NCBI GenBank assembly: GCA_029776225.1 | Contig: JAKOTR010000011.1 | Span: 62,001-126,000 of the forward strand | Direction of reading: 5' to 3' | DNA length: 64,000 nt | DNA from: Acidobacteriota bacterium | Lineage (GTDB): Bacteria; Acidobacteriota; Terriglobia; Bryobacterales; Bryobacteraceae | Notes under the pieces: model-generated | Told to the model about the DNA's origin: nothing | The model's input: the letters and a program-made list of their open reading frames with translations, nothing else | Database searches by the model: none | In this document: positions 1-64,000 of the stretch, piece by piece | Layout: every line of letters starts with the position of its first letter | Numbering within the stretch: position 1 is the first letter of the stretch | Made by a program: the position numbers and the translations under genes

Positions 1-473
1 CCGATGCGGCCCATGCCGAAGATGCCGAGCGTCTTGTGATGCACGTCGTGGCCGGCAAGCAGATCGATGCTCCAGCGGCGCCATTGACCGGAGCGCAGGA
101 AGTGATCTGCCTCGACGATGCGGCGCGCGGCGGCCAGCAGCAGCGCGAAGGCGAGGTCGGCGGTCGTGTCCGTCAGGACGTCCGGCGTGTTCGTCACCAT
201 GATCCCGCAGCGGGTGGCGGCGGCGACATCGATGTTGTCGTAACCGACGCCGACGTGCGCGATAAAACGGACGCCCTGGAACTGCGCCAGCCGCTCCGCG
301 GTCAACTTATCGGTGAGCTGGCTGACGATGCCCTGCTTGCCGCAGCTCCGCCGCAGAAGCTCCTCCGGCGGGAGCCCGTCGTCGGAATCGATGTATTCGA
401 CTTCCGCGTGGCGGCGCAACAGCTCGATCGCTTCGGGAAAAACACGTTTGGTAACCAGTACAGCGGGCTTCAT
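1..473 (-). CDS. D-isomer-specific 2-hydroxyacid dehydrogenase, N-terminal part (runs off left edge)
   Basis: Translation of the minus strand from the ATG at 473 gives 157 residues that read as the N-terminal catalytic domain of a D-2-hydroxyacid dehydrogenase (SerA / glyoxylate reductase family), an NAD(P)-dependent cytosolic oxidoreductase. Visible family hallmarks are the VGVGYDNIDV segment, the TNTPDVLTDTTADLAFAL stretch and, at the very edge, TLGIFGMGRIG, the start of the Rossmann GxGxxG nucleotide-binding loop. The catalytic Arg, Glu and His lie beyond the window. A good ribosome-binding site (AGGAG) precedes the ATG by about 5 nt. Substrate (3-phosphoglycerate, glyoxylate or hydroxypyruvate) cannot be decided from this half; no ACT domain can be checked. 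Confidence 0.88.
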   Translation of the reverse strand, partial: MKPAVLVTKRVFPEAIELLRRHAEVEYIDSDDGLPPEELLRRSCGKQGIVSQLTDKLTAERLAQFQGVRFIAHVGVGYDNIDVAAATRCGIMVTNTPDVLTDTTADLAFALLLAAARRIVEADHFLRSGQWRRWSIDLLAGHDVHHKTLGIFGMGRI

Positions 474-569
474 GATCTCCTAAAAATCCTAACAATGGGC
501 GTTTTGCGGCATCCGCGCCAGCTCCAGTCGAGCGGGCTTCGTGATCTCCCAAACATCTTACAATAGGGC
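462..569. repeat. imperfect direct repeat of a translation-start region
   Basis: Two 39-bp copies, 462-500 and 531-569, share about 33 of 39 positions. The first copy holds the ribosome-binding site, ATG and first codons of the minus-strand dehydrogenase. The second, upstream for that gene, has the same layout but its ATG is changed to ACG. It looks like a local duplication whose upstream copy lost its start codon. Confidence 0.75.
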
Positions 570-581
570 ACTGGTATCTCA

Positions 582-1253
582 ATGAAGAAGCGTATAGTAG
601 TGGCGATTGATGGGCCGGCGGGCGCGGGGAAGAGCACCATTGCGCGCCGCGTGGCCGAGAGACTCGGGTTCGTCTACATCGATACAGGCGCGATGTACCG
701 CGCGGTGGCGCTCAAGGCGCTGCGCAGCGGAGTGGATCTCGGCGACGCGGAGCGGCTCGAACAAATCGCGCGGGGAGCACGCATCGCTTTTGAGCCGGGA
801 AGCTCGCGCGTGTTGCTGGACGGCGAGGACGTGACGCAGGCGATCCGCGCGCCCGAGATATCGCCGGCGGCCTCGCGCGTATCGGTGTTTCCCGGAGTGC
901 GGCGCGCTATGGTCGAGTTGCAGCGGCAAATGGGCGCATCCGAAAGCGTTGTGATGGAGGGGCGCGACATCGGCTCGGTGGTCTTTCCGGACGCGGAGGT
1001 GAAGATCTTTTTGGATGCGGACCCCGCCGTCCGGGCGGCGCGGCGTATCCGCGAGCTGGAGGAGAAAGGCCAGAAGCTCGATCCCGCGGAAGTGGAGCGC
1101 GAGATCCGAGAGCGCGACCTGCGGGATAGCACCCGTGCGGATTCCCCCCTGGTGCGCGCGCCCGGAGCGGTGGTGATCGATACAACACCCATGAGCATCG
1201 AGCAGGTCGAGCAAGCTATTCTGAATGTCATACAGGAGCGCATTATCCCGTGA
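582..1253 (+). CDS. cmk: cytidylate kinase
   Basis: Cytosolic (d)CMP kinase, phosphorylating CMP and dCMP with ATP for nucleotide synthesis. At 223 residues it has the normal length. The P-loop GPAGAGKST sits at residues 11-19, followed by the CMP-kinase signature IDTGAMYRAV (33-42) and the later VVMEGRDIGSVVFPDA segment around residue 125 with its conserved Arg-Asp pair. The ATG at 582 has no convincing Shine-Dalgarno sequence; a TACAAT -10-like hexamer lies at 559-564, so the leader may be very short. The stop overlaps the GTG start of lysC by 4 nt (GTGA), so both are probably translated together. Confidence 0.96.
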   Translation: MKKRIVVAIDGPAGAGKSTIARRVAERLGFVYIDTGAMYRAVALKALRSGVDLGDAERLEQIARGARIAFEPGSSRVLLDGEDVTQAIRAPEISPAASRVSVFPGVRRAMVELQRQMGASESVVMEGRDIGSVVFPDAEVKIFLDADPAVRAARRIRELEEKGQKLDPAEVEREIRERDLRDSTRADSPLVRAPGAVVIDTTPMSIEQVEQAILNVIQERIIP

Positions 1254-2698
1254 AAGACTTGCTGATCATGAAATTCGGCGGCACGAGCGTAGGCTCGGCG
1301 GAGCGGATTCGTGCGGCCGCGGCGATTTCGGCCGAGCAGCGGCAGAAGCGCCCGACGGCGATCGTTGTTTCGGCCATGTCGAAGGTGACCGACCTGCTGC
1401 TGGAGGCGCTGCGGCGCGCCGAGGCGGGCGACAAGCCCGGACTCGAATCCGATATCGAGAAGCTGCGGGCGCGGCACGTCGAGACCTGCCACGAACTGCT
1501 GCCGGCCGGCGTCCGGGAGCCCGTGCTGGCCGAAGTGCACAAGCTGATCGGCGAGTTCGAGCGCATCGCAAACGGCATTTACATGCTGGGCGAGGCGCCC
1601 CCGCGTTCCACGGACGAAGCGGTGGCGATTGGGGAGCGGCTGTCGGTGCTGTTGCTGGCAGCATATCTGCAGCACACGGGAACACGGGCCGTTGCCGTGA
1701 ACGCAGCCTCGATCATTGTGACTGATGCGGTGTTCGGCAACGCGACGCCATTAATGGAGCCGACGCGCGAAAAGGCGCGCGCGAAGCTGCTGCCGTTGCT
1801 GGAAGAGGGCGTGCTTCCGGTGGTGACCGGGTTTAACGGCGCAACCGCCGACGGCAGACCCACTACATTGGGCCGCGGCGGCTCGGACTTTTCGGCAGCA
1901 ATTCTGGCTTCCGTGCTCGACGCCACCGAGCTTTGGATCTGGACCGACGTCGACGGCATCATGACGGCCGACCCCCGGCTGGTGCCGGACTGCGCGGTGC
2001 TGGAAGAGGTCACCTATCGCGAGGCGGCGGAGCTGGCCTACAACGGCGCGAAGGTGCTTCACCCGCGGACGCTGGCGCCCCTCATGGAAAAGCAGATTCC
2101 CGTCTGGAGCAAGAACAGCTTCGCTCCTGAGAAGCCCGGGACGAAGATCGTGCCGCGTATCGAGGCGTCCTGCGGCGCGCGCGCGGTCACCTCGCTATCG
2201 AACGTCGCGCTGATCTCCATCGAGCCGGCCAACAGCGTGATCAACGGCACGGAAGTGATGGGGCGCGCCCTTGAAGGGTTGGGCCGGGCAAACATCGAAG
2301 TTCTGGCGGTTTCCAGCTCCTCCTACCGCCAGAGCTTCTGTTTCCTGGTGCGCGACCGCGAGCTGCCGGCCGCGATCGAAAGCCTTGAGACGACCCTGGC
2401 GCTGGAACTGGCTCACGGCTATCTGAAGCCGCTCGATGTGGACGATAACGTAGGGCTGCTGGCGGTGGTCGGCGAAGGCATGCGAGGCACGCCGGGGCTG
2501 GCGGGGCGCATCTTTACGGCGATTTCGCGGGAGCAGGTCAACATCATCGCCATCGCGCAGGGCTCCAGCGAGCTCACCATCGCGGTGGTGGTGCGCAGAG
2601 ACGGGCTGGAAAAGGCCGTGCGCGCGGTCCACGCCGAATCGCGGATGGGCGAGCACGCGCGGCGAAGCCGCGGGGCCGAATATGGCGGTTCGCACTGA
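1250..2698 (+). CDS. lysC: aspartate kinase
   Basis: Aspartokinase, the ATP-dependent first step from aspartate to lysine, threonine and methionine. The protein is 482 residues, typical of monofunctional enzymes. The kinase signature KFGGTSVGS is at residues 8-16, the GFNGATADGRPTTLGRGGSD loop near residue 200, and the C-terminal third carries ACT-type regulatory domains (VGLLAVVGEGMRGTPG and IIAIAQGSSELTIAVVV), so feedback inhibition by lysine or threonine is expected. The GTG start overlaps the cmk stop (GTGA); an internal ATG at 1268 is an alternative but would shorten the first beta strand. Its 3' end overlaps uxaE by 17 nt, an odd partnership of amino-acid synthesis and uronate catabolism. 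Confidence 0.95.
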   Translation: MKDLLIMKFGGTSVGSAERIRAAAAISAEQRQKRPTAIVVSAMSKVTDLLLEALRRAEAGDKPGLESDIEKLRARHVETCHELLPAGVREPVLAEVHKLIGEFERIANGIYMLGEAPPRSTDEAVAIGERLSVLLLAAYLQHTGTRAVAVNAASIIVTDAVFGNATPLMEPTREKARAKLLPLLEEGVLPVVTGFNGATADGRPTTLGRGGSDFSAAILASVLDATELWIWTDVDGIMTADPRLVPDCAVLEEVTYREAAELAYNGAKVLHPRTLAPLMEKQIPVWSKNSFAPEKPGTKIVPRIEASCGARAVTSLSNVALISIEPANSVINGTEVMGRALEGLGRANIEVLAVSSSSYRQSFCFLVRDRELPAAIESLETTLALELAHGYLKPLDVDDNVGLLAVVGEGMRGTPGLAGRIFTAISREQVNIIAIAQGSSELTIAVVVRRDGLEKAVRAVHAESRMGEHARRSRGAEYGGSH

Positions 2699-3965
2699 TG
2701 CTTCCGGTTTGCGGCTGGGAAAGTACTCGCTGGGCGTGGGCGACCGCTTTGCCCAGCAGGCCCGGGCGCAGTTGCGGGCCTGCATCGAGGCGGCGGCCGC
2801 CGGCATAGAAATCATCCCCGTCTGGAACAAGTCCAACCGCGAGCACAACATCGTCGGCTCCGAGCCGGCCGGCGTTCGCGAAGCCGCTGAGGCGGCGGTG
2901 CGCGAGCTGGGTTGGAAGTTTCCCTTTCACGTGGATGCCGACCACATCGGCCTGCAAACGGTGGACCAGTTTCTGGAGTCGAGCGACTTCTTCACCCTGG
3001 ACGTGGCGGACGCCATCGGGCGCGCAGCCGAACCGGCCGAGGTGGAGGCGTTCGCCGCCCGGCATCCGGAACTGTGCGGCACGATCGAGCTGGAGGGCAT
3101 TGCGGAGCCGCTCACCCTTACCCGCGAAGACGCTATGTGCGCGGCGGAGAAGTATTTGGGCGCGGTGCGAGAGGCCGGCCGCATCTACCGTCACATCGCT
3201 GAGCGCAAAGGGACGGGCACGTTCATCACCGAGGTTTCGATGGACGAATCGGACGCCCCTCAGACGCCGCCGGAGCTGCTGGTGATTCTGGCCGCGATCT
3301 CCGATGAGGGCATTCCGGCGCAGACAATCGCGCCGAAATTCTCCGGCCGGTTCAACAAGGGCGTCGATTACGTGGGCGCGCCGGAGCAGTTCGAGCGGGA
3401 GTTCCGCGCCGATGTCGCGGTGATCGCGCACGCCGTGGCGCGTTTCGGGTTGCCGGATAACCTGAAGCTCAGCGTGCACACCGGCAGCGACAAGTTTTCG
3501 ATCTATCCGGCGATCCGGCGCGTGCTCGAAGAATCCGGCGCGGGCGTGCACCTGAAGACCGCCGGAACCACCTGGCTCGAAGAGCTGATCGGACTGGCGG
3601 AGGCGGGAGGAGAAGCGCTGGACCTCGCCAAGGAAGTCTATCGCGGCGCGTATGAGCGCCGTTCCGAGCTCTGCGGGCCGTACGCGGCGGTCATCGATAT
3701 CGACGCCGCGCGCCTGCCTTCGCCCGGAGCCGTAGCGGGATGGTCTTCCGAACAGTTTGCCGCTGCGCTGCGGCACGATCCGGCGTGCCCGGATTTCAAC
3801 CCGCACTTCCGGCAGTTGCTGCACGTGGGATACAAGATCGCGGCTGAAATGGGCAGCCGCTATTTGGAAATGCTGCGCGCCGCCGAGGAGCCGGTTTCGC
3901 GCAACGTGACCTACAACCTGTACCAGCGCCACATCCGGCCGCTGTTTCCCAGGACTTTGCATTAA
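2682..3965 (+). CDS. uxaE: tagaturonate/fructuronate epimerase (UxaE family)
   Basis: Reads as a member of the UxaE family, the metal-dependent epimerase first assigned in Thermotoga maritima that converts D-tagaturonate to D-fructuronate in galacturonate catabolism, bypassing the UxaB/UxaA branch. Family landmarks include HVDADH (residues 83-88), EVSMDES, IAPKFSGRFNKGVDY, SVHTGSDKFSIYP near residue 266 and HLKTAGTTWLEE near 290; the His and Asp residues in these are the likely metal and catalytic ligands. The ATG at 2682 lies inside the end of lysC (17-nt overlap). uxaC follows after only 5 nt, which supports the assignment because UxaC supplies tagaturonate from galacturonate. No uronate transporter, mannonate branch or regulator is visible nearby. 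Confidence 0.85.
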   Translation: MAVRTDASGLRLGKYSLGVGDRFAQQARAQLRACIEAAAAGIEIIPVWNKSNREHNIVGSEPAGVREAAEAAVRELGWKFPFHVDADHIGLQTVDQFLESSDFFTLDVADAIGRAAEPAEVEAFAARHPELCGTIELEGIAEPLTLTREDAMCAAEKYLGAVREAGRIYRHIAERKGTGTFITEVSMDESDAPQTPPELLVILAAISDEGIPAQTIAPKFSGRFNKGVDYVGAPEQFEREFRADVAVIAHAVARFGLPDNLKLSVHTGSDKFSIYPAIRRVLEESGAGVHLKTAGTTWLEELIGLAEAGGEALDLAKEVYRGAYERRSELCGPYAAVIDIDAARLPSPGAVAGWSSEQFAAALRHDPACPDFNPHFRQLLHVGYKIAAEMGSRYLEMLRAAEEPVSRNVTYNLYQRHIRPLFPRTLH

Positions 3966-3970
3966 CAGCC

Positions 3971-5374
3971 ATGGCTTTCATTCACGACGATTTCTTGCTG
4001 ACGAACGCGACGGCGCGGCGGCTGTATCACAAGTACGCCGAGCCTCAACCGATTCTCGACTACCATTGCCACCTCCCGCCGAAGGACGTGGCGGAGAACC
4101 GCTGTTTCGCCAACCTGTTCGAGATCTGGCTGGAGGGCGACCACTATAAGTGGCGCGCCATGCGCGCGAACGGGTGCGAGGAGCGGCTCTGCACGGGCGA
4201 TGCGACGCCCTACGAAAAATTCCTCGCTTGGGCCGCCACGGTGCCCAAGACCCTGCGGAATCCGCTGTACCACTGGACCCACCTGGAGCTCAAGCGCTAC
4301 TTCGGCATCGACGAGCTTTTGGACGAAACGACCGCGAGGCGCATCTGGAACACGGCTAACGACCTGCTGGCCGGAGAAGAACTGCGGGCGCAGGCCATCC
4401 TCCGGAAGTTCCGCGTAAAGGCACTCTGCACCACCGACGACCCGGCCGACGACCTCACCTGGCACGCGAAGATCCGCGATTCCGGCCTGGGGACGCGCGT
4501 TTATCCCACCTTCCGCCCGGACAAGGCGTTTTCCGTGGACCAGCCCGAGGTGTTCAATCCGTGGGTGGACCGGCTGGCCGCTGCCGCGGATGTCGACATT
4601 TCGAATTTCCAGCAGCTGCTGGACGCCTTGAAGCTCCGGCACGATTACTTCCACGAGATGGGCGGGCGGCTCTCCGACCACGGTCTCAACCAATGCTATG
4701 CGGACTTCTGTTCGCAGGACGAGGCCGCCCGGATCTTCGACTGCGCGCGGAGCGGCAAAGCCGCTTCAGCCGAGGAGCAGCGCAAATTCGCCAGCTTCCT
4801 CATGCTTTTCTTCGGCGCGCTGGATGCGGAAAAGGGCTGGACCAAGCAGTTGCACCTCGGCGCCCGCCGCAACAACAACACACGCGCCTTCCGCCAGCTC
4901 GGACCGGACAAGGGCTTCGATTCCATCGGCGACTGGCCGCAGGTTGACGCGCTGGCGGCGTACCTGGACCGCCTGGAGCAGGAGAACGCCCTTCCGAAAG
5001 TCATCATCTACAACCTGAACCCGGCGGACAACTACGCGATGGCCACCATGATCGGAAACTTCCAGGATGGCCGGACCGCAGGAAAGATCCAGTACGGAAG
5101 CGGCTGGTGGTTCCTCGATCAGAAGGAAGGAATGGAGTGGCAGATCAACGCGCTCTCCAATTGCGGGCTGCTTTCCCGCTTCATTGGCATGCTGACGGAT
5201 TCGCGGTCGTTCATGTCCTATCCCCGGCACGAATATTTCCGCCGCGTGCTGTGCAACCTGATCGGACGCGACATCGAAAACGGCGAGATTCCCGATTCCG
5301 ACGAGCTGGTCGGGCCGATGATTGAAGACATCTGTTACGGAAACGCGAAACGGTATCTGGGGCTGGAACTCTAG
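3971..5374 (+). CDS. uxaC: glucuronate (uronate) isomerase
   Basis: UxaC, an amidohydrolase-superfamily isomerase that interconverts D-glucuronate and D-fructuronate, and D-galacturonate and D-tagaturonate, in the cytosol. At 467 residues the length is standard. The N-terminal metal motif HCHLPP is at residues 32-37, and typical UxaC segments follow: YHWTHLELKRYFGI, CTTDDPADDL, VYPTFRPDKAF and the C-terminal SYPRHEYFRRVLCNLIG. It sits 5 nt downstream of uxaE, so the pair forms a compact module taking galacturonate to fructuronate. The next steps (UxuB, UxuA, KdgK, KdgA) are not in this window. Confidence 0.97.
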   Translation: MAFIHDDFLLTNATARRLYHKYAEPQPILDYHCHLPPKDVAENRCFANLFEIWLEGDHYKWRAMRANGCEERLCTGDATPYEKFLAWAATVPKTLRNPLYHWTHLELKRYFGIDELLDETTARRIWNTANDLLAGEELRAQAILRKFRVKALCTTDDPADDLTWHAKIRDSGLGTRVYPTFRPDKAFSVDQPEVFNPWVDRLAAAADVDISNFQQLLDALKLRHDYFHEMGGRLSDHGLNQCYADFCSQDEAARIFDCARSGKAASAEEQRKFASFLMLFFGALDAEKGWTKQLHLGARRNNNTRAFRQLGPDKGFDSIGDWPQVDALAAYLDRLEQENALPKVIIYNLNPADNYAMATMIGNFQDGRTAGKIQYGSGWWFLDQKEGMEWQINALSNCGLLSRFIGMLTDSRSFMSYPRHEYFRRVLCNLIGRDIENGEIPDSDELVGPMIEDICYGNAKRYLGLEL

Positions 5375-5389
5375 CCCGGGAGTGTGAAT

Positions 5390-6289
5390 ATGAGCGCTTT
5401 TCTTAAGCGGGTTGCGCAAGGTGATGTTCTTGTCTTCGACGGGGCGATGGGCACCCTTCTGCATTCCAGGGGGTTGCAGGCGGGCGAATGTCCCGAATCC
5501 TGGTGCGTTTCGCATCCGGACGTGGTCAAATCGATCGCAGAAGCCTACATCGCCTCCGGGTCCGACGTCGTCACCACCAACTCGTTCGGAAGCAATTCCT
5601 TCAAGCTGGCCTCGTACGGGCTCGCCGGCAAGGTCCGGGAGTTCAACCGCGCGGCGGCGTCGCTGGCGAAAGAGGCCGTGGGCAACGGCGGCTTTGTGGC
5701 CGGCTCAATCGGGCCGACCGGACAGATCGTCGTGGACGAAGGCGGCGACGTCACGCCGGAGCAGCTTTACGAGGCCTATCGGGAGCAGGCCGTGGCGCTC
5801 GCCGAGGGCGGGGCGGACGCCATCTGTGTGGAGACGATGTCCTCGCTCGCCGAAGCGCTCGAGGCCATCAGGGCCGCCAAAGAAGCCACCTCGCTCCCGG
5901 TGATCTGCACATTCACGTTCGAAGCGGGGAAGACAGGCTTCCGCACGATGATGGGTTTGAAGCCGGACCGCGCCGCCCGAGAGGCCGCAGCGGCGGGCGC
6001 CGATATCGTCGGTACGAACTGCGGCAACGGCATCGCGAACATGATCGAGATCGTGCGGCAGATGCGCGCGGCGGCGCCGGAAACGCCGATCCTGGCTCAG
6101 CCCAATGCCGGCGCGCCCGTGATTGAGGGAGGCAAGACGGTTTTCAAGGAAACTCCCGAGTATATGGCGTCGCGCGTGGCCGAACTGATTGAGGCGGGGG
6201 CCAACCTGGTCGGCGGCTGCTGCGGCACCACGCCGGATCACATCGCGGCGATCGCCGCGGCGGTGCGCAGCATTCCCCGGGTCCGGTGA
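5390..6289 (+). CDS. homocysteine S-methyltransferase family protein
   Basis: Single-domain homocysteine S-methyltransferase (Pfam S-methyl_trans), equivalent to the N-terminal homocysteine module of MetH and to MmuM/BHMT. It begins with the VFDGAMGTLL barrel strand, and the three zinc-ligand cysteines are present in GTNCGNG (near residue 209) and GGCCGTT (near 274), so it should be able to bind zinc and homocysteine. There is no cobalamin or folate domain, so the methyl donor (S-methylmethionine, betaine or a partner corrinoid protein) is open. I place the start at the ATG 5390, 7 nt after a GGGAG box, rather than at the in-frame GTG 5384, which would overlap that box. Last gene of the cmk-led run. 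Confidence 0.9.
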   Translation: MSAFLKRVAQGDVLVFDGAMGTLLHSRGLQAGECPESWCVSHPDVVKSIAEAYIASGSDVVTTNSFGSNSFKLASYGLAGKVREFNRAAASLAKEAVGNGGFVAGSIGPTGQIVVDEGGDVTPEQLYEAYREQAVALAEGGADAICVETMSSLAEALEAIRAAKEATSLPVICTFTFEAGKTGFRTMMGLKPDRAAREAAAAGADIVGTNCGNGIANMIEIVRQMRAAAPETPILAQPNAGAPVIEGGKTVFKETPEYMASRVAELIEAGANLVGGCCGTTPDHIAAIAAAVRSIPRVR

Positions 6290-6352
6290 TCGCGCTGGGT
6301 TGTCCGCCGGAAGCGTAAACGCAAAGGGGACATGCCTGGGTGACCGCGGCCT

Positions 6353-6997
6353 TCAGCTATTAGCAGCCAGCGCACAGGGCGCTTCGATCCGAAACACCGC
6401 GCCGCTAGCGTCCTCGCGGTTGGCGGCCGAAATCGATCCGCCGTTTTGCTTCACGATGGATTCGGCGATATGCAGCCCGAGGCCGGAGCATTCCGGCTTT
6501 GTCGAGAAGCCGGGCTCAAAAATCCGCTCCAGGTCTTCGCAGGGGATTCCCGGACCGCAATCCAAGATCGTGATCTCGACGTGAGGGCCCGCCCGGCAAG
6601 CCTGGATCGTCACGGCGCCGCCTTTGGGCATCGCCTGGCCGGCGTTGATCAGCAGGTTCACGATCGCGCGCTCCCAGGCGGTCGAGGAGCCGCGGATGTG
6701 CAGGCCGGGTTCGCACTTGCAGTGCACCTCCAGGTCGCAGTCCTGCGCCCGCAGCGCGTCCGTCGCGACCTTCACCGCGCTTTCCAGCATCTCGTTTACG
6801 CTCACCGCCGCCCCGCGGGATTCAGCGAAACCGCCCAGAATGCGCTGGCCAAGCCGGGCATTCCGCTGCAACAGCTCGGCCAGCGAGGCCCATCGCGGGT
6901 CGGATTCCAGAAGCTCGGCCGCGTCGAGAATCGTGTTGAAGACGTTATTGAGATCGTGTACCAGACCGTGGAAAGCGAGGTCCGCTTGCGCCTTCAT
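6353..6997 (-). CDS. minimal sensor-less histidine kinase
   Basis: A 214-residue soluble histidine kinase consisting only of a dimerisation/phosphoacceptor helix pair and an HATPase_c domain. The H box is FHGLVHDLNN with the likely phosphoacceptor His14; the N box NLLINAGQAM is at 114-123, G1 DCGPGIP at 146-152, the F box around 160 and G2 SGLGL at 171-175, so ATP binding looks intact. There is no transmembrane, PAS or GAF sensing region. The start codon overlaps the aroA stop (ATGA), an unusual coupling of a kinase to shikimate synthesis. No receiver-domain partner is encoded in this window, so its phosphotransfer target is unknown. Confidence 0.88.
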   Translation of the reverse strand: MKAQADLAFHGLVHDLNNVFNTILDAAELLESDPRWASLAELLQRNARLGQRILGGFAESRGAAVSVNEMLESAVKVATDALRAQDCDLEVHCKCEPGLHIRGSSTAWERAIVNLLINAGQAMPKGGAVTIQACRAGPHVEITILDCGPGIPCEDLERIFEPGFSTKPECSGLGLHIAESIVKQNGGSISAANREDASGAVFRIEAPCALAANS

Positions 6998-8274
6998 TGG
7001 GTGATGTCAGAGAGTATACGGAAAAACTCGGGAAAAGACACGCCCGCCGCCTCCGCTCCCGCGATCAGCGATTCTCCGGGCGCTGCGAGCGCGGCGACGG
7101 CGAACGCCATCGCGATGCGGTGATCGCCGAAGGAATCAAGTTCGGCGGGCCGGAAGCGCTGGTTTCCGGGCACGTGGAAGCCGTCGGGCAGCGTCTCGAT
7201 CTGGATTCCCATGCGCGCGAGGTTTTCCGCGACGGTCGCGATGCGGTCGGATTCCTTCACCCGGAGTTCGGCGGCGTCGCGCACCGTCAGCCCGTTCTCG
7301 CTCACCGCCCCGAGAACGGCCAGCACCGGGATCTCGTCGATCAGCGCGGCCGTCATGCCCTTCTCGATCACGCCGCCGCGCGTTTTCGAATGACGCACCT
7401 CGAGGTCGCCGACCGGTTCGCCCGCCGCCAGCCTCAGGCCGCCGATCTTAATGTCGGCGCCCATCGAAACCAGGAAATCCAGCAGCGCCGAACGGGTGGG
7501 GTTCAACCCGACGTTCTCAATCCGCAGCGCGGAGCCGGGAACCAGCAGCGCGGCAACCAGAAAGAAGGCGGCTGAGGACAAATCGCCGGGGACTTCCAGT
7601 TGACGTCCTTCGAGGCGCGGCCGGCCCCGCAACCGGATTTCTTGCCCGCGCACTTCGATTTCCGCGCCGAACTCCCGCAGGGCAACCTCGGTGTGGTCGC
7701 GCGTGCGCACCGGTTCGCGCACGACGGTGATGCCGTCCGCATACAAACCGGCAAACAGCACGCAGGTCTTCACCTGCGCGCTGGCAACCGGCAGGGTGTA
7801 ATCGATCGGCTTCAGGCGGGCCGGGCGGATCTCAAGCGGAGGGTAGCGCCCCTCCCGCGCCGCGATACAGGCGCCCATGGCCTCCAGCGGCCGCATGATG
7901 CGGTCCATCGGGCGGCGCGAGAGCGAATCGTCCCCCGTGATGCGGCTGGGAAACGGCTGCGCGGCCAGAATTCCCGAGAGCATGCGGATGGTCGAGCCGG
8001 AGTTGCCCGCATCCAGCGTCGAGGCGGGCTCCTGCAGCCCGTCCAGCCCCCGGCCCCGGACGGTTACGTCGTTCCCCTCCTGGGAAATCTCAACTCCGAG
8101 CGCGCGCAGCGCACCCAGCGTATAGGCGCAATCCGCACCCGTCGAGTAGTTGCGGATCTGGCTGGCGCCGTCGGCGACGGCCGCCAGCATGGCGTACCGG
8201 TGAGAGATGGATTTATCGCCCGGAAGTCGTACTACGCCGCTGAGACGAGCGGCGGGTGTAATTCGCGCCGTCAT
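6994..8274 (-). CDS. aroA: 3-phosphoshikimate 1-carboxyvinyltransferase (EPSP synthase)
   Basis: EPSP synthase joins shikimate-3-phosphate and phosphoenolpyruvate on the way to chorismate and aromatic amino acids. The 426-residue length is normal. Substrate-binding motifs are visible: GDKSISHR (19-26), LDAGNSGSTIRMLSG near residue 92, RPMDRIMRPL near 126, and the late ELRVKESDRI and FGDHRIAMA segments. An inverted repeat overlapping the start codon and a TAGAAT hexamer 12 nt upstream suggest its own promoter. It lies between a winged-helix regulator and a histidine kinase on the same strand, overlapping the kinase gene by 4 nt. Confidence 0.97.
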   Translation of the reverse strand: MTARITPAARLSGVVRLPGDKSISHRYAMLAAVADGASQIRNYSTGADCAYTLGALRALGVEISQEGNDVTVRGRGLDGLQEPASTLDAGNSGSTIRMLSGILAAQPFPSRITGDDSLSRRPMDRIMRPLEAMGACIAAREGRYPPLEIRPARLKPIDYTLPVASAQVKTCVLFAGLYADGITVVREPVRTRDHTEVALREFGAEIEVRGQEIRLRGRPRLEGRQLEVPGDLSSAAFFLVAALLVPGSALRIENVGLNPTRSALLDFLVSMGADIKIGGLRLAAGEPVGDLEVRHSKTRGGVIEKGMTAALIDEIPVLAVLGAVSENGLTVRDAAELRVKESDRIATVAENLARMGIQIETLPDGFHVPGNQRFRPAELDSFGDHRIAMAFAVAALAAPGESLIAGAEAAGVSFPEFFRILSDITQ

Positions 8275-8292
8275 GGGGAAATCCCCATTCTA
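8274..8292 (-). promoter_or_regulatory. aroA start-site palindrome and -10-like hexamer
   Basis: The 14-bp inverted repeat TGGGGATTTCCCCA (8274-8287, minus strand) ends in the first base of the aroA ATG, and TAGAAT (8287-8292) abuts it upstream. A transcript starting about 7 nt after that hexamer would begin within the palindrome, giving an almost leaderless mRNA. The palindrome could be an operator or could hide the start codon; neither is proven. Confidence 0.45.
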
Positions 8293-8315
8293 GCGCGCGT
8301 ATGCCCGGACCGCCC

Positions 8316-8699
8316 TTACGCGACTACGCTCATCGCCCCGCCGTAAAGGTGAAAGGGGCGCGACTCCCGAAAGGGCTGGAACCGGTATCCGACCCCGAAG
8401 ATCGTCTCGATGTATTGCTCGCCGTAGACGCCCAGCTTCTTCCGCAGCCGCCGGATGTGGACGTCGAGCGTGCGGGTGCGGATTTCCCGGCTGTAGCCCC
8501 AGACCCTCATCAGCAGCACGTCGCGCGGGACGATTTCCCCCGCGTTCCGCGTCAAGAGGGTCATCAGTTCATACTCTTTCCGCGTGAGTTTTACCGGGCG
8601 CGCGTCGACCGTCAGCGACGGCCTGCGGTAATCCAGCTCCAGGTGCGCGTCCCGGTAGCTCTCCTGCATAATCGCGTTGTTCATCTCCAAGTGCGCCAT
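8316..8699 (-). CDS. stand-alone OmpR/PhoB-type winged-helix DNA-binding protein
   Basis: 127-residue transcription regulator carrying only the C-terminal trans_reg_C winged helix of OmpR/PhoB response regulators (about residues 32-110; KLTRKEYELMTLL, the recognition-helix region RTLDVHIRRLRKKL, and the wing IETIFGVGYRF). The receiver domain with its phosphorylatable Asp is absent: before the wing domain there are only about 30 residues. The gene has a well-formed promoter upstream (8762-8790) and lies 41 nt before aroA on the same strand, followed by a histidine kinase. It may control this cluster, but no target site was identified. Confidence 0.9.
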   Translation of the reverse strand: MAHLEMNNAIMQESYRDAHLELDYRRPSLTVDARPVKLTRKEYELMTLLTRNAGEIVPRDVLLMRVWGYSREIRTRTLDVHIRRLRKKLGVYGEQYIETIFGVGYRFQPFRESRPFHLYGGAMSVVA

Positions 8700-8761
8700 G
8701 AGTGTTTCCCAGTTCCCTTTAGAGTCGTAGATAGCCGAAAGCGGGTTTTAGGTGTAAAAAA

Positions 8762-8790
8762 ATAATAAAATTTTTTTAATGGTTAAACAA
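8762..8790 (-). promoter_or_regulatory. sigma-70-type promoter in an AT-rich tract
   Basis: On the minus strand TTGTTT (8785-8790) and TATTAT (8762-8767) are separated by 17 bp that are nearly all A/T. This stands out sharply from the GC-rich surroundings. The predicted transcript starts near 8755, giving a leader of about 56 nt for the winged-helix gene. Confidence 0.65.
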
Positions 8791-8851
8791 GGAGGGGCCT
8801 TAGAGGGGAGGCAGGGAAGCAAGGAACGGATTCAGTCGGGGAGGTGGGCGG

Positions 8852-9247
8852 TCATTCGATGGCGTAGGGACCGGCTTTGGCGACCACGAGTTCGACGTCC
8901 CGCGTGTCCACCGCCTCAACCATTACCGCGATGGCGCGGGCGGGCTCTCTCATTTGCCAGTGAAATTCGGTCTCGTCGTCCGGCTCCAGAACTTCGGGCT
9001 CCAGGACGCCGCGTTGCGTGGTCACGATGACGTTATCCGGTCCCAAGACGCGCAACCGCATGGTGACTTTCCGCAGCGGCTTGTCCCCGCAGTTGCGAAC
9101 CCGGCCTTCAAATTCCACAGTCCGGTTGGGTGTGCGGTACGCGGTGAAAGCGATCACTTCGAGTTGGGGCTGCCTGCCGGGCTTACCTTGTTGGCCGGCG
9201 GCCATAACTGCCAGCGCGGCCAGCGCGAACGCAAGAACACATCGCAT
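8852..9247 (-). CDS. secreted hypothetical protein
   Basis: 131 residues starting at the ATG 9247. The first 20 or so residues form a signal peptide (MRCVLAFALAALAVMAAG), so the product is exported. The mature part is a single beta-rich domain with alternating hydrophobics (VEFEGRVRNCGDKPLRKVTM, then EFHWQM), reminiscent of FxLYD/CARDB-like beta-sandwich domains that occur on surface proteins; I cannot assign a family with certainty. An upstream TTG at 9331 would extend the frame but would bury the signal peptide, so I rejected it. It is divergent from the glycosylasparaginase gene, with 66 bp between them. Confidence 0.75.
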   Translation of the reverse strand: MRCVLAFALAALAVMAAGQQGKPGRQPQLEVIAFTAYRTPNRTVEFEGRVRNCGDKPLRKVTMRLRVLGPDNVIVTTQRGVLEPEVLEPDDETEFHWQMREPARAIAVMVEAVDTRDVELVVAKAGPYAIE

Positions 9248-9313
9248 ACTAACCACCGGATTGGATGCAGTGTACCATCGAACAGATAAAACGATACAGA
9301 TAATACTACGGAC

Positions 9314-10405
9314 ATGATCAACCGACGGCAATGGCTAATGAATTCCGCGCTTTTGCCCGCCGCAAGGAGCGCGATTTCCGCCGCGCCCCGGCCCATCGTC
9401 ATCGCGAGCGCCAACGGGCTGAAAGCCTGCGCCCGCGCCATGGAGTTGATGAAGGCGGGCAGCGACACGCTGGACGCCGTAATCGCGGGAGTCAATATCA
9501 ACGAAGAGGATCCCGAGGATAACTCGGTTGGTTACGGCGGTTTACCGAACGAGGAGGGCGTGGTCGAGCTGGACGCGTCGGTGATGCACGGGCCTACCCG
9601 CCGCTGCGGGGCGGTGGCCGCGCTGCGGAACATCAAAACGCCGTCAATAGTGGCCCGGCTCGTCATGGAGCAGAGCGACCATATCATGCTGGTGGGCGAG
9701 GGCGCGCTCCGGTTCGCCAAGACGTTCGGCTTCCAGGAGGAGAATCTGCTGACCGAGAAGTCGCGGCTGGCCTGGCTCGTCTGGAAGAAATCCCTGCGGG
9801 ATGCGGGCGGCCACAACAACTGGGGGCCGGGCCTTGACGCCCCGGAAAAACCGCCAGCGTCCCTGCGCCGCGATTTCCCGGGCGTGGACCCGGAAATACT
9901 TGCCTGGGCCTGGGACGTGGCCGTGCACCCGCCCGCGGGCACGATCAACTGCCTGGCCCTGAACGGGAAGGGCGAGATGTCGGGCGTCACCACGACGAGC
10001 GGGCTGGCCTGGAAGATCCCGGGGCGCGTGGGCGACTCGCCCATCCTGGGCGCGGGACTCTGGGTGGATCAGGACGTGGGCGCCGCCGGTTCCACCGGGC
10101 GCGGCGAGGAGAATATCCGGGTGGCGGGCGCCCACACCGTGGTCGAGAACATGCGGCACGGCATGTCCGCCAGGGAAGCCTGCCTGGACGCGCTCAAGCG
10201 GGTGGCGCGAAATTTCGGAAACGACCGCAGCAAGCTGGCCCGCTTCGACCTGAACTTCTACGCGCTCCGCAAGGACGGGGACTACGCGGGCGCATCGCTG
10301 TGGAACGGGCGCATCCGGCAGGGCCAACTCGCCCGCAGCCGGTTCGCCGTGAACGACGGCGGCGAGAGCCGCTTGGAAGATTGCGCGTATCTTCTTGAGA
10401 GGTAA
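9314..10405 (+). CDS. exported glycosylasparaginase (N4-GlcNAc-asparaginase) family protein
   Basis: Ntn-hydrolase of the asparaginase-2 family, closest in motif to glycosylasparaginase, which cleaves the GlcNAc-Asn bond of degraded glycoproteins. The autoprocessing site appears as the G-T pair in PPAGTINCLAL, with Thr210 the new N-terminal nucleophile after self-cleavage into alpha and beta chains; downstream TTTSGLAWKIPGRVGDSPI and GLWVD match the substrate pocket of the family. Residues 3-5 carry a twin-arginine (NRRQW) followed by a short hydrophobic stretch, suggesting Tat export, common for this family. Length 363 is usual. No sugar- or peptide-uptake genes adjoin it. Confidence 0.9.
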   Translation: MINRRQWLMNSALLPAARSAISAAPRPIVIASANGLKACARAMELMKAGSDTLDAVIAGVNINEEDPEDNSVGYGGLPNEEGVVELDASVMHGPTRRCGAVAALRNIKTPSIVARLVMEQSDHIMLVGEGALRFAKTFGFQEENLLTEKSRLAWLVWKKSLRDAGGHNNWGPGLDAPEKPPASLRRDFPGVDPEILAWAWDVAVHPPAGTINCLALNGKGEMSGVTTTSGLAWKIPGRVGDSPILGAGLWVDQDVGAAGSTGRGEENIRVAGAHTVVENMRHGMSAREACLDALKRVARNFGNDRSKLARFDLNFYALRKDGDYAGASLWNGRIRQGQLARSRFAVNDGGESRLEDCAYLLER

Positions 10406-10425
10406 GTAATTTGTGGCCCAGGGCT

Positions 10426-11262
10426 TTATCCCAGGATGGCGGAGAGCGCCGGGCCAAGCTCCGGATAACGGAAATCGAAGCCGGCGGCTTGCGCGGCCTC
10501 CGGAACAACGCGCTGGCTGTCGAGCAGGACGCCGGCCATTTCGCCGAACATCAGCTTGAGCGCGAAGGCCGGAACGGGAATCCACGCAGGCCGGTGCAGG
10601 GCGTCGCCAAGGGCGCGGGCGAACTCAGCGTTGGTTACCGGGTGGGGTGCAACGGCGTTTACCGCGCCGCGGAGGCGCGGTTCGTTAAGAGCGAATTCGT
10701 AAAGCGCGGTCAGGTCGTCCAGATGAATCCAGGACATCCATTGCCGGCCTGAACCCAGAGGGCCGCCGGCGCCGAACCGGAAGACCGGGAGCATGCGCTG
10801 GAGCGCGCCGCCGTCCCGCCCGAGCACCACTCCGGTGCGCAGGCAGACAACCCGGATGCCGAACGTCTCGGCCTGGGCCGCCGCCCGTTCCCACGCAACG
10901 CACACTCCGGCAAGGAAATCCTCGCCCGGGGGCGAGGTTTCCCTCAGGATTTCGTCCCCGCGCGAGCCGTAGAATCCCACGGCAGATGCGCAGACCAGCA
11001 CGGCCGGCGGGGGCGTAAGCCGGCCCATAGATTCGACCAGCCGCCGCGTTCCTTCGACCCGGCTGTAGCGGATCCGCTGCTTCGCCTCCGGGGTCCAGCG
11101 CTGGGCGATGGGCTCGCCGGCCAGGTTTACCACCGCATCACATGGCGGCATCACGAATGACTCGCGCGTTTTCAGCGGTTCGATGGTGTGACCCGCGGCG
11201 GCCAGCCTCGCCGTTAGCGCGCGCCCGATGAACCCGCTCGCTCCCGTTACGGCTATCCGCAT
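10426..11262 (-). CDS. yfcH: TIGR01777 family NAD-dependent epimerase/dehydratase-like protein
   Basis: Extended short-chain dehydrogenase-like protein of the TIGR01777/YfcH/SDR39U1 family. The Rossmann motif TGASGFIG (6-13) is intact, NLAGEPIAQRWT and the characteristic SAVGFYG segment follow, and the C-terminal DUF1731 domain ends with LGPALSAIL. Substrate and reaction are unknown for the family. It is 278 residues, slightly short but complete, and convergent with the glycosylasparaginase gene (20 bp between stops). On its upstream side lies the promoter of the divergent radical SAM gene. Confidence 0.92.
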   Translation of the reverse strand: MRIAVTGASGFIGRALTARLAAAGHTIEPLKTRESFVMPPCDAVVNLAGEPIAQRWTPEAKQRIRYSRVEGTRRLVESMGRLTPPPAVLVCASAVGFYGSRGDEILRETSPPGEDFLAGVCVAWERAAAQAETFGIRVVCLRTGVVLGRDGGALQRMLPVFRFGAGGPLGSGRQWMSWIHLDDLTALYEFALNEPRLRGAVNAVAPHPVTNAEFARALGDALHRPAWIPVPAFALKLMFGEMAGVLLDSQRVVPEAAQAAGFDFRYPELGPALSAILG

Positions 11263-11274
11263 GATGGCGCTGAT

Positions 11275-11305
11275 TTGATGCTACACGAACATGGGCGGCT
11301 ACAAT
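11275..11305 (+). promoter_or_regulatory. candidate promoter of the radical SAM gene
   Basis: TTGATG (11275-11280) and TACAAT (11300-11305) are spaced by 19 bp. The -10 ends 9 nt before the ATG at 11315, so the transcript would start only about 3 nt from the start codon; no Shine-Dalgarno sequence is present. Candidate leaderless mRNA. Confidence 0.45.
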
Positions 11306-11314
11306 GGATGAAAC

Positions 11315-12337
11315 ATGGGCGCCAGGAACCGGGCCGGGCTTCTTTGGGCTTACTTGCGCCGCCGCTCCAAAGTGGACGCGCTGCCGGTGGAGTATATCGT
11401 CGAGACAACGGCGAAGTGCAATCTCTACTGTCCGATGTGCCCGCGCGAGACGCACAAGCAGCCCAAGGAGGACATGGCCTCGGAAATCTTCGACCGGCTG
11501 GTGAAAGAAAGCAGCGGCACCGCCGAACACATGATGCTGATCGGGCTGGGAGAGCCGCTGCTTGATCCCAAAATCTTTGACCGCATCGAGTACTGCGCCC
11601 GGCACGGCATCTCCACCCTGCTTTCCACCAACGGCACGCTGCTTGATGAAGTCAACGCCGGACGGCTGCTGTGCAGCCCGCTCGAACACATCACGCTCAG
11701 CTTCGACGGCGCGACAAAGGAGAGCTTCGAGTTCTACCGGAAAGGCGCCCGGTTTGAAAAAGTGCGCGACAATTTTGTGCGCTTCTGCCAGATGAAAAAG
11801 GCCTCCGGCGCGCGGGTTCACATTGTCGTGCAGATGGTGCGCATGGAGCGCAACGCCGGAGAGGTTGATGAATTCATACGTTTCTGGCGATCCGTGCCGG
11901 GAGTGGACCAGGTCCGGATCAAGGAGGACGAAACCAACCTGATGCGTCCCGGTGCGGGCCACGACGCCGGCGACTGGAAGCATCCGTGCCACTACCTCTG
12001 GCGCGGCCCCATGTACGTGAAACACAACGGCGACGTCTATCCCTGCTGCCAGAGCTACATGCTGGGCGGCAAGCCGGTGGGAAACCTCGCCTCGCAATCG
12101 ATCGAGGAGATCTGGAACTCGCCGGAGATGTGCCGAATGAGGCGTTTGCACGCGGAAAAGCGGGCGGGCGAGATCGACGTCTGCGCGCGCTGCTGTACGA
12201 CGATTCCACATCCGCTGCTGGTGGCGGGCAGCCTGGTTTTCCACGGGCGCACCGTGCGCCGCGCGCTGCCGGTAGTCGAGCGCCTGGCCTACTTTTCACG
12301 CCTCCCGCTGAGGCTGCTCCGCCCGCCGCGATCGTAG
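11315..12337 (+). CDS. radical SAM/SPASM domain protein
   Basis: 340-residue radical SAM enzyme. The [4Fe-4S]/S-adenosylmethionine site is Cys35-x3-Cys39-x2-Cys42 (CNLYCPMC), followed by the LIGLGEPLLDP strand typical of the family. The C-terminal region has a SPASM-type cysteine set: the pair in DVYPCCQSY near residue 244 and CARCC near 290, preceded by VGNLASQSIEEIWNS, a SPASM hallmark, so auxiliary Fe-S clusters are likely. Such proteins modify peptides, tRNA or cofactors; here there is no precursor peptide or other partner gene, and the substrate is unknown. The last 40 residues are basic and partly hydrophobic. Confidence 0.93.
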   Translation: MGARNRAGLLWAYLRRRSKVDALPVEYIVETTAKCNLYCPMCPRETHKQPKEDMASEIFDRLVKESSGTAEHMMLIGLGEPLLDPKIFDRIEYCARHGISTLLSTNGTLLDEVNAGRLLCSPLEHITLSFDGATKESFEFYRKGARFEKVRDNFVRFCQMKKASGARVHIVVQMVRMERNAGEVDEFIRFWRSVPGVDQVRIKEDETNLMRPGAGHDAGDWKHPCHYLWRGPMYVKHNGDVYPCCQSYMLGGKPVGNLASQSIEEIWNSPEMCRMRRLHAEKRAGEIDVCARCCTTIPHPLLVAGSLVFHGRTVRRALPVVERLAYFSRLPLRLLRPPRS

Positions 12338-12485
12338 CGGAGGCCTTTTGCGACGGCTAACCAGACGTGCCAGACAAACCAAGGCGGCGGTGATCGCGTT
12401 TGCTAAGACCGCCAGAATGCGGCTCTCGGTTGTCCCTGGAAGCAAACGTGCTTTAGGTAAGCTCGGATAAGTGCGAGGGGCTGCC

Positions 12486-15008
12486 ATGGGCCGGAGAAAC
12501 CTGGTTGAGTTCTTTCAGGACTATTACGAATCGCCGGCCGAATTCCTGGTCTACGACGACGGCTTCCGCCGCTGGAAATACAGCTACGCGGAGACGGCGC
12601 GCGCCGCCCGGGTGTTTGCAAACCGGCTGAAGCATGCCGGGGTCGGCAAGGGCGACCGGGTGATCCTGTGGAGCGAAAACCGCCCGGAGTGGCTGTTTGC
12701 GTTCTGGGGAACGCTGCTGGCCGGCGCCGTGACCGTGCCCCTCGGCGCGGAAGCTTCACCCCAATTCGTCCGCCGGGTGCAGGCGGCAGCCCGTGGAAAG
12801 GTGTTTGCGATCGGCGCGGAAATCGAAAGGGACGCGGAGCTGTTTGGCGATCTTCCCATATGTGAACTGGCTGTGGAAGACTGGCGCGGGGACGATCGCT
12901 TCGTTTCTCCCGAGATTGACCGGGGCGATCTTGCCGAAATCGTCTTCACCTCGGGCTCGACAAGCGATCCCAAGGGAGTCCAGATCACGCACGGCAACTT
13001 CCTTTCGCAGGGTGAAGGCGCGGAACCGGTCGCGGCGCGGTACCGGAAGTTTGCGCGCCCGTTCGCGCCTCTGCGGATGCTTCAAATGCTCCCGCTCAGC
13101 CACATGTTCGGGCAGGCCACCACGCTGCTGCTGGCGCCGCTGATTCCCGCTTCGGTGGTGATGCTGCGGCGGCAGAGCCCGGGAACGCTGCCCCAGCAAA
13201 TCCGGGAATCGAAGGTTGCGGCCGCGGTGGTGGTGCCCCGGGTTCTTGATCTGCTGCGGACCCGCGTTTTGCAACTGGCGCCGGAAGCGGCGGGCGCGGC
13301 TGCGGATACGGGCCCGCTTCCGGCGCGGCTCTGGAGATACCGCCGGATCCATCGCGCATTCGGCTGGAGACTTCTTGGCTTTGTGGTGGGCGGCGCTTTT
13401 CTCGACCCGGAGGTGGAGCGGTTCTGGACGCGGCTAGGCTTCCTCATCGTGCAGGGATACGGGACCACCGAAACATCGCCCGTGATCACACTAAATCATC
13501 CGTTTCGGCCGCGGATCGGGTCCGCGGGCAGGCCGTTCCCGGGCGTGGAGGTGCGCATCGCCGAAGACAAGGAAATCCTGGTGCGCGGCCCGAACGTCAC
13601 CCCGGGCTACTACCAGGACCCCGCCAAGACGGCGGAAGCGCTGGAGGACGGCTGGCTCCATACCGGCGATCTCGGCGAGATGGACGAGAAAGGGCGGCTG
13701 TACATCCGCGGGCGGAAGAAAGACGCGATCATGACGCCGGAGGGGTTGAACGTGTTTCCTGAGGACGTCGAGCGCGTAATAGACGCGCAACCGGGCGTTC
13801 GGGAATCCGCCGTGATCGGAGTGCCGCCCGCGACGGATGGAGCGCACGAGCAGGTCTACGCGGTGCTGGTGATGGAACCAGGCGCGGACGCCGAGGCGGC
13901 GGTGCGCGCCGCCAACCGGCAGCTCGAGGGCTTCCAGCGGATCCGCGATTTCTCGGAGTGGAGCGGAGACGCGCTGCCGCGCACCGAAGGTACGGGCAAA
14001 CTGAAGCGCCACGAGATCAGGCAGCGCATCCTGGAAAGCCGTTCGGGACGGCGCGAAGCGGCTCCCAGGGGTGAGCCGCAGAGCATCGCCGAACTCGTCA
14101 GCCTCGAGCTGGAGCGCCGCACCGGGCGGAAAGTCACCGGCGACATGCGGCTGGACGAGCTGGGCCTGGGGTCGATCGGCCTGGTGGAGCTGCTGCTGGA
14201 ATTTGAGAGCCGGACGGAACGCAGCGGCGACGAACGGGAATTCGCCGCCGCCCAAACCGTCGCCGAGCTGACCTCGGTGGTCGAGCGGATGGTGGCGGGC
14301 GAACAGGAGGACGGCGAGCGGTTGATCCGCTTCCCGGTATGGAACCGCACACGGGTAGCGCGGGCGGTGCGGCGCGCCAATCTGGCGCTGTGGATCCTGC
14401 CGGCGGCGCGCCTTCTAGCGAGGCCGGAGATCAGCGGCCTGGAGAACCTGGAGCCGCTTGAACCACCGGTGATTTTCGCCTCGAACCACCAAAGCCACCT
14501 CGACACGCCCCTGATCCTGCTGGCCCTGCCGGAGCGGTGGCGCTACAGCGTGGCGCCTGCAATGTTCAAGGAGTACTTCAATCCGCACTTTTCGCCGGAG
14601 GGGTACCCGCTCGGGCGGCGTCTGCTGAGTTCGCTCGAATACTACCTCGTAACCCTGATGTTCAACGCCTTCCCCATACCGCAGCAGGAGGCCGGCGCGC
14701 GCGAGTCGCTGCGCTATGCGGCGGACCTGCTGAGCGATGGCTGGTCGCTTCTCATCTACCCCGAGGGCGAGCGGCGCCAAGGCGGGCAGATGGCCGAGTT
14801 CCGGCCGGGGGTGGGGCTGCTGGCATCCAGGCTCCAGGCGCCCGTAGTTCCGATCCGGCTGGAGGGCGTGGACCGTGTCCTGCCGCGAGGCGGGATGCTT
14901 CCGCACCCCGGCCGGACGCGCGTGACGTTCGGGCGTCCGCTATACCTGCGCGAAGGCGATCCGCAGGACCTCGCCGGCCTGGTGGAGCGCGCGGTCCGCG
15001 CGCTGTAG
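12486..15008 (+). CDS. three-domain acyl-activating enzyme / acyl carrier protein / PlsC-type acyltransferase
   Basis: Large lipid-metabolism protein (840 residues) with, in order, an AMP-forming acyl-CoA/acyl-ACP synthetase domain (FTSGSTSDPKG near 156, GYGTTETSP near 325, GWLHTGDLG and the RGRKKD loop near 410), an acyl carrier domain with a phosphopantetheine Ser563 in LGLGSIGLVEL, and a C-terminal 1-acylglycerophosphate acyltransferase domain (NHQSHLD near 666 and YPEGERR near 760). It resembles Aas (acyl-ACP synthetase / lysophospholipid acyltransferase) but with the catalytic domains in the opposite order and a built-in carrier, so activated fatty acid could pass internally to a lysophospholipid. 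I choose the ATG 12486, just after AGGGG; the in-frame GTG 12471 is possible. Confidence 0.9.
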   Translation: MGRRNLVEFFQDYYESPAEFLVYDDGFRRWKYSYAETARAARVFANRLKHAGVGKGDRVILWSENRPEWLFAFWGTLLAGAVTVPLGAEASPQFVRRVQAAARGKVFAIGAEIERDAELFGDLPICELAVEDWRGDDRFVSPEIDRGDLAEIVFTSGSTSDPKGVQITHGNFLSQGEGAEPVAARYRKFARPFAPLRMLQMLPLSHMFGQATTLLLAPLIPASVVMLRRQSPGTLPQQIRESKVAAAVVVPRVLDLLRTRVLQLAPEAAGAAADTGPLPARLWRYRRIHRAFGWRLLGFVVGGAFLDPEVERFWTRLGFLIVQGYGTTETSPVITLNHPFRPRIGSAGRPFPGVEVRIAEDKEILVRGPNVTPGYYQDPAKTAEALEDGWLHTGDLGEMDEKGRLYIRGRKKDAIMTPEGLNVFPEDVERVIDAQPGVRESAVIGVPPATDGAHEQVYAVLVMEPGADAEAAVRAANRQLEGFQRIRDFSEWSGDALPRTEGTGKLKRHEIRQRILESRSGRREAAPRGEPQSIAELVSLELERRTGRKVTGDMRLDELGLGSIGLVELLLEFESRTERSGDEREFAAAQTVAELTSVVERMVAGEQEDGERLIRFPVWNRTRVARAVRRANLALWILPAARLLARPEISGLENLEPLEPPVIFASNHQSHLDTPLILLALPERWRYSVAPAMFKEYFNPHFSPEGYPLGRRLLSSLEYYLVTLMFNAFPIPQQEAGARESLRYAADLLSDGWSLLIYPEGERRQGGQMAEFRPGVGLLASRLQAPVVPIRLEGVDRVLPRGGMLPHPGRTRVTFGRPLYLREGDPQDLAGLVERAVRAL

Positions 15009-15092
15009 GATCGCAGTCACCTTCCTCCCCGAAGAAGTTTACTCCCGAGCACGCGCGAGTACGGCGTGTTAAAGTGGCGAATCGGACCCAAA

Positions 15093-16352
15093 ATGGAATC
15101 CTCTGGCACTGTTGTCGTTGTAGGGCTCGGATACGTGGGGTGTGTCAGCGCGGCTTGCCTTGCCGAGTTGGGGCACCGGGTCATCGGGGTTGACCGGGAC
15201 CAGCTCAAGGTGGACGCTGTGCTGGCCGGGCGGTCGCCTTTCTACGAGCCCGGACTTGACGAACTCGTCAGCAAGAACCTGAGCGCGGGCCGGCTGTGCG
15301 CAACCACTTGCCTGCCGGATGGGATCCAGGACGCCGAGATCGCCTTGATCTGCGTGGGCACGCCCTCGGAGCGCAACGGAAATCTTGGCCTCGAGCAGTT
15401 GCGCCGGGTTGCCGGCGAGATCGGAGAAGCGCTTGCGCGCCGCGAGCGGAGGCTGATTGTCGCCGTGCGCAGCACCGTGTTTCCGGGCACGTGCGAGGAA
15501 GTTGTGGCGCCGCTCGTGGGTGAGCGCGCCACGGTGGTTTGCAACCCGGAATTTTTGCGCGAGGGCGGCGCGGTTCGCGACTTCATGGAGCCGTCGCTGG
15601 TGGTGGTGGGCGGATCGGAGCCCGAAGCGGTGCGCCGCGTGGCTGCGCTTTACGCGCCGCTGGGCGTGGAGCCTTCGCTGGTTTCGCTCCGCACCGCCGA
15701 GCTGATCAAGTACGCCTGCAATGCGTTTCACGCGTTGAAAATCGCTTTCGCCAACGAGATTGGCGCGCTCGGCGCGGAACTGGGCATCGACGCCGCCGAG
15801 GTCATGGCGACGCTGTGCCGCGACGTGCGGCTGAACATCTCGCCCGCGTATCTGAAACCCGGGTTCGCCTTTGGCGGGTCGTGCTTGCCGAAGGACCTCC
15901 GCGCATTGACCTACCGTGCCACGCGGCTCGATCTGAAGCTGCCGCTGATCGAATCGATTCTGCCGTCGAACGATGAGCACCTGGCGCGCGCCATCCGCGC
16001 GGCGCTCGACCTCCCCGCCGAGCGCATCGGCGTCTTCGGCCTTGCTTTCAAGGAGAACACCGACGATTTGCGCGAAAGCCCCGTGGTGGCGCTGCTCGAA
16101 ACCATGATCGGCAAGGGACGCAACCTGCGCGTCTTCGATCCGCAGATCCGTATGGACCGGATCTACGGCAGCAACCGGCAGTTCATTCTGAACGCAATTC
16201 CGCACATCGGGCGGCTGCTGGACAACCGGTTCGAAGACACGCTCGCCTGGGCGCAGCATTTGGTGGTTGCGCAGAAACCCTCGCCCGCTTATGCCGCGCA
16301 GATCGCGCAAAGCGGCCTTCCGGTGCTCGACCTGACCGGTTCGCAAATCTGA
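15093..16352 (+). CDS. UDP-glucose/GDP-mannose 6-dehydrogenase family protein
   Basis: NAD-dependent four-electron oxidation of a nucleotide sugar to a uronic acid (UDP-glucuronate or GDP-mannuronate). The Rossmann motif VVGLGYVG is near the N-terminus, CVGTPSERNGNLGL and CNPEFLREGGAVRDF follow, and the catalytic Cys264 lies in FGGSCLPKDLRALTYRAT, a context that resembles GDP-mannose dehydrogenase (AlgD) somewhat more than UDP-glucose dehydrogenase. The start is uncertain: a GTG at 15066 would add nine residues and neither has a good ribosome-binding site. The stop overlaps the next gene (TGATG), a glycosyltransferase, so the pair probably works in polysaccharide synthesis. Confidence 0.92.
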   Translation: MESSGTVVVVGLGYVGCVSAACLAELGHRVIGVDRDQLKVDAVLAGRSPFYEPGLDELVSKNLSAGRLCATTCLPDGIQDAEIALICVGTPSERNGNLGLEQLRRVAGEIGEALARRERRLIVAVRSTVFPGTCEEVVAPLVGERATVVCNPEFLREGGAVRDFMEPSLVVVGGSEPEAVRRVAALYAPLGVEPSLVSLRTAELIKYACNAFHALKIAFANEIGALGAELGIDAAEVMATLCRDVRLNISPAYLKPGFAFGGSCLPKDLRALTYRATRLDLKLPLIESILPSNDEHLARAIRAALDLPAERIGVFGLAFKENTDDLRESPVVALLETMIGKGRNLRVFDPQIRMDRIYGSNRQFILNAIPHIGRLLDNRFEDTLAWAQHLVVAQKPSPAYAAQIAQSGLPVLDLTGSQI

Positions 16353-17584
16353 TGAAGATCCTGTGGGCCGGCCCGAACTTCCTGCACCCCACGACGAAAG
16401 GCGGGCAGATCCGGACGCTGGGAATTCTGCGGCAGCTTTCGCGGCGGCACGAAGTGCACTACGTCGCGTTCGAGGACCCCGCGCATCCGGATGCCCCGGA
16501 GGCGGCCCGCGAGTACTGCGCCCGGGCGTATCCGATCCGGCACTCGGTAGCCGATAAGCGATCGCTCCGGTTCGCCTTCGAGGCGGCGGGCGCGCTGTTC
16601 TCCCGTCTTCCGCTCGCGGTCAGCCGGTTCGAGTCGCCCGCGCTGCGCCGGAAAGTCGAAGAGCTTCTTGACCGCGAATCGTTCGACCGGATGGTCGTGG
16701 ATTTCCTGGCCATGGCGCCATCCTGCCCGGACCTGGGGCGGAGCGTGCTGTTCCAGCACAACGTCGAAACGATGATCTGGCGCCGGCGCGCCGAGCACGC
16801 GCGGGGCGCGCTGAGAAAAATGTACCTCGATCTTCAGGCCAGGCGCATGTTCGAATACGAGCGCGAGGTGTGCAGGGCCGCGGGCCACATTATCGTTGTC
16901 TCGAAAGCGGATGCCGAGCTGATGCACCAGATGTTCGGCGACGTCCGCGTGACCGAGGTGCCCACCGGCGTGGATATCGAGTACTTCGAGCGGCCCGCTT
17001 TCGTCCGGCCGGGCGCCGAACTCGTGTTCGTCGGATCGATGGACTGGTTTCCCAACGTGGACGGCGTGCTCCATTTTGTTCAGGAGGTGCTGCCGCTGAT
17101 CCGGCGGCGGCGGCCGGAATGCAAGTTCGCCATCGTGGGCCGGAAACCTCCCGAGAGCATTTTGAAATTGGGCCGCACGGTTCCGGGCGTAGTGGTCACG
17201 GGGACCGTGAAGGACGTCCGGCCGTACTTGTGGGGCGCCTCGGTATCCGTGGTGCCGCTGCGCATCGGCGGGGGAACACGGCTGAAAATCTACGAATCGA
17301 TGGCGGCCGGGACGCCGGTGGTTTCGACGACCGTGGGCGCAGAGGGCCTCGAAGTCCACCCGCCGGACGACATCCGCATTGCGGACGACCCGCGGGATTT
17401 CGCCGCGCACTGCCTGGATCTGCTGGAGGACGAGCGGCAGAGGCGCCAGGTGGCGGCGCGGGCCTGGGAGATGGTTCGGGCGAACTATTCCTGGGAGCGT
17501 GTGGCGGAGCTGTTTGCGCGGGTGCTGGAGCGGGGCGGGGAAATGGGCCCGCTGGCGCGTCCGGCGGCGGCCGGCCAACTGTGA
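16352..17584 (+). CDS. glycosyltransferase, GT4/GT-B type
   Basis: 410-residue GT-B glycosyltransferase that transfers a sugar from a nucleotide donor. The N-terminal domain opens with KILWAGPNFLHP and TKGGQIRTLG, a glycine-rich acceptor-side loop; the C-terminal donor domain contains VFVGSMDWFPNVDGVLHF, VVPLRIGGGTRLKI and the EX7E-like region ESMAAGTPVVSTTVGAEGL. The architecture resembles sugar transferases of exopolysaccharide systems (PEP-CTERM/EpsH-associated group). Translation is coupled to the upstream nucleotide-sugar dehydrogenase by a TGATG overlap. Acceptor and linkage are unknown. Confidence 0.93.
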   Translation: MKILWAGPNFLHPTTKGGQIRTLGILRQLSRRHEVHYVAFEDPAHPDAPEAAREYCARAYPIRHSVADKRSLRFAFEAAGALFSRLPLAVSRFESPALRRKVEELLDRESFDRMVVDFLAMAPSCPDLGRSVLFQHNVETMIWRRRAEHARGALRKMYLDLQARRMFEYEREVCRAAGHIIVVSKADAELMHQMFGDVRVTEVPTGVDIEYFERPAFVRPGAELVFVGSMDWFPNVDGVLHFVQEVLPLIRRRRPECKFAIVGRKPPESILKLGRTVPGVVVTGTVKDVRPYLWGASVSVVPLRIGGGTRLKIYESMAAGTPVVSTTVGAEGLEVHPPDDIRIADDPRDFAAHCLDLLEDERQRRQVAARAWEMVRANYSWERVAELFARVLERGGEMGPLARPAAAGQL

Positions 17585-17618
17585 CACGAATTCAAAACTC
17601 GTGCTACTGTGGGGGACG

Positions 17619-18518
17619 ATGCATATCCCGGACGGTTTCCTCTCCACTCCCGTGTGGCTGGGCCTGGATGTGGTTTCGCTGCCGGCCGTCGGCTACGTAG
17701 CGCGGCGCGCGCGCAGGGAGCTGGAAGAAACACGGATCCCGCTGCTCGGGGTGATGGGCGCGTTTGTTTTTGCCGCCCAAATGATCAATTTTCCCGTGGG
17801 CGCCGGGACGAGCGGGCATTTGGTGGGATCGGCTCTGCTCGCCATCACGTTGGGTCCGGGGGCGGCGGCCGTGGTGATGACGGCGATTCTGGGCATCCAG
17901 GCCTTCGTGTTTCAGGACGGCGGCGTTCTGGCGCTGGGTGCTAACGTCTTCAACATGGCGTTTGCGGGCGTTCTGGCCGGGTATCTGCCTTATCACTTCT
18001 GGGGACCGCGGCGGCTGGCGTTCATCGCGGGCGGCGCGCTTTCCGTTCTGGCAGGCGCGGCCCTGGCCATAGTGGAATTGCTGGTTTCCGGGGTGCCTGT
18101 GCCGCGGCCCGCGCTGCTGGTTTCCTCCGGGATTTTCGCCGTCACGGCGCTGCTGGAAGGCCTGATCACGGCGGCCGTGCTGGAAGGCATCGAGAAGCTC
18201 AACCCGGGTTTCATCCGTAAGCCGGAGAAGACCCGGCCGCGCGCGCTCGCCGTAGTGGGACTCACGGCGGTGCTGCTGGCGGCCGTGGGGGTGCTGTTCG
18301 CATCGGCCTATCCCGACGGCCTGGAGAGCCTCGCCGAGAGCATCGGCATTGCGGACCGCGCCAGGACGCTGTTCGCCACTCCATTGATGGATTACGAGGC
18401 GCAGTTCTTCGGATCGCCGTGGATGCAAAAGGCGGCCGCCGGCCTGGCGGGTCTGGCGCTGATTTACGGGGTCTGCCTGATGATCGGGCGCTACGTCAGG
18501 CGGCAGAGGAGGGCCTGA
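17619..18518 (+). CDS. cbiM: ECF cobalt/nickel transporter substrate-binding component, CbiM-CbiN type fusion
   Basis: Integral membrane S-component of an energy-coupling-factor transporter for Co2+ or Ni2+. The start at 17619 is fixed by MHIPDGFL: in this family the N-terminal amine and His2 are metal ligands, so a longer reading would be non-functional; GGGGGA precedes it. The N-terminal ~200 residues are CbiM (six or so membrane helices, GAGTSGHLVGSAL, LGANVFNMAFAG). The C-terminal ~75 residues, from ASAYPDGLESL to a last membrane helix, are the PDGLE/CbiN-like module, normally a separate small subunit. The gap to the preceding glycosyltransferase is 34 bp with no room for a metal or cobalamin riboswitch. 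Cobalt versus nickel cannot be decided. Confidence 0.94.
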   Translation: MHIPDGFLSTPVWLGLDVVSLPAVGYVARRARRELEETRIPLLGVMGAFVFAAQMINFPVGAGTSGHLVGSALLAITLGPGAAAVVMTAILGIQAFVFQDGGVLALGANVFNMAFAGVLAGYLPYHFWGPRRLAFIAGGALSVLAGAALAIVELLVSGVPVPRPALLVSSGIFAVTALLEGLITAAVLEGIEKLNPGFIRKPEKTRPRALAVVGLTAVLLAAVGVLFASAYPDGLESLAESIGIADRARTLFATPLMDYEAQFFGSPWMQKAAAGLAGLALIYGVCLMIGRYVRRQRRA

Positions 18519-19223
18519 GTGCATCATGTCGTCATCGAAAGGTGGAGCCGGGGCAGCAGTGTGCTGCATTCGCGCGATGCGCGGATCAAGCTGCTCGTAA
18601 CGCTCGGTTACCTGATCGCGCTGGCGACCACGCCCGGGCTGACGCTTGCCCGCGCCGCACTCTACGCGGTTCCCATCGCCGCGGGAATTCAGCTCGGACG
18701 CCTGCCCGCGGGCGCGCTGCTGGCAAGAGCGGCTGTCGTGCTTCCGTTCTCGGCCACCTTCGCCCTCTTCAGCGTCATAGCGGGTGACACTGCACGCGCC
18801 GTGTCGTTGGTGGTAAAAAGCTATCTTTCGGCGGCGGCGGTGCTGGTGCTGGTGGGCACGACTCCGCTGCCCAAACTGCTGCGCGGGATGGAATTGCTGG
18901 GCGCGCCGCGGATGCTCACGCTGGTGGTTCAGTTCCTGTTCCGGTATCTGTTTGTGATTTCCGAGCATGCGCAGCACATGAGGCTGGCGGCGCTATGCCG
19001 CGGCTCGGGCGGCGCGCGCCTGCGGTTTCGCGCGGCGGCCGGCGCGGTGGCGGTGCTGTTCGCGCGGTCGTTCGGGCGCGCCGAAGGAATCCACCGGGCG
19101 ATGCTGGCGCGGGGCTTCAGCGGCGAGACGCCGGCGCTCCCGATGGTCATCGATGCCGTGGATGTTTTGTTTCTGATCGTGGGGCTCGCTGCGGCCCTTG
19201 CCCTCCGGGTGATCCCATTATGA
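18519..19223 (+). CDS. cbiQ: ECF transporter transmembrane T-component
   Basis: 234-residue membrane coupling subunit of the cobalt/nickel ECF transporter. It has several hydrophobic helices and the cytoplasmic coupling motifs of the EcfT family: RFRAAAGAVAVLFARSFGRA and GIHRAMLARGFSG, containing the two Ala-Arg-Ser/Gly signatures that dock in the ATPase grooves. The GTG start directly follows the cbiM stop with no intervening base, and the stop overlaps the cbiO start (ATGA). Confidence 0.93.
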   Translation: MHHVVIERWSRGSSVLHSRDARIKLLVTLGYLIALATTPGLTLARAALYAVPIAAGIQLGRLPAGALLARAAVVLPFSATFALFSVIAGDTARAVSLVVKSYLSAAAVLVLVGTTPLPKLLRGMELLGAPRMLTLVVQFLFRYLFVISEHAQHMRLAALCRGSGGARLRFRAAAGAVAVLFARSFGRAEGIHRAMLARGFSGETPALPMVIDAVDVLFLIVGLAAALALRVIPL

Positions 19224-19960
19224 GCGAGCGGAAGCCGGTAATCGAGGTTCGCGGGCTGCGCTTTCGCTACGCAGACGGCACGATGGCGCTCGACGGCGTC
19301 GATTTCCGCCTGTACGCGGGCGAAACAGTGGCGCTGTTCGGCCGCAACGGGTCGGGCAAGACCACCTTTGTGCATCATCTGAACGGGTTGCTGCGCGGGG
19401 AGGGAGAGGTCACGGTTTGCGGCTTGCCGGTCAAGAAAGAAAACTTGCCCACGGTGCGCCGCAAGATCGGGCTGGTGTTTCAGGACTCCGACGAGCAGCT
19501 ATTCATGCCTACGGTTTTGGAGGATGTGGCATTCGGCCCGCTGAACCTGGGCTTCGGCGCAGCCGAGGCGATCGAGGTGGCGCGCGCCGCGCTGCGGGAA
19601 GTCGGGCTGGAATCGCTGGCCAACAAAGCACCCTATCATCTCAGCGCAGGAGAGAAAAAACGAGTCGCGCTGGCAGGGATTCTGGCGATGCAGCCGGAAA
19701 TACTTGTCCTTGACGAACCCACGACCTTTTTGGACCCGCCTTCCCAAAGCCAGTTGGCGAGCCTGCTCCGCTCTCTTCCGCAAGCCAAGCTCATCGTGAC
19801 TCACGATGCGAATTTCGCACTCGCGTTAGCCACGCGCGCGGTGTTCTTCGAGAAGGGAAAGATCGTCGCCGAAGGTTCTGTCGAGGAAATTGTAGAGCGG
19901 TTCCAGTGGATCCCGCGCACACTTCGGGAACGCGAGTTCACCACGCACCAGGCGGAATGA
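19220..19960 (+). CDS. cbiO: ECF transporter ATP-binding subunit
   Basis: ABC ATPase energising the cobalt/nickel transporter. Walker A GRNGSGKTT is at residues 41-49, Q loop VFQDSDEQLF near 91, signature HLSAGEKKR near 140, Walker B ILVLDEPTTF near 160 and the H-loop His in IVTHDANFA. All catalytic residues are present. 246 residues is normal. The ATG at 19220 overlaps the cbiQ stop; the frame is open further upstream but that part only shadows cbiQ. One ATPase gene implies a homodimeric CbiO2 module. Confidence 0.96.
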   Translation: MSERKPVIEVRGLRFRYADGTMALDGVDFRLYAGETVALFGRNGSGKTTFVHHLNGLLRGEGEVTVCGLPVKKENLPTVRRKIGLVFQDSDEQLFMPTVLEDVAFGPLNLGFGAAEAIEVARAALREVGLESLANKAPYHLSAGEKKRVALAGILAMQPEILVLDEPTTFLDPPSQSQLASLLRSLPQAKLIVTHDANFALALATRAVFFEKGKIVAEGSVEEIVERFQWIPRTLREREFTTHQAE

Positions 19961-19967
19961 GAGCGGC

Positions 19968-20243
19968 TTACTTTTGCTTCTGCGCGGCCGTTCGCTTGCG
20001 ATATTCCGCCCAACGGCGCTTCTGCGCGGCGGCAATTCTCCTCCTCGCCGCCGGGCTGAGTTGACGCTTGCCACCAGTCTCTCGTGCTGTCGTTGTGGTG
20101 GTGGTCTGAGTGCGTCCGCGACGACGGCCCAGCAGAGCCTGCACCTCATCGATCTGTTCTTCGATTCTCCGCTTCTGAGCTTCCAGGCCTTCCAATGCGG
20201 CCGCCAACAAATTGGTATCTACGTTTTTTGCGCCTCTAGGCAT
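19968..20243 (-). CDS. small basic hypothetical protein
   Basis: 91 residues from the ATG at 20243. The first half predicts a helix/coiled coil (NLLAAALEGLEAQKRRIEEQ), then a threonine run, and the C-terminus is strongly basic with LSPAARRRIAAAQKRRWAEY. The last segment looks like a nucleic-acid-binding helix, and the coiled coil could mediate oligomerisation, so a chromatin- or RNA-associated role is imaginable, but I do not recognise the family. It is convergent with cbiO (7 bp between stops). The longer reading from 20414 lacks coding character. Confidence 0.65.
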   Translation of the reverse strand: MPRGAKNVDTNLLAAALEGLEAQKRRIEEQIDEVQALLGRRRGRTQTTTTTTARETGGKRQLSPAARRRIAAAQKRRWAEYRKRTAAQKQK

Positions 20244-20452
20244 TTTGCACCTGATAACACCATACCATAAGAAGTACTTACTAGTACGCTGATTTGCCGC
20301 ACAAAGGGCTAAGTGAATTACAAAAAGCTGCTGGCTTACCGTGTTTGAGCTACTCGGAAGCCTGTCTAGCTTCCCGCCGTTGCGGCGCGCCGAAGCCTTT
20401 CCGGCGCTGCCCAAGTTAGCTCAGGCATACGGCCGATTCGCCGCGCCGGCTT
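20244..20452. other. 209-bp intergenic region
   Basis: No gene is visible. It contains the palindrome AAGTACTT next to a GTAC-N6-GTAC inverted repeat (20272-20287), possibly regulatory for the small basic protein, and a 6-bp hairpin GGAAGC/GCTTCC (20356-20374) without a T tract. dtd ends at its right side. Confidence 0.4.
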
Positions 20453-20905
20453 TCAGAGTAGCTGTGAATTACGCTCGCAGATCACAGTAACCGGCCCGTC
20501 GTTGACGAGGTGGACCGCCATGTGGGCCTGAAATACCCCGGTCTCGACCGTCACGCCGCGGGCGCGGCAGGCTTCCACGAAGCATTCATACAGAGCGCGG
20601 GCCTGCTCGGGGCCGGCGGCGGCGTCGAAACTGGGCCGGCGTCCTTTGCGGGTGTCGCCATAGAGCGTAAACTGCGATACGACAAGCAAGGCTCCCCCGG
20701 CTTCCATTACGTCGCGGTTCATTTTACCTGCGTCATCCGGGAAGATACGCAATCCGGTGATTTTCTCGGCAAGGTAATGGGCCTCGGCGGGGGTGTCCGT
20801 TTTGGCAACGGCCAGTAATACCACCAAACCTTTCCCGATGGAGCCAACCACCTGTCCATCCACCTGGACAGAGGCCTCGCTAACCCGCTGGAGAACAGCT
20901 CGCAT
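20453..20905 (-). CDS. dtd: D-aminoacyl-tRNA deacylase
   Basis: DTD hydrolyses D-amino acids (and glycine) mischarged on tRNA, an RNA-based proofreading enzyme of the cytosol. The two family motifs are intact: [17 protein letters not shown] at residues 77-93 and the Gly-cisPro motif NDGPVT near residue 135, which enforces chirality. The 150-residue length is typical. It is divergent from the GHMP kinase gene, sharing a 37-bp region that holds a TATAAG -10-like box for the opposite strand. Confidence 0.97.
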
Positions 20906-20942
20906 ATGGTATAAGTGTAGGCGAAACGAGAGAGGCGCATCG

Positions 20943-21950
20943 GTGATCGAAACTTATGCATACGCCCGCGCGGGATTCCTCGGCAATCCCAGCGACGGCT
21001 ATTTCGGGAAGACGATTTCGTTTCTCGTGCGGAATTTCCGTGCTCGAGTGCTGCTGTATCCGAGCGCGCGGCTGGAGATCAAGCTTTCCAAGGCGGATAC
21101 GCCAGTATTCGAGAACCTGGAAGACTTGTACAAGACCACCCGCTGGCGCGGCTACTACGGCGGCATACGCATTATCCAGGCCTGCATCGTGAGATTCATG
21201 GATTACTGCCGCGAGCAGGGCATCGAACTGCCGGACCGCAACTTCACTATCGAATACGAGAGCACGATTCCGATGCGTCTCGGACTGGGAGGCTCCAGCG
21301 CGATCATCACCGCCGCGCTGCGCGCGCTCTGCGCCTATTACCAGGTGGAGATTCCCAAGCCGATCATGCCGAACCTCGTCCTTGAGACGGAGACGAAGGA
21401 GCTCGGCGTGCCCGCCGGCTTGCAGGACCGCGTGATCCAGACCTACGAGGGCCTGGTCTACATGGACTTCTGCAAAGAACTGATGGAGCAGCGGGGGTAC
21501 GGCAACTACGAGCCGCTCGATCCCGCACTGCTTCCCAACGTTTACGTCGCCTACCGAACCGCGCTTAGCGAAGGGACCGAGGTCTTCCACAATAACGTTC
21601 GCGAACGGTGGCGCCGCGGCGATCCCGACGTTGTCCAGGCCATGCAGACATGGGCGAGTTACGCCGAACAAGGGCGGGCGGCGCTGCTTGCCCGCGATTA
21701 CGCGACGCTGGACCGCCTCGTCAACGCCAACTTCGACCTGAGGGCAAAGATTTATAACGTTGGCGAGGGCAATCTTCAAATGATCCGCACGGCGCGGTCG
21801 GTTGGCGCGACCTCAAACTTTGCGGGCTCGGGCGGAGCCATCGTGGGAACGTACAAGGACGACGCGATGTACGACGCCCTGGTGGAAGCAATGCGGCCGC
21901 TCGGGGTGGCGGTGATCCGTCCGATAGTGGTCCCCCCGCCCAAACGGTAA
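20943..21950 (+). CDS. GHMP-family kinase, glucuronokinase-like
   Basis: 335-residue sugar kinase of the GHMP superfamily. The ATP-binding loop LGLGGSSA is at residues 113-120, and the N-terminal [20 protein letters not shown] is the segment characteristic of glucuronokinase (D-glucuronate to glucuronate-1-phosphate), first described in plants. The third GHMP motif appears as [12 protein letters not shown] near residue 298. GTG 20943 is chosen because GAGAGG lies at the right distance and the protein then starts exactly at the conserved [10 protein letters not shown]; upstream sequence shadows dtd. If the activity holds, glucuronate could be salvaged toward UDP-glucuronate, complementing uxaC. 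Mevalonate- or heptose-type substrates are less likely from the N-terminus. Confidence 0.85.
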
Positions 21951-21966
21951 AAAAAGAAGCCGGCGC

Positions 21967-23232
21967 TTACGGCCGTTCCAGATACTTTTGGTAGAGCCGG
22001 AGGTGCTTGTTGCTCAGGTCCACCGCTCTGCCTTTGATAAACGCCATTTTGACCTGGGTACGGACCTCCAGCGGATCGCCGTCGGTCACGATGAGGTCCG
22101 CCCATTTGCCCATGTCGATGGAGCCGATTTGATCGGCCACGCCCCAAATTTCCGCGGCATTCAGAGTCAAAGCCTTGAGTCCCTCTTCGTACGGCAACCC
22201 AAAGGCCACCGCTGCGGCGGCCTGGTAGGGCAGGTTTCGAGCGAATTGAGTGCTGAAGCTGCCGAAGGCGAACTTGACGCCCGCTCTGTAGAGTTCCCCG
22301 GGAGCTGTGAACGGCTTGTCATAGGGATCGTCTTCTTCGGCGGGTAGCGCGAGCGTCGGTCCGAGAATCAGGGGAATGTTTCTGGCCTTGAGGTCGGCCG
22401 CGACTCTCCAGGCGTCGGTCGCGCCGGAGATGATGATCCTGAGTTTCTCCCTTTCGGCGAAGGCGATGGCATCCTTGATGGCGCGCTCGCGCGCCGCCTG
22501 CACAACCAGCGGGAGTTTCCCTTCGAGCACGGGCAACATTGCCTCGTACTTCAGGTCGGTTTCAAACCCGGCCGGCGCGGCGGCCTTGGCCTTCTGGTAG
22601 CGCCGCGCATCCTCGAAAAACCGGCGCAGCTCCTGGATGCGGCGCTCGTAGTTGCGTTTCTGCTCGGCGAACGGCACCGCGCCGGTTCTGGCTCTGGAGC
22701 CGGAGCGCGCCTGGATGACCGGGAACTGAAGCACCATTGCAGCCGACGGAGCGATGGCCATCTCTTGCCAGGTCCAGCCGTCCAGGTGAATGAGCGCGGC
22801 CTGGCCGGCAACGAGCGTGCCGGTGGGCGCGGCAATTGCGCTCGTGATTCCATTGGCGCGCGTCACCGGGATATGCTCGCTGGCCGGGTTAATCGCAATG
22901 ATTGCCCTGACCTGCGGGTTGAAGTCGCCGATCTCGGCCGCGTCATTGGTTTCGCGAACCGAGCCGATCTCCGACAGACCGATCTGGCTCGCCGAATCGA
23001 TCAGGCCGGGATAGACGTGCAGGCCCTTCACGTCGATTATCCGGACTCCTTTGGGAGCGGCGATCTTGGCGCCAACTTCGACGATTCTGCCGTCGCGCAC
23101 CAGCACGGCGCCATTCGGAATATCGGGCCCAGACACCGGGTGCACCGTCCCGCCGCGCAGCAGAAAGCTGTCGCTGTTTGCGGCCCTCAGCGAAAAAGAG
23201 CACAGCACGATGAGCAGCAGCGTTCTTGTCAT
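21967..23232 (-). CDS. exported amidohydrolase-superfamily protein lacking metal ligands (third gene of trio)
   Basis: 421-residue amidohydrolase-fold protein with an N-terminal signal peptide (MTRTLLLIVLCSFSLRAA). The imidazolonepropionase-like framework is clear: GGTVHPVSGPDIPNGAVLV, YPGLID, and the C-terminal LNAAEIWGVADQIGSIDMGK with ADLIVTDGDPL. However the HxH metal motif after PGLID is replaced by SASQIG (residues 80-85), the later metal His positions read VVQAA and IISGATDAW, and the catalytic Asp region reads FGSFSTQF. A standard hydrolytic centre is therefore not expected. The start overlaps the stop of the intact amidohydrolase by 4 nt, so it may be a structural or regulatory partner. 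Confidence 0.9.
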   Translation of the reverse strand: MTRTLLLIVLCSFSLRAANSDSFLLRGGTVHPVSGPDIPNGAVLVRDGRIVEVGAKIAAPKGVRIIDVKGLHVYPGLIDSASQIGLSEIGSVRETNDAAEIGDFNPQVRAIIAINPASEHIPVTRANGITSAIAAPTGTLVAGQAALIHLDGWTWQEMAIAPSAAMVLQFPVIQARSGSRARTGAVPFAEQKRNYERRIQELRRFFEDARRYQKAKAAAPAGFETDLKYEAMLPVLEGKLPLVVQAARERAIKDAIAFAEREKLRIIISGATDAWRVAADLKARNIPLILGPTLALPAEEDDPYDKPFTAPGELYRAGVKFAFGSFSTQFARNLPYQAAAAVAFGLPYEEGLKALTLNAAEIWGVADQIGSIDMGKWADLIVTDGDPLEVRTQVKMAFIKGRAVDLSNKHLRLYQKYLERP

Positions 23233-24554
23233 GACGGCCTCCTGGCGGGCGCCGCGGATTGTTTCTGGCGCTCGCGAGCTTTTTCGATCAGTGCTTTCTT
23301 TTCCCTCTCCCGGGCGGTGCGCTCGGTGGCGTCGCGGTCGCGGTCGAAGTACACTTCGCCGTCGATGATGACTTTCTGCACCTTGGCGTAACTGGAGAGC
23401 GGATGCCGGTCGAAGATGACCAGGTCGGCGTCCTTGCCGATCTCGATGGAGCCCACGCGGTCCTCTATGCCGAGCTGCCTGGCGGGCATGATGGTAATCA
23501 TCGCCAGCGCGTCGTTTTCGCTCACGCCGCCGTACTTCACCACTTTGGCGGCTTCCAGGTTGAGACGGCGCATCAGCTCGGCGTCGTCGGAGTTGAGCGA
23601 GACCTGCACGCCCTTCTTAAACATGAGCGCGGCGTTGTAAGGGATCGCGTCGGCGACCTCCATCTTGTAAGCCCACCAATCGCTGAACGTAGTCGCGCCG
23701 GCATTGTGCGCTGCGATTTCCTTGGCCACTTTATAGCCTTCGAGCGCGTGAACGAGCGCGTGGATGCGGAAGCCGAACTCATCGGCAAGCCGCAGAATCA
23801 TGAGGATCTCGTCGGCGCGATAGCAGTGCGCGTGAACCAGGCGCTTGCCTTCGAGCACTTCCACGAGCGGTTCGAGCTTGAGGTCCTTGCGCGGAGGCAG
23901 CGCGCGCTCGCCGCGTTTTACCTTCGCTTCGTACTCGCGCCAGGCGTCGCGGTAATTGCGCGCTTCCGTGAACGCCTGGCGAATCACATCCTCGACGCCC
24001 ATGCGGGAAGCCGGGTAGCGCGGCGGCGTTTGTCCCGTGGGATTGCCGCGGCGCTTGGGGTTTTCTCCTAGCGCCAGTTTCAGAATCGGCTTGGCGTTCC
24101 CAAACAGGATGCCGGCGGCGTTCTTTCCCCAGCGCATCTTGATTACCGCGCTCTGCCCTCCGACGGCGTTGGCGCTGCCGTGCATTATGGCCGCGGTAGT
24201 CACGCCGCCCGCGAGCGCCCGGTAAATGGCGATATCTTCCGGATTGAGCACGTCCTCAATCGTGACCATTGAGGAGACCGAGATACTGCCTTCGTTCACG
24301 CTCTCCGAGGCGATGTGCGAGTGCGGGTCGATGATGCCGGGCATGACGTACTGGCCGGCGGCATCGATGATTTCCGCGCCGCTGGGGATCACGATCTTTT
24401 CGCCAAAGGCCTCGATCTTGCCGTCGCGCAGAAGAACGGAACCTTTGAAGTTGCCCTTGGTGATCGTGATTACGTTCGCGTTGCGGATCACCACCGGCGG
24501 CGCAGCAAGCGCCGGGAGAAGCGCCGCCATGAGAAGAACGCCAGCCCGCCTCAT
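23229..24554 (-). CDS. exported amidohydrolase with intact metal site (second gene of trio)
   Basis: 441-residue amidohydrolase of the imidazolonepropionase/prolidase-like subgroup, with a signal peptide (MRRAGVLLMAALLPALAA). Metal-binding and catalytic positions are present: PHSH at 77-80, VHAHCY near 231, HALVHALEGYK near 252 and LNSDDAEL near 325. The substrate is unknown; periplasmic family members often act on dipeptides or cyclic amides. It overlaps both neighbours by 4 nt (ATGA), so three paralogous proteins are made from one transcript with only this one looking catalytically complete. Confidence 0.93.
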   Translation of the reverse strand: MRRAGVLLMAALLPALAAPPVVIRNANVITITKGNFKGSVLLRDGKIEAFGEKIVIPSGAEIIDAAGQYVMPGIIDPHSHIASESVNEGSISVSSMVTIEDVLNPEDIAIYRALAGGVTTAAIMHGSANAVGGQSAVIKMRWGKNAAGILFGNAKPILKLALGENPKRRGNPTGQTPPRYPASRMGVEDVIRQAFTEARNYRDAWREYEAKVKRGERALPPRKDLKLEPLVEVLEGKRLVHAHCYRADEILMILRLADEFGFRIHALVHALEGYKVAKEIAAHNAGATTFSDWWAYKMEVADAIPYNAALMFKKGVQVSLNSDDAELMRRLNLEAAKVVKYGGVSENDALAMITIMPARQLGIEDRVGSIEIGKDADLVIFDRHPLSSYAKVQKVIIDGEVYFDRDRDATERTAREREKKALIEKARERQKQSAAPARRPS

Positions 24555-25855
24555 CGGTTTGCCTCCCTTTCTTCAGCCGGCTCCGGCAACGGCTCGTATT
24601 TCACGCCGTCTACGAAGATGTATTTGATTTGCGTTCTCTCAGCGAACAACTCGCCGTCCGTGATTACGAGGTTGGCGATCTTGCCCCGGTCGATGCTGCC
24701 GAGGCGGTCGGCTACGCCGTAAATTTCCGCCGGACTGAGCGTGAACGCCCGCACCGCGTCGGCGTGCGAGAGCCCCGCGTCCAGCGCGCGTTTGACGGCC
24801 TTCCGGAGGTCGCGCATGGGAATGCCGCCTGTGTAGAAGGCGAAGCGGCATCCGGCCTTGGCGAGTTCCGCTGGCGAGGATGGCGCCAGTTCCCGCAACC
24901 GGAGGATGCGGAGGCTGTCCATGCGCTCGGGATCTTCCTCGCGCCCGCGCTCCGGCCACCTCAAATTGATCAGCAGCGGCGTGCCCGTCTTGCGCAGCAC
25001 ATCCGCTGCGCGGTAGGCCTCGTGGCCGCCATAGAGCACGGCGGGTGTTTTGAGCTCCGCGGCGAACTTCAGCATGCGCTCGATCTCGACGGCGCGCGAG
25101 GCCGGCAGCAGAATACGCGGGGCTTCCAGCACCCCCTCAAGCGCGCGGTCATACGGAAGCCTCTGCGCGCCGTTGGCGCGGCTTGCGTACTGCTGCCTGG
25201 CCAGCTTGTAGTGTTCGGCATCGAGGTAGACCTGCCGGATGTAAGCCATCACGCCCATCAGCGAACTGGGGAAGCCGCCAGAGCCTGCGGTGCTCAGCGT
25301 GAGGTACATCCCGGCCGGCGTCGCCACCACCATGTCCCCCGGCCTTTCGCCCGCCAGAGCGATCACGGCTCCTTGCCCGGCGAACATGCCCCGCTGCGGG
25401 AAGGTGACTGCGTTGGTGAACCCGGCGTTGCGCGCGCTCTCGATGCGGCGGTCCGCCGGGTTGATCATGTCAGCCGCGCGAAGCCAGCTTGTGGTCGCGG
25501 GACGATCTTCCGGCCCGCGCGCCGGCGTTTGTTGGGCGGCAGGCGGCGACCGCCTCTGTCCTGCGGGCGCATCCGCGGGCTCTGCCTCGGCGAGCCCGAG
25601 CGTACTCAGGGAGTCAATCAGGCCTGGATAGACGATCAGGCCATGGCCATCGATCACCCACGCGTCGGCGGGGATATCCACGTTGGCGCCGACATCCTGG
25701 ATCAGCCCGCCGCGGATCAGCACCGTGCCTTTTTCCAGCGTCGCCCCGCTCACCGTGACTATCCGGGCGCCGCGTATGGCGTATGTTGAGGGCGGTTTCG
25801 CGTGAACGCCGGCCGCCCCTAAAGAGAGCAGTAAGAGCAGGATCGTACTCTTCAT
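24551..25855 (-). CDS. exported amidohydrolase-superfamily protein lacking metal ligands (first gene of trio)
   Basis: 434 residues, signal peptide with likely cleavage after VHA at residue 19. Beta-sandwich and barrel landmarks of the superfamily are retained (GARIVTVSGATLEKGTVLI, YPGLID, LSPAEIYGVADRLGSIDRGK), but PGLID is followed by SLSTLG instead of an HxH motif (residues 82-87) and the later ligand positions are also lost (LLPASRAVE, LYGGHEAYRAAD, FAFYTGGIPM). A Pro/Ala/Gln-rich insertion follows near residue 90-115. It begins the operon, divergent from purM over 74 bp, with AGGTAAT just before its ATG. Confidence 0.9.
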   Translation of the reverse strand: MKSTILLLLLSLGAAGVHAKPPSTYAIRGARIVTVSGATLEKGTVLIRGGLIQDVGANVDIPADAWVIDGHGLIVYPGLIDSLSTLGLAEAEPADAPAGQRRSPPAAQQTPARGPEDRPATTSWLRAADMINPADRRIESARNAGFTNAVTFPQRGMFAGQGAVIALAGERPGDMVVATPAGMYLTLSTAGSGGFPSSLMGVMAYIRQVYLDAEHYKLARQQYASRANGAQRLPYDRALEGVLEAPRILLPASRAVEIERMLKFAAELKTPAVLYGGHEAYRAADVLRKTGTPLLINLRWPERGREEDPERMDSLRILRLRELAPSSPAELAKAGCRFAFYTGGIPMRDLRKAVKRALDAGLSHADAVRAFTLSPAEIYGVADRLGSIDRGKIANLVITDGELFAERTQIKYIFVDGVKYEPLPEPAEEREANR

Positions 25856-25912
25856 GATTACCTGCCTGCTTCAGCCGTACCGGCGGGAACAAAGTTCAGA
25901 TCCCGATATCGG

Positions 25913-25918
25913 TATACT
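25913..25918 (+). promoter_or_regulatory. candidate -10 element of purM-purN
   Basis: TATACT ends 11 nt before the purM ATG. No good -35 hexamer is at the expected distance and no Shine-Dalgarno sequence precedes the ATG, so a nearly leaderless transcript is possible. Confidence 0.4.
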
Positions 25919-25929
25919 GTGAGACTTAG

Positions 25930-26973
25930 ATGGTAATCCGAAAGAAAATCCGGTACAAGGATGCCGGTGTGGACATAGACGAGGCTGACCGCGCTGTATC
26001 CCACATCTCGCGGCTCGCAAAAAAAACCTTCACGCGCGGCGTTCTGACAGGCATTGGCGCATTCGGCGCCGGCTTCCAGCTCACCGGCTGGAAGAAACCG
26101 GTGCTTATCAGCTCGGCCGACGGCGTGGGCACCAAGCTCAAAGTGGCCTTCGCCATGGGACGCCACGATACGGTGGGTTGCGACCTGGTCAACCACTGCG
26201 TGAACGACATAGCCGTTCAGGGCGCGCGCCCGCTGTTCTTCCTCGACTATTTCGCCACCGGCAAGCTCGACGCCGAGGTGATGCGGGACGTGGTCAGCGG
26301 ACTGGCGAAAGCCTGCCGGGAGAACGGCTGCGCGCTGATCGGCGGCGAGACGGCGGAGATGCCGGGGCTGTACGCCGAGGGTGAATACGATCTGGCCGGA
26401 TTCATCGTCGGAGCCGTCGAACGCAACCGGCTGCTCACGGGGGCGAGCATCCGCGCGGGCGACATCGTTCTCGGGTTGCCATCCACCGGACTGCACACGA
26501 ACGGCTATTCGCTGGCTCGCAAGCTGTTCTTCGAAGTCGCCGGCTACGGCGTGAAAACGTTTCTTCCGGAACTCAACTGCACCGTGGGAGAGGAGCTGCT
26601 CAAGGTGCACCGCAGCTATCTCACGCCCATCCAGACGCTGCTGTCCGAGGGCGTGCTGAAGGGCGCGGCGCACATCACCGGCGGCGGCATGTCCGACAAC
26701 ATCCCGCGGATTCTGCCTGCCGGGCTGGCCGTGGAGATCGCGAACGGGACCTGGCCCGTGCTGCCGGTTTTCGAAGTGCTCGGAAAGCTCGGGAACATTC
26801 CGGAAGACGACTACCGGCGCACCTTCAACCTCGGAATTGGGATGGCGCTGGTGGTGGGACGGCGCAATCTGGCGCACGCCCGCCGCGTCCTCGACGGACT
26901 GAAGGAAACCTATTACGAAATCGGCCGGGTCGTGGAGGCGAAACGCGGGCAGCCGCGCGTGATTTATCTATGA
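25930..26973 (+). CDS. purM: phosphoribosylformylglycinamidine cyclo-ligase
   Basis: AIR synthetase, closing the imidazole ring of purines (FGAM + ATP to AIR). The 347-residue protein shows the ordered PurM motifs: KDAGVDIDEAD near residue 10, SSADGVGTKLK near 59, GCDLVNHCVNDIAVQGA near 80, GGETAEMPG near 138, GLPSTGLHTNGYSLARK near 179 and GGGMSDNIPR near 255. All expected ATP and substrate loops are present. purN follows with a 4-nt overlap. Confidence 0.97.
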   Translation: MVIRKKIRYKDAGVDIDEADRAVSHISRLAKKTFTRGVLTGIGAFGAGFQLTGWKKPVLISSADGVGTKLKVAFAMGRHDTVGCDLVNHCVNDIAVQGARPLFFLDYFATGKLDAEVMRDVVSGLAKACRENGCALIGGETAEMPGLYAEGEYDLAGFIVGAVERNRLLTGASIRAGDIVLGLPSTGLHTNGYSLARKLFFEVAGYGVKTFLPELNCTVGEELLKVHRSYLTPIQTLLSEGVLKGAAHITGGGMSDNIPRILPAGLAVEIANGTWPVLPVFEVLGKLGNIPEDDYRRTFNLGIGMALVVGRRNLAHARRVLDGLKETYYEIGRVVEAKRGQPRVIYL

Positions 26974-27572
26974 AACGTTTGGGAATTCTCATTTCGGGTC
27001 GCGGCTCGAACTTCGAGGCTATCGCCGACAGCATCGATGCAGGCCGCATCCCCAATGCGGAAATCGCCGTGGTGATCTCCAACCGCCCCGAAGCGCGCGG
27101 TGTGGAAACGGCGCGCCGGCGCGGTCTGAACACCGTGGTGATCCCCTCGAAAGGACTCGACCGCGAGACGTACGACCGCATGGTCGTCGAGGAACTGCGG
27201 AAAAACCAGGTGGATCTGGTTTGTCTGGCGGGTTTCATGCGGCTGCTGAGCGCGTGGTTCGTCGAGCAGTACCCGCTGAAGATTCTGAACATCCATCCGT
27301 CGCTGCTGCCGTCCTTCCCCGGACTCGACGCGCAGCACCAGGCCCTCGAACACGGCGTGAAGGTCAGCGGCTGCACGGTTCACTTTGTGGACGCCTGCCT
27401 GGACTCCGGTCCGATCATTCTTCAGGCTGCGGTTCCGGTGCTCAACGACGATACGGTGGAGACGCTTTCCGCGCGGATCCTGAAGGAAGAGCACCGCATT
27501 TACACCGAGGCCATCAACATCGTCCTCTCGGGTAAGTTCCGCATCGAGGGGCGGCGGGTGATTCTTACCTGA
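26970..27572 (+). CDS. purN: phosphoribosylglycinamide formyltransferase (folate-dependent)
   Basis: Transfers a formyl group from 10-formyltetrahydrofolate to GAR in purine synthesis. Motifs: ISGRGSNFEAI near residue 8, VCLAGFMRLLS near 86, and the catalytic Asn-His-Asp set, with NIHPSLLPSFPG near 106 and VHFVDACLDSGPIILQ near 135. At 200 residues it is the usual size. Its ATG overlaps the purM stop (ATGA), so the two successive-pathway enzymes are co-translated. Confidence 0.97.
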   Translation: MKRLGILISGRGSNFEAIADSIDAGRIPNAEIAVVISNRPEARGVETARRRGLNTVVIPSKGLDRETYDRMVVEELRKNQVDLVCLAGFMRLLSAWFVEQYPLKILNIHPSLLPSFPGLDAQHQALEHGVKVSGCTVHFVDACLDSGPIILQAAVPVLNDDTVETLSARILKEEHRIYTEAINIVLSGKFRIEGRRVILT

Positions 27573-27573
27573 T

Positions 27574-27589
27574 CCCCGCGGGCGCGGGG
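27574..27589 (+). terminator. GC-rich hairpin after purN
   Basis: CCCCGC-GGGC-GCGGGG directly follows the purN stop: a perfect 6-bp all-GC stem. No T tract follows, so it may be a pause or mRNA 3'-end stabiliser rather than a classical terminator. Confidence 0.4.
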
Positions 27590-27663
27590 CCCTGTGGCCC
27601 GGCCGGCCGGTAAGGAGCGGCCAAATCCCGGCGATCTGGTAAGATGGAGGACTTGCCGCCTGT

Positions 27664-29223
27664 ATGGACCATATTCTGTCTATAGTTTTATTCACGCCGC
27701 TGGCGGGGCTGCTAGTTCTCCTGCTGATCCCCTCCTCGAAGCCGAACGCGATCAAGCTCTGGGCGAATATCGCGTCGCTTGCCGGCTTCCTGGTCTGCCT
27801 GCCGCTGATTTTCCGGTTCGACACCAGCCAGGATTTCCAGTTCGTCGAGCGCGCGGACTGGATTCCAGCCATCGGCGCCTCGTATTATCTCGGCATCGAT
27901 GGCTATGCGCTGCTGCTGGTAGTGCTCACGGCGCTGCTGGGGTTCATCGCCATCCTGTCGAGCTGGAACGCCATCGACACGCGGATCAAGGAATACTACG
28001 CGAACTTCCTCGCGCTGCAAACGGCGATGCTGGGCGTGTTCATGGCCCGCGACTTCCTGCTGTTCTTCATCTTCTGGGAAGTCGGGCTGGTGCCGATGTA
28101 CCTGATCATCGCGATCTGGGGAGGCCCGCGCCGCGTGTACTCGTCCTTCAAGTTCCTCGTGTACACGTTCATCGGGTCGGTGGTGATGTTCCTGGGCATC
28201 CTGGCGCTCTACTTCGCCCACTACAACCAGTTCCACGTTTACAGCTTCGCCATCGACGACCTGATGCGAACCAGCCTTTCCGGCGCCATGCAGTGGTGGG
28301 TCTTCTGGGCGCTGTTCGCCGGCTTCGCGGTGAAGGTGCCGATGTGGCCGCTGCACACCTGGCTTCCGGACGCCCACACCGAAGCGCCGACGGCCGGTTC
28401 GGTCATCCTGGCCAGCGTGCTGCTGAAGATGGGCACCTACGGCTTTCTGCGCTTCTCGCTGCCGATGCTTCCCGATGCGGCCAGAGACCCGTCGGTGGTC
28501 AACGTGGTGGCGCTGCTGTCGATTGTCGCCATCGTCTACGGCGCGCTGGTCTGCCTGATGCAGAAGGACTGGAAGAAGCTGATCGCCTATTCGTCGGTTA
28601 GCCACCTCGGCTTCTGCACGCTGGGCATCTTCACGCTGAATCCGGCGGGAATCACCGGGTCGATTCTCCAGCAGATCAATCACGGCATCTCGACCGGCAT
28701 GCTGTTCCTGCTTGTGGGAGTGGTCTATGAACGGCGGCACACGCGCGAGATCGCCGAATACGGCGGCCTGCTGCGCGCCATGCCGGTGTTCACCATCGTC
28801 TTCTTCGTCACCGCGCTCAGCTCGATGGGCATGCCCGGGCTGAACGGCTTTATCGGCGAAATCACGATTCTGAAGGGCGCCTATCAGATGTCCTTCAACT
28901 GGGCGTTCTGGTGCGTGGTCGGCATCGCGCTCGGAGCGGCGTACCTGATCTGGCTGTTCCAGCGGACGGCGCTTGGCGACATCTCGGAGAAAAACGCCAA
29001 ACTGCCTGATCTTTCGCCCCGCGAGATCGCGGTGTTTGCCCCGCTGCTCGTGTGCGTGTTCTGGATTGGCCTGTATCCCAAGCCGTTCTTCCAGGTGCTC
29101 GAGCGGCCTGCGGCGCAGATCGTGGAGCGGGTGCGTCCAGGCTACTTTGCCGAGCAAGGTCTGCCCAACCCGCTGCAAGCGCCGGCGGCCTCAACCGCCG
29201 CGTCCGGACTCCAGGCCGAATAG
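27664..29223 (+). CDS. nuoM: NADH-quinone oxidoreductase subunit M, isolated
   Basis: 519-residue antiporter-like membrane subunit of respiratory complex I, with about 14 hydrophobic helices. Proton-path residues are present: the Glu in FWEVGLVPMY (near residue 139), the Lys in KVPMWPLHTWLPDAH (near 224) and KKLIAYSSVSHLG (near 302). Family signatures NHGISTGMLFLLVG and SMGMPGLNGF are intact, so it is not a decayed copy. What is odd is its setting: no nuoL, nuoN, nuoK or other complex I gene adjoins it; purN lies upstream and two small secreted-protein genes downstream. It may complete a nuo set elsewhere or be a second copy for another ion-pumping complex. Confidence 0.93.
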   Translation: MDHILSIVLFTPLAGLLVLLLIPSSKPNAIKLWANIASLAGFLVCLPLIFRFDTSQDFQFVERADWIPAIGASYYLGIDGYALLLVVLTALLGFIAILSSWNAIDTRIKEYYANFLALQTAMLGVFMARDFLLFFIFWEVGLVPMYLIIAIWGGPRRVYSSFKFLVYTFIGSVVMFLGILALYFAHYNQFHVYSFAIDDLMRTSLSGAMQWWVFWALFAGFAVKVPMWPLHTWLPDAHTEAPTAGSVILASVLLKMGTYGFLRFSLPMLPDAARDPSVVNVVALLSIVAIVYGALVCLMQKDWKKLIAYSSVSHLGFCTLGIFTLNPAGITGSILQQINHGISTGMLFLLVGVVYERRHTREIAEYGGLLRAMPVFTIVFFVTALSSMGMPGLNGFIGEITILKGAYQMSFNWAFWCVVGIALGAAYLIWLFQRTALGDISEKNAKLPDLSPREIAVFAPLLVCVFWIGLYPKPFFQVLERPAAQIVERVRPGYFAEQGLPNPLQAPAASTAASGLQAE

Positions 29224-29262
29224 CGCCGGGCACCGCCGTCCAGGAGTGCCTAACATAGAAGC

Positions 29263-29583
29263 GTGGGCACCTTACGAGTTGTCTTGATCTGTTTGGCCAC
29301 GGCGGTGCTGGCGGCCCCTCCGGCGTTTTGCCAGTTGAGGTCCACGGTCTCCGGCGGGCAGGAGGACGTCAAGCTGCCCAGCGGCAAGTCCCAGAAAGAC
29401 GAAATCCTCAAGGCCGACCATAAGAAATCGCTTTCCGATCTCGAGAAGCTTATCGAGCTGGCCGGTGAGCTCCAGGCGGAAATGGAAAAGAACGACTACA
29501 TCGTCCTCTCGGTTTCGTCGCTGAAAAAGGCCGAAGAGATCGAGAAGCTCGCCAAACGAATACGGAAGCGGTTGAAGCGGTGA
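29263..29583 (+). CDS. small secreted hypothetical protein
   Basis: 106 residues with a signal peptide (MGTLRVVLICLATAVLAA, probable cleavage before QLRST) and a highly charged, helical mature part rich in Lys, Glu and Leu (DHKKSLSDLEKLIELAGELQ) that predicts a coiled coil. I do not recognise the family; similar short secreted coiled-coil proteins occur in Acidobacteriota. The start is a GTG with a distant AGGAG and a TAACAT hexamer 6 nt ahead. Its stop overlaps the GTG start of the next gene, implying co-translation. Confidence 0.75.
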   Translation: MGTLRVVLICLATAVLAAPPAFCQLRSTVSGGQEDVKLPSGKSQKDEILKADHKKSLSDLEKLIELAGELQAEMEKNDYIVLSVSSLKKAEEIEKLAKRIRKRLKR

Positions 29584-30722
29584 GTAGGAAGTTTTTCGCG
29601 CTGTGGTTGGCCGCTGTGGGCGCCAGCGCCCTGTTATGCGCCGAGCCGGCGCCGTTGCTGGTGTATATCCCCGGCTCTTCGGGCCAGGTTCCTCAGCTTC
29701 AGGGCTGGGAGGTCGTGCCGGTCCGGGCGGTTCCGGACGACAGCGGAATCGCGGCTATTGAAAGCGCCATCGAGACCGCGCGGAAGCGGCGTGAAATCGA
29801 CCCGGTGCGCACCTACATTGCGGGCGACGGCGAAGGCGCCGCGGCTGTGTTCTACGCCGCGTCGAGAAGGCCGGATCTCTGGGCCGCGGCTCTTGCGCTC
29901 GGGGGCAATCCCAAGGCTGCGATCGACACGGGCCGCCTGTTCGGCGGCAACACGGCGCTCGTGCCGGTCCTTTGGCTGGTTGCCGGGAACGAAAGCCCCT
30001 TGCTGCGGAGATCCAAAGAGAAACTGGCCGCGGCGGGATTCAACCTGAAGTTGCTGCCTCAAAATACGACCCTGCAGGAAGCTCTGGCGCAGCTCGCCGG
30101 TCACTCGCGTTACGCAACGCCTTCCGAAGTGGATTGCGAGACGGGCAGCCTGGCCTTCGGCCGCTGTTACTGGGTTGAGATCACCAAATTCGATCCCGGG
30201 CAGCGCAATGACGTTCTGCCCACGACGCGCGTCGTCCCGGGTTCCGGCGCCGGCCTGGCGGTCGGCGGCTTTGGCTTCAACCCCGGCGCGCCGGGACCGG
30301 GCGTCCTGGTGGAATGGCTCCCGGACAACTACAAAGGTCCCCTCAAGCTGGGCGACCGCATTGTTGCGGTGGCCGGAAAGGAAATCACCGACGGCTACGC
30401 CTACGTCAACATGATGGATGACATCCAGGCGGAAAAGCGTGTCGGGGTGATTCTCCAGCGCGGTAAGGAGCGCATCCGCATCGAGACCCGGATCGTTCTG
30501 CCGCAACGCAGCGAGACGTTCACCGCGCGCGTGCAGGCGCGGTATTTCCCGGACTCGAAAGAAGTGCTGGTGATCAGCCGCGGAGTCGGAGAGCTGCGCC
30601 TCATGCTGCCCGAATACTGGGCGCCCGCCGGCATCAACTGGAACGGGAACCAGCTCGGGACAGCGGATTCCGCCGGTTGCTGGGTGCTGGCGCCGGGCCA
30701 AAAGGCGCGGAAGTGCTCTTGA
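29580..30722 (+). CDS. secreted PDZ-domain protein with a degenerate alpha/beta-hydrolase-like domain
   Basis: 380 residues with a signal peptide ending near Ala21. Residues ~25-165 resemble an esterase/dienelactone-hydrolase fold (TYIAGDGEGAAAVFYAASRR), but the nucleophile elbow normally G-x-S-x-G reads GDGEG (82-86), so the catalytic Ser is missing. Residues ~235-315 form a PDZ domain with the LKLGDRIVAVAGKEITDGYA signature that binds peptide C-termini. The last ~60 residues are a beta-rich tail. It is coupled by a 4-nt overlap to the small coiled-coil secreted protein, which is a candidate ligand. Likely periplasmic and non-enzymatic; the hydrolase assignment is from fold-like pattern only. 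Confidence 0.78.
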   Translation: MSRKFFALWLAAVGASALLCAEPAPLLVYIPGSSGQVPQLQGWEVVPVRAVPDDSGIAAIESAIETARKRREIDPVRTYIAGDGEGAAAVFYAASRRPDLWAAALALGGNPKAAIDTGRLFGGNTALVPVLWLVAGNESPLLRRSKEKLAAAGFNLKLLPQNTTLQEALAQLAGHSRYATPSEVDCETGSLAFGRCYWVEITKFDPGQRNDVLPTTRVVPGSGAGLAVGGFGFNPGAPGPGVLVEWLPDNYKGPLKLGDRIVAVAGKEITDGYAYVNMMDDIQAEKRVGVILQRGKERIRIETRIVLPQRSETFTARVQARYFPDSKEVLVISRGVGELRLMLPEYWAPAGINWNGNQLGTADSAGCWVLAPGQKARKCS

Positions 30723-30726
30723 TCCC

Positions 30727-32754
30727 CTACTTCACAACGCTGAGGAGACTGGAATAATCGTCCGTCCAGAGGCGGAATCCCGGCACGGGCTGGAGTATTT
30801 CTGCTTGGAGCGGCTCGTGCAGCTTGTCGTGTGCTTCTTCGTCTACCACCAGCACCCACGAAGAGGAATAGCAGAGGCGGTGGTTCCCGGGCTCATCTAA
30901 CGAGGTATAGAGGGCCGACCTGTTGAACCGCTTGGCCGCGCTCGCGATTACCGGTTCCAGCTCCAGGTACTTGTTTGAGATGTTCATCGCGAGCACACCG
31001 CCGGGAGCGAGATGCCGCAGATAGGTGCGGAAAGCCTCCTCGGTCAGAAGGTGGACGGGAACCGAGTCCCCGGAAAAGGCGTCCATCACGAGCACGTCGA
31101 AGCGTTGGTCCGGTTCGCGCTCGAGCGACAGGCGGGCGTCGCCCAACACGATTTCGACCTTCGCCTTGCTGTCGCGCAGGAAGGTGAACTCGGAACGCGC
31201 AAGCTCGACGACGAGGGGATTGATTTCGTAGATGCGGATGGTGTCGCCCGGACGGCCGTATAGCGCAAGAGTGCCGGTTCCCAGACCGACCACGCCGATT
31301 CGGCGCGGCGCGCCGGCGCCTTCCAGCAGCACCTTCCCGACGCCGCTTTCCTCGCAATAATAGCTGGTCGGTTTGTGGCGGTAGCCTTCGTCGAGGAACT
31401 GCACTCCGTGGATAATCGCGCCATGCAGCAGCTCCCGGCGTGGTCCGAGACCGTCGCCGGGGTCGAAGTCTCGCACCCGAAGCTGTCCGTAAAAATTCCG
31501 CGCGGCGATGCGGCAGCCTTGCAGCTTCTCGCCCGCGGTGACGCCCATCACGATCGTATACGCTATGACAACGGCGGCGAGTATCCAGGCCAGGTCCTCA
31601 ACCCGCTTTGCCACCAACCGCATTTCGCGAATCAGCACAATTGCCGTGAGCGCCGCGCAGAGCGCCAGCCCAAGCGGGAGTTCAAAGTAACCGTTGAACA
31701 GTACCGGCGCCACGAGCCCTACGAATACGCCGCCGAGCGCGCCGCCAAAAGCGAGCATCAGATAGAACGCCGTCAGGTAGCGCGGGTGGGGTTTGAGCCG
31801 CACCAGTTCGCCGTGGCACATCATGCAAAAGACAAACAGCGCCCCCGTGGCAAGGCCCACGGTCTTGAGAACTCCGATCGTGGCCTGCCCGGGCCACAGC
31901 ATGTACGCCACCACGCCAAGCGCCACCGCTAGCAGCGGCATGAAGATCCCGCGGTGGTACAGCCGCGGCGCTTCGAAGCAGATGATGAAGCTCAAAAGGT
32001 AAGCACTCAGCGGCAAAACCCAGAGGAACGGGATGGCGGCCACGTCCTGCGTAAGATACGTGGTGATTGACAGCAGCAGGATGGAGGCGGTTGCCGGCAG
32101 CGTCACCCAGAGCGCGCGCTCGTGCCGGCCGGGTGGGGCGGCAGGCGGCATCGGAGCGGCGCTCTTCATCGCGTGGCCGCCCCGGCTTCGCCAGGCGACG
32201 GCAGCCGCCAGCAGCACGAAACAGGCGTAGGCGCCCGACCAAATCCAGGCCTGCGCCCGCACGCTGAGGTTCGGCTCCACCAGCACCGGGTAGCTCAGCA
32301 GCGCCGCCAACGAGGCAAGATTCGAAAGCGCATACAGCCTGTAGGGAGTCTTGCCGGCGTGTGTTCGCGCGTACCACGCCTGAAGCAGCGGGCTGGTGGT
32401 CGAAAGCAGGAAGAACGGCAACCCCACGGTTGCCGCCAGCAGCAGCAGAATGTGCCCCTCAGGGTAAGTGGCCGGCGCGGACTTCCAGGACTCCCCGGGC
32501 ATTACCGGCAGCACCGCCAGGCTCGCCAGCAGCGCCGCCGAGTGGACCGCGGCCTGTTTGCGCGCGCTCAGCCGCTCGTTGAGCCAGTGCGCGTACACGT
32601 ATCCCAGCAGCAGCGCCGCCTGGAAGAACACCATGCACGTGTTCCACACCGACGATGCGCCGCCGAACCACGGCAGAATGATCTTCGCGATCAGCGGCTG
32701 GATCTGAAACAACAGAAACGCCGCCAGGAACACGGCGCACGCGTAAAGCACCAT
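30727..32754 (-). CDS. membrane protein fused to a spermidine synthase-like domain
   Basis: 675 residues from the ATG at 32754. The N-terminal ~430 residues hold 10 to 12 hydrophobic helices with FLLSTTSPLLQAWYART and YRLYALSNLASLAALLSYP, the signature of the MFS-like half of fused spermidine synthases. The C-terminal ~230 residues are an aminopropyltransferase/methyltransferase Rossmann domain: VVGLGTGTLALYG, IYEINPLVVELA, LGDARLSL and MDAFSGDSVPVHLL. Biochemical function of these fusions is not established; polyamine synthesis should not be assumed. The frame is open to 33123 but that part overlaps the divergent TPR gene and has no coding logic. Confidence 0.88.
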   Translation of the reverse strand: MVLYACAVFLAAFLLFQIQPLIAKIILPWFGGASSVWNTCMVFFQAALLLGYVYAHWLNERLSARKQAAVHSAALLASLAVLPVMPGESWKSAPATYPEGHILLLLAATVGLPFFLLSTTSPLLQAWYARTHAGKTPYRLYALSNLASLAALLSYPVLVEPNLSVRAQAWIWSGAYACFVLLAAAVAWRSRGGHAMKSAAPMPPAAPPGRHERALWVTLPATASILLLSITTYLTQDVAAIPFLWVLPLSAYLLSFIICFEAPRLYHRGIFMPLLAVALGVVAYMLWPGQATIGVLKTVGLATGALFVFCMMCHGELVRLKPHPRYLTAFYLMLAFGGALGGVFVGLVAPVLFNGYFELPLGLALCAALTAIVLIREMRLVAKRVEDLAWILAAVVIAYTIVMGVTAGEKLQGCRIAARNFYGQLRVRDFDPGDGLGPRRELLHGAIIHGVQFLDEGYRHKPTSYYCEESGVGKVLLEGAGAPRRIGVVGLGTGTLALYGRPGDTIRIYEINPLVVELARSEFTFLRDSKAKVEIVLGDARLSLEREPDQRFDVLVMDAFSGDSVPVHLLTEEAFRTYLRHLAPGGVLAMNISNKYLELEPVIASAAKRFNRSALYTSLDEPGNHRLCYSSSWVLVVDEEAHDKLHEPLQAEILQPVPGFRLWTDDYSSLLSVVK

Positions 32755-32874
32755 CCCGCAATGGTAGCGCGCCGGATGCGGGCTTCGGGGAGAGCAGGAC
32801 CCGCAAGTGGTCTCTTCCAGCAACGCTGCCCGGCGCCGCTTCCTCTGGTTTTGCCTGTGTATTCTGAAAGATAG

Positions 32875-34032
32875 ATGCCTGACGGACCCGACTTTCCGAC
32901 TGGCCGGGATCCCCTTGCAAGTGAAGAACTTTCCCCCGCGCTCGGGATCAGCCGGAGGACGCTGGTATTCGTGTTTCTCGCCGCCGCCGCGCTGTTTGCG
33001 GTGACCAGCATCGCCGCCGGCCGGTACCACCGCGCGCAGGCCGCCAGGGCGGAGGAATTTTTCGCGCGGGGCGGGCGCCTCGCCGCTCAGAATAAGGGCC
33101 GCGAGGCCCTCCAAGCCTATCAAAACGCCCTCGCCATCGAACGCAATAACACCCGCTACCGTCTTGCCGTCGCCCTGGAATTAATGAATCTTGGCCGGCC
33201 CAGAGAGGCGGCAATCTATTTCCATGAATTGCTTCGGGCCGACCCGGCCAGCGCGATTCCCAACCTCATGCTGGCGCGCATCGCCGCGTCGGACGGAGAT
33301 ATCGATGGCGCGATGAAGTTCTACCATCGCGCTGTCTTCGGCTACTGGCCGCCGGGCTCCGAGCAGAAGCGGACCGAGGCGCAGTGGGAACTCGTGGACT
33401 TCCTGCAAAAGAACGGCACCCGCAAGCAGGTGCTGGCCGAGCTGCTGCAACTGGATCAGATGCCGATCGATGTGGATGAGAGGAAGCGCGTGGCCGGCCT
33501 GCTGGTAGAGTACGGAGCGCCCGGCCAGGCCGCGGATATTTTCCGGGATCTCCTGAGCCTGGACAGCCGGGACGCTCAGGCGTGGGCAGGGCTTGGCGAA
33601 GCCAACCTGATGCAGGGCCTGTACCTTGAGGCTCGAACGGCCTTCCGCCGCGCCGCGCGGTGGAGCCCGGACGACCGCTCGATCCGGCAGAAGCTGGAAT
33701 TGACGGAAGCCGTGATCGGTCTCGACCCTACGATTCGTGGGCTCGGCCAGGACCAGCGCTTCGCGCGCAGCCAGAAGCTCTTGCGGCTGGCGATCTCCGC
33801 GCTGGATGAGTGCGTGGAGGAGGGCGCCTCTGTGCCCGAGCCGGAGCGGAAACTCGTCGAGACCGCGCGGAAGGCGGCCGCCGCCCATCCCCGCCGGTCC
33901 GCTTACACCACGGCCATCGACGATAACATCTCGCTGGCCGAGCGGCTTTGGCAATTGCGGACTTCTCTTTGCGCTTCCCCGGATTCCAGATACGAGGCCC
34001 TTGCGCGGGTGCTCACCCGGTTGTCAGAGTGA
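32875..34032 (+). CDS. membrane-anchored TPR protein
   Basis: 385 residues with one N-terminal membrane helix (RRTLVFVFLAAAALFAVTSI, about residues 27-46) and a soluble part made of tetratricopeptide repeats: EEFFARGGRLAAQNKGREAL, LMNLGRPREAAIYFHELLRA, AGLGEANLMQGLYLEARTAF. The C-terminal third is helical without clear repeats. TPRs scaffold protein complexes; the partner is unknown. It is divergent from the spermidine synthase-like gene (120 bp) and overlaps the CLC gene start by one base (TGATG), so it may assist the channel's assembly. Confidence 0.85.
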   Translation: MPDGPDFPTGRDPLASEELSPALGISRRTLVFVFLAAAALFAVTSIAAGRYHRAQAARAEEFFARGGRLAAQNKGREALQAYQNALAIERNNTRYRLAVALELMNLGRPREAAIYFHELLRADPASAIPNLMLARIAASDGDIDGAMKFYHRAVFGYWPPGSEQKRTEAQWELVDFLQKNGTRKQVLAELLQLDQMPIDVDERKRVAGLLVEYGAPGQAADIFRDLLSLDSRDAQAWAGLGEANLMQGLYLEARTAFRRAARWSPDDRSIRQKLELTEAVIGLDPTIRGLGQDQRFARSQKLLRLAISALDECVEEGASVPEPERKLVETARKAAAAHPRRSAYTTAIDDNISLAERLWQLRTSLCASPDSRYEALARVLTRLSE

Positions 34033-35756
34033 TGCCGATCCCCTTCGCCTCCGTATTCCGAAACTCCGCCCGCAGCCTCCGGTTGCCGGGGCTGAACGAG
34101 ACGCAGCGGTTCCTGATGCTCTCGATCCTGATCGGAGTGTTCGCCGGCCTGCTGGTGGTGTGTTTCCATCTAACCATCCAATTCATCCGGTGGATTTCGA
34201 TCGATCCCGCTCCGGGCGCAAGCGCCTTGCGGAAGGTGCTTTCGCCGGCCATCGGCGCGCTCATCGCGGTGCTGCTGACATATAGGGTTTTCAGGGCCGC
34301 CCGGGGCAGCGGCGTGAGTAACACCAAGGCGGCGGTGTATATCTCAAACGGGCGAGTGCCGTTCGGCGCGGTGATCGGGAAATTCCTGGCGTGCTCGGTG
34401 TCGATCGGCACTGGAAACTCGCTCGGCCCGGAGGACCCGTCGCTGCACATGGGTGCGGGCGTGGCGTCCGCGCTCGGCCGCGCGTTCCGGCTCACGCGCG
34501 AGAGGATGCGGCTCATCGCGCCGGTCGGCGCGGCAGCCGGGCTGGCCGCAGCGTTCAACACGCCGATCGCCGCGGTCCTGTTCGTGATCGAAGAAGTGGT
34601 GGCGGGCTGGAGCGCGGCGGTGCTCGGTTCCATCGTGCTTTCCGCGGTCTCCGCGGCGGTGGTCGTCCGGTGGTTCTTGGGCGATCAGCCGCTGTTTCTC
34701 GTTCCGCAGTTCGAGCTTACCAGCGCCACGGAGCTGCTGCTATACGCGCTGGTGGGTCTCATCGGCGGCCTGCTCTCCGTGGTCTTCGTCAGAACGATTG
34801 AGAAGCTCAGGACGTGGCTGGAGCGCTTCCCGCCCAACACGGCCTATCTGCGGTCTGCCGCCGCCGGGCTCGCCGTCGGCATCACCGGAATCTGGCTCCC
34901 GGAAGTGATGGGAGCGGGCTACGACGCCATCGAGGGCGCCATGCACAACCGTTTCGCCTGGGACATGCTGGTGATCCTCGCTCTGGCCAAGATGGGGGTG
35001 ACGTTGCTGTGCTTCGGCGCCGGCACGCCGGGAGGGATGTTCGCCCCGACGCTGTTTATCGGGGGCATGATCGGCGGCGGCATCGGCGGCCTGGCCTCGC
35101 TCTACTGGCCGTTTCCGAGCAGCGGCGCGAGCGCCTACGTGCTGGTCGGCATGGGAACCTTTTTCGCGGGCGTGTTTCGCGCGCCGATGACCTCGATCTT
35201 CATGGTCTTCGAGGTCAGCGCAACGTACGTGATCATCCTGCCGGTCATGATCGCCAACACGGTGGCGTTCCTGGTATCGCGGCGCCTGCAGCCCAAGCCG
35301 TTTTTCAGCATGGTGGCCCGTCACGAGGGGCTGGATCTGCCTTCGCTCGAAGAGGAGCGGGAAGCGCAGCCTGCGCGCGTGGAGGATGCCATGTCGCCTG
35401 CGGCGGGCGTCCTGGACCCGGACACGACCGTCGCCGCCGCCCTCGAGGCCATCCAGCTCGACGAGGCCGTGCTCGTGTCGCTGGATCAGGGCGCATGGTG
35501 CCACGTCAGCTCTCAGGATCTTGAAGCCGCACTCCTGAGAGGCGGCGGCGAACGCAAGCTCAGGGACGAGTTCCCCCTCACGCCCCTGCCGCGCCTCTTC
35601 CCGGATCTTCCCTTGGAAACGGCGCTGCGCCTGCTCGGCTCGCATCCGGTGCTGCCGGTGTCCAGCCGCATGCGCCCCTACCGGCTTCTGGGCGTACTGA
35701 CGCTCAGGGACGTCTATCGCGTCTACGAAATCGAAGAACCGGCGAAGCTGGCCTAG
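34032..35756 (+). CDS. CLC-type chloride channel/antiporter with C-terminal CBS region
   Basis: 574-residue CLC family transporter. Pore motifs are recognisable: GSGVSNTKA in place of GSGIP, the gating-glutamate loop SLGPEDPSLHMGAG with Glu134, and GGMFAPTLFIGG. In the gating loop the usual GPEGP reads GPEDP, i.e. Asp135 replaces a nearly invariant Gly. The C-terminal ~125 residues after ARVEDAMSP form CBS-domain sequence (ILGVLTLRDVYRVYE-like end), probably nucleotide-responsive. Start at ATG 34032 overlaps the TPR gene stop; the open frame upstream is a shadow. Whether it is a channel or H+/Cl- antiporter is not clear. Confidence 0.92.
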   Translation: MPIPFASVFRNSARSLRLPGLNETQRFLMLSILIGVFAGLLVVCFHLTIQFIRWISIDPAPGASALRKVLSPAIGALIAVLLTYRVFRAARGSGVSNTKAAVYISNGRVPFGAVIGKFLACSVSIGTGNSLGPEDPSLHMGAGVASALGRAFRLTRERMRLIAPVGAAAGLAAAFNTPIAAVLFVIEEVVAGWSAAVLGSIVLSAVSAAVVVRWFLGDQPLFLVPQFELTSATELLLYALVGLIGGLLSVVFVRTIEKLRTWLERFPPNTAYLRSAAAGLAVGITGIWLPEVMGAGYDAIEGAMHNRFAWDMLVILALAKMGVTLLCFGAGTPGGMFAPTLFIGGMIGGGIGGLASLYWPFPSSGASAYVLVGMGTFFAGVFRAPMTSIFMVFEVSATYVIILPVMIANTVAFLVSRRLQPKPFFSMVARHEGLDLPSLEEEREAQPARVEDAMSPAAGVLDPDTTVAAALEAIQLDEAVLVSLDQGAWCHVSSQDLEAALLRGGGERKLRDEFPLTPLPRLFPDLPLETALRLLGSHPVLPVSSRMRPYRLLGVLTLRDVYRVYEIEEPAKLA

Positions 35757-35834
35757 CGGTCGACGGTTCGCCGCGCGTGCTGCCTTTGAAATTGAGATAA
35801 TGGCATCGGCGAATCTGAATAGCTGGAGCGTGGC

Positions 35835-36974
35835 ATGAACTCCGATTTCTCACGACGCAACTTCCTGGCTGCGGGGCTGGCGCTGCCCGCGGCGAATGCT
35901 GTTCCCGCAAACTCGCTTTTCTCCGCGCCGGAGCCGCCGGCGGGACAGGGCCTTGCCTACCGCGTCCTCGGCAACACCGGCCTGAAGGTCACCACCGTCG
36001 GTTTCGGCTGCATGATCACCTCCGATCCCACGGTGATCACCCGGGCGGCGGACATGGGCATCAATTACTTTGACACTGCCCGCGTGTATCAAAACGGCAA
36101 CAACGAGCGCATGGTCGGCGCCGCGCTGGGCTCCAGGCGCAAGAACGTCGTTCTCTCGACCAAGGTGGGCGCCAAAGACAAGGCGGGAGCCCTCAGGGAT
36201 CTCGAAACGAGCCTGAAGGAGCTCGGGACCGACTATGTCGATATCTGGTATCTGCACGGCAAAGACAGCCCCGAAGCGCTGACGGACGAACTGCTCGAGG
36301 CGCAGGAAACCGCCCGCAAGGACGGCAAAATACGCTTTGCCGGAGTGAGCACGCACCGTGTTGCCGCCATCGCCGATGCCGTGATCAAGACGGGCAAATT
36401 GCAGGTGGTGCTGGCCTCCTACAACTTCACCATGGGCGCCGACGCCGAAGATGCGATCAACAAGCTGCACAAGGCAGGTATCGGCGTGGTGGCGATGAAG
36501 GTGATGGCGGGAGGCCGGCGTGGGCGGCAACCGAGGCCGGAATTGAGCCGTCCCGGCGCCATGGCGGCGGCGCTGCGGTGGGTGTTGAAAAACCAGGGGG
36601 TTGCGACCTCCGTCCCCAGCATGACGGACATCGAGCAGCTTGAAGAGAACTTCAAGACGATGTCGCAGAAATTCTCCGACGCCGACCAGAAGATCCTCAC
36701 GGCGCGGCTCGAGGAGATCCGGACGGAATACTGCCGCATGTGCGGCCGGTGCGACGGCAAATGCCCCCAGGGCCTGCCCGTTTCCGACGTGCTGCGCTAT
36801 CTCACTTACGCCGAAGGCTACGGTCAGTTTGCGCTTGGCCGCGAGCACTTCCTGCAATTGCCCGAGCGGCTGAGGAGCGTGCGCTGCGGCGAATGCGCTT
36901 CGTGCCCGATCCGCTGCCCGAACGGCGTGCAGGTCACCAGGCGGCTGATCCGCGCCCAGGAGCTTTTCGCGTAG
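35835..36974 (+). CDS. Tat-exported aldo/keto reductase with C-terminal [4Fe-4S] domain
   Basis: 379 residues. The N-terminus SRRNFLAAGLALPAANA is a twin-arginine signal peptide. An aldo/keto reductase barrel follows with the catalytic Asp and Tyr in FDTARVYQNG, the Lys in VVLSTKVG and the His in IWYLHGKD. The C-terminal ~80 residues contain CRMCGRCDGKCP (near 299-310) and a second group CGECASCPIRCP (near 352-363), so one or two Fe-S clusters are likely. Tat export fits a protein folded with cofactors. Such AKR-ferredoxin fusions are frequent in Acidobacteriota and Planctomycetes; substrate unknown. GGAG precedes the ATG. Confidence 0.93.
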   Translation: MNSDFSRRNFLAAGLALPAANAVPANSLFSAPEPPAGQGLAYRVLGNTGLKVTTVGFGCMITSDPTVITRAADMGINYFDTARVYQNGNNERMVGAALGSRRKNVVLSTKVGAKDKAGALRDLETSLKELGTDYVDIWYLHGKDSPEALTDELLEAQETARKDGKIRFAGVSTHRVAAIADAVIKTGKLQVVLASYNFTMGADAEDAINKLHKAGIGVVAMKVMAGGRRGRQPRPELSRPGAMAAALRWVLKNQGVATSVPSMTDIEQLEENFKTMSQKFSDADQKILTARLEEIRTEYCRMCGRCDGKCPQGLPVSDVLRYLTYAEGYGQFALGREHFLQLPERLRSVRCGECASCPIRCPNGVQVTRRLIRAQELFA

Positions 36975-37093
36975 GCACCCCGGAGCGGTCTGCTGAACCC
37001 TTGTTTTTCCGCGTTAAACCCGTTGTTGGAAACGCGCGGGGGCCAGTGGCGTATACTACGGCTTTGTAGGACGAATCCACTTCGGAGTTGACG

Positions 37094-38119
37094 ATGGCAG
37101 CCGTGGACTCTCTCAATCTATCCAGGGTCAGCCGGAAGTCGGAGGAGGCGCCGGACCCCGACGCCGAGCTGGCCCGAAAAGCTTTGTATTACATGTTCCT
37201 GATGCGCGAAGTGGAAGAACGCATCGAGAAAAGGCTCTACCGGCAGGGCAAAATTGTGGGCGGCGTTTACGTCGGCCGCGGGCAGGAGGCGATCTGTGTA
37301 GGGGCGGGGCTGGCCGCCGATCCGCAGGATGTTCTGTTCCCTTGCCACAGGGATATGGCGTTGTATTTCATCCGCGGGATCCAGCCAAGGGAGGTGCTGG
37401 CCCAATACATGGGGCGTGTGGGCGGCCCAACGCGCGGCAAAGACGGCAACATGCACATGGGCGACCTGAACCGCCGCATTGTGGCGATTATCAGCGCGAT
37501 GGCGGCGTCCGTGCCGGTGTCTGCCGGAGCGGCGATGGCGCTGAAGTATCAGGGCAGCCGCAATTGCGTCCTCGTCTTCTTCGGCGACGGCGCAACCAGC
37601 CGCGGGGACTTCCACGAGGGCATCAATATGGCCGCCGTGATGAAGGCGCCCCTCGTGTTGATCTGCAATAATAACGCCTACGCTTACTCGACGCCGGTGC
37701 ACAAGCAGATGGCCTGCGCGAACGTGGCCGACAAAGGCCCGGGTTACGGCGTGCCCGCCGAAATCGTTGATGGCAACGACTTCTTCGCGGTGCACCGCGC
37801 CACGGCACGCGCCATCGCGCACGCGCGCGAAGGACTCGGTCCCTACCTCATCGAGTGCAAAACCTTCCGCATGACCGGGCACGCGGCGCACGACTCCGCC
37901 TTTTACGTGCCGAAGCACCTCTTTGAGGAGTGGGCGGCCAAAGACCCCATCTTGCGGCTTGAGCGGCACATGATCGAGAACGGGATCGCCACGCGCGAGG
38001 AAATCGACGCCATGTACGCGCGCATCCGGGCCGAAGTGGATGAGGCGCAGGCGTGGGCCGAGCAGAGTCCGTTTCCGGACCCGTCCGAACTGCTCACCAA
38101 CGTCTACGAGGAGAAGTAA
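37094..38119 (+). CDS. pdhA: pyruvate dehydrogenase E1 component, alpha subunit
   Basis: Thiamine-diphosphate-binding alpha subunit of the pyruvate (or branched-chain 2-oxoacid) dehydrogenase E1, 341 residues. The TPP motif runs from FFGDGATSRGDFHEG (near 162) to LICNNNAYAYSTP (near 193), and the phosphorylation-loop region is FRMTGHAAHDSAFY. The start is the ATG 37094, 6 nt after GGAG; the in-frame TTG 37088 would overlap that box. A TATACT -10-like box lies at 37052-37057. pdhB follows after 3 nt, but the E2 and E3 genes of the complex are not adjacent. Confidence 0.94.
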   Translation: MAAVDSLNLSRVSRKSEEAPDPDAELARKALYYMFLMREVEERIEKRLYRQGKIVGGVYVGRGQEAICVGAGLAADPQDVLFPCHRDMALYFIRGIQPREVLAQYMGRVGGPTRGKDGNMHMGDLNRRIVAIISAMAASVPVSAGAAMALKYQGSRNCVLVFFGDGATSRGDFHEGINMAAVMKAPLVLICNNNAYAYSTPVHKQMACANVADKGPGYGVPAEIVDGNDFFAVHRATARAIAHAREGLGPYLIECKTFRMTGHAAHDSAFYVPKHLFEEWAAKDPILRLERHMIENGIATREEIDAMYARIRAEVDEAQAWAEQSPFPDPSELLTNVYEEK

Positions 38120-38122
38120 GCC

Positions 38123-39094
38123 ATGCCCACGACATATCTGGAAGCGATCCGCCAGGGCATCTGGGAAGAAATGGAGCGCGACCCGAACGTCTTCTGTATC
38201 GGCGAGGACATCGGGGTGTACGGCGGGGCGTTCAAGGTGACGGCGGGCATGTTGGAAGCGTTCGGCGAGAAGCGCGTCGTGGATACGCCAATTTCCGAAT
38301 CGGCCATCGTAGGTGCGGCGATCGGCGCCAGCCTGATGGGACTCCGGCCCATCGCCGAAATGCAGTACGCCGATTTCATTTCGTGCGCGTTCGACCAGGT
38401 GGTGAACTTCGCCGCGAAGTGCCGCTACCGCTGGAACGCGCCGGTGCCGATCGTCGTGCGGGCACCTTCGGGTGGAGGCACGCACGGCGGCCCGTTCCAC
38501 TCGCAGAGTCCCGAAGCCTGGTTCGTGCATACGCCCGGCTTGAAAGTGGTGATGCCCGGAACGGCACGCGACGCCAAGGGGCTGATCAAGGCGGCCATCC
38601 GCGACAACGACCCGGTCATCTTCTTCGAGCACAAAGCGCTTTACCGCCGCCTCAAGGAGGAGATCCCCGAAGGCGATTACACCGTGCCGATCGGCAAGGC
38701 GCGGGTGTTCCGCGAGGGAAAAGACCTTTCCATCATTACTTACGGCGCGATGCTCTACGTGGCGCAGGAAGCGGCCGAAACGCTGGAGAAGGAGGGCGTT
38801 TCGACAGAGATCATCGATATGCGGACCCTGCTGCCGATCGATGAGGAAACCGTGCTGGCGAGCGTCAAGAAGACGTCGCGCGCGATACTGCTGCACGAGG
38901 CGACTTTGACCGGAGGCTTCGGCGCGGAGATCGCGGCCCGGATTGCCGAAAAGGCGTTTGAATACCTCGATGCGCCGATAGCTCGGGTGGCTGCGCCCGA
39001 CACGCCGATACCCTTCAGCACGCCGCTTGAACAGGCGTTTTTCCCGAACGCGGACAAGGTGCTGGAGAAAGCGCGCTGGCTGTGCGCGTATTAG
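38123..39094 (+). CDS. pdhB: pyruvate dehydrogenase E1 component, beta subunit
   Basis: 323-residue E1 beta subunit that forms the alpha2beta2 heterotetramer with PdhA and passes the acyl group to E2. Family motifs: CIGEDIGVYGGAFKVT, DTPISESAIVGAAIGA, GGGTHGGPFHSQSPE, and the transketolase C-terminal LLHEATLTGGFGAEIAARI. It directly follows pdhA and is convergent with the HAD gene, with one base between the two stop codons. Specificity for pyruvate rather than branched-chain 2-oxoacids is not certain. Confidence 0.94.
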   Translation: MPTTYLEAIRQGIWEEMERDPNVFCIGEDIGVYGGAFKVTAGMLEAFGEKRVVDTPISESAIVGAAIGASLMGLRPIAEMQYADFISCAFDQVVNFAAKCRYRWNAPVPIVVRAPSGGGTHGGPFHSQSPEAWFVHTPGLKVVMPGTARDAKGLIKAAIRDNDPVIFFEHKALYRRLKEEIPEGDYTVPIGKARVFREGKDLSIITYGAMLYVAQEAAETLEKEGVSTEIIDMRTLLPIDEETVLASVKKTSRAILLHEATLTGGFGAEIAARIAEKAFEYLDAPIARVAAPDTPIPFSTPLEQAFFPNADKVLEKARWLCAY

Positions 39095-39095
39095 C

Positions 39096-39881
39096 CTAAG
39101 CGGGCGGCAACAGCAGCTCCAGGTCAGAAATCTTCAGCCAGCACTCCGGCCGCGCAGCGGAGCGGTTCTCGAGCACCTCGCATGTCTCGCCGCCGGGATC
39201 GCCCAGGCAAGTCAGCACGAGCGCTGCCTGCGAAAAATCTTCATCGCGGGTGTAGCTGCTCACCGTCACCACGCATTGCATTCCGGCCGCCGTGGCGGCT
39301 ACGACTCCGTTATTGGAGTCTTCGATCACCACGCAACGGGACGGGCTGATGCCCAGCTTCTCGGCCGCCAGCAGGTAGATATCGGGCGCGGGTTTTTTTG
39401 CCTTCACGCAGTCGCCGGCCAACACGAGCGCGAACCGGTTCGCGGTTGCCTCGCCCATCGCGTGGCGCAACACGGCGCGCACCGATTCTTCGGCGGACGT
39501 CGAAGCCACCGCAAGCGTCCAGCCGTTCTCCAGCGCTTCCTCGGCAATCCGTTTGACGCCCGATCGCGGAGGGATGCGGCCGGAGGCAATGATCTCCTTG
39601 TAGATGGCGGACTTCCGCTTGTGCCACGCCGCCACCAACTCCTTCTGCGCCGCCTCGTCCCTGGGGGCTTCCGGCCACGCCGCGAGATATGCCTCCTCCT
39701 TGAAGAGGCTCAGCATCCTCTCCTTGCCGCCGCCGATTTTCAGCTTCCGCCCGTACTCCTCAACCGACCACTGCCACGGCACTCCCATCTCCCTCCACAT
39801 CTGGTTGAAGGCCGGCAGGTGGCCGAACTGCTCGGTATCGCCGAGTACGCCGTCGCAATCGAAAATTAACGCTTTGCTCAT
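39096..39881 (-). CDS. HAD-superfamily hydrolase, CbbY/beta-phosphoglucomutase-like
   Basis: 261-residue haloacid dehalogenase-like phosphatase or phosphomutase. Nucleophile motif FDCDGVLGDT (Asp8, Asp10) is followed by a helical cap domain, motif II AVASTSAEE, motif III Lys in KAKKPAPDIYLLA and motif IV VIEDSNNGVVAA. The sequence is closest in style to plant/proteobacterial CbbY-like sugar-phosphate phosphatases. The ATG at 39881 overlaps the aldolase stop (ATGA), making it the last gene of the sugar operon, where it probably dephosphorylates an intermediate or by-product. Confidence 0.92.
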   Translation of the reverse strand: MSKALIFDCDGVLGDTEQFGHLPAFNQMWREMGVPWQWSVEEYGRKLKIGGGKERMLSLFKEEAYLAAWPEAPRDEAAQKELVAAWHKRKSAIYKEIIASGRIPPRSGVKRIAEEALENGWTLAVASTSAEESVRAVLRHAMGEATANRFALVLAGDCVKAKKPAPDIYLLAAEKLGISPSRCVVIEDSNNGVVAATAAGMQCVVTVSSYTRDEDFSQAALVLTCLGDPGGETCEVLENRSAARPECWLKISDLELLLPPA

Positions 39882-40732
39882 GCCGCTTTCCCCTCGCTGC
39901 CGAAAATACGCATGAAGCACGCAATCTGCTCCACGCATTTCCGCTTCACCGCGCCGAGCAGCTTCAGCGGGTCGTATTCGGTCGGCTTCTCGTTCAAGTA
40001 ATTGCGGAAGGCGTCGGCGAACGTGATCTTCAGTTGCGTCGAGATGTTGATCTTCGGCGCGCCGCGCCGGATCAGCTCCTGGAAGGTCTCGTCGGAAAGT
40101 CCCGTGCCTCCGTGCACCACCAGCGGAATCGGTTCCGCGGCGACGATCTCCGACACGCGATCGAAATTGATTTTCGGTTTCCCCTTGTAAAGTCCGTGCG
40201 CGGTGCCGATGGCCGGGGCGAAGCTGTCGATCTTCGTCTCGCGGATGAAGGCCACGGCTTTGTCAAGCGCGACCACTGGCCCGCCGTACTCGTCGCCGAC
40301 GCCGTCCTCCACGCCTTTCACCGCCTCCAGCTCGCCCTCCACGGCCACGCCGTGCTTGTGCGCCAGTTCCACGACCTCCTTGGTCTGCGCCATGTTCTCC
40401 TCGTAGCTGAGCTTCGAGGCGTCAAACAGCACCGAATTCCACCCGGCCGCGATGCACTCCTCGATCACCTTGCGGTCGGGACAATGGTCCAGGTGAAGCG
40501 TCGCGGGAATGGGCACGCGGCTGGCCATCTCTTCGAACATCAGCCGGATCAGCTTCGCGCCCATCACCTTCACCGTCTTCACCGAAACCTGGACGATTAC
40601 GGGCGACTTCGTCTCCGCGGCGGCGGTGAGCACGGCATCCATCGTGAGGTCGTTTACGATGTTGAACGCGCCGACGCCGTAGCGGTTCTCGAAGGCGTGC
40701 TTGAGAATTTGCTGCATCGGGACTACGGGCAT
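39878..40732 (-). CDS. class II (zinc) fructose-bisphosphate/ketose-bisphosphate aldolase
   Basis: 284-residue zinc-dependent aldolase cleaving a ketose-1,6-bisphosphate or ketose-1-phosphate. Zinc and catalytic ligands are visible: LHLDHCPD with Asp82 and His83, VEGELEAVKG, FAPAIGTAHGLYKG and VVHGGTGLSDE, plus NISTQLKITF for the phosphate site. It could be FbaA or a GatY/KbaY-like tagatose aldolase; the neighbourhood, with an FGGY kinase and a DapA-family aldolase, favours a specialised sugar pathway over glycolysis. GAGGAATGG precedes the ATG, and a 39-bp gap separates it from the kinase gene. Confidence 0.93.
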   Translation of the reverse strand: MPVVPMQQILKHAFENRYGVGAFNIVNDLTMDAVLTAAAETKSPVIVQVSVKTVKVMGAKLIRLMFEEMASRVPIPATLHLDHCPDRKVIEECIAAGWNSVLFDASKLSYEENMAQTKEVVELAHKHGVAVEGELEAVKGVEDGVGDEYGGPVVALDKAVAFIRETKIDSFAPAIGTAHGLYKGKPKINFDRVSEIVAAEPIPLVVHGGTGLSDETFQELIRRGAPKINISTQLKITFADAFRNYLNEKPTEYDPLKLLGAVKRKCVEQIACFMRIFGSEGKAA

Positions 40733-40771
40733 AATCCATTCCTCAGCGTAAAAGTATCGTAATTTGCGGAA

Positions 40772-42145
40772 TTAGTCCATCGCGGCGCGCTGCGCCTGAT
40801 AATCGCGGGCCAGCATGGCCGCTCCCAGCAGCGACGACTGGTCCTGAAATTCGTATTCGAAATCCCCTGTCCAGCGCTTCTTTGCCGCCAGAATGCCAGG
40901 GATGCGCGCGCCGCCGCCGGTGGTCATCACCTTGCGGCCGAGTCTGACCATCTTGCCCACTTCTTCGAGATGGCGGCCGTGATAGAGGGCGTTCCCACGA
41001 ATCAGGCTGAGCAGCATATCGTCGCGCGTGGTCTCGAGCGTCACGCCGGAAAAGCTCGCCTTCACGCGCTCCAGGGTGTAGCGCGATCCGCCGAGGTAGG
41101 GAACGTACTCCGGCAGTTCGGCTTCGCGCCGGTCGATGTCCGGCGAGTTGAAAAACGCCGCCAGCACCAAAGGGATGTACTGCTCGTAGAACTCGGCGTC
41201 TGTCATCTCCTTGCAGAACACCGACTGGAACCACTCCAGCGCCTTGCCACCCGTGTTCAGCACGAAGAACGTAACCCAGCGGCCGGGCGCCACGTGGCAC
41301 CGCACGTTGAAGTGCGGCGAGCACACGGGCGCGTCTACGCAGACGCTGGTGATCTCACAGGTTCCGCAGATGTTGCTGATGCTCCCGGGATCGGTGAGCC
41401 CGCCGGAATACGCTGCGAGCACCGCGTCGTTGCCGCCGCACAACACCGCGCAGTCCGGCGGCAGGCCGAGTTCATCTGCAACCTCCGGAAGAATCCGGCC
41501 GGCGGGCGCGTGCGAAGGCATGAGCGGCGGCAGTTTATCGGCCGGGATGCAAGCTGCGCACAGCACGTCCTGATTCCAGGTGAGATCGTTCGCCGCGGTG
41601 TTGTAGAGCCCGGTGATGGAAACCGTCGAGGGGTCGATCGCCCACGCGCCCGTGAGCCGCTTGACCATGTAGGTGTTGCAGTGCCCGAATTTGGCCGCGG
41701 CGGACCACACCTCCGGCTGGTTGTCGCGGATCCAGAGTATCGAGCACAGCGATGAGCCGCCGGAGACTGGCAGATTGCAGGTCTCCCGCAGGAATTTCTC
41801 CTCGCCCACCGCTTCCCGGATGGCGCGGGCCTGCGCGTGGGAGCGCCCGTCGAAGAACAGGATGGCCGGTCCGAGGGCGGTTCCGTCCGCGGCCATAGGC
41901 GTCAGTCCGGGCGTGGTCACCGAAGGCGCCAGGACGCCCACGCCTCCCAGTTCGCTTCTGAGTTCCGCGCAGCACTCCCGAAGCGCCTGCCACCACTTTT
42001 CCGGTTCGATATCCGCCTTGCCGCCGTCGTAGACGTTGACGTCGTAGGGGCGCGAGGCTTCGCACTTCTTTTCCAGGCCGGGGGAAAAGACAGCCAGCTT
42101 GAACGCCGTCGTCCCCACGTCCATGGCGAGAATGTCGCGGTTCAT
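40772..42145 (-). CDS. FGGY-family carbohydrate kinase
   Basis: 457-residue sugar kinase of the FGGY family (xylulokinase, ribulokinase, fuculokinase relatives). The N-terminal phosphate loop is AMDVGTTAFKLAVF (Asp9), the substrate-side FFDGRSHAQA segment follows, CGGNDAVLAAYSGG is in the middle, and the C-terminal ATPase motif is VMTTGGGARIPG. The sugar cannot be predicted from sequence alone. The start overlaps the stop of the DapA-family gene by 4 nt. Its product would feed the adjacent class II aldolase. Confidence 0.93.
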   Translation of the reverse strand: MNRDILAMDVGTTAFKLAVFSPGLEKKCEASRPYDVNVYDGGKADIEPEKWWQALRECCAELRSELGGVGVLAPSVTTPGLTPMAADGTALGPAILFFDGRSHAQARAIREAVGEEKFLRETCNLPVSGGSSLCSILWIRDNQPEVWSAAAKFGHCNTYMVKRLTGAWAIDPSTVSITGLYNTAANDLTWNQDVLCAACIPADKLPPLMPSHAPAGRILPEVADELGLPPDCAVLCGGNDAVLAAYSGGLTDPGSISNICGTCEITSVCVDAPVCSPHFNVRCHVAPGRWVTFFVLNTGGKALEWFQSVFCKEMTDAEFYEQYIPLVLAAFFNSPDIDRREAELPEYVPYLGGSRYTLERVKASFSGVTLETTRDDMLLSLIRGNALYHGRHLEEVGKMVRLGRKVMTTGGGARIPGILAAKKRWTGDFEYEFQDQSSLLGAAMLARDYQAQRAAMD

Positions 42146-43050
42146 TCGATCAAGCCCTCCTCCCGGAGCACCCGCTTCATTTCCTCCACTTGCTCGGGGG
42201 TGAGCGGCAGCAGCGGGCGGCGCGGTATGCCGCCGCGGAATCCGGCAAGATTCATCGCCGCTTTCACGCCCGAGACACCGTACGCCCCCGAAATCGCGCT
42301 GTTGATGCGCTTCACGCGCTCCTGGAGCGGGACGCCGCGCGCCTCATCCCGCGCCTGCCCGCAGCGGAACAGTTCGACCGCCACCGCGGGGAAGGAGTTG
42401 GCCAGCGATACCGTGCCGCCCACCGAGCCGGCCATCATCGCCCGGAAGAGGAAATTCGCCGAGCCCGCCAGCACGTGAAATTTGTCGCTTTCGAATTTGA
42501 GAAACTCCTCGATGCCGCTCGAAGCGCTGTCCTTCATGCCCACGATGTTCGGATGCGCGGCCAGGCGGCAGGCCAGCGAGGACGATACGGTGACGCCGCA
42601 AAACCCCGGCGCGTTATATATGAGGATCGGGAGCGGCGAAGTGTCCGCCAGGATCGAGAAGTAGCGGAAAAGCACCTCCTCGGTCATCTGCTTGCGGAAG
42701 TAGCCGGGCGAGAGTACCAGCCCGAAGTCGGCGCCGATATCGGCAGCCTGCTTCAGGAAGCGCTCCGTGTCGCGCTGGGCGTCGTAGGTGGCGCCGGCCA
42801 TCACGACCTGGCCGGGGCCTTTATGCCGCACGATCGTCTCCAGCACCTTGAGCTTCTCCTCCTCGGTGAGGCTCCGGTTTTCACCATTCGAGCCGAGCGC
42901 CAGGTAGCCGAGAACTCCGCTTTCCGCGTACCGCTCCAGGTTGAAGCGCAGCGCGCTGTAATCCACCTCTTCGTCGTCTTGAAAGGGGGTGGAAATCGGA
43001 ACGAACACCCCCGCCATTTTTCCCAACAGCTCGCTCGTGTTCACGCCCAT
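42142..43050 (-). CDS. DapA-family aldolase/lyase (dihydrodipicolinate synthase-like)
   Basis: 302-residue class I TIM-barrel lyase of the DHDPS/N-acetylneuraminate lyase family. The loop that is GTTGE in true DapA reads GSNGE here (near residue 54), as in 4-hydroxy-2-oxoglutarate aldolases; YNAPGFCG supplies the catalytic Tyr and GMKDSASS the Schiff-base Lys. It therefore likely cleaves or dehydrates a 2-oxo sugar acid rather than making dihydrodipicolinate. It is the first gene of the four-gene minus-strand operon with FGGY kinase, class II aldolase and HAD phosphatase. Confidence 0.9.
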   Translation of the reverse strand: MGVNTSELLGKMAGVFVPISTPFQDDEEVDYSALRFNLERYAESGVLGYLALGSNGENRSLTEEEKLKVLETIVRHKGPGQVVMAGATYDAQRDTERFLKQAADIGADFGLVLSPGYFRKQMTEEVLFRYFSILADTSPLPILIYNAPGFCGVTVSSSLACRLAAHPNIVGMKDSASSGIEEFLKFESDKFHVLAGSANFLFRAMMAGSVGGTVSLANSFPAVAVELFRCGQARDEARGVPLQERVKRINSAISGAYGVSGVKAAMNLAGFRGGIPRRPLLPLTPEQVEEMKRVLREEGLIE

Positions 43051-43305
43051 TTTGTCGCCGCGTATGAGCCTAACACACTGAAACTGGATTGAGAAACTCT
43101 GCTCCCGAGTCTCCGGCGAGAGCGCCAGGGCCGCTTGCTACAATGGAGGTAGATTTGCCGGCGGAGGGGCGCCGGCTGCCGAACCTTCAAGCCGATTCCA
43201 TCACCCGTGCCTGTAGAACCACGCTTGTGCCGCCGCTCCAGTTGCTTTCACCGGCCCCACGGTTTTCCGGTCCGGCGCAGTTTACTTTCAACGGAGGTGA
43301 AGTCC
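43051..43305. other. 255-bp intergenic region, divergent
   Basis: Largest gap of the window, between the divergent sugar operon and the SYLF gene. TACAAT at 43139-43144 is a possible -10 for the plus strand but has no matching -35; the open frame that crosses the region shows no coding character. A strong ribosome-binding site (ACGGAGGTGA) closes it at about 43291-43300. Confidence 0.4.
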
Positions 43306-43992
43306 ATGAAGGCAACATTTGCGTTGCTGGTTGCATGCGCTCTGCCAGCCGGTTGCGGTGCGTCCGCGCTAAGAGCGCAACAGGCGCAGCAGACTGTTCC
43401 GCGGGAGATTTCCGAGCGGCTCAACGAGTCCGCCAACGTGCTGCTGGAGATGGCGGCCGGGCCCAGCGACGGCATACCCGAAGGCGACCTCGCCAAGGCG
43501 CGTTGCATCGCCGTGATTCCGGGCCTGAAGCGGGGCGCCTTCATCGTCGGTGCCCAGCATGGCGCGGGATTCGCTTCGTGCCGCACCACGGCCGGCTGGT
43601 CGGCGCCGGCTGCGGTTAAGTTGTCGGGCGGCAGCATCGGCCTGCAGGCCGGTGGAGAGGAAAGCGACGTCGTGATGGCGCTGCTGAACCCGAACGCTCA
43701 GTACCAGCTCCTGCAGGAAGGGTTGAAGTTCGGCACGAACGCCACGGCAATGGCGGGATCGGTCGGCCGGGTCACGGATAACGCAAGAGCGGACGCGCTC
43801 GTCTGGTCGCGTTCCGGCGGGGCCTTTGCCGGCGTTAGTGTGAATGGAGCGACGCTGCGGGCGGATGACGACGCCAACCGGGATTTGTACGGCGCCGGCA
43901 TCTCGCCGGAGCTGGTCCTGAGCGGACGGGTCCAGCCGCCGCAGGCAGCCGACCAGTTTATGCAAATTCTGTCCAGAGTCGCGGGAAGGTAA
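43306..43992 (+). CDS. exported SYLF (YSC84-like) domain protein
   Basis: 228 residues with an N-terminal signal sequence; LPAGC at residues 14-18 may be a non-canonical lipobox. The mature part is a SYLF domain, known in the YSC84/SH3YL1 family for phosphoinositide/lipid binding: ARCIAVIPGLKRGAFIVGAQHG, GWSAPAAVKLSGGSIGLQAG and SGGAFAGVSVNGATLRAD. Bacterial members are exported and of unknown role, probably at the outer membrane. The ATG at 43306 has the best ribosome-binding site in this part of the window; upstream in-frame codons were rejected. Confidence 0.92.
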   Translation: MKATFALLVACALPAGCGASALRAQQAQQTVPREISERLNESANVLLEMAAGPSDGIPEGDLAKARCIAVIPGLKRGAFIVGAQHGAGFASCRTTAGWSAPAAVKLSGGSIGLQAGGEESDVVMALLNPNAQYQLLQEGLKFGTNATAMAGSVGRVTDNARADALVWSRSGGAFAGVSVNGATLRADDDANRDLYGAGISPELVLSGRVQPPQAADQFMQILSRVAGR

Positions 43993-44052
43993 CACGACCC
44001 GCTCTCAACGCCGCGCGGGCCGCGCATGTCTGGATGCATGGCCCGCGCCGGC

Positions 44053-45408
44053 TCAGTTTTGCGCGCCGCGCTCCGGCCAACCTCTCTCGAACGATTCGAG
44101 CACCCGCCGGTAGCGCTCTTCGAGTTTCTGCTCTTCCAGCGGCTCCGATACGTGCTTGCGGCACTCCGCGCGGATCCGCCGCGCGAAAAACAGCAGGGCC
44201 TCCTGATCCTCCTCGCCTCTGACCAGCGGCGCCACGCGCGCGATCATGTCCAGCAGAGTATTCAGCACGGCGGGACTGGACCGGCCATAGTGCCGGATGT
44301 CCTCGAAAACCGGCCCGGCAATTTCACGGAAGGTCACGGGGGATGCAATCACGCGCAGGCGGCCCTCGGCGTCGTAGCGATACGGCGACGGAGCGCTCCT
44401 GGTCGCCAGCTTCGATAGCGCCGTGCCGAGGTGGTCGATGCACGTCGTGGCGGTGAACGGATCGTTCACCGACGGCGACAGCGCGCGAACGGCGATAACC
44501 ACCAGTTGCGTGAACACGAACTGGGCGTCCTCTTCCATGCTGGGCTGCGCGCCCGTCCGGACCGCCTGGGCGATTTGCTTTTCCGCCTCGCGAGTCATGT
44601 GCTGCGGCGGCCATGCCCTGGCGATGCGCATCCAGTAATTCACATACAATCCCGGCCTGCAATCGAGCTTCACCACAAGGTCGTGCCGTTTGGCGGCCGC
44701 TAGCAGCAGCTCGTCGTCGATGGCGACCACGTACCCCTCGCTCTGCGCGTAGATGTTTCGCGCCTCGCGGTCCAGCCCCGCCGGCACGTCCGGTTCGCCC
44801 CGCGTTTCTTCGCGCTGTTCCGCGCCCGCGCCGATTTCTTCAGGGAACAGGTGCTCGATCGTGCGGAGCAGATCTTTCGTCACCGATGCGGCGACGTTGC
44901 CCGCCTGAATCACAGACGCGGTGTGGTGGACGAAATGGATCAGCACAACCAGGCTGAGGATCACAAGAACGAGCGCCACCGTCACCGCGATATGAGGCAC
45001 CGCGGCGTCCTCGTCCGGGCCCCGCACCTGCCGCAGCACCAAGACGGCGTAGAGAAACGTGGAAATGAAGACTCCCAGCCCGGTCTGTGTGGATCTGTCG
45101 CGCATGAAGTTGCGCAAGAGCCTCGGGCCGAGTTGCTGCGCCGCGAGCGTCAGAGACACGATCGTGATCGAGAAAACGATGCTGGCGACCGTGATCATCG
45201 ATCCCGCAATCACCTGCAATACCGCGCGGGCGCCCTCCGGACCGCCGGTATACAGGAACCAGAACCGCCCTGTCTCTCCGGCCTGTACTCTCCAGTCGAG
45301 CGCTACCAGCGCAAACGACGCCACTGCGGCGCCCAACACCATGAGCAGAGGGATGAACCAGAAACTCGACTGGACGTTTTCCCAGAACCTTTCCGCGCGG
45401 CTCGACAT
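44053..45408 (-). CDS. DUF2254 family membrane protein
   Basis: 451 residues. Four hydrophobic helices occupy the first ~170 residues (SFWFIPLLMVLGAAVASFAL, the ITVASIVFSITIVSLTLAAQ helix, and two more), with LGPRLLRNFMRDRSTQTGLG between them, the DUF2254 signature. The remaining ~280 residues are soluble, with SVNDPFTATTCIDHLGTAL near residue 340. Function of the family is unknown. It is convergent with the SYLF gene and divergent from tgt. Confidence 0.92.
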   Translation of the reverse strand: MSSRAERFWENVQSSFWFIPLLMVLGAAVASFALVALDWRVQAGETGRFWFLYTGGPEGARAVLQVIAGSMITVASIVFSITIVSLTLAAQQLGPRLLRNFMRDRSTQTGLGVFISTFLYAVLVLRQVRGPDEDAAVPHIAVTVALVLVILSLVVLIHFVHHTASVIQAGNVAASVTKDLLRTIEHLFPEEIGAGAEQREETRGEPDVPAGLDREARNIYAQSEGYVVAIDDELLLAAAKRHDLVVKLDCRPGLYVNYWMRIARAWPPQHMTREAEKQIAQAVRTGAQPSMEEDAQFVFTQLVVIAVRALSPSVNDPFTATTCIDHLGTALSKLATRSAPSPYRYDAEGRLRVIASPVTFREIAGPVFEDIRHYGRSSPAVLNTLLDMIARVAPLVRGEEDQEALLFFARRIRAECRKHVSEPLEEQKLEERYRRVLESFERGWPERGAQN

Positions 45409-45520
45409 CTGCTTCGCATCCGCTCTTTACACCTGCAATTCCCCAGCCTTCATTTCTGGAGCGCGACGCCGGTCCGTGTGCGCCGGTTCTGCCGCTACAA
45501 AACAGCCGCAAACCAGGCAA

Positions 45521-46683
<1,163 letters not shown>

Positions 46684-46780
46684 AATGAGTTCCTGCAGTC
46701 CGTTTCTCCTGGAATGCATTAGTTGTGTGTTGTGCCCTACAGCTTGAGAGCCGGAAACGAGTGGCTACGAGAGGCCGAAC

Positions 46781-47095
46781 GTGCTCTTAATCCTCTTTAA
46801 CCTCCAGAATGCCCCAGCGGCCAACCCCATCGTGGGCTTCCTCCCTATTCTCCTGATCTTCGCCATCTTCTATTTTCTGCTGTTCATGCCGATGCAGCGG
46901 CAGCGGAAGCGTCAGCAGAAGATGCTCAGCGAACTGCAGAACGGCAACGTGGTGTTGACGAACGGAGGAATACTCGGCACCATCGTCGCTATCGAGGGCG
47001 ACACCCTGATCATCCGCGTAAAGCCGGATAACGTAAAATTGCAGGTGGCCCGGAATGCAGTGGCGAGCTTGATTTCGGGAGAGGCGAACCAGTAA
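46781..47095 (+). CDS. yajC: Sec translocon accessory subunit YajC
   Basis: 104-residue membrane protein associated with SecDF. A single transmembrane helix (PILLIFAIFYFLLFMPM) is followed by the conserved QRKRQQKMLSELQNGN and the cytoplasmic beta domain VLTNGGILGTIVAIEGDTLI. The start is GTG 46781. A 97-bp leader separates it from tgt, and secD follows 33 bp later. Confidence 0.96.
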   Translation: MLLILFNLQNAPAANPIVGFLPILLIFAIFYFLLFMPMQRQRKRQQKMLSELQNGNVVLTNGGILGTIVAIEGDTLIIRVKPDNVKLQVARNAVASLISGEANQ

Positions 47096-47128
47096 GGATT
47101 TCGGCAACACCGCATTAGAGAACAATCG

Positions 47129-48745
<1,617 letters not shown>

Positions 48746-48796
48746 TGCGGTTTGCGAAAGTATTTGCCGCTCTGGCCGGGAACTTCAACCCAAGGT

Positions 48797-48822
48797 CTGG
48801 TGTCCAATTCTTCGGGCACCAG
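48797..48822 (+). other. intercistronic hairpin secD-secF
   Basis: CTGGTGTCC (48797-48805) pairs with GGGCACCAG (48814-48822), 9 bp with one G-U pair and an 8-nt loop, 14 nt before the secF ATG. No T tract follows. First of a series of hairpins in successive junctions of this cluster. Confidence 0.55.
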
Positions 48823-48835
48823 GACAGCGTGTTGC

Positions 48836-50044
48836 ATGGAAATATTTAGAGATACTAATTTCGACTTTCTAGGCAAAAAGTGGCCGTTCATCATCACCTC
48901 CCTGGTGCTCTTTGTGGCGAGTATCATCAGCCTGATCGTAAAGGGCGGGCCGCGCTACGGGATTGATTTCCGCGGCGGGGCCGTTGTTGACGTGCAGTTC
49001 AAGGGAACCGCACCGATCGACAAGATCCGTTCGGAGATCTCCGAGAGGATCCCCGGCGAGATCACCGTCCAGAGCATGGGCGCGGAGGGCGACCGCGTGC
49101 TGATTGGCACCGAGCAGAGAAGCAGCGAAGAGCTCGCCCAGGCGCGGCAGACGATCATTGCCACTCTCACGGAGGCGTTCGGGCAGCCGGGCGACAAGCT
49201 GGAATTTAACAACGCCGGCGCTCAGGCTATCGCGGACAGGATCCGCGACCCGCTCGTCCGCAAGGGCGCGGGCCTTTCGGAGCCGGACCTGCAGGCGCTC
49301 GTGCAGAACATGGTGCGCTTCCGCGACAGCCAGCGCTCGGGGTTGCTAACGGATTTCCAGGAGCTGTCATCGGTCCCCGGCGTGACTCCTGCCGTCATCC
49401 AGACGCTGAATGAGGAAGCCTACCTGGCGCCGTTTCAGGTGAAGAGCGTCGAAATCGTAGGTCCGAAGGTGGGTTCTGAGTTGCGTACACAAGCCATCCT
49501 GGCGACGCTATACGCCCTCGGCGGGATGCTTGTCTATATCGCCTTCCGCTTCGAGTGGATTTACGGCGTGGCTGCCGTCCTTGCGGTGTTCCATGATACT
49601 ATCATCACGATCGGCTTCTTCTCGTTCTTCGATCGAGAGATTTCGCTGACGGTGATCGCCGCCTTGTTGACCTTGGTTGGCTACTCGATGAACGATACGA
49701 TCGTGATTTTCGATCGGATTCGCGAAAACCTGAAAATCCTGCGCAAGGAGAAGCTGGAGACACTGGTCAACCTCAGCGTGAACCAGATGCTGAGCAGGAC
49801 GGTTCTCACCAACGGACTGACGTTCGTCAGTGTCCTGGCCCTGTTCCTGTTTGGCGGAGAAGTGTTGAACAACTTCGCGTTCGCCCTTGTGGTCGGGATG
49901 ATCATCGGCACGTATTCGACGGTTTTCATCGCCAGTCCCATCGTGGTGTTCTGGCAGAACTATGCGGAAAAGCGGAAAAGGCCGGGGCGAAGTCCGGCCT
50001 CTTCGCCGGCGCAGACGCCGGTGAAGTCCCGCACTGGACGATGA
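48836..50044 (+). CDS. secF: protein translocase subunit SecF
   Basis: 402-residue SecF, partner of SecD. DFRGGAVVDVQF near residue 43 is the SecF signature; the C-terminal membrane domain has VLAVFHDTIITIGFFSFF, TLVGYSMNDTIVIFDRIREN with the conserved Asp/Arg, and NQMLSRTVLTNGLTF. The periplasmic loop between helix 1 and 2 is about 170 residues, longer than in E. coli SecF. ATG 48836 is chosen because the preceding frame from 48752 is not SecF-like. The tail is basic and proline-rich. Confidence 0.96.
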   Translation: MEIFRDTNFDFLGKKWPFIITSLVLFVASIISLIVKGGPRYGIDFRGGAVVDVQFKGTAPIDKIRSEISERIPGEITVQSMGAEGDRVLIGTEQRSSEELAQARQTIIATLTEAFGQPGDKLEFNNAGAQAIADRIRDPLVRKGAGLSEPDLQALVQNMVRFRDSQRSGLLTDFQELSSVPGVTPAVIQTLNEEAYLAPFQVKSVEIVGPKVGSELRTQAILATLYALGGMLVYIAFRFEWIYGVAAVLAVFHDTIITIGFFSFFDREISLTVIAALLTLVGYSMNDTIVIFDRIRENLKILRKEKLETLVNLSVNQMLSRTVLTNGLTFVSVLALFLFGGEVLNNFAFALVVGMIIGTYSTVFIASPIVVFWQNYAEKRKRPGRSPASSPAQTPVKSRTGR

Positions 50045-50066
50045 AGTGTCGTGGATGGGTTGGGTA

Positions 50067-50086
50067 TCCGGCACCGGCGTGCCGGA
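50067..50086 (+). other. intercistronic hairpin secF-tonB
   Basis: TCCGGCA (50067-50073) and TGCCGGA (50080-50086) form a 7-bp stem with a 6-nt loop, between the secF stop and the tonB start. No T tract. Confidence 0.45.
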
Positions 50087-50119
50087 AGCTGAAAAGGATG
50101 TAGGAAAGGGTACTCAGAT

Positions 50120-50884
50120 ATGTTCGAACAAAGCCTCCTCGAGGGTGGAAAGACCAACAGGCCGTGGACCGTTATGGTCTCCTTTATTCTACAGATCCTG
50201 TTGATCGGCGTTGCCATCCTGATCCCGCTGCTGGTTTACGATCAGCTTCCAAGAACGCAACTGACCAGCTTCCTGGTCGCTCCTCCCCCCCCACCTCCTC
50301 CCCCTCCGCCTCCGGCAGCCGTAGTGCAGAAGGTCGCGAGGGTGATCCCGCGGCAGTTTGACGCTGGCCGCCTGATGGCTCCCAAGGCCATTCCGAAAAA
50401 GGTTCTCGAAATTAAGGAAGAGGAACTGCCGCCTCCAACCGGCGCGGTTGGCGTAGTCGGCGGCGTGCCCGGCGGCGTGCCCGGCGGAACGCCCGGCGGT
50501 GTGATCGGCGGCATCATCGGAGCGGTGGCGACCGCAGCGCCTCCTCCTCCCCCTCCTCCTCCGGTGAAGCAGGTCGAAGCGCCTAAGCCGCCGCAGCGTA
50601 TCCGCGTGGGCGGCAACGTGCAGCAGGCCAACCTCATCCGGAGAGTTACGCCCCAATACCCGCCGCTGGCGAAGCAGGCGCGTATTCAAGGGGTCGTTCG
50701 CTTCACGGCGATCATCTCCAAGGACGGCACAATCCAGAACTTGCAGCTGATCAGCGGACATCCACTGTTGGTGCCCGCGGCGCAGGAGGCGGTTAAGCAG
50801 TGGGTCTACCGTCCGACCCTCCTCAATGGAGAGCCGGTCGAGGTGGTTACTCAAATCGACGTGAACTTCACGTTGAGCCAGTAA
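50120..50884 (+). CDS. tonB: TonB-family energy transducer (first copy)
   Basis: 254 residues, inner-membrane anchored by a helix at about 17-40 (MVSFILQILLIGVAIL). The periplasmic spacer is proline-rich, with runs of 11 and 8 prolines and glycine-rich PGGVPGGVPGGTPGG repeats between them. The C-terminal TonB domain (VTPQYPPLAKQARIQGVVRF to QWVYRPTLLNGEPV) contacts TonB-dependent receptors. Together with the following exbB and two exbD genes it forms a complete proton-driven energising system. A run of eight C bases at 50285-50292 encodes part of the proline tract. Confidence 0.94.
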   Translation: MFEQSLLEGGKTNRPWTVMVSFILQILLIGVAILIPLLVYDQLPRTQLTSFLVAPPPPPPPPPPPAAVVQKVARVIPRQFDAGRLMAPKAIPKKVLEIKEEELPPPTGAVGVVGGVPGGVPGGTPGGVIGGIIGAVATAAPPPPPPPPVKQVEAPKPPQRIRVGGNVQQANLIRRVTPQYPPLAKQARIQGVVRFTAIISKDGTIQNLQLISGHPLLVPAAQEAVKQWVYRPTLLNGEPVEVVTQIDVNFTLSQ

Positions 50885-50900
50885 GAGGTTTTTGATAGGC

Positions 50901-50924
50901 GGGGGCGGTCTGGAAACCGTCCCC
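50901..50924 (+). other. intercistronic hairpin tonB-exbB
   Basis: GGGGGCGGT (50901-50909) pairs with ACCGTCCCC (50916-50924): 9 bp with one G-U pair and a 6-nt loop. Located between tonB stop and exbB start. Confidence 0.55.
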
Positions 50925-50961
50925 ATGGGTGAAAATTCAACTCGCAGGAGAAAGACAAACA

Positions 50962-51693
50962 ATGCTTCTACAATTGCAGGTTTGGGCAATTTGGTTGATG
51001 CAAGAGGGCAGCACCATTGGATGGGATCCCCGCTCGCTCTGGAATCAGATGGGATGGGCGGCCAGGGCCACTGTGATCATCATGTTCCTGATGTCGGCTC
51101 TATCCATCGGCGTGATGATCGATCGGTTCATCGCTTACTCCGCGGCCAGAAAGCAGTCCCGTGCGTTCGCGCCGGCGGTTGCTGGCGCACTGCGCGAAGG
51201 CAAGCTCGATGAGGCGATCAAGATTGCCGACCGGTACAAGAAGAGCCATCTGGCGAAGGTCGTAGTGGCCGGCTTGCAGGAGTTCCGAGCGCATCAGCTT
51301 AGTTCCGAAATACCAGGCGAAGCGATTGAGGCTTCCCAGCGGGCCCTCGAGCGCGCCGAAGCCATCGTGCACGCCGAATTGAAGCGCGGCGTGCCGAGCC
51401 TGGCGACCATCGGCTCCACCGCCCCGTTCGTCGGGCTGTTCGGCACCGTGGTCGGCATCATCAACGCGTTCGCGGGCATGGCGACCGAGAAGTCGACCGG
51501 TATCGGCGCGGTCGCGGGCGGCATTTCCGAAGCGCTCGTCGCGACTGCTATCGGTCTGTTCGTTGCCGTCCCGGCCATCTGGATGTTCAACTACTTCACC
51601 TCCAGGGTGGAAGCGTTCAGCGTCGAGATGGGCAACTCGAGCTCGGAGTTGATCGACTACTTCATCAAGCGCTCCCAGCGCGTGGCGAAGTAA
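50962..51693 (+). CDS. exbB: MotA/TolQ/ExbB proton channel family protein
   Basis: 243-residue ExbB, the pentameric membrane scaffold of the TonB motor. Helix 1 is around residues 33-55 (ATVIIMFLMSALSIGVMI); the conserved TIGSTAPFVGLFGTVVGIIN and GGISEALVATAIGLFVAVPA motifs form helices 2 and 3. ATG 50962 follows AGGAG by 11 nt. The gap to exbD holds a strong 12-bp hairpin, which could set the ExbB:ExbD ratio. Confidence 0.95.
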   Translation: MLLQLQVWAIWLMQEGSTIGWDPRSLWNQMGWAARATVIIMFLMSALSIGVMIDRFIAYSAARKQSRAFAPAVAGALREGKLDEAIKIADRYKKSHLAKVVVAGLQEFRAHQLSSEIPGEAIEASQRALERAEAIVHAELKRGVPSLATIGSTAPFVGLFGTVVGIINAFAGMATEKSTGIGAVAGGISEALVATAIGLFVAVPAIWMFNYFTSRVEAFSVEMGNSSSELIDYFIKRSQRVAK

Positions 51694-51741
51694 TCGGCGT
51701 GTATTGAACTGGAGGTTTGACCCGGCGAGTTGAATCGAAAG

Positions 51742-51770
51742 CCGCGGGGCCGGGCGTACCGGTCCCGCGG
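51742..51770 (+). other. strong intercistronic hairpin exbB-exbD
   Basis: A 12-bp stem (51742-51753 with 51759-51770) containing a single G-U pair and a 5-nt loop GCGTA. It is the most stable structure of the cluster and lies 35 nt before the exbD start, upstream of the ribosome-binding site. No T tract follows. Confidence 0.65.
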
Positions 51771-51804
51771 AGTTTGCGGTTCGCCGGACAACGAGGATAA
51801 AGCA

Positions 51805-52239
51805 ATGCTAAAAATGAAAGCCCCGCCACCGGTCGCAGACATCAACGTGACACCCATGGTGGACGTGATGCTCGTCATGCTCATCATCTTCATGGTCATC
51901 ACGCCGATGTTGTCGCATGGCGTGAGCGTGGACCTGGTGCCGACGCGCAATCCGATCAACATGGCCAACGCCGAAAAGGATGACGCGATTGTTGTGGCCG
52001 TCACACGGGACGGGAAAATATTCCTCGGCACAACGCCCATTCCGGTCGACCAGTTGGCCCCCAGGGTCAAGGACATGCTGGCGAACCGGATTGACAAGAT
52101 GACGTACGTTAAGGCCGACCGGCGGTCAACTTACCGAAGGGTGGTCGAAGTCGTGGACAACCTTCGTTCCGCCGGGGTGGACCAGTTAGGCCTGATGACG
52201 GAGCTCTACGACCCGCACAAGCAAATGCAACAAATGTGA
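51805..52239 (+). CDS. exbD: ExbD/TolR family protein (first copy)
   Basis: 144-residue ExbD with one N-terminal membrane helix: VADINVTPMVDVMLVMLIIF carries the essential Asp that takes part in proton flow. The periplasmic domain ends with YRRVVEVVDNLRSAGVDQLG. GAGGAT precedes the ATG at 51805; the frame opens at 51730 but the upstream part has no similarity to ExbD. A second ExbD follows. Confidence 0.95.
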   Translation: MLKMKAPPPVADINVTPMVDVMLVMLIIFMVITPMLSHGVSVDLVPTRNPINMANAEKDDAIVVAVTRDGKIFLGTTPIPVDQLAPRVKDMLANRIDKMTYVKADRRSTYRRVVEVVDNLRSAGVDQLGLMTELYDPHKQMQQM

Positions 52240-52264
52240 GCGCGCCCCCTCGCGGTGGGTGTGT

Positions 52265-52278
52265 TTGGGGTATCCCAA
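52265..52278 (+). other. short inverted repeat between the two exbD genes
   Basis: TTGGG-GTAT-CCCAA, a 5-bp stem. Weaker than its counterparts in the other junctions. Confidence 0.3.
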
Positions 52279-52308
52279 TAGAACAGATTTTTTGAAGGAG
52301 AGAGTCCT

Positions 52309-52737
52309 ATGGGCATGTCAGTGGGAGGCGATCCCAACCAGGCCAAGGCCGAAATCAACGTCACTCCCCTCATCGACGTTCTGCTGGTGCTGCTGATCAT
52401 CTTCATGGTCATTGCGCCGATCACGCCAAAAGGTCTGGAAGCGCTGATTCCGCAGCCGGCGCCGCCGGGCGCGCAGGCGCAAGCGGCGGACGCGCGATCA
52501 GTGGTCATCCAGGTGGATAGAAACCGCACCTACATGATCAACCAGGAGCCGATCGACAAGTCGATGCTGGGCCCCCGGCTGGAGGACATTTTTAAGAGCC
52601 GTGCCGAGCGGGTCGTCTTCGTCAAGGGCGATCCAGACCTTGAGTATCAGGTTGTGGCCGACGTGATCGACATCGCCCACGGCGTCGGCATCGACAAGGT
52701 CGGCTTGATGACGGAGAGAATAGAGTCCGGACAGTAG
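52309..52737 (+). CDS. exbD: ExbD/TolR family protein (second copy)
   Basis: 142-residue paralogue of the preceding gene. The transmembrane Asp lies in AEINVTPLIDVLLVLLIIF, and the periplasmic part ends with YQVVADVIDIAHGVGIDKVG. It is preceded by the ribosome-binding site AAGGAGAG. Two different ExbD proteins beside one ExbB suggest a heterodimeric ExbD1-ExbD2 in one channel, as in some other phyla. Confidence 0.95.
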   Translation: MGMSVGGDPNQAKAEINVTPLIDVLLVLLIIFMVIAPITPKGLEALIPQPAPPGAQAQAADARSVVIQVDRNRTYMINQEPIDKSMLGPRLEDIFKSRAERVVFVKGDPDLEYQVVADVIDIAHGVGIDKVGLMTERIESGQ

Positions 52738-52772
52738 TCCCGTTCCGGCTCAGATTGTGGACAGGAGCTAGC

Positions 52773-53612
52773 ATGAATCGCAAATGGACATATTCCCTGG
52801 CTGCGCTTGCTCTCAGCCTCGCGGTCGCGGGTGCCGGCTGCGAGAAACTGAAGGCGCGCGACCAGCTTAATAAAGGCGTGCAGGCTTTCCGGAACGCGAA
52901 GTATGCCGAGGCCGTAGAGCGCTTCAAGACGGCCGTGCAACTGGACCCCACCTTTCCGGTCGCCAGGCTTTATCTGGCCACTGCTTACATGAGCCAGTAC
53001 ATCCCTGGGGCGGAATCTCCGGACAACCTGAAGATGGCCGCCGCCGCGAAGGAGAACTTCCTCAAGGTTCTCGAGCAGGATCCGCGGAATGAAGTCGCGC
53101 TGGCTTCCATGGCCTCGCTCCACTATCAGGAGGCCGGCGGCATTCAGGATCTGGACGCGAAAATGGCCAAGCTCGATGAGGCCAGGGAATGGTACCTCAA
53201 ACTGGTCGATGTCAGCCCTTCGAACAAGGAGGCTTACTACAGCCTCGGCGTGATTGCGTGGGCCAAGTGGTATCCAGCCTTCGCCGCCGCCAGGTCTAAG
53301 GCCGGCATGAAGCCGGAGGATCCCGGCCCCCTTAAGGACAAGAAGGCGCGCGAGGAACTCCGGGAGAAGTACTGGACCATGATTGAAGAGGGGCTGCAGA
53401 ACCTGAATAAGGCCCTCGAAATCGACAGCAACTACGACGAGGCAATGGCCTACATCAACCTGCTGTACCGCCAGCGGGCCGACCTTGCCGAGAACCAGAA
53501 AGACTACCAGGCCGACATCGCCGAGGCCGACAAGTGGCTGGAGAAAGCTCTCAATACCCGCAAGATGAAAGCGGGGGTGGCTTCGGCGGAATCAGCCGAG
53601 CCTGCGCAGTGA
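52773..53612 (+). CDS. TPR-containing probable lipoprotein
   Basis: 279 residues starting at ATG 52773 (AGGAG upstream). The signal peptide ends with VAGAGC, a lipobox-like site with Cys23. The mature protein is made of tetratricopeptide repeats: LNKGVQAFRNAKYAEAVERF, FPVARLYLATAYMSQYIPGA, EWYLKLVDVSPSNKEAYYSL, LNKALEIDSNYDEAMAYINL. A periplasmic scaffold next to ExbD is plausible. The stop is immediately followed by a 12-bp hairpin. Confidence 0.88.
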   Translation: MNRKWTYSLAALALSLAVAGAGCEKLKARDQLNKGVQAFRNAKYAEAVERFKTAVQLDPTFPVARLYLATAYMSQYIPGAESPDNLKMAAAAKENFLKVLEQDPRNEVALASMASLHYQEAGGIQDLDAKMAKLDEAREWYLKLVDVSPSNKEAYYSLGVIAWAKWYPAFAAARSKAGMKPEDPGPLKDKKAREELREKYWTMIEEGLQNLNKALEIDSNYDEAMAYINLLYRQRADLAENQKDYQADIAEADKWLEKALNTRKMKAGVASAESAEPAQ

Positions 53613-53618
53613 TGCTAT

Positions 53619-53648
53619 CGGAGACCGGAGATTCCGCTCCGGTCTCCG
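53619..53648 (+). terminator. 12-bp hairpin after the TPR lipoprotein gene
   Basis: CGGAGACCGGAG-ATTCCG-CTCCGGTCTCCG, a perfect 12-bp stem with a 6-nt loop, begins 6 nt after the stop codon. There is no T tract, so termination could be partial or of the non-canonical type. Confidence 0.6.
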
Positions 53649-53718
53649 TACCCGCACAGACACCCGCCACCGCTGTATCCTCAACAGATTGCGGACAGAA
53701 AGGCTTCTCTCACCCCGG

Positions 53719-53744
53719 CCGCACCTTCCGGTGCGGAGTATAAT
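53719..53744 (+). promoter_or_regulatory. rel/spoT promoter region with adjacent palindrome
   Basis: TATAAT, a perfect -10 element, is at 53739-53744. The perfect 7-bp inverted repeat CCGCACC-TTCC-GGTGCGG (53719-53736) occupies the spacer and -35 position, where no good -35 hexamer is seen, so a repressor or activator may bind there. Confidence 0.5.
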
Positions 53745-53752
53745 GGAAATCA

Positions 53753-53779
53753 GGCGGCGCTCAGAGGCCGCCTTTTTTT
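53753..53779 (+). terminator. terminator-like hairpin abutting the rel/spoT start codon
   Basis: GGCGGC (53753-53758) pairs with GCCGCC (53767-53772) and is followed by seven T (53773-53779), the canonical rho-independent layout. The ATG of rel/spoT starts only 2 nt later. It may end the exb operon transcript, but any transcript from the TATAAT at 53739 would begin with it. Confidence 0.75.
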
Positions 53780-53780
53780 G

Positions 53781-56003
53781 ATGTCATCCGAACCCACAGC
53801 GGTCCCGGACACGCCGGCGACAGAGCTGGCCCCGCCTGGTCCGGCGGAGGAAGTATACCGTCGCCTTGTGGCCAAAGTGCTCGAGGTCCGGCCGAACGAA
53901 GATCTGAAGGCGATCGAGAAGGCCTACCACTACGCCGCAGAGCACCACGCCAACCAGTTCCGCGAGTCCGGCGAACCGTATGTCTGCCATCCCCTCAACG
54001 TCGCCATCATCCTCGCCGAAATGAACATGGACCTGGTCTGCATCCAGACCGGTATCCTTCACGACGTGCTCGAGGACACCGGCGCGACCTACGACGACCT
54101 CCGCCAGAACTTCGGCGACGACGTGGCCCGGACCGTTGACGGCGTCACCAAGCTGAGCAAGCTCAAGTTTTACGACCGGGAGGAACGGCAGGCCGAAAGC
54201 GTCCGCAAGATGCTGCTGGCCATGGTGGACGACGTGCGCGTGGTCATCGTCAAGCTGGCCGACCGCCTGCACAACATGCGCACCCTCGGCGTCCTTTCCC
54301 GGGAACGGCAGATGCGCGTCTCCCAGGAGACGCTCGACATCTACGCCCCCATCGCCCACCGGCTCGGGATGGGAAAGATCCGCGGCGAACTCGAGGACCT
54401 CGCCTTCAGCTACCTGGAGCCTGAAGCCTACGCCGAGATCACGGCCGCCCTCGAATCGAAGCGCCGCGCCACGGCGGATTTCCTCAAGCAGATCCGGGAC
54501 AAGGTGGAAGTCGTGCTCCGGCGGGAAGGCATTCCCGCCACCATCGAAGGCCGGGTCAAGCGCGCCTACTCGATCCACCAAAAGATGAAGCGGCAGAAGA
54601 TCGGCATCGACCAGGTCTACGATGTGCTCGCCGTCCGCATCATCACCGACAGCATTCGCAACTGCTATGCCGCGCTCGGCGTGATTCACAACGAGTGGCG
54701 GCCGATTCCCGGACGCATCAAGGACTTCATCGCCATCCCGCGGCCGAATCTCTATCAGTCCCTGCACACCTCCGTAATGGGGCCGGGCGGCCAGCCGTTT
54801 GAGGTTCAGATCCGGACCGAGGAGATGCACCGGATCGCCGAACAGGGCATCGCCGCGCACTGGAAGTATAAGGAGGGCCGCAAAGACGACGGGCACGAGG
54901 ACCAGCGCGTGGCCTGGCTGCGGCAACTGCTCGAGTGGATTCAGGAAACGCGCGACCCCGGCGAGTTCATGTCCACGCTCAAAGTGGACCTGTACCGCGA
55001 GGAGGTCTACACGTTCACGCCCCGCGGCAAGGTGATCGTGCTGCCGCGCGACGCAACGCCCATCGATTTCGCCTACGCCATCCACACGGCGGTCGGGCAC
55101 AGTTGCGTCGGCGCTAAGGTGAACGGCCGCATCGTACCGCTCAAGTACACGCTGCGCAACGGCGACGTGGTCGAAATCCTGACCCAGCCGGGGCACATGC
55201 CCTCGAAGGACTGGCTCGCGCTGGTGAAAACGTCGCGGGCGCGAAACAAGATCAAGGCCGTCATCAACGCCTCCGAGCGCGCCAAGGCGATCGAGATCGG
55301 GCAGAAGTACCTGGAGAAGGAGGCGCGCCGCCTCGGCGTGTCGCTTGCCAGAGTCAACAGGGCGGACATCGAGCGGGTGGCCGCCGAGTATGGCTTCGCG
55401 AAGATCGAGGACTTGCACGCCGCGCTCGGCTACGGCAAGTTTTCGCCGCGCAAGATTCTGCACAAGCTTTCGCCCGACGCGGCCGCGGCGGAACCGGAGC
55501 CTTCACCGAAACCGCAGGCGCCGGCCACCACCACCGCCACGCCTCCTGCGGCCGTGCCGGGCGATCTGGTGATCCGCGTCACGGGCATGGACGACCTGCT
55601 GGTATACCGCGCCAAGTGCTGCAACCCGATCCGCGGAGAGGCCATCGTCGGCTACGTGACGCGCGGGAAGGGCGTCGCCGTGCACTCGACCACCTGCCCC
55701 AACGTCCAGAACCTGATGTATGAGGTCGAGCGCAAGATCGACGTCGAGTGGGCGCGAAGCTCCAACGAGCCGTTCCCGGTGAAGTACGTCATCCGCACCA
55801 ACGACCGGCCCGGGATGCTGAGCGAGCTCACCGCAGTGTTATTTCACGAGAACAGCAACATCCGAAGCCTCGAGGCAAAGAGCACGGAGCGTGAGGGCGC
55901 CGTGATCGAAATGACTGTCGAGGTGCGCGACAAGAAGCAGCTCGAGCGCATCGTCTCCGCGATGCGGCGGATTCCCGGAATCCGCGACATCGAGCGTCAC
56001 TGA
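53781..56003 (+). CDS. rel: bifunctional (p)ppGpp synthetase/hydrolase (RelA/SpoT homologue)
   Basis: 740-residue long RSH alarmone enzyme. The N-terminal HD hydrolase domain is intact (CHPLNVAIILAE near 70, ILHDVLEDTGATYDD near 93), so ppGpp can be degraded; the synthetase domain follows with GRVKRAYSIHQKMKRQKIG, ITDSIRNCYAALGVIH and PRPNLYQSLHTSVMG near 325. TGS (VYTFTPRGKVIVLPRDATP) starts near 410 and a C-terminal ACT domain near 665. A proline/alanine-rich linker precedes the AKCCNPIRGEAIVGYV zinc-finger-like region. ATG 53781 directly follows a terminator-like hairpin and has no ribosome-binding site. Confidence 0.95.
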   Translation: MSSEPTAVPDTPATELAPPGPAEEVYRRLVAKVLEVRPNEDLKAIEKAYHYAAEHHANQFRESGEPYVCHPLNVAIILAEMNMDLVCIQTGILHDVLEDTGATYDDLRQNFGDDVARTVDGVTKLSKLKFYDREERQAESVRKMLLAMVDDVRVVIVKLADRLHNMRTLGVLSRERQMRVSQETLDIYAPIAHRLGMGKIRGELEDLAFSYLEPEAYAEITAALESKRRATADFLKQIRDKVEVVLRREGIPATIEGRVKRAYSIHQKMKRQKIGIDQVYDVLAVRIITDSIRNCYAALGVIHNEWRPIPGRIKDFIAIPRPNLYQSLHTSVMGPGGQPFEVQIRTEEMHRIAEQGIAAHWKYKEGRKDDGHEDQRVAWLRQLLEWIQETRDPGEFMSTLKVDLYREEVYTFTPRGKVIVLPRDATPIDFAYAIHTAVGHSCVGAKVNGRIVPLKYTLRNGDVVEILTQPGHMPSKDWLALVKTSRARNKIKAVINASERAKAIEIGQKYLEKEARRLGVSLARVNRADIERVAAEYGFAKIEDLHAALGYGKFSPRKILHKLSPDAAAAEPEPSPKPQAPATTTATPPAAVPGDLVIRVTGMDDLLVYRAKCCNPIRGEAIVGYVTRGKGVAVHSTTCPNVQNLMYEVERKIDVEWARSSNEPFPVKYVIRTNDRPGMLSELTAVLFHENSNIRSLEAKSTEREGAVIEMTVEVRDKKQLERIVSAMRRIPGIRDIERH

Positions 56004-56005
56004 TC

Positions 56006-56368
56006 ATGTTTGAATTCCGTTTGAATCCTCAAGCGCTCGATCCAGAGCACATCGCAATCGCCAAGTCCAAGGGCGTGAAGATCGATTGGAGGGACGGCCA
56101 CCACAGCGAATACGACTTGAAGTATTTGCGCGAAAACTGCCCGTGCGCATCGTGCTCGGGAGCACACGGCACGCCCTCGCTGAAGGAAAAGGAGGAGGGG
56201 CCGTTCCCGCTATACAAGCCCGCGCCGAAGATCGTTTCGGTCGAGCCCGTGGGCAACTACGCCGTCCGCATCGTCTGGAACGACGGCCACTCGACCGGGA
56301 TCTACTCCTACGAGCATTTGCGCCTCATCTGTCCGTGCGAGGAGTGCCGGAAGCTCGCCGGCACATAG
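56006..56368 (+). CDS. DUF971 domain protein
   Basis: 120-residue protein of the DUF971/GBBH-like family, named after the N-terminal domain of gamma-butyrobetaine hydroxylase. Features: IDWRDGHHSEYDLKYLREN, a cysteine-bearing CPCASC near residue 45 and CPCEEC near 110, likely metal ligands, and IVWNDGHSTGIYSYEHLR. In bacteria the stand-alone domain often occurs near Fe-S and Mrp/ApbC proteins; its role is not settled. It starts 2 nt after the rel stop. Confidence 0.92.
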   Translation: MFEFRLNPQALDPEHIAIAKSKGVKIDWRDGHHSEYDLKYLRENCPCASCSGAHGTPSLKEKEEGPFPLYKPAPKIVSVEPVGNYAVRIVWNDGHSTGIYSYEHLRLICPCEECRKLAGT

Positions 56369-56387
56369 CGGCGGCCGAAAACAGAAA

Positions 56388-56414
56388 AGCCCGCGACGCG
56401 AAACACCGCGGGCT
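56388..56414 (-). terminator. intrinsic terminator for the second tonB
   Basis: AGCCCGCG pairs with CGCGGGCT (8 bp, 11-nt loop). On the minus strand the stem is followed by TTTCTGTTTT, so it should stop the minus-strand tonB transcript; on the plus strand it lacks a T tract. Confidence 0.7.
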
Positions 56415-56434
56415 CTCCCGATGCAGGAAATCGT

Positions 56435-57484
56435 TTAGAGCAGCCGGAAGTTCACTTCCACCGTGGCGAGCACGGCAACGGGGCGTCCGTCCTTCATGGC
56501 GGGCTTAAAGCGCCATTTCGAAACCGCCTCGATCGCCTTTTCATCGAGCCCCAGGCCTAGCGGCCTCACGATCTTGAGGTTCCGCGGCATACCGGACTCA
56601 TCCACCACGATCGAGAGGATCACGGTGCCCTGGAATTTCGCCTTGCGGGCTTCTTCGGAGTACTCAGGTTCGATCTTGTAGATGGCGATGGGCGCGGAAA
56701 CGCCTCCGCCGACCCTGTACACGCCTCCGCCGATATTGCCGCCCCTGCCGGGGCCATATCCCGGACCATCGCCCGGACCAATGCCGGTGCCCGTGCCCGA
56801 ACCGATGCCGCCACCCGAGCCCGGGCCGTTCGACGGCGGGCCGATTTTCGCGAGCGGATCCCCCCAGATCGGCATGTTTACGTTCGGCAGTTTCGCGTCC
56901 GCCTGCATGATGAGAGTGGGCTCCATCATGAGCTTGGGTTGCGGATTGGGAATCACCGCCATGGGAGGCGTGAACTGCCGTGGCGCAGGTCTTGGCGCCT
57001 GGCCCTTGCTTGCCGGCAACGGCGACCGGTCGCCACCGCCGCCACCGCCCTGCATCCTGTCTTGCCTGGGCTTGACTTCCGGTATGTACGCCGTCAGATC
57101 GGGCGGCGTTACCAGTTGTACTGTGTTTTTTACCGCTTGCTGAACCGTCTTGCTGCTGAACACCGTAAGCAGGAGCGCCAGCGCTGCAACGTGGACAATC
57201 GCCGAAGTCAGCCCGGCCTGCTTCCCATACCGGTAGTCTCCCCAGATGCTCTTCACTGCCACCGGCTTCGAGGTCACTTCAAGCGGGGGCAACTTCGGCG
57301 GATTGATGAAGTCCTTGATGTTCTGTATGAGGGAGCGGTACCAAGGCTCGGACGTTTCCGCGAGCAGCAAACGGTTGAGATGATCGTCCGCGGTGACCAC
57401 AGGGACATCCGGGACGCGTTGAGGATTGGGCGGTTGTGAGGCTAACGGTTCCTGGCCTTCCATCGTTGTATCCGGGCGCTTCAC
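56435..57484 (-). CDS. TonB-family energy transducer (second copy)
   Basis: 349 residues. An unusually long cytoplasmic N-terminus (~90 residues) precedes the membrane helix SAIVHVAALALLLTVF; the periplasmic spacer is glycine-rich (GPGSGGGIGSGTGTGIGPG) rather than proline-rich, and the C-terminal TonB domain runs from IEPEYSEEARKAKFQGTVIL to SKWRFKPAMKDGRPV. The start may be the GTG 57484 or ATG 57463. It stands apart from exbB/exbD, so it may share the upstream motor or serve another. A minus-strand promoter candidate lies at 57589-57616. Confidence 0.9.
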   Translation of the reverse strand: MKRPDTTMEGQEPLASQPPNPQRVPDVPVVTADDHLNRLLLAETSEPWYRSLIQNIKDFINPPKLPPLEVTSKPVAVKSIWGDYRYGKQAGLTSAIVHVAALALLLTVFSSKTVQQAVKNTVQLVTPPDLTAYIPEVKPRQDRMQGGGGGGDRSPLPASKGQAPRPAPRQFTPPMAVIPNPQPKLMMEPTLIMQADAKLPNVNMPIWGDPLAKIGPPSNGPGSGGGIGSGTGTGIGPGDGPGYGPGRGGNIGGGVYRVGGGVSAPIAIYKIEPEYSEEARKAKFQGTVILSIVVDESGMPRNLKIVRPLGLGLDEKAIEAVSKWRFKPAMKDGRPVAVLATVEVNFRLL

Positions 57485-57588
57485 CTCACGGTATCAAGCG
57501 CCAATGGGCTCTCTCCCCAAGTAGACGGCCTCATTCAGACCGCCGTTGCAGATTTCTGAAATCCGCAACCGACAACTTACTTACTGAA

Positions 57589-57616
57589 AGTGTAGCACAT
57601 CTTACCTGGCCGGCAA
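57589..57616 (-). promoter_or_regulatory. candidate promoter of the second tonB
   Basis: TTGCCG (57611-57616) and TACACT (57589-57594) on the minus strand with a 16-bp spacer. The leader of about 100 nt holds an interrupted inverted repeat TTGC-A-GATTT/AAATC-C-GCAA (57546-57568). Confidence 0.45.
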
Positions 57617-57652
57617 CCCTATCCCGTAATCCGTAGGCGTTCTCTACAAGAA

Positions 57653-57683
57653 TTGAAAGCGAATAAAACGAAAACGTTATAAT
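57653..57683 (+). promoter_or_regulatory. promoter of the AlkD-like gene
   Basis: TTGAAA (57653-57658) and a perfect TATAAT (57678-57683) with a 19-bp AT-rich spacer, 27 nt before the ATG at 57711. No clear Shine-Dalgarno sequence (CTTCAGGTCC only). Confidence 0.6.
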
Positions 57684-57710
57684 GCTTTTTTAACCTTCAG
57701 GTCCCAATTC

Positions 57711-58454
57711 ATGCCCGCCGCCAACACCCCGCAGATGCTCGTCAACGAAATCCGGGACTACTGTTCGGCGCACGCCGACCCCGTACAGGCCCAAAAATGG
57801 TCCCGCTACTTCAGGGAGGGCTACGACGGCTGGGGCCTCCTGGATGCGAAAAACCCGCTGTGGCACGGCAAGCAGGCCGAATGGCTGGAAAAATACCGGG
57901 ACATCGGTTTGCAAGGTCTGCTCAAGGCAGGTGAACTCCTGTTTGCGAGCGGGAAGTATGAAGAAGGCGCCCTCGCTATCCGCTTCATTTCAAAGCACCG
58001 GGACGAGATCGACCGCCGGGTGTTCGCCGGTCTGTCGAAGTGGTTTGAGGCCGGGATCGGCAACTGGGCCCATACGGATACCCTGTGCGGCGAAGTGATC
58101 GCGCCGCTTCTGCAAAGCGGGCGGCTCTCTCTGGCCGAGCTCGCCCCGTGGCGTGGCTCGAGTTGGAAATATCAGCGCCGCGCCGTGCCGGTGGCGATGC
58201 TCGGCTTGCTCAAAAGGGACGAAGACGTGAAGCTGCTGCTCGACTTCCTCCATCCCCTGATGGCGGACCGGGAGCGCGTGGTCCAACAGGGGCTGGGCTG
58301 GTTCCTCCGCGAGGCCTGGAAGAAAGATCCCGAGCCCGTCGAGGCATTTCTGCTGGAATACCGGGACTCCGCCCCGCGGCTCATCTTCCAGTACGCCACC
58401 GAAAAGATGACCCCCGCCGCCCGCGCCCGCTTCCGGCGCGCGAAGGCGCGCTGA
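57711..58454 (+). CDS. DNA alkylation repair protein, AlkD-like
   Basis: 247-residue all-helical HEAT-repeat protein of the AlkD family, DNA glycosylases that excise N3- and N7-alkylpurines without base flipping. The catalytic segment is KWFEAGIGNWAHTDTLCGEV near residue 105, containing the Trp and the Asp expected in AlkD, and SSWKYQRRAVPVAML follows. The gene has its own promoter and is convergent with the Gfo/Idh/MocA gene; the two stop codons share the palindrome TGATCA. Confidence 0.92.
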   Translation: MPAANTPQMLVNEIRDYCSAHADPVQAQKWSRYFREGYDGWGLLDAKNPLWHGKQAEWLEKYRDIGLQGLLKAGELLFASGKYEEGALAIRFISKHRDEIDRRVFAGLSKWFEAGIGNWAHTDTLCGEVIAPLLQSGRLSLAELAPWRGSSWKYQRRAVPVAMLGLLKRDEDVKLLLDFLHPLMADRERVVQQGLGWFLREAWKKDPEPVEAFLLEYRDSAPRLIFQYATEKMTPAARARFRRAKAR

Positions 58455-59738
58455 TCACACTTTGTCGGGTACAACGTACGGTTTGCGATAATTGCGCGTC
58501 AGCAGGCGGTTTGCTTCGTTGTCGCCGACAAAGCGCTCGGTTGCCGGGTCAAACGTCAGTTTCCGGCCGGTCCGGTAGCTGATGTTGGCCAGATGGCACA
58601 GCGCCGCCGACAGGTGGCCCTCCTCGATGTCGGCGTGGAGATCGGACTGCTTCCGGCTGCGAACGGCTTGCAGGAAATTCTCCACGTGGGGCCGCGTGTC
58701 CCAGCGGGTCGGCTCCATAAATTTTTCCTTCCGAACCAGTTCCTTCTTTTCGCCGCGGCGAATCTCAAATCCGTTGACGTCGATGGAGAGATAGCCGTCG
58801 CTGCCGTAGAAGATATTCCCGATGTGATTCGGTGTTTCCGTAATGCCTTCCTCGGTGCCAGTCAGAAGGCCGCGGACCTCGAACACAATCTGGCAGTCGT
58901 CATATTGGAAGATGGCGATCTGCGTGTTGGGGGTCTCCTGGTCGTCGTCGTAAATATACTTCGCGCCGGCCGAGAAGACGGTGCGGGGCAGGGTATTTTT
59001 GTTGAGGCCCCAGCGGCAGATGTCGATTTCGTGCGCGCCCTGGTTGCCGATATCGCCGTTCCCGGTATCCCAGAACCAGTGCCAGTTGTAGTGAAAGCGG
59101 TTGGGGTTGAAGGGGCGCATGGGCGCCGGGCCGAGCCAGAGGTCGTAATCGACGCCGGGCGGCACGGGCCCGTCCGGCTGCTTGCCTATGGAGGGGCGCC
59201 GCTTGAAGCATAGCCCGCGGGCCATGTAAACCTTCCCGATCACGCCCTGCTGCAGGAGTTCGATCGCGAGCCGCTTGTGTCCCTGGCTGCGGCTCTGCAA
59301 ACCGACCTGGACAATACGGTTGTACTTCCGCGCGGCCTCAACCATCTTGCGGCCTTCCCAGACGTTGTGGCTGGCGGGCTTTTCGCAATAAACGTCCTTG
59401 CCGGCCTGCACGGCCCAGATTGTGGCCAGAGCGTGCCAGTGATTCGCCGTGGCTATCGCGACGGCGTCGATATCCTTGTCCTCGAAGAGACGGCGAAGAT
59501 CGGAGTACGTCTTAGGTTTTGAGCCTTGCACCTTTTCCGTGAGGGCAACGGCTCGCTCCCGCTGGGCCTGGTCGATGTCGCAAACGGCGGCGACCCGCGA
59601 TCCTGGGAGTGCGCCGTAGATCGAGATGAGGTCGCGTCCGCGGCCGCGCGCGCCGATCACGCCAACGTTCACTCGGTCATTCGCGCCCGCAGCGACCAGT
59701 CCGCCGCCAGCGCCCAACAGAAATGTCCTCCTATTCAT
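58455..59738 (-). CDS. Tat-exported Gfo/Idh/MocA family oxidoreductase
   Basis: 427 residues with a twin-arginine signal (MNRRTFLLGAGGG). The NAD(P)-binding domain has VNVGVIGARGRGRDL and VAAVCDIDQAQ; the family motif is DVYCEKPASHNVWEG with the Lys-Pro pair near residue 123. The C-terminal substrate domain includes YDLWLGPAPMRPFNPNRFHY and GDIGNQGAHEIDICRWGL, frequent in exported planctomycetal and acidobacterial members thought to act on sugars or glycosides. Substrate unknown. Convergent with the AlkD-like gene. Confidence 0.93.
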   Translation of the reverse strand: MNRRTFLLGAGGGLVAAGANDRVNVGVIGARGRGRDLISIYGALPGSRVAAVCDIDQAQRERAVALTEKVQGSKPKTYSDLRRLFEDKDIDAVAIATANHWHALATIWAVQAGKDVYCEKPASHNVWEGRKMVEAARKYNRIVQVGLQSRSQGHKRLAIELLQQGVIGKVYMARGLCFKRRPSIGKQPDGPVPPGVDYDLWLGPAPMRPFNPNRFHYNWHWFWDTGNGDIGNQGAHEIDICRWGLNKNTLPRTVFSAGAKYIYDDDQETPNTQIAIFQYDDCQIVFEVRGLLTGTEEGITETPNHIGNIFYGSDGYLSIDVNGFEIRRGEKKELVRKEKFMEPTRWDTRPHVENFLQAVRSRKQSDLHADIEEGHLSAALCHLANISYRTGRKLTFDPATERFVGDNEANRLLTRNYRKPYVVPDKV

Positions 59739-59771
59739 AGTCAGCTCCCGACAAATGCCTATTGTATCGGT

Positions 59772-61112
59772 TCATCTCCTCACGATTGGCTGCCGCAACG
59801 CTTTTCGTCCACCTGTTTGGATGGAATCCGCTTTCGGGCGCGGCTCCGCAGCCGGCGCGTGGACGGTTCTCTTCGACCGTGCGTTCAGCTTCTGGGCAAT
59901 GATCTCATCCTTGAGCTTTTGAAACTTGGGGCTGCGCGGTTCGACGCCGGTTGCCTGGACAACCTCTTCGTCGGTAACCTCCTGAGCCAGCGGCAGGTAT
60001 TTTTGGAGGTAGTTGCGAATCCGGTCCTGCACGAGACGGAGCGGCGAGCGGATCAGCAGGAACAGCACCTGGTCGCCGGGCGCCTTGGAGAGCACCTGGT
60101 ACACCTCCGAAGGCCGGCTGAGCATGGGGGCCTTGACTTCCTTCTCCAGCTTGCGCGCGCGCACCGGCAATTTCTGCCAGAGATCCACGTCGGCCTTCGG
60201 CATCGCCGTATTCTGAATCAGCGCGGTTTTCTCCCGCGGGGTGAGCTTTTCGGTCAGGATCGACAGAAAGATTCCGAGGTTTTCAAAGGGGAACCGGACG
60301 CCGAAGGGGATCAACTGCTTGGCTTTCTGTAGCTTTGCCAGTCCAGCGAGATTCAGCTTGGCGCCTGCCAGCGCCGGGCAGAACAGTTGGAGGAGTCCTT
60401 CCTCTTCCAGCGCGCGCAGGATGTCCGCCGCCGCGGAATCGTTCGCGATATGCCGCAGCTCCTCGAACAGACGGCTGGCGGATATCTTTTTTTCCAGACC
60501 TTCGGCCCGGACGTTCTCATACTGCATCCGCGTCTTGTCTTCGATGGTGAAGCCGAGGCGGACGCGGAGGCGGACCAGGCGCAGGATGCGGCCCGGGTCG
60601 TCATAAAGCGCGTAGTTGTAAGTCGTGCGGAGTTCCTTGCGTTCCAGATCGCCGAGGCCGTTGGTGGGGTCGATCAACAGGCCCCGCGAAGCGGGGTTGA
60701 GCGACAGCGCGATGGCGTCCACGGTGAAGTCGCGGCGCATCAGGTCTTCATGGATACTGGCCGGAGCGATCTGGGGCCTGGCGCCGGGCCGGGCGTACCG
60801 TTCGCTGCGGGCCATGGCGATTTCCGCCGTAACCTCGCTCGGGAAAACGAGTTCGGCGCACTTGCGCGTTTCGTCAGAGCGAACGATCTTGGCGCCCGTC
60901 CTGGCGGCGACCGCACGGGCCAGCTTCAGGCCGTTGCCCTCGACGGTAAAATCGAGATCCCGGATGGGGAACCCGCCGAGCATGTCCCGCATGGCTCCGC
61001 CGGTCAAGAAAATACTCACGTTGGTTTCCACCGCCGCGGCTTGGACCTCCGCGACCACGCGGTTCTGGTCCGGGCTAAGGTGGTTTTCCAACATGAACAT
61101 GTAATCGCTCAT
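59772..61112 (-). CDS. CCA tRNA nucleotidyltransferase / poly(A) polymerase family protein
   Basis: 446-residue class II nucleotidyltransferase adding CCA (or A) to tRNA 3' ends. FLTGGAMRDMLGGFPIRDLD (residues ~35-54) contains the GG and DxD metal motif; RRDFTVDAIALSLNP near 128 and DDPGRILRLVRLRVRLGFT near 172 are the ribose and base-recognition motifs. There is a long C-terminal helical extension with a basic, proline-rich tail. It could be a full CCA enzyme or only the A-adding form; the phylum sometimes splits these activities. xerD lies 39 bp upstream on the same strand. Confidence 0.9.
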   Translation of the reverse strand: MSDYMFMLENHLSPDQNRVVAEVQAAAVETNVSIFLTGGAMRDMLGGFPIRDLDFTVEGNGLKLARAVAARTGAKIVRSDETRKCAELVFPSEVTAEIAMARSERYARPGARPQIAPASIHEDLMRRDFTVDAIALSLNPASRGLLIDPTNGLGDLERKELRTTYNYALYDDPGRILRLVRLRVRLGFTIEDKTRMQYENVRAEGLEKKISASRLFEELRHIANDSAAADILRALEEEGLLQLFCPALAGAKLNLAGLAKLQKAKQLIPFGVRFPFENLGIFLSILTEKLTPREKTALIQNTAMPKADVDLWQKLPVRARKLEKEVKAPMLSRPSEVYQVLSKAPGDQVLFLLIRSPLRLVQDRIRNYLQKYLPLAQEVTDEEVVQATGVEPRSPKFQKLKDEIIAQKLNARSKRTVHAPAAEPRPKADSIQTGGRKALRQPIVRR

Positions 61113-61151
61113 AGCTAGCTCTTTGCCTGCCGCCCGCTGTCTGGGAGCACC

Positions 61152-62051
61152 CTATGCGCGCGGGTGGTGTTCATCGAGGGTCTTCCGGAGGTGCGACCGC
61201 ATCACGTGGGTGTAGATCTGTGTAGTCGAGATATCGGCATGACCCAGCATAGTCTGTACGCTGCGCAGGTCCGCCCCGCCTTCGAGCAGGTGAGTGGCGA
61301 AACTGTGGCGTACGACGTGGGGAGTCAGGCGGCGGAATATGCCCACCTTCTTGCCGTACCCGACGATCAGCTTCCAGAACATCTGGCGCGTCATGCAGGT
61401 GCCGCGGGCAGTTACGAACAGATACCGGCTGCTCCGGCCTTTCAGCAGGGCCGCCCGCGAGCCGTCGAGATACGCGCGAACGGCCGCGAGAGCCTCCTTG
61501 CCGACTGGCACGAACCGTTGCCTGCCGCCCTTGCCCATTACCCGGACAACCCCAAGATCCTCCATAAAATCAGATAATTGCAGTTTACATAGCTCGGACA
61601 CGCGAAGGCCGCTCGCATAGAGGAGCTGCAGCATGGCGCGATCGCGCAAGCCGATGCGGCTGGCGGGATCGGGCGCCTCCAGCAAGTCACTGATCTCTTT
61701 AACACTTAAGTATTTGGGAAGATTATGCCATTGTTTGGGAAGAGAAAGGCAAGCGGCTGGGTCCTTTTGGAGCTGTCCTTCGCGGAGCAAGAAGGCCGTG
61801 AAGTTCCGGAGGGTGGTCAGATGCCGGGCCACCGACCGGCTTCCCAGTCCGGCCTCGAAGAGTGAATCCAGGTAGCGGCGCAGGGCGTCCGGTCCGGGGA
61901 AGTTATCGGGCGGCTCGGGCGGAACGGACGCGGCGAAGCGCTCCAGGTCGCGCCTGTAGGCGTCCAGCGTATTCGCCGAGAGCCCTTTTTCCACGCGGCA
62001 GTAATCCAGGAATGCCCGGATCCGGCCTTCGTATGTTGCCGCATGTAACAT
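61152..62051 (-). CDS. xerD: tyrosine recombinase XerD-type
   Basis: 299-residue site-specific recombinase resolving chromosome dimers at dif with FtsK. The catalytic set is present: Arg in LLYASGLRVSELCKL, Lys in VMGKGGRQRFVPVG, His-x-x-Arg in TPHVVRHSFATHLLEGG, His in MLGHADISTTQIYTH with the nucleophile Tyr. The N-terminal SAM-like DNA-binding domain covers residues 1-100. TATCAT lies 7 nt upstream of the ATG, suggesting a leaderless transcript. No mobile-element genes adjoin, so it is a housekeeping Xer. XerC/D identity cannot be fixed without the partner. Confidence 0.93.
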   Translation of the reverse strand: MLHAATYEGRIRAFLDYCRVEKGLSANTLDAYRRDLERFAASVPPEPPDNFPGPDALRRYLDSLFEAGLGSRSVARHLTTLRNFTAFLLREGQLQKDPAACLSLPKQWHNLPKYLSVKEISDLLEAPDPASRIGLRDRAMLQLLYASGLRVSELCKLQLSDFMEDLGVVRVMGKGGRQRFVPVGKEALAAVRAYLDGSRAALLKGRSSRYLFVTARGTCMTRQMFWKLIVGYGKKVGIFRRLTPHVVRHSFATHLLEGGADLRSVQTMLGHADISTTQIYTHVMRSHLRKTLDEHHPRA

Positions 62052-62092
62052 TGTGCCAATGATACAATAAACCCGAATTTGTTTGGGGGAAG

Positions 62093-62614
62093 TTGCCGGA
62101 CGGAAAGGATTTCCACCCGGCGAGCCACCCGGGAACGAGGGCCTTGGCGGGTTCTACAAACAAGAAGGTCGTCATCCGGCGCTTCGAGCGCGAACCGCTA
62201 CAGGGATACGTGAATCCGCAGACTTACCTGTGCCCCGGCGGGATCGAGTTGCTGAGCCAGACGGGCACCATCCTGTTCGTCCCCTACACAGAGGTAAAAG
62301 TTGCTTTTTTTGTTAGGGATTTCGGGCTGTCGGAGCCGGAGCAACGGCTGTTCAACACGCGCCCGAAGATGAACGGCATCTGGGTGCGGATGCGCCTGAG
62401 GGACGGCGACGTGATGGATGGCATCCTGCCTAACGATTTGATGAGCTTAGAGCCGTTCGGCTTTACCCTGGTGCCTCCCAACCCCTCCTCGAACAATCAG
62501 AAGATGTTCATCCCGCGGGCGGCTATCACCGAGGCTCGAGTGCTTGGCGTGGTGGGAAGTCCGCTACGCAAGCCGAAGCCCAAACCCAAGGAGCAGATCG
62601 AACTCTTCGAATAG
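62093..62614 (+). CDS. conserved hypothetical protein (PilZ-like/DUF6982-like)
   Basis: 173 residues. After a short variable N-terminus the core starts at TNKKVVIRRFEREPLQGYVN and continues with ELLSQTGTILFVPYTEVKVA, VRMRLRDGDVMDGILPNDL and NNQKMFIPRAAITEARVLGV, a beta-rich domain seen in Acidobacteriota and resembling a duplicated small barrel. The tail is lysine/proline-rich. Function unknown. TTG 62093 and TTG 62144 are both possible starts; neither has a well-spaced ribosome-binding site. Divergent from xerD. Confidence 0.7.
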   Translation: MPDGKDFHPASHPGTRALAGSTNKKVVIRRFEREPLQGYVNPQTYLCPGGIELLSQTGTILFVPYTEVKVAFFVRDFGLSEPEQRLFNTRPKMNGIWVRMRLRDGDVMDGILPNDLMSLEPFGFTLVPPNPSSNNQKMFIPRAAITEARVLGVVGSPLRKPKPKPKEQIELFE

Positions 62615-62616
62615 CG

Positions 62617-63210
62617 TTACCGGATCGAGGGGACGCCCAGGTGGCAGTGAACCAGATCCAGCCACCTATTGTGGGTAGTGTTCTGGACGAAAGTGACCGT
62701 ATCTGCCGAGAACAGGCGCTCTCCCCGGTATTCGGCCCACCGTCGCTTGGCGATCTCGTAAATCTCTGGAACCTGTTCCGGCTGAAGTTCCTGAGCAAGT
62801 GTGATGTGGGGGTGGTACGGATACGGTTCCGCGAAAGCGGCGGGGCCGCGGTTCAGCAAATCGTGCATCCGAGTGAGTTCGTTCCGGCCCTCGCCCACGC
62901 CAACGAAGATCACCGACGTGGAATCGAAAATCTGAACGTCAGTGGCATGGATTTCGAAGGCGGGGAGATCCTTGAGAATGGGGTACATGAAGTCCCAGGC
63001 CTCCTGGGGATCCACCGAGAGAGGGCGGGGCGGGAGAATGGTCACATGGGCGCGCGGCACACAAGCCGGCACCAAGTCAAGCCGCAACCGGTCTAAAAAC
63101 TCACCGAGTTGGTTGGGAATATAGGTGACCAGGGCGAAACTGTTGATGGGTTCGGCCCCTTCGCCGCACTGGTCAAGAGCATTCCGTCCCGGAACAAGCG
63201 AGTTGCCCAT
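62617..63210 (-). CDS. 2H phosphoesterase superfamily protein (2'-5' RNA ligase-like)
   Basis: 197 residues with the two HxT motifs of 2H phosphoesterases: PRAHVTILPP near residue 53 and PYHPHITLAQEL near 133, forming a symmetrical active site for 2'-5' or cyclic phosphodiester RNA ends. The rest has the expected alpha/beta pattern. Bacterial substrates are not established. It is the last of three tightly spaced minus-strand genes (patatin, hypothetical, 2H). Confidence 0.88.
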   Translation of the reverse strand: MGNSLVPGRNALDQCGEGAEPINSFALVTYIPNQLGEFLDRLRLDLVPACVPRAHVTILPPRPLSVDPQEAWDFMYPILKDLPAFEIHATDVQIFDSTSVIFVGVGEGRNELTRMHDLLNRGPAAFAEPYPYHPHITLAQELQPEQVPEIYEIAKRRWAEYRGERLFSADTVTFVQNTTHNRWLDLVHCHLGVPSIR

Positions 63211-63224
63211 AATGTGCTTCAGTT

Positions 63225-63575
63225 CTACGCTGCCGGAGCACTGTCACCGGCAGGCGGATTGCCCGGCACAGCGCCGGGGGTCACCGCCTCCTGCTGGGCT
63301 GGCTTAACCTCCGGAACTAGCCACTGAGCTTCCTCAAAGCCCACGTACTTGCAGATGCGTAGACTGCCGTCCTCAAATTCTAGCAAATCCCCGACGCGGA
63401 GGGCCTCCCCTCTGTTTCTCAGCTCGGACCAAGCGGCGTAGACGCTCGGGGCCTCGATCTCTCCCGCGGGTTGGTAGTCCTTTGGTTTGACTTGGGCCGC
63501 ACCTGCTGTATGGGGCGCCCACCGGAACTGCTGGTAGTGGGATTCTTTTATGCGGTGAATCTTGAACACCGGCAT
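63225..63575 (-). CDS. conserved hypothetical protein
   Basis: 116 residues from the ATG at 63575. The N-terminus MPVFKIHRIKESHYQQFRWA leads into a mixed region and a compact beta segment (LRVGDLLEFEDGSLRICKYV, GFEEAQWLVPEVK), then a Pro/Ala-rich tail. I do not recognise the family; it appears clade-specific. It starts 5 nt after the patatin stop and ends 14 nt before the 2H phosphoesterase gene, so it is probably in their operon. The upstream extension to 63899 shadows the patatin gene and was rejected. Confidence 0.7.
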   Translation of the reverse strand: MPVFKIHRIKESHYQQFRWAPHTAGAAQVKPKDYQPAGEIEAPSVYAAWSELRNRGEALRVGDLLEFEDGSLRICKYVGFEEAQWLVPEVKPAQQEAVTPGAVPGNPPAGDSAPAA

Positions 63576-63580
63576 AGTGA

Positions 63581-64000
63581 TTATTGTATGCCATCGTTGG
63601 GCGGCGAGGCGTAAACTCCGCCATCCCGCGGTGAAAGATAAAAGTGTTGCGCTGCTTGCCGCTCTCCCAGCAAAATCCAGCGTTCGACGGCATCGCGCCG
63701 CCAGAAGAGTGCATCGCGCATACGGCCCAGAGGACCACCGGGTTGGATCACGCTGAGCTGCAGGCCGGAAGGGCTCGCCGGCGGGCGTGGAGCGAGGGCG
63801 CGGAAGGCGCGGACCGCCCACCCGGCCAGGCGGGAGGGCGGGTAAGCCAGCACGTTGATCGCGACGATCCGCGTAGCGCCCATGCGCGCCGCGGCCCAAA
63901 TCGGCAGAGCCTCCAGCAGCCCGCCATCGGCATACAGTTTTCCGCCGATCCGCACAGGCCGGAAGACAAACGGGATGGCGGCCGAGGCGGCCATGCTGCG
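63581..64000 (-). CDS. patatin-like phospholipase, C-terminal part (runs off right edge)
   Basis: The visible 139 or so residues are the C-terminal part of a patatin/RssA-type lipid acyl hydrolase. The catalytic Asp lies in YADGGLLEALPIWAAARMGA, preceded by the family's SMAASAAIPFVFRPV; the nucleophile GxSxG lies beyond the window. The Met in SMAAS is internal, not the start. The distal part is variable and may be a membrane-binding tail. First known member of a three-gene minus-strand cluster. Confidence 0.88.
   Translation of the reverse strand, partial: RSMAASAAIPFVFRPVRIGGKLYADGGLLEALPIWAAARMGATRIVAINVLAYPPSRLAGWAVRAFRALAPRPPASPSGLQLSVIQPGGPLGRMRDALFWRRDAVERWILLGERQAAQHFYLSPRDGGVYASPPNDGIQ

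Follow-up and report, generated by a model that had tools for sequence, protein, structure and literature searches.

Organisation of the rel Locus

The analysed window is a stretch of 64,000 nucleotides from an Acidobacteriota bacterium of the family Bryobacteraceae (contig JAKOTR010000011.1, positions 62,001 to 126,000), and all coordinates given here are positions within it. Upstream of rel lie tonB, exbB, two exbD genes and a gene for a TPR-repeat protein. The features of the region are the following:

52773..53612, forward strand: TPR-repeat gene (putative lipoprotein; Pfam TPR_11, E 1e-15), the last gene of the tonB-exbB-exbD-exbD-TPR cluster
53619..53648, forward strand: 12-bp hairpin just 3' of the TPR stop codon, without a U run (−26.9 kcal/mol, z −6.1)
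53719..53736, forward strand: palindrome CCGCACC-TTCC-GGTGCGG, lying largely between the −10 and −35 positions; not conserved
53739..53744, forward strand: −10 box TATAAT, probable rel promoter without a −35 consensus; kept in congeners
53752, forward strand: predicted transcription start, an A preceded by C, 8 nt past the −10 box and at the base of the hairpin
53752..53773, forward strand: intrinsic-terminator-like hairpin AGGCGGC-8 nt-GCCGCCT
53773..53779, forward strand: run of seven T behind the hairpin
53781..56003, forward strand: rel/spoT, encoding a long Rel protein with HD, RelA_SpoT, TGS, RIS and ACT domains (Pfam)

The TPR gene ends with TGA at 53610–53612, and the hairpin that follows at 53619–53648 is a possible 3' end stem of its mRNA. 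Further downstream, GGAAATC separates TATAAT from a stem in which A-GGCGGC (53752–53758) pairs with GCCGCC-T (53767–53773) around an 8-nt loop, giving 7 bp, six of them GC. The TATAAT box, the GGCGGC/GCCGCC stem, the seven T and the rel ATG are all present as the first-pass annotation of this DNA had described, and the ATG (53781–53783) does adjoin the T run, at a distance not of 2 nt but of a single G. Its statement that the gene has no ribosome-binding site was borne out as well, no strong one being found before ATG 53781. A small gene with a GBBH-like_N domain (56006–56368) starts 3 nt past the rel stop codon and is probably cotranscribed with rel.

The hairpin at 53752–53773 has a fold energy of −14.4 kcal/mol, compared with −7.9 ± 2.2 in shuffled sequences (z −3.0), and its GC-rich stem is directly followed by the T run, as in intrinsic (Rho-independent) terminators. 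It ranks first among the terminator-like sites between 51000 and 57000, which are not in overall excess there (6 observed, 5.1 expected). Of the two elements of a sigma70-type promoter, the −10 box is perfect and the −35 box is absent: the corresponding position (about 53716–53721) reads CCGGCC, not TTGACA, and a promoter scan detected no −10/−35 pair, so that any promoter activity would have to come from the −10 box by itself. Likewise, no −35 enrichment was seen at the other TATAAT boxes that precede genes in the window's genome. The palindrome that had been placed at the expected −35 site is real; however, it covers mostly the spacer and is not conserved in the congeners, and a role as operator found no support.

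A search of the rel leader against Rfam gave no match near the gathering score, and neither an antiterminator fold nor a leader peptide nor a ligand- or protein-responsive switch site was found in the leader, which would be about 29 nt long with a single stem. A 12-codon ORF at 53743–53781 (MEIRRRSEAAFF), which begins at ATG 53743, spans the hairpin and has a stop codon overlapping the rel ATG, was considered as a leader peptide and rejected, since it is not kept in leaders L031, L032 and L002.

Conservation of the Composite in Related rel Leaders

Leaders of rel were gathered from the whole genomes of relatives, mostly metagenome assemblies, and from named contigs, and near-identical ones were removed, leaving 192. 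Leaders were classified as type I when a −10 box (TATAAT or a near variant) was followed within 0–8 nt by a stem containing five or more GC pairs, in most cases with T-rich sequence behind it. This composite was present in 34 of the 192 non-redundant leaders, compared with 0.8 ± 0.9 in dinucleotide shuffles (maximum 3 in 40 sets) and 3 on the antisense strand. The −10 box ends 0–8 nt before the stem in all 34, though about 50–60 positions were available. At least five T occur in the 9 nt past the stem in 28 leaders and fewer in the other six; in some, such as L011 and L022, a strong hairpin stands without a T run. The match to the −35 consensus in type I leaders (mean 2.4 of 6 positions) is like that of shuffled sequence (2.6).

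Twenty of the type I leaders belong to the window's own family (f1), one to family f2, 11 to f3, which is in the same order, and two to f8, which is in the same class as the window and outside its order. This four-family spread is unaffected by kinship among the counted leaders. One type I leader (L119, contig DYJN01000018.1) comes from a record titled Arcobacter sp., whose rel is Bryobacteraceae-like and preceded by a TPR gene; the record name is probably wrong.

Within the window's genus, the comparison of leaders that the first-pass annotation had proposed, with absence of the hairpin from close relatives as the outcome that would speak against it, found TATAAT and the hairpin in the window and in both congeners, all three sharing TATAATGG and AGGCGGC, while the preceding 100 nt align poorly. 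At a greater distance, TATAAT is invariant in ten aligned f3 and f8 leaders in which the stem changes with compensation. In this alignment 99.1% of cells are paired and 9 of 12 pairs have two-sided changes, a covariation likewise unaffected by kinship; the covariation score of 0.71 compares with 0.32 in shuffles, was reached by none of 500 of them, and fell to 0.05–0.26 in slid controls. Three of the 13 f3 and f8 leaders (L039, L040 and L050) were omitted here, MAFFT having put their 5' arm one column off.

Leaders L005, L108 and L113 keep the −10 box; the composite was not detected in them, and rel is still present. L108 and L113 retain TATAAT with an ATG some 40 nt further on, and no complementary hairpin was found in the interval.

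The rest of the genome was sampled by scanning 452 kb of the window's genome and 400 kb each of genomes G047 and G182 (1.25 Mb). Among 606 upstream regions, with 71 terminator-like hairpins, the composite occurred only at rel of the window; G047 and G182 each have it at the rel gene of their own (leaders L048/L289 and L181, respectively), outside the sampled stretch. The composite as a general style of these genomes was rejected, since the scans found no other case. Both the count of 34 in 192 leaders, against 0.8 in shuffles, and the occurrence at rel only among the upstream regions sampled place the composite beyond chance.

Association with the TPR Gene and Other Promoter Placements

The TPR gene stands directly upstream of rel in all 34 type I leaders. 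Type I occurs in 34 of 125 leaders with the TPR gene and in 0 of 67 without it (Fisher 1.3e-7, a value that overstates independence, as related leaders were counted separately and only near-identical ones removed). The hairpin thus goes with the upstream gene and not with rel, whereas an attenuator would be expected to travel with the gene that it regulates.

Other leaders show different arrangements. In 28 leaders, designated type II, the rel −10 box comes after a terminator-like hairpin, and rel looks leaderless in many of them. A −10 box 4–9 nt before an in-frame start codon was found in 62 of 158 non-type-I leaders and in only 2 of the 34 type I leaders, which suggests that the −10 box beside the hairpin replaces a leaderless promoter; in the window it ends 36 nt before the ATG, outside the leaderless range. 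Leaders L013, L016, L019, L020, L024, L033, L037 and others have TACAAT or TATAAT 5–8 nt before GTG or ATG, and many Bryobacterales appear to have a leaderless rel. Most leaderless relatives have their start codon 5–9 nt past the −10 box. Leader L036 has both arrangements, a hairpin preceded by the −10-like TAAAACT and a second −10 box beside the start codon. On these sequence comparisons, the simplest reading would make the hairpin the terminator of the exbB-exbD-exbD-TPR unit, with the rel promoter standing on either side of it.

A further variant was seen in a clade comprising L074, L085, L087, L092, L093, L095 and L107, where an inverted repeat, e.g., GGCCGGCTG ... CAGCCGGCC, places one arm 5' of the rel −10 box and its partner across the first codons of rel. 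The sole basis for this fold-back is compensating differences between species. Read-through RNA alone would contain both arms and may hide the start codon, which rel's own RNA would not, and the clade may thus represent insulation of rel by another route.

Predicted Start Sites and Stem Geometry

The start at 53752 was predicted from the pyrimidine–purine pattern 6–8 nt past the −10 box and from the spacing between −10 box and start codon in leaderless relatives. Position 8 past the −10 box is a purine in 33 of the 34 type I leaders, usually with a pyrimidine before it. If transcription starts 7–9 nt past the −10 box, the transcript would begin inside the 5' arm, with the remaining stem set off from the T run, in 26–29 of the 34 leaders. 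Predicted rel starts 7–8 nt past the −10 box would leave only 5–8 of the 34 hairpins flush with the U run, versus all 34 in read-through RNA, and would weaken the mean hairpin ΔG from −21.7 in the read-through RNA to −14.4 or −12.6. Judging by this geometry, in most relatives incoming transcripts should stop at the hairpin and rel's own transcripts should pass.

The window is an exception: with a gap of 8 and a predicted start at A 53752, outside the arm's interior, the whole stem would stay in the rel transcript. The earlier suggestion, a leader made up entirely of the terminator in transcripts from TATAAT, therefore agrees with the predicted start in the window's genus. The full stem would also be flush with the T-rich run in the predicted transcripts of L002, L031 and L102, and in part in that of L032.

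Interpretation and Alternative Explanations

The arrangement, its conservation and covariation, the link to the TPR gene and the rarity elsewhere are observed features of these genomes; the start site, termination and read-through we infer from sequence. We consider it the best explanation, with a probability of about 0.55, that the hairpin and its seven T terminate the upstream operon and that TATAAT is the rel promoter pressed against the 5' side of this terminator. Polymerase arriving from the TPR gene would make the whole hairpin and mostly halt just before the rel ATG, and this termination of incoming transcription would insulate rel from its neighbours. For rel itself, TATAAT would be the promoter in use, and its transcripts would begin at or within the hairpin's 5' arm. 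Such a start would, in most relatives, drop the outer stem pairs, and the rel RNA, having no flush stem at the U run, would run through. In the window's genus it would lie at the base of the complete stem, giving a rel leader of about 29 nt that consists of the hairpin, U7 and AUG, with no SD sequence, and some rel transcripts would probably be released at the U run as very short RNAs.

Several observations weigh against this explanation. The window's own genus does not have the escape geometry, the promoter is inferred from a −10 box with no −35 match, and fewer than five T follow the stem in 6 of the 34 type I leaders. A strong hairpin, without a U run, follows the TPR stop codon in the window, and the TPR mRNA could end there. 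In addition, many TPR-linked relatives have a terminator before the rel promoter, or none that was detected.

A possible, though doubtful, alternative is a genus-level attenuator of rel, in which the complete hairpin would end most transcripts from TATAAT as RNAs of about 28 nt and rel would be expressed by read-through, perhaps in response to a signal. The hairpin does lie between the inferred promoter and the rel ATG, no −10 box was recognised between hairpin and ATG, and the complete stem by the T-rich run described above for the window, L002, L031, L102 and partly L032 speaks for this reading; the same order of elements at Escherichia coli greA gives only about one-third read-through (PMC6829880). 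However, no antiterminator fold, conserved leader peptide or conserved sensor sequence accompanies the hairpin, rel persists in L005, L108 and L113, where the −10 box stays without a detected composite, and the geometry would break the hairpin in most relatives. The link to the TPR gene, together with starts inside the 5' arm in most relatives, argues for termination of the upstream operon rather than for an evolved attenuator. Of the first-pass proposal that alarmone synthesis is attenuated here, the full stem in the window's genus remains in its favour, while the TPR link (34 of 125 versus 0 of 67) and the start geometry of the relatives speak against it. For this genus it is plausible that some rel transcripts end early, as at greA/GraL; for signal-regulated attenuation, the checks of the leader for folds, leader peptides and Rfam matches provided no positive evidence.

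It is improbable that the hairpin serves as a 5'-terminal stem-loop that stabilises the rel mRNA, its paired or nearly paired first nucleotide hindering 5'-end-dependent decay and the unstructured U run acting as a ribosome landing site at the AUG. The predicted type I starts at or within the 5' arm would indeed place the mRNA end in or beside the stem, an SD-like motif ahead of a candidate start is missing from 24 of the 34 type I leaders, and the hairpins of L011 and L022 are strong without a T run; yet the hairpin occurs only beside the TPR gene, and the T-rich run, which stabilisation does not need, is kept in 28 of 34.

One could also hypothesise a start-site-gated terminator, in which the exact start nucleotide in the 5' arm decides between termination and escape, and nucleotide pools or (p)ppGpp set the expression of rel. 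We regard this as unlikely; if true, rel control would need neither a regulatory protein nor a ligand-binding RNA.

Polymerase retained after intrinsic termination can diffuse on DNA and re-initiate at nearby promoters in vitro (PMC6978380). Under a further reading, which this precedent and the 0–8 nt spacing of −10 box and terminator stem throughout type I favour, polymerase leaving the TPR operon could move back along the DNA and initiate again at rel, so that rel would be coupled to the upstream flux; this seems very improbable to us, as leaderless promoters elsewhere serve the sister lineages. Finally, it is highly improbable that an A/T hexamer and a terminator adjoin by chance and that the true rel promoter lies elsewhere, as the first-pass annotation had allowed: there is no −35 consensus and TATAAT is present at other places in the window's genome, but 34 composites in 192 leaders against 0.8 expected, a TATAAT that stays invariant in ten f3 and f8 leaders while the stem covaries, and the absence of the composite from the other sampled upstream regions contradict it.

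Comparison with Known Systems

The E. coli greA leader, which yields GraL, has an intrinsic terminator in its 5' UTR, tens of nucleotides past the promoter, with about one-third read-through and terminated RNAs of 37–59 nt, and, as with rel, the gene product bears on RNA polymerase and global control (PMC6829880). At greA, 18 nt precede the hairpin and the AUG (+150) lies about 90 nt past the terminator (PMC6829880), whereas at rel the predicted start is the first base of the hairpin and the U run leads straight into the AUG. The rel terminator also differs in going with an upstream co-directional gene. The short terminated RNAs and the production of full-length mRNA by read-through only are known for GraL and would be possible at rel; feedback by the gene product is a known feature of GraL and not of rel.

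In IS10 and IS50, transcription from the element's own promoter begins within an inverted repeat, and the blocking hairpin is formed by read-through RNA only. A corresponding logic is proposed here for most of the type I relatives as well as the fold-back clade. These are transposons with a block of translation, whereas rel is a housekeeping gene with mainly a terminator, and the window's genus, with its predicted start at the stem base, does not share the start-inside-repeat geometry.

At pyrC and pyrD, a hairpin at the extreme 5' end forms depending on the exact start nucleotide, and translation is controlled by pyrimidine nucleotides. The rel leaders resemble them in having a hairpin at the extreme 5' end that would depend on the start nucleotide, and differ in that the switch belongs to pyrC and pyrD; start-site switching at these genes in enterobacteria is cited in PMC5730371.

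The ordinary intergenic order, terminator then promoter, is represented by the type II sister lineages with the same TPR and rel genes; in type I the promoter precedes the terminator instead of following it. A literature search for promoters inside terminators, with most subscription journals outside its coverage, gave no match.

Biological Significance

The composite represents a conserved overlap of an operon terminator with the promoter of the next gene, at a gene that controls (p)ppGpp, in the Acidobacteriota, a large and little-studied soil phylum, and it was not seen at the other genes sampled. If the inferred starts are right, the overlap would stop incoming transcription without stopping rel's own; it predicts a rel transcription start at or inside the 5' arm of the hairpin. 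In the species represented by the window and in many of its relatives, the overlap probably keeps rel separate from the transcription of its neighbours, and in the window species it may also shorten part of rel's own messages.
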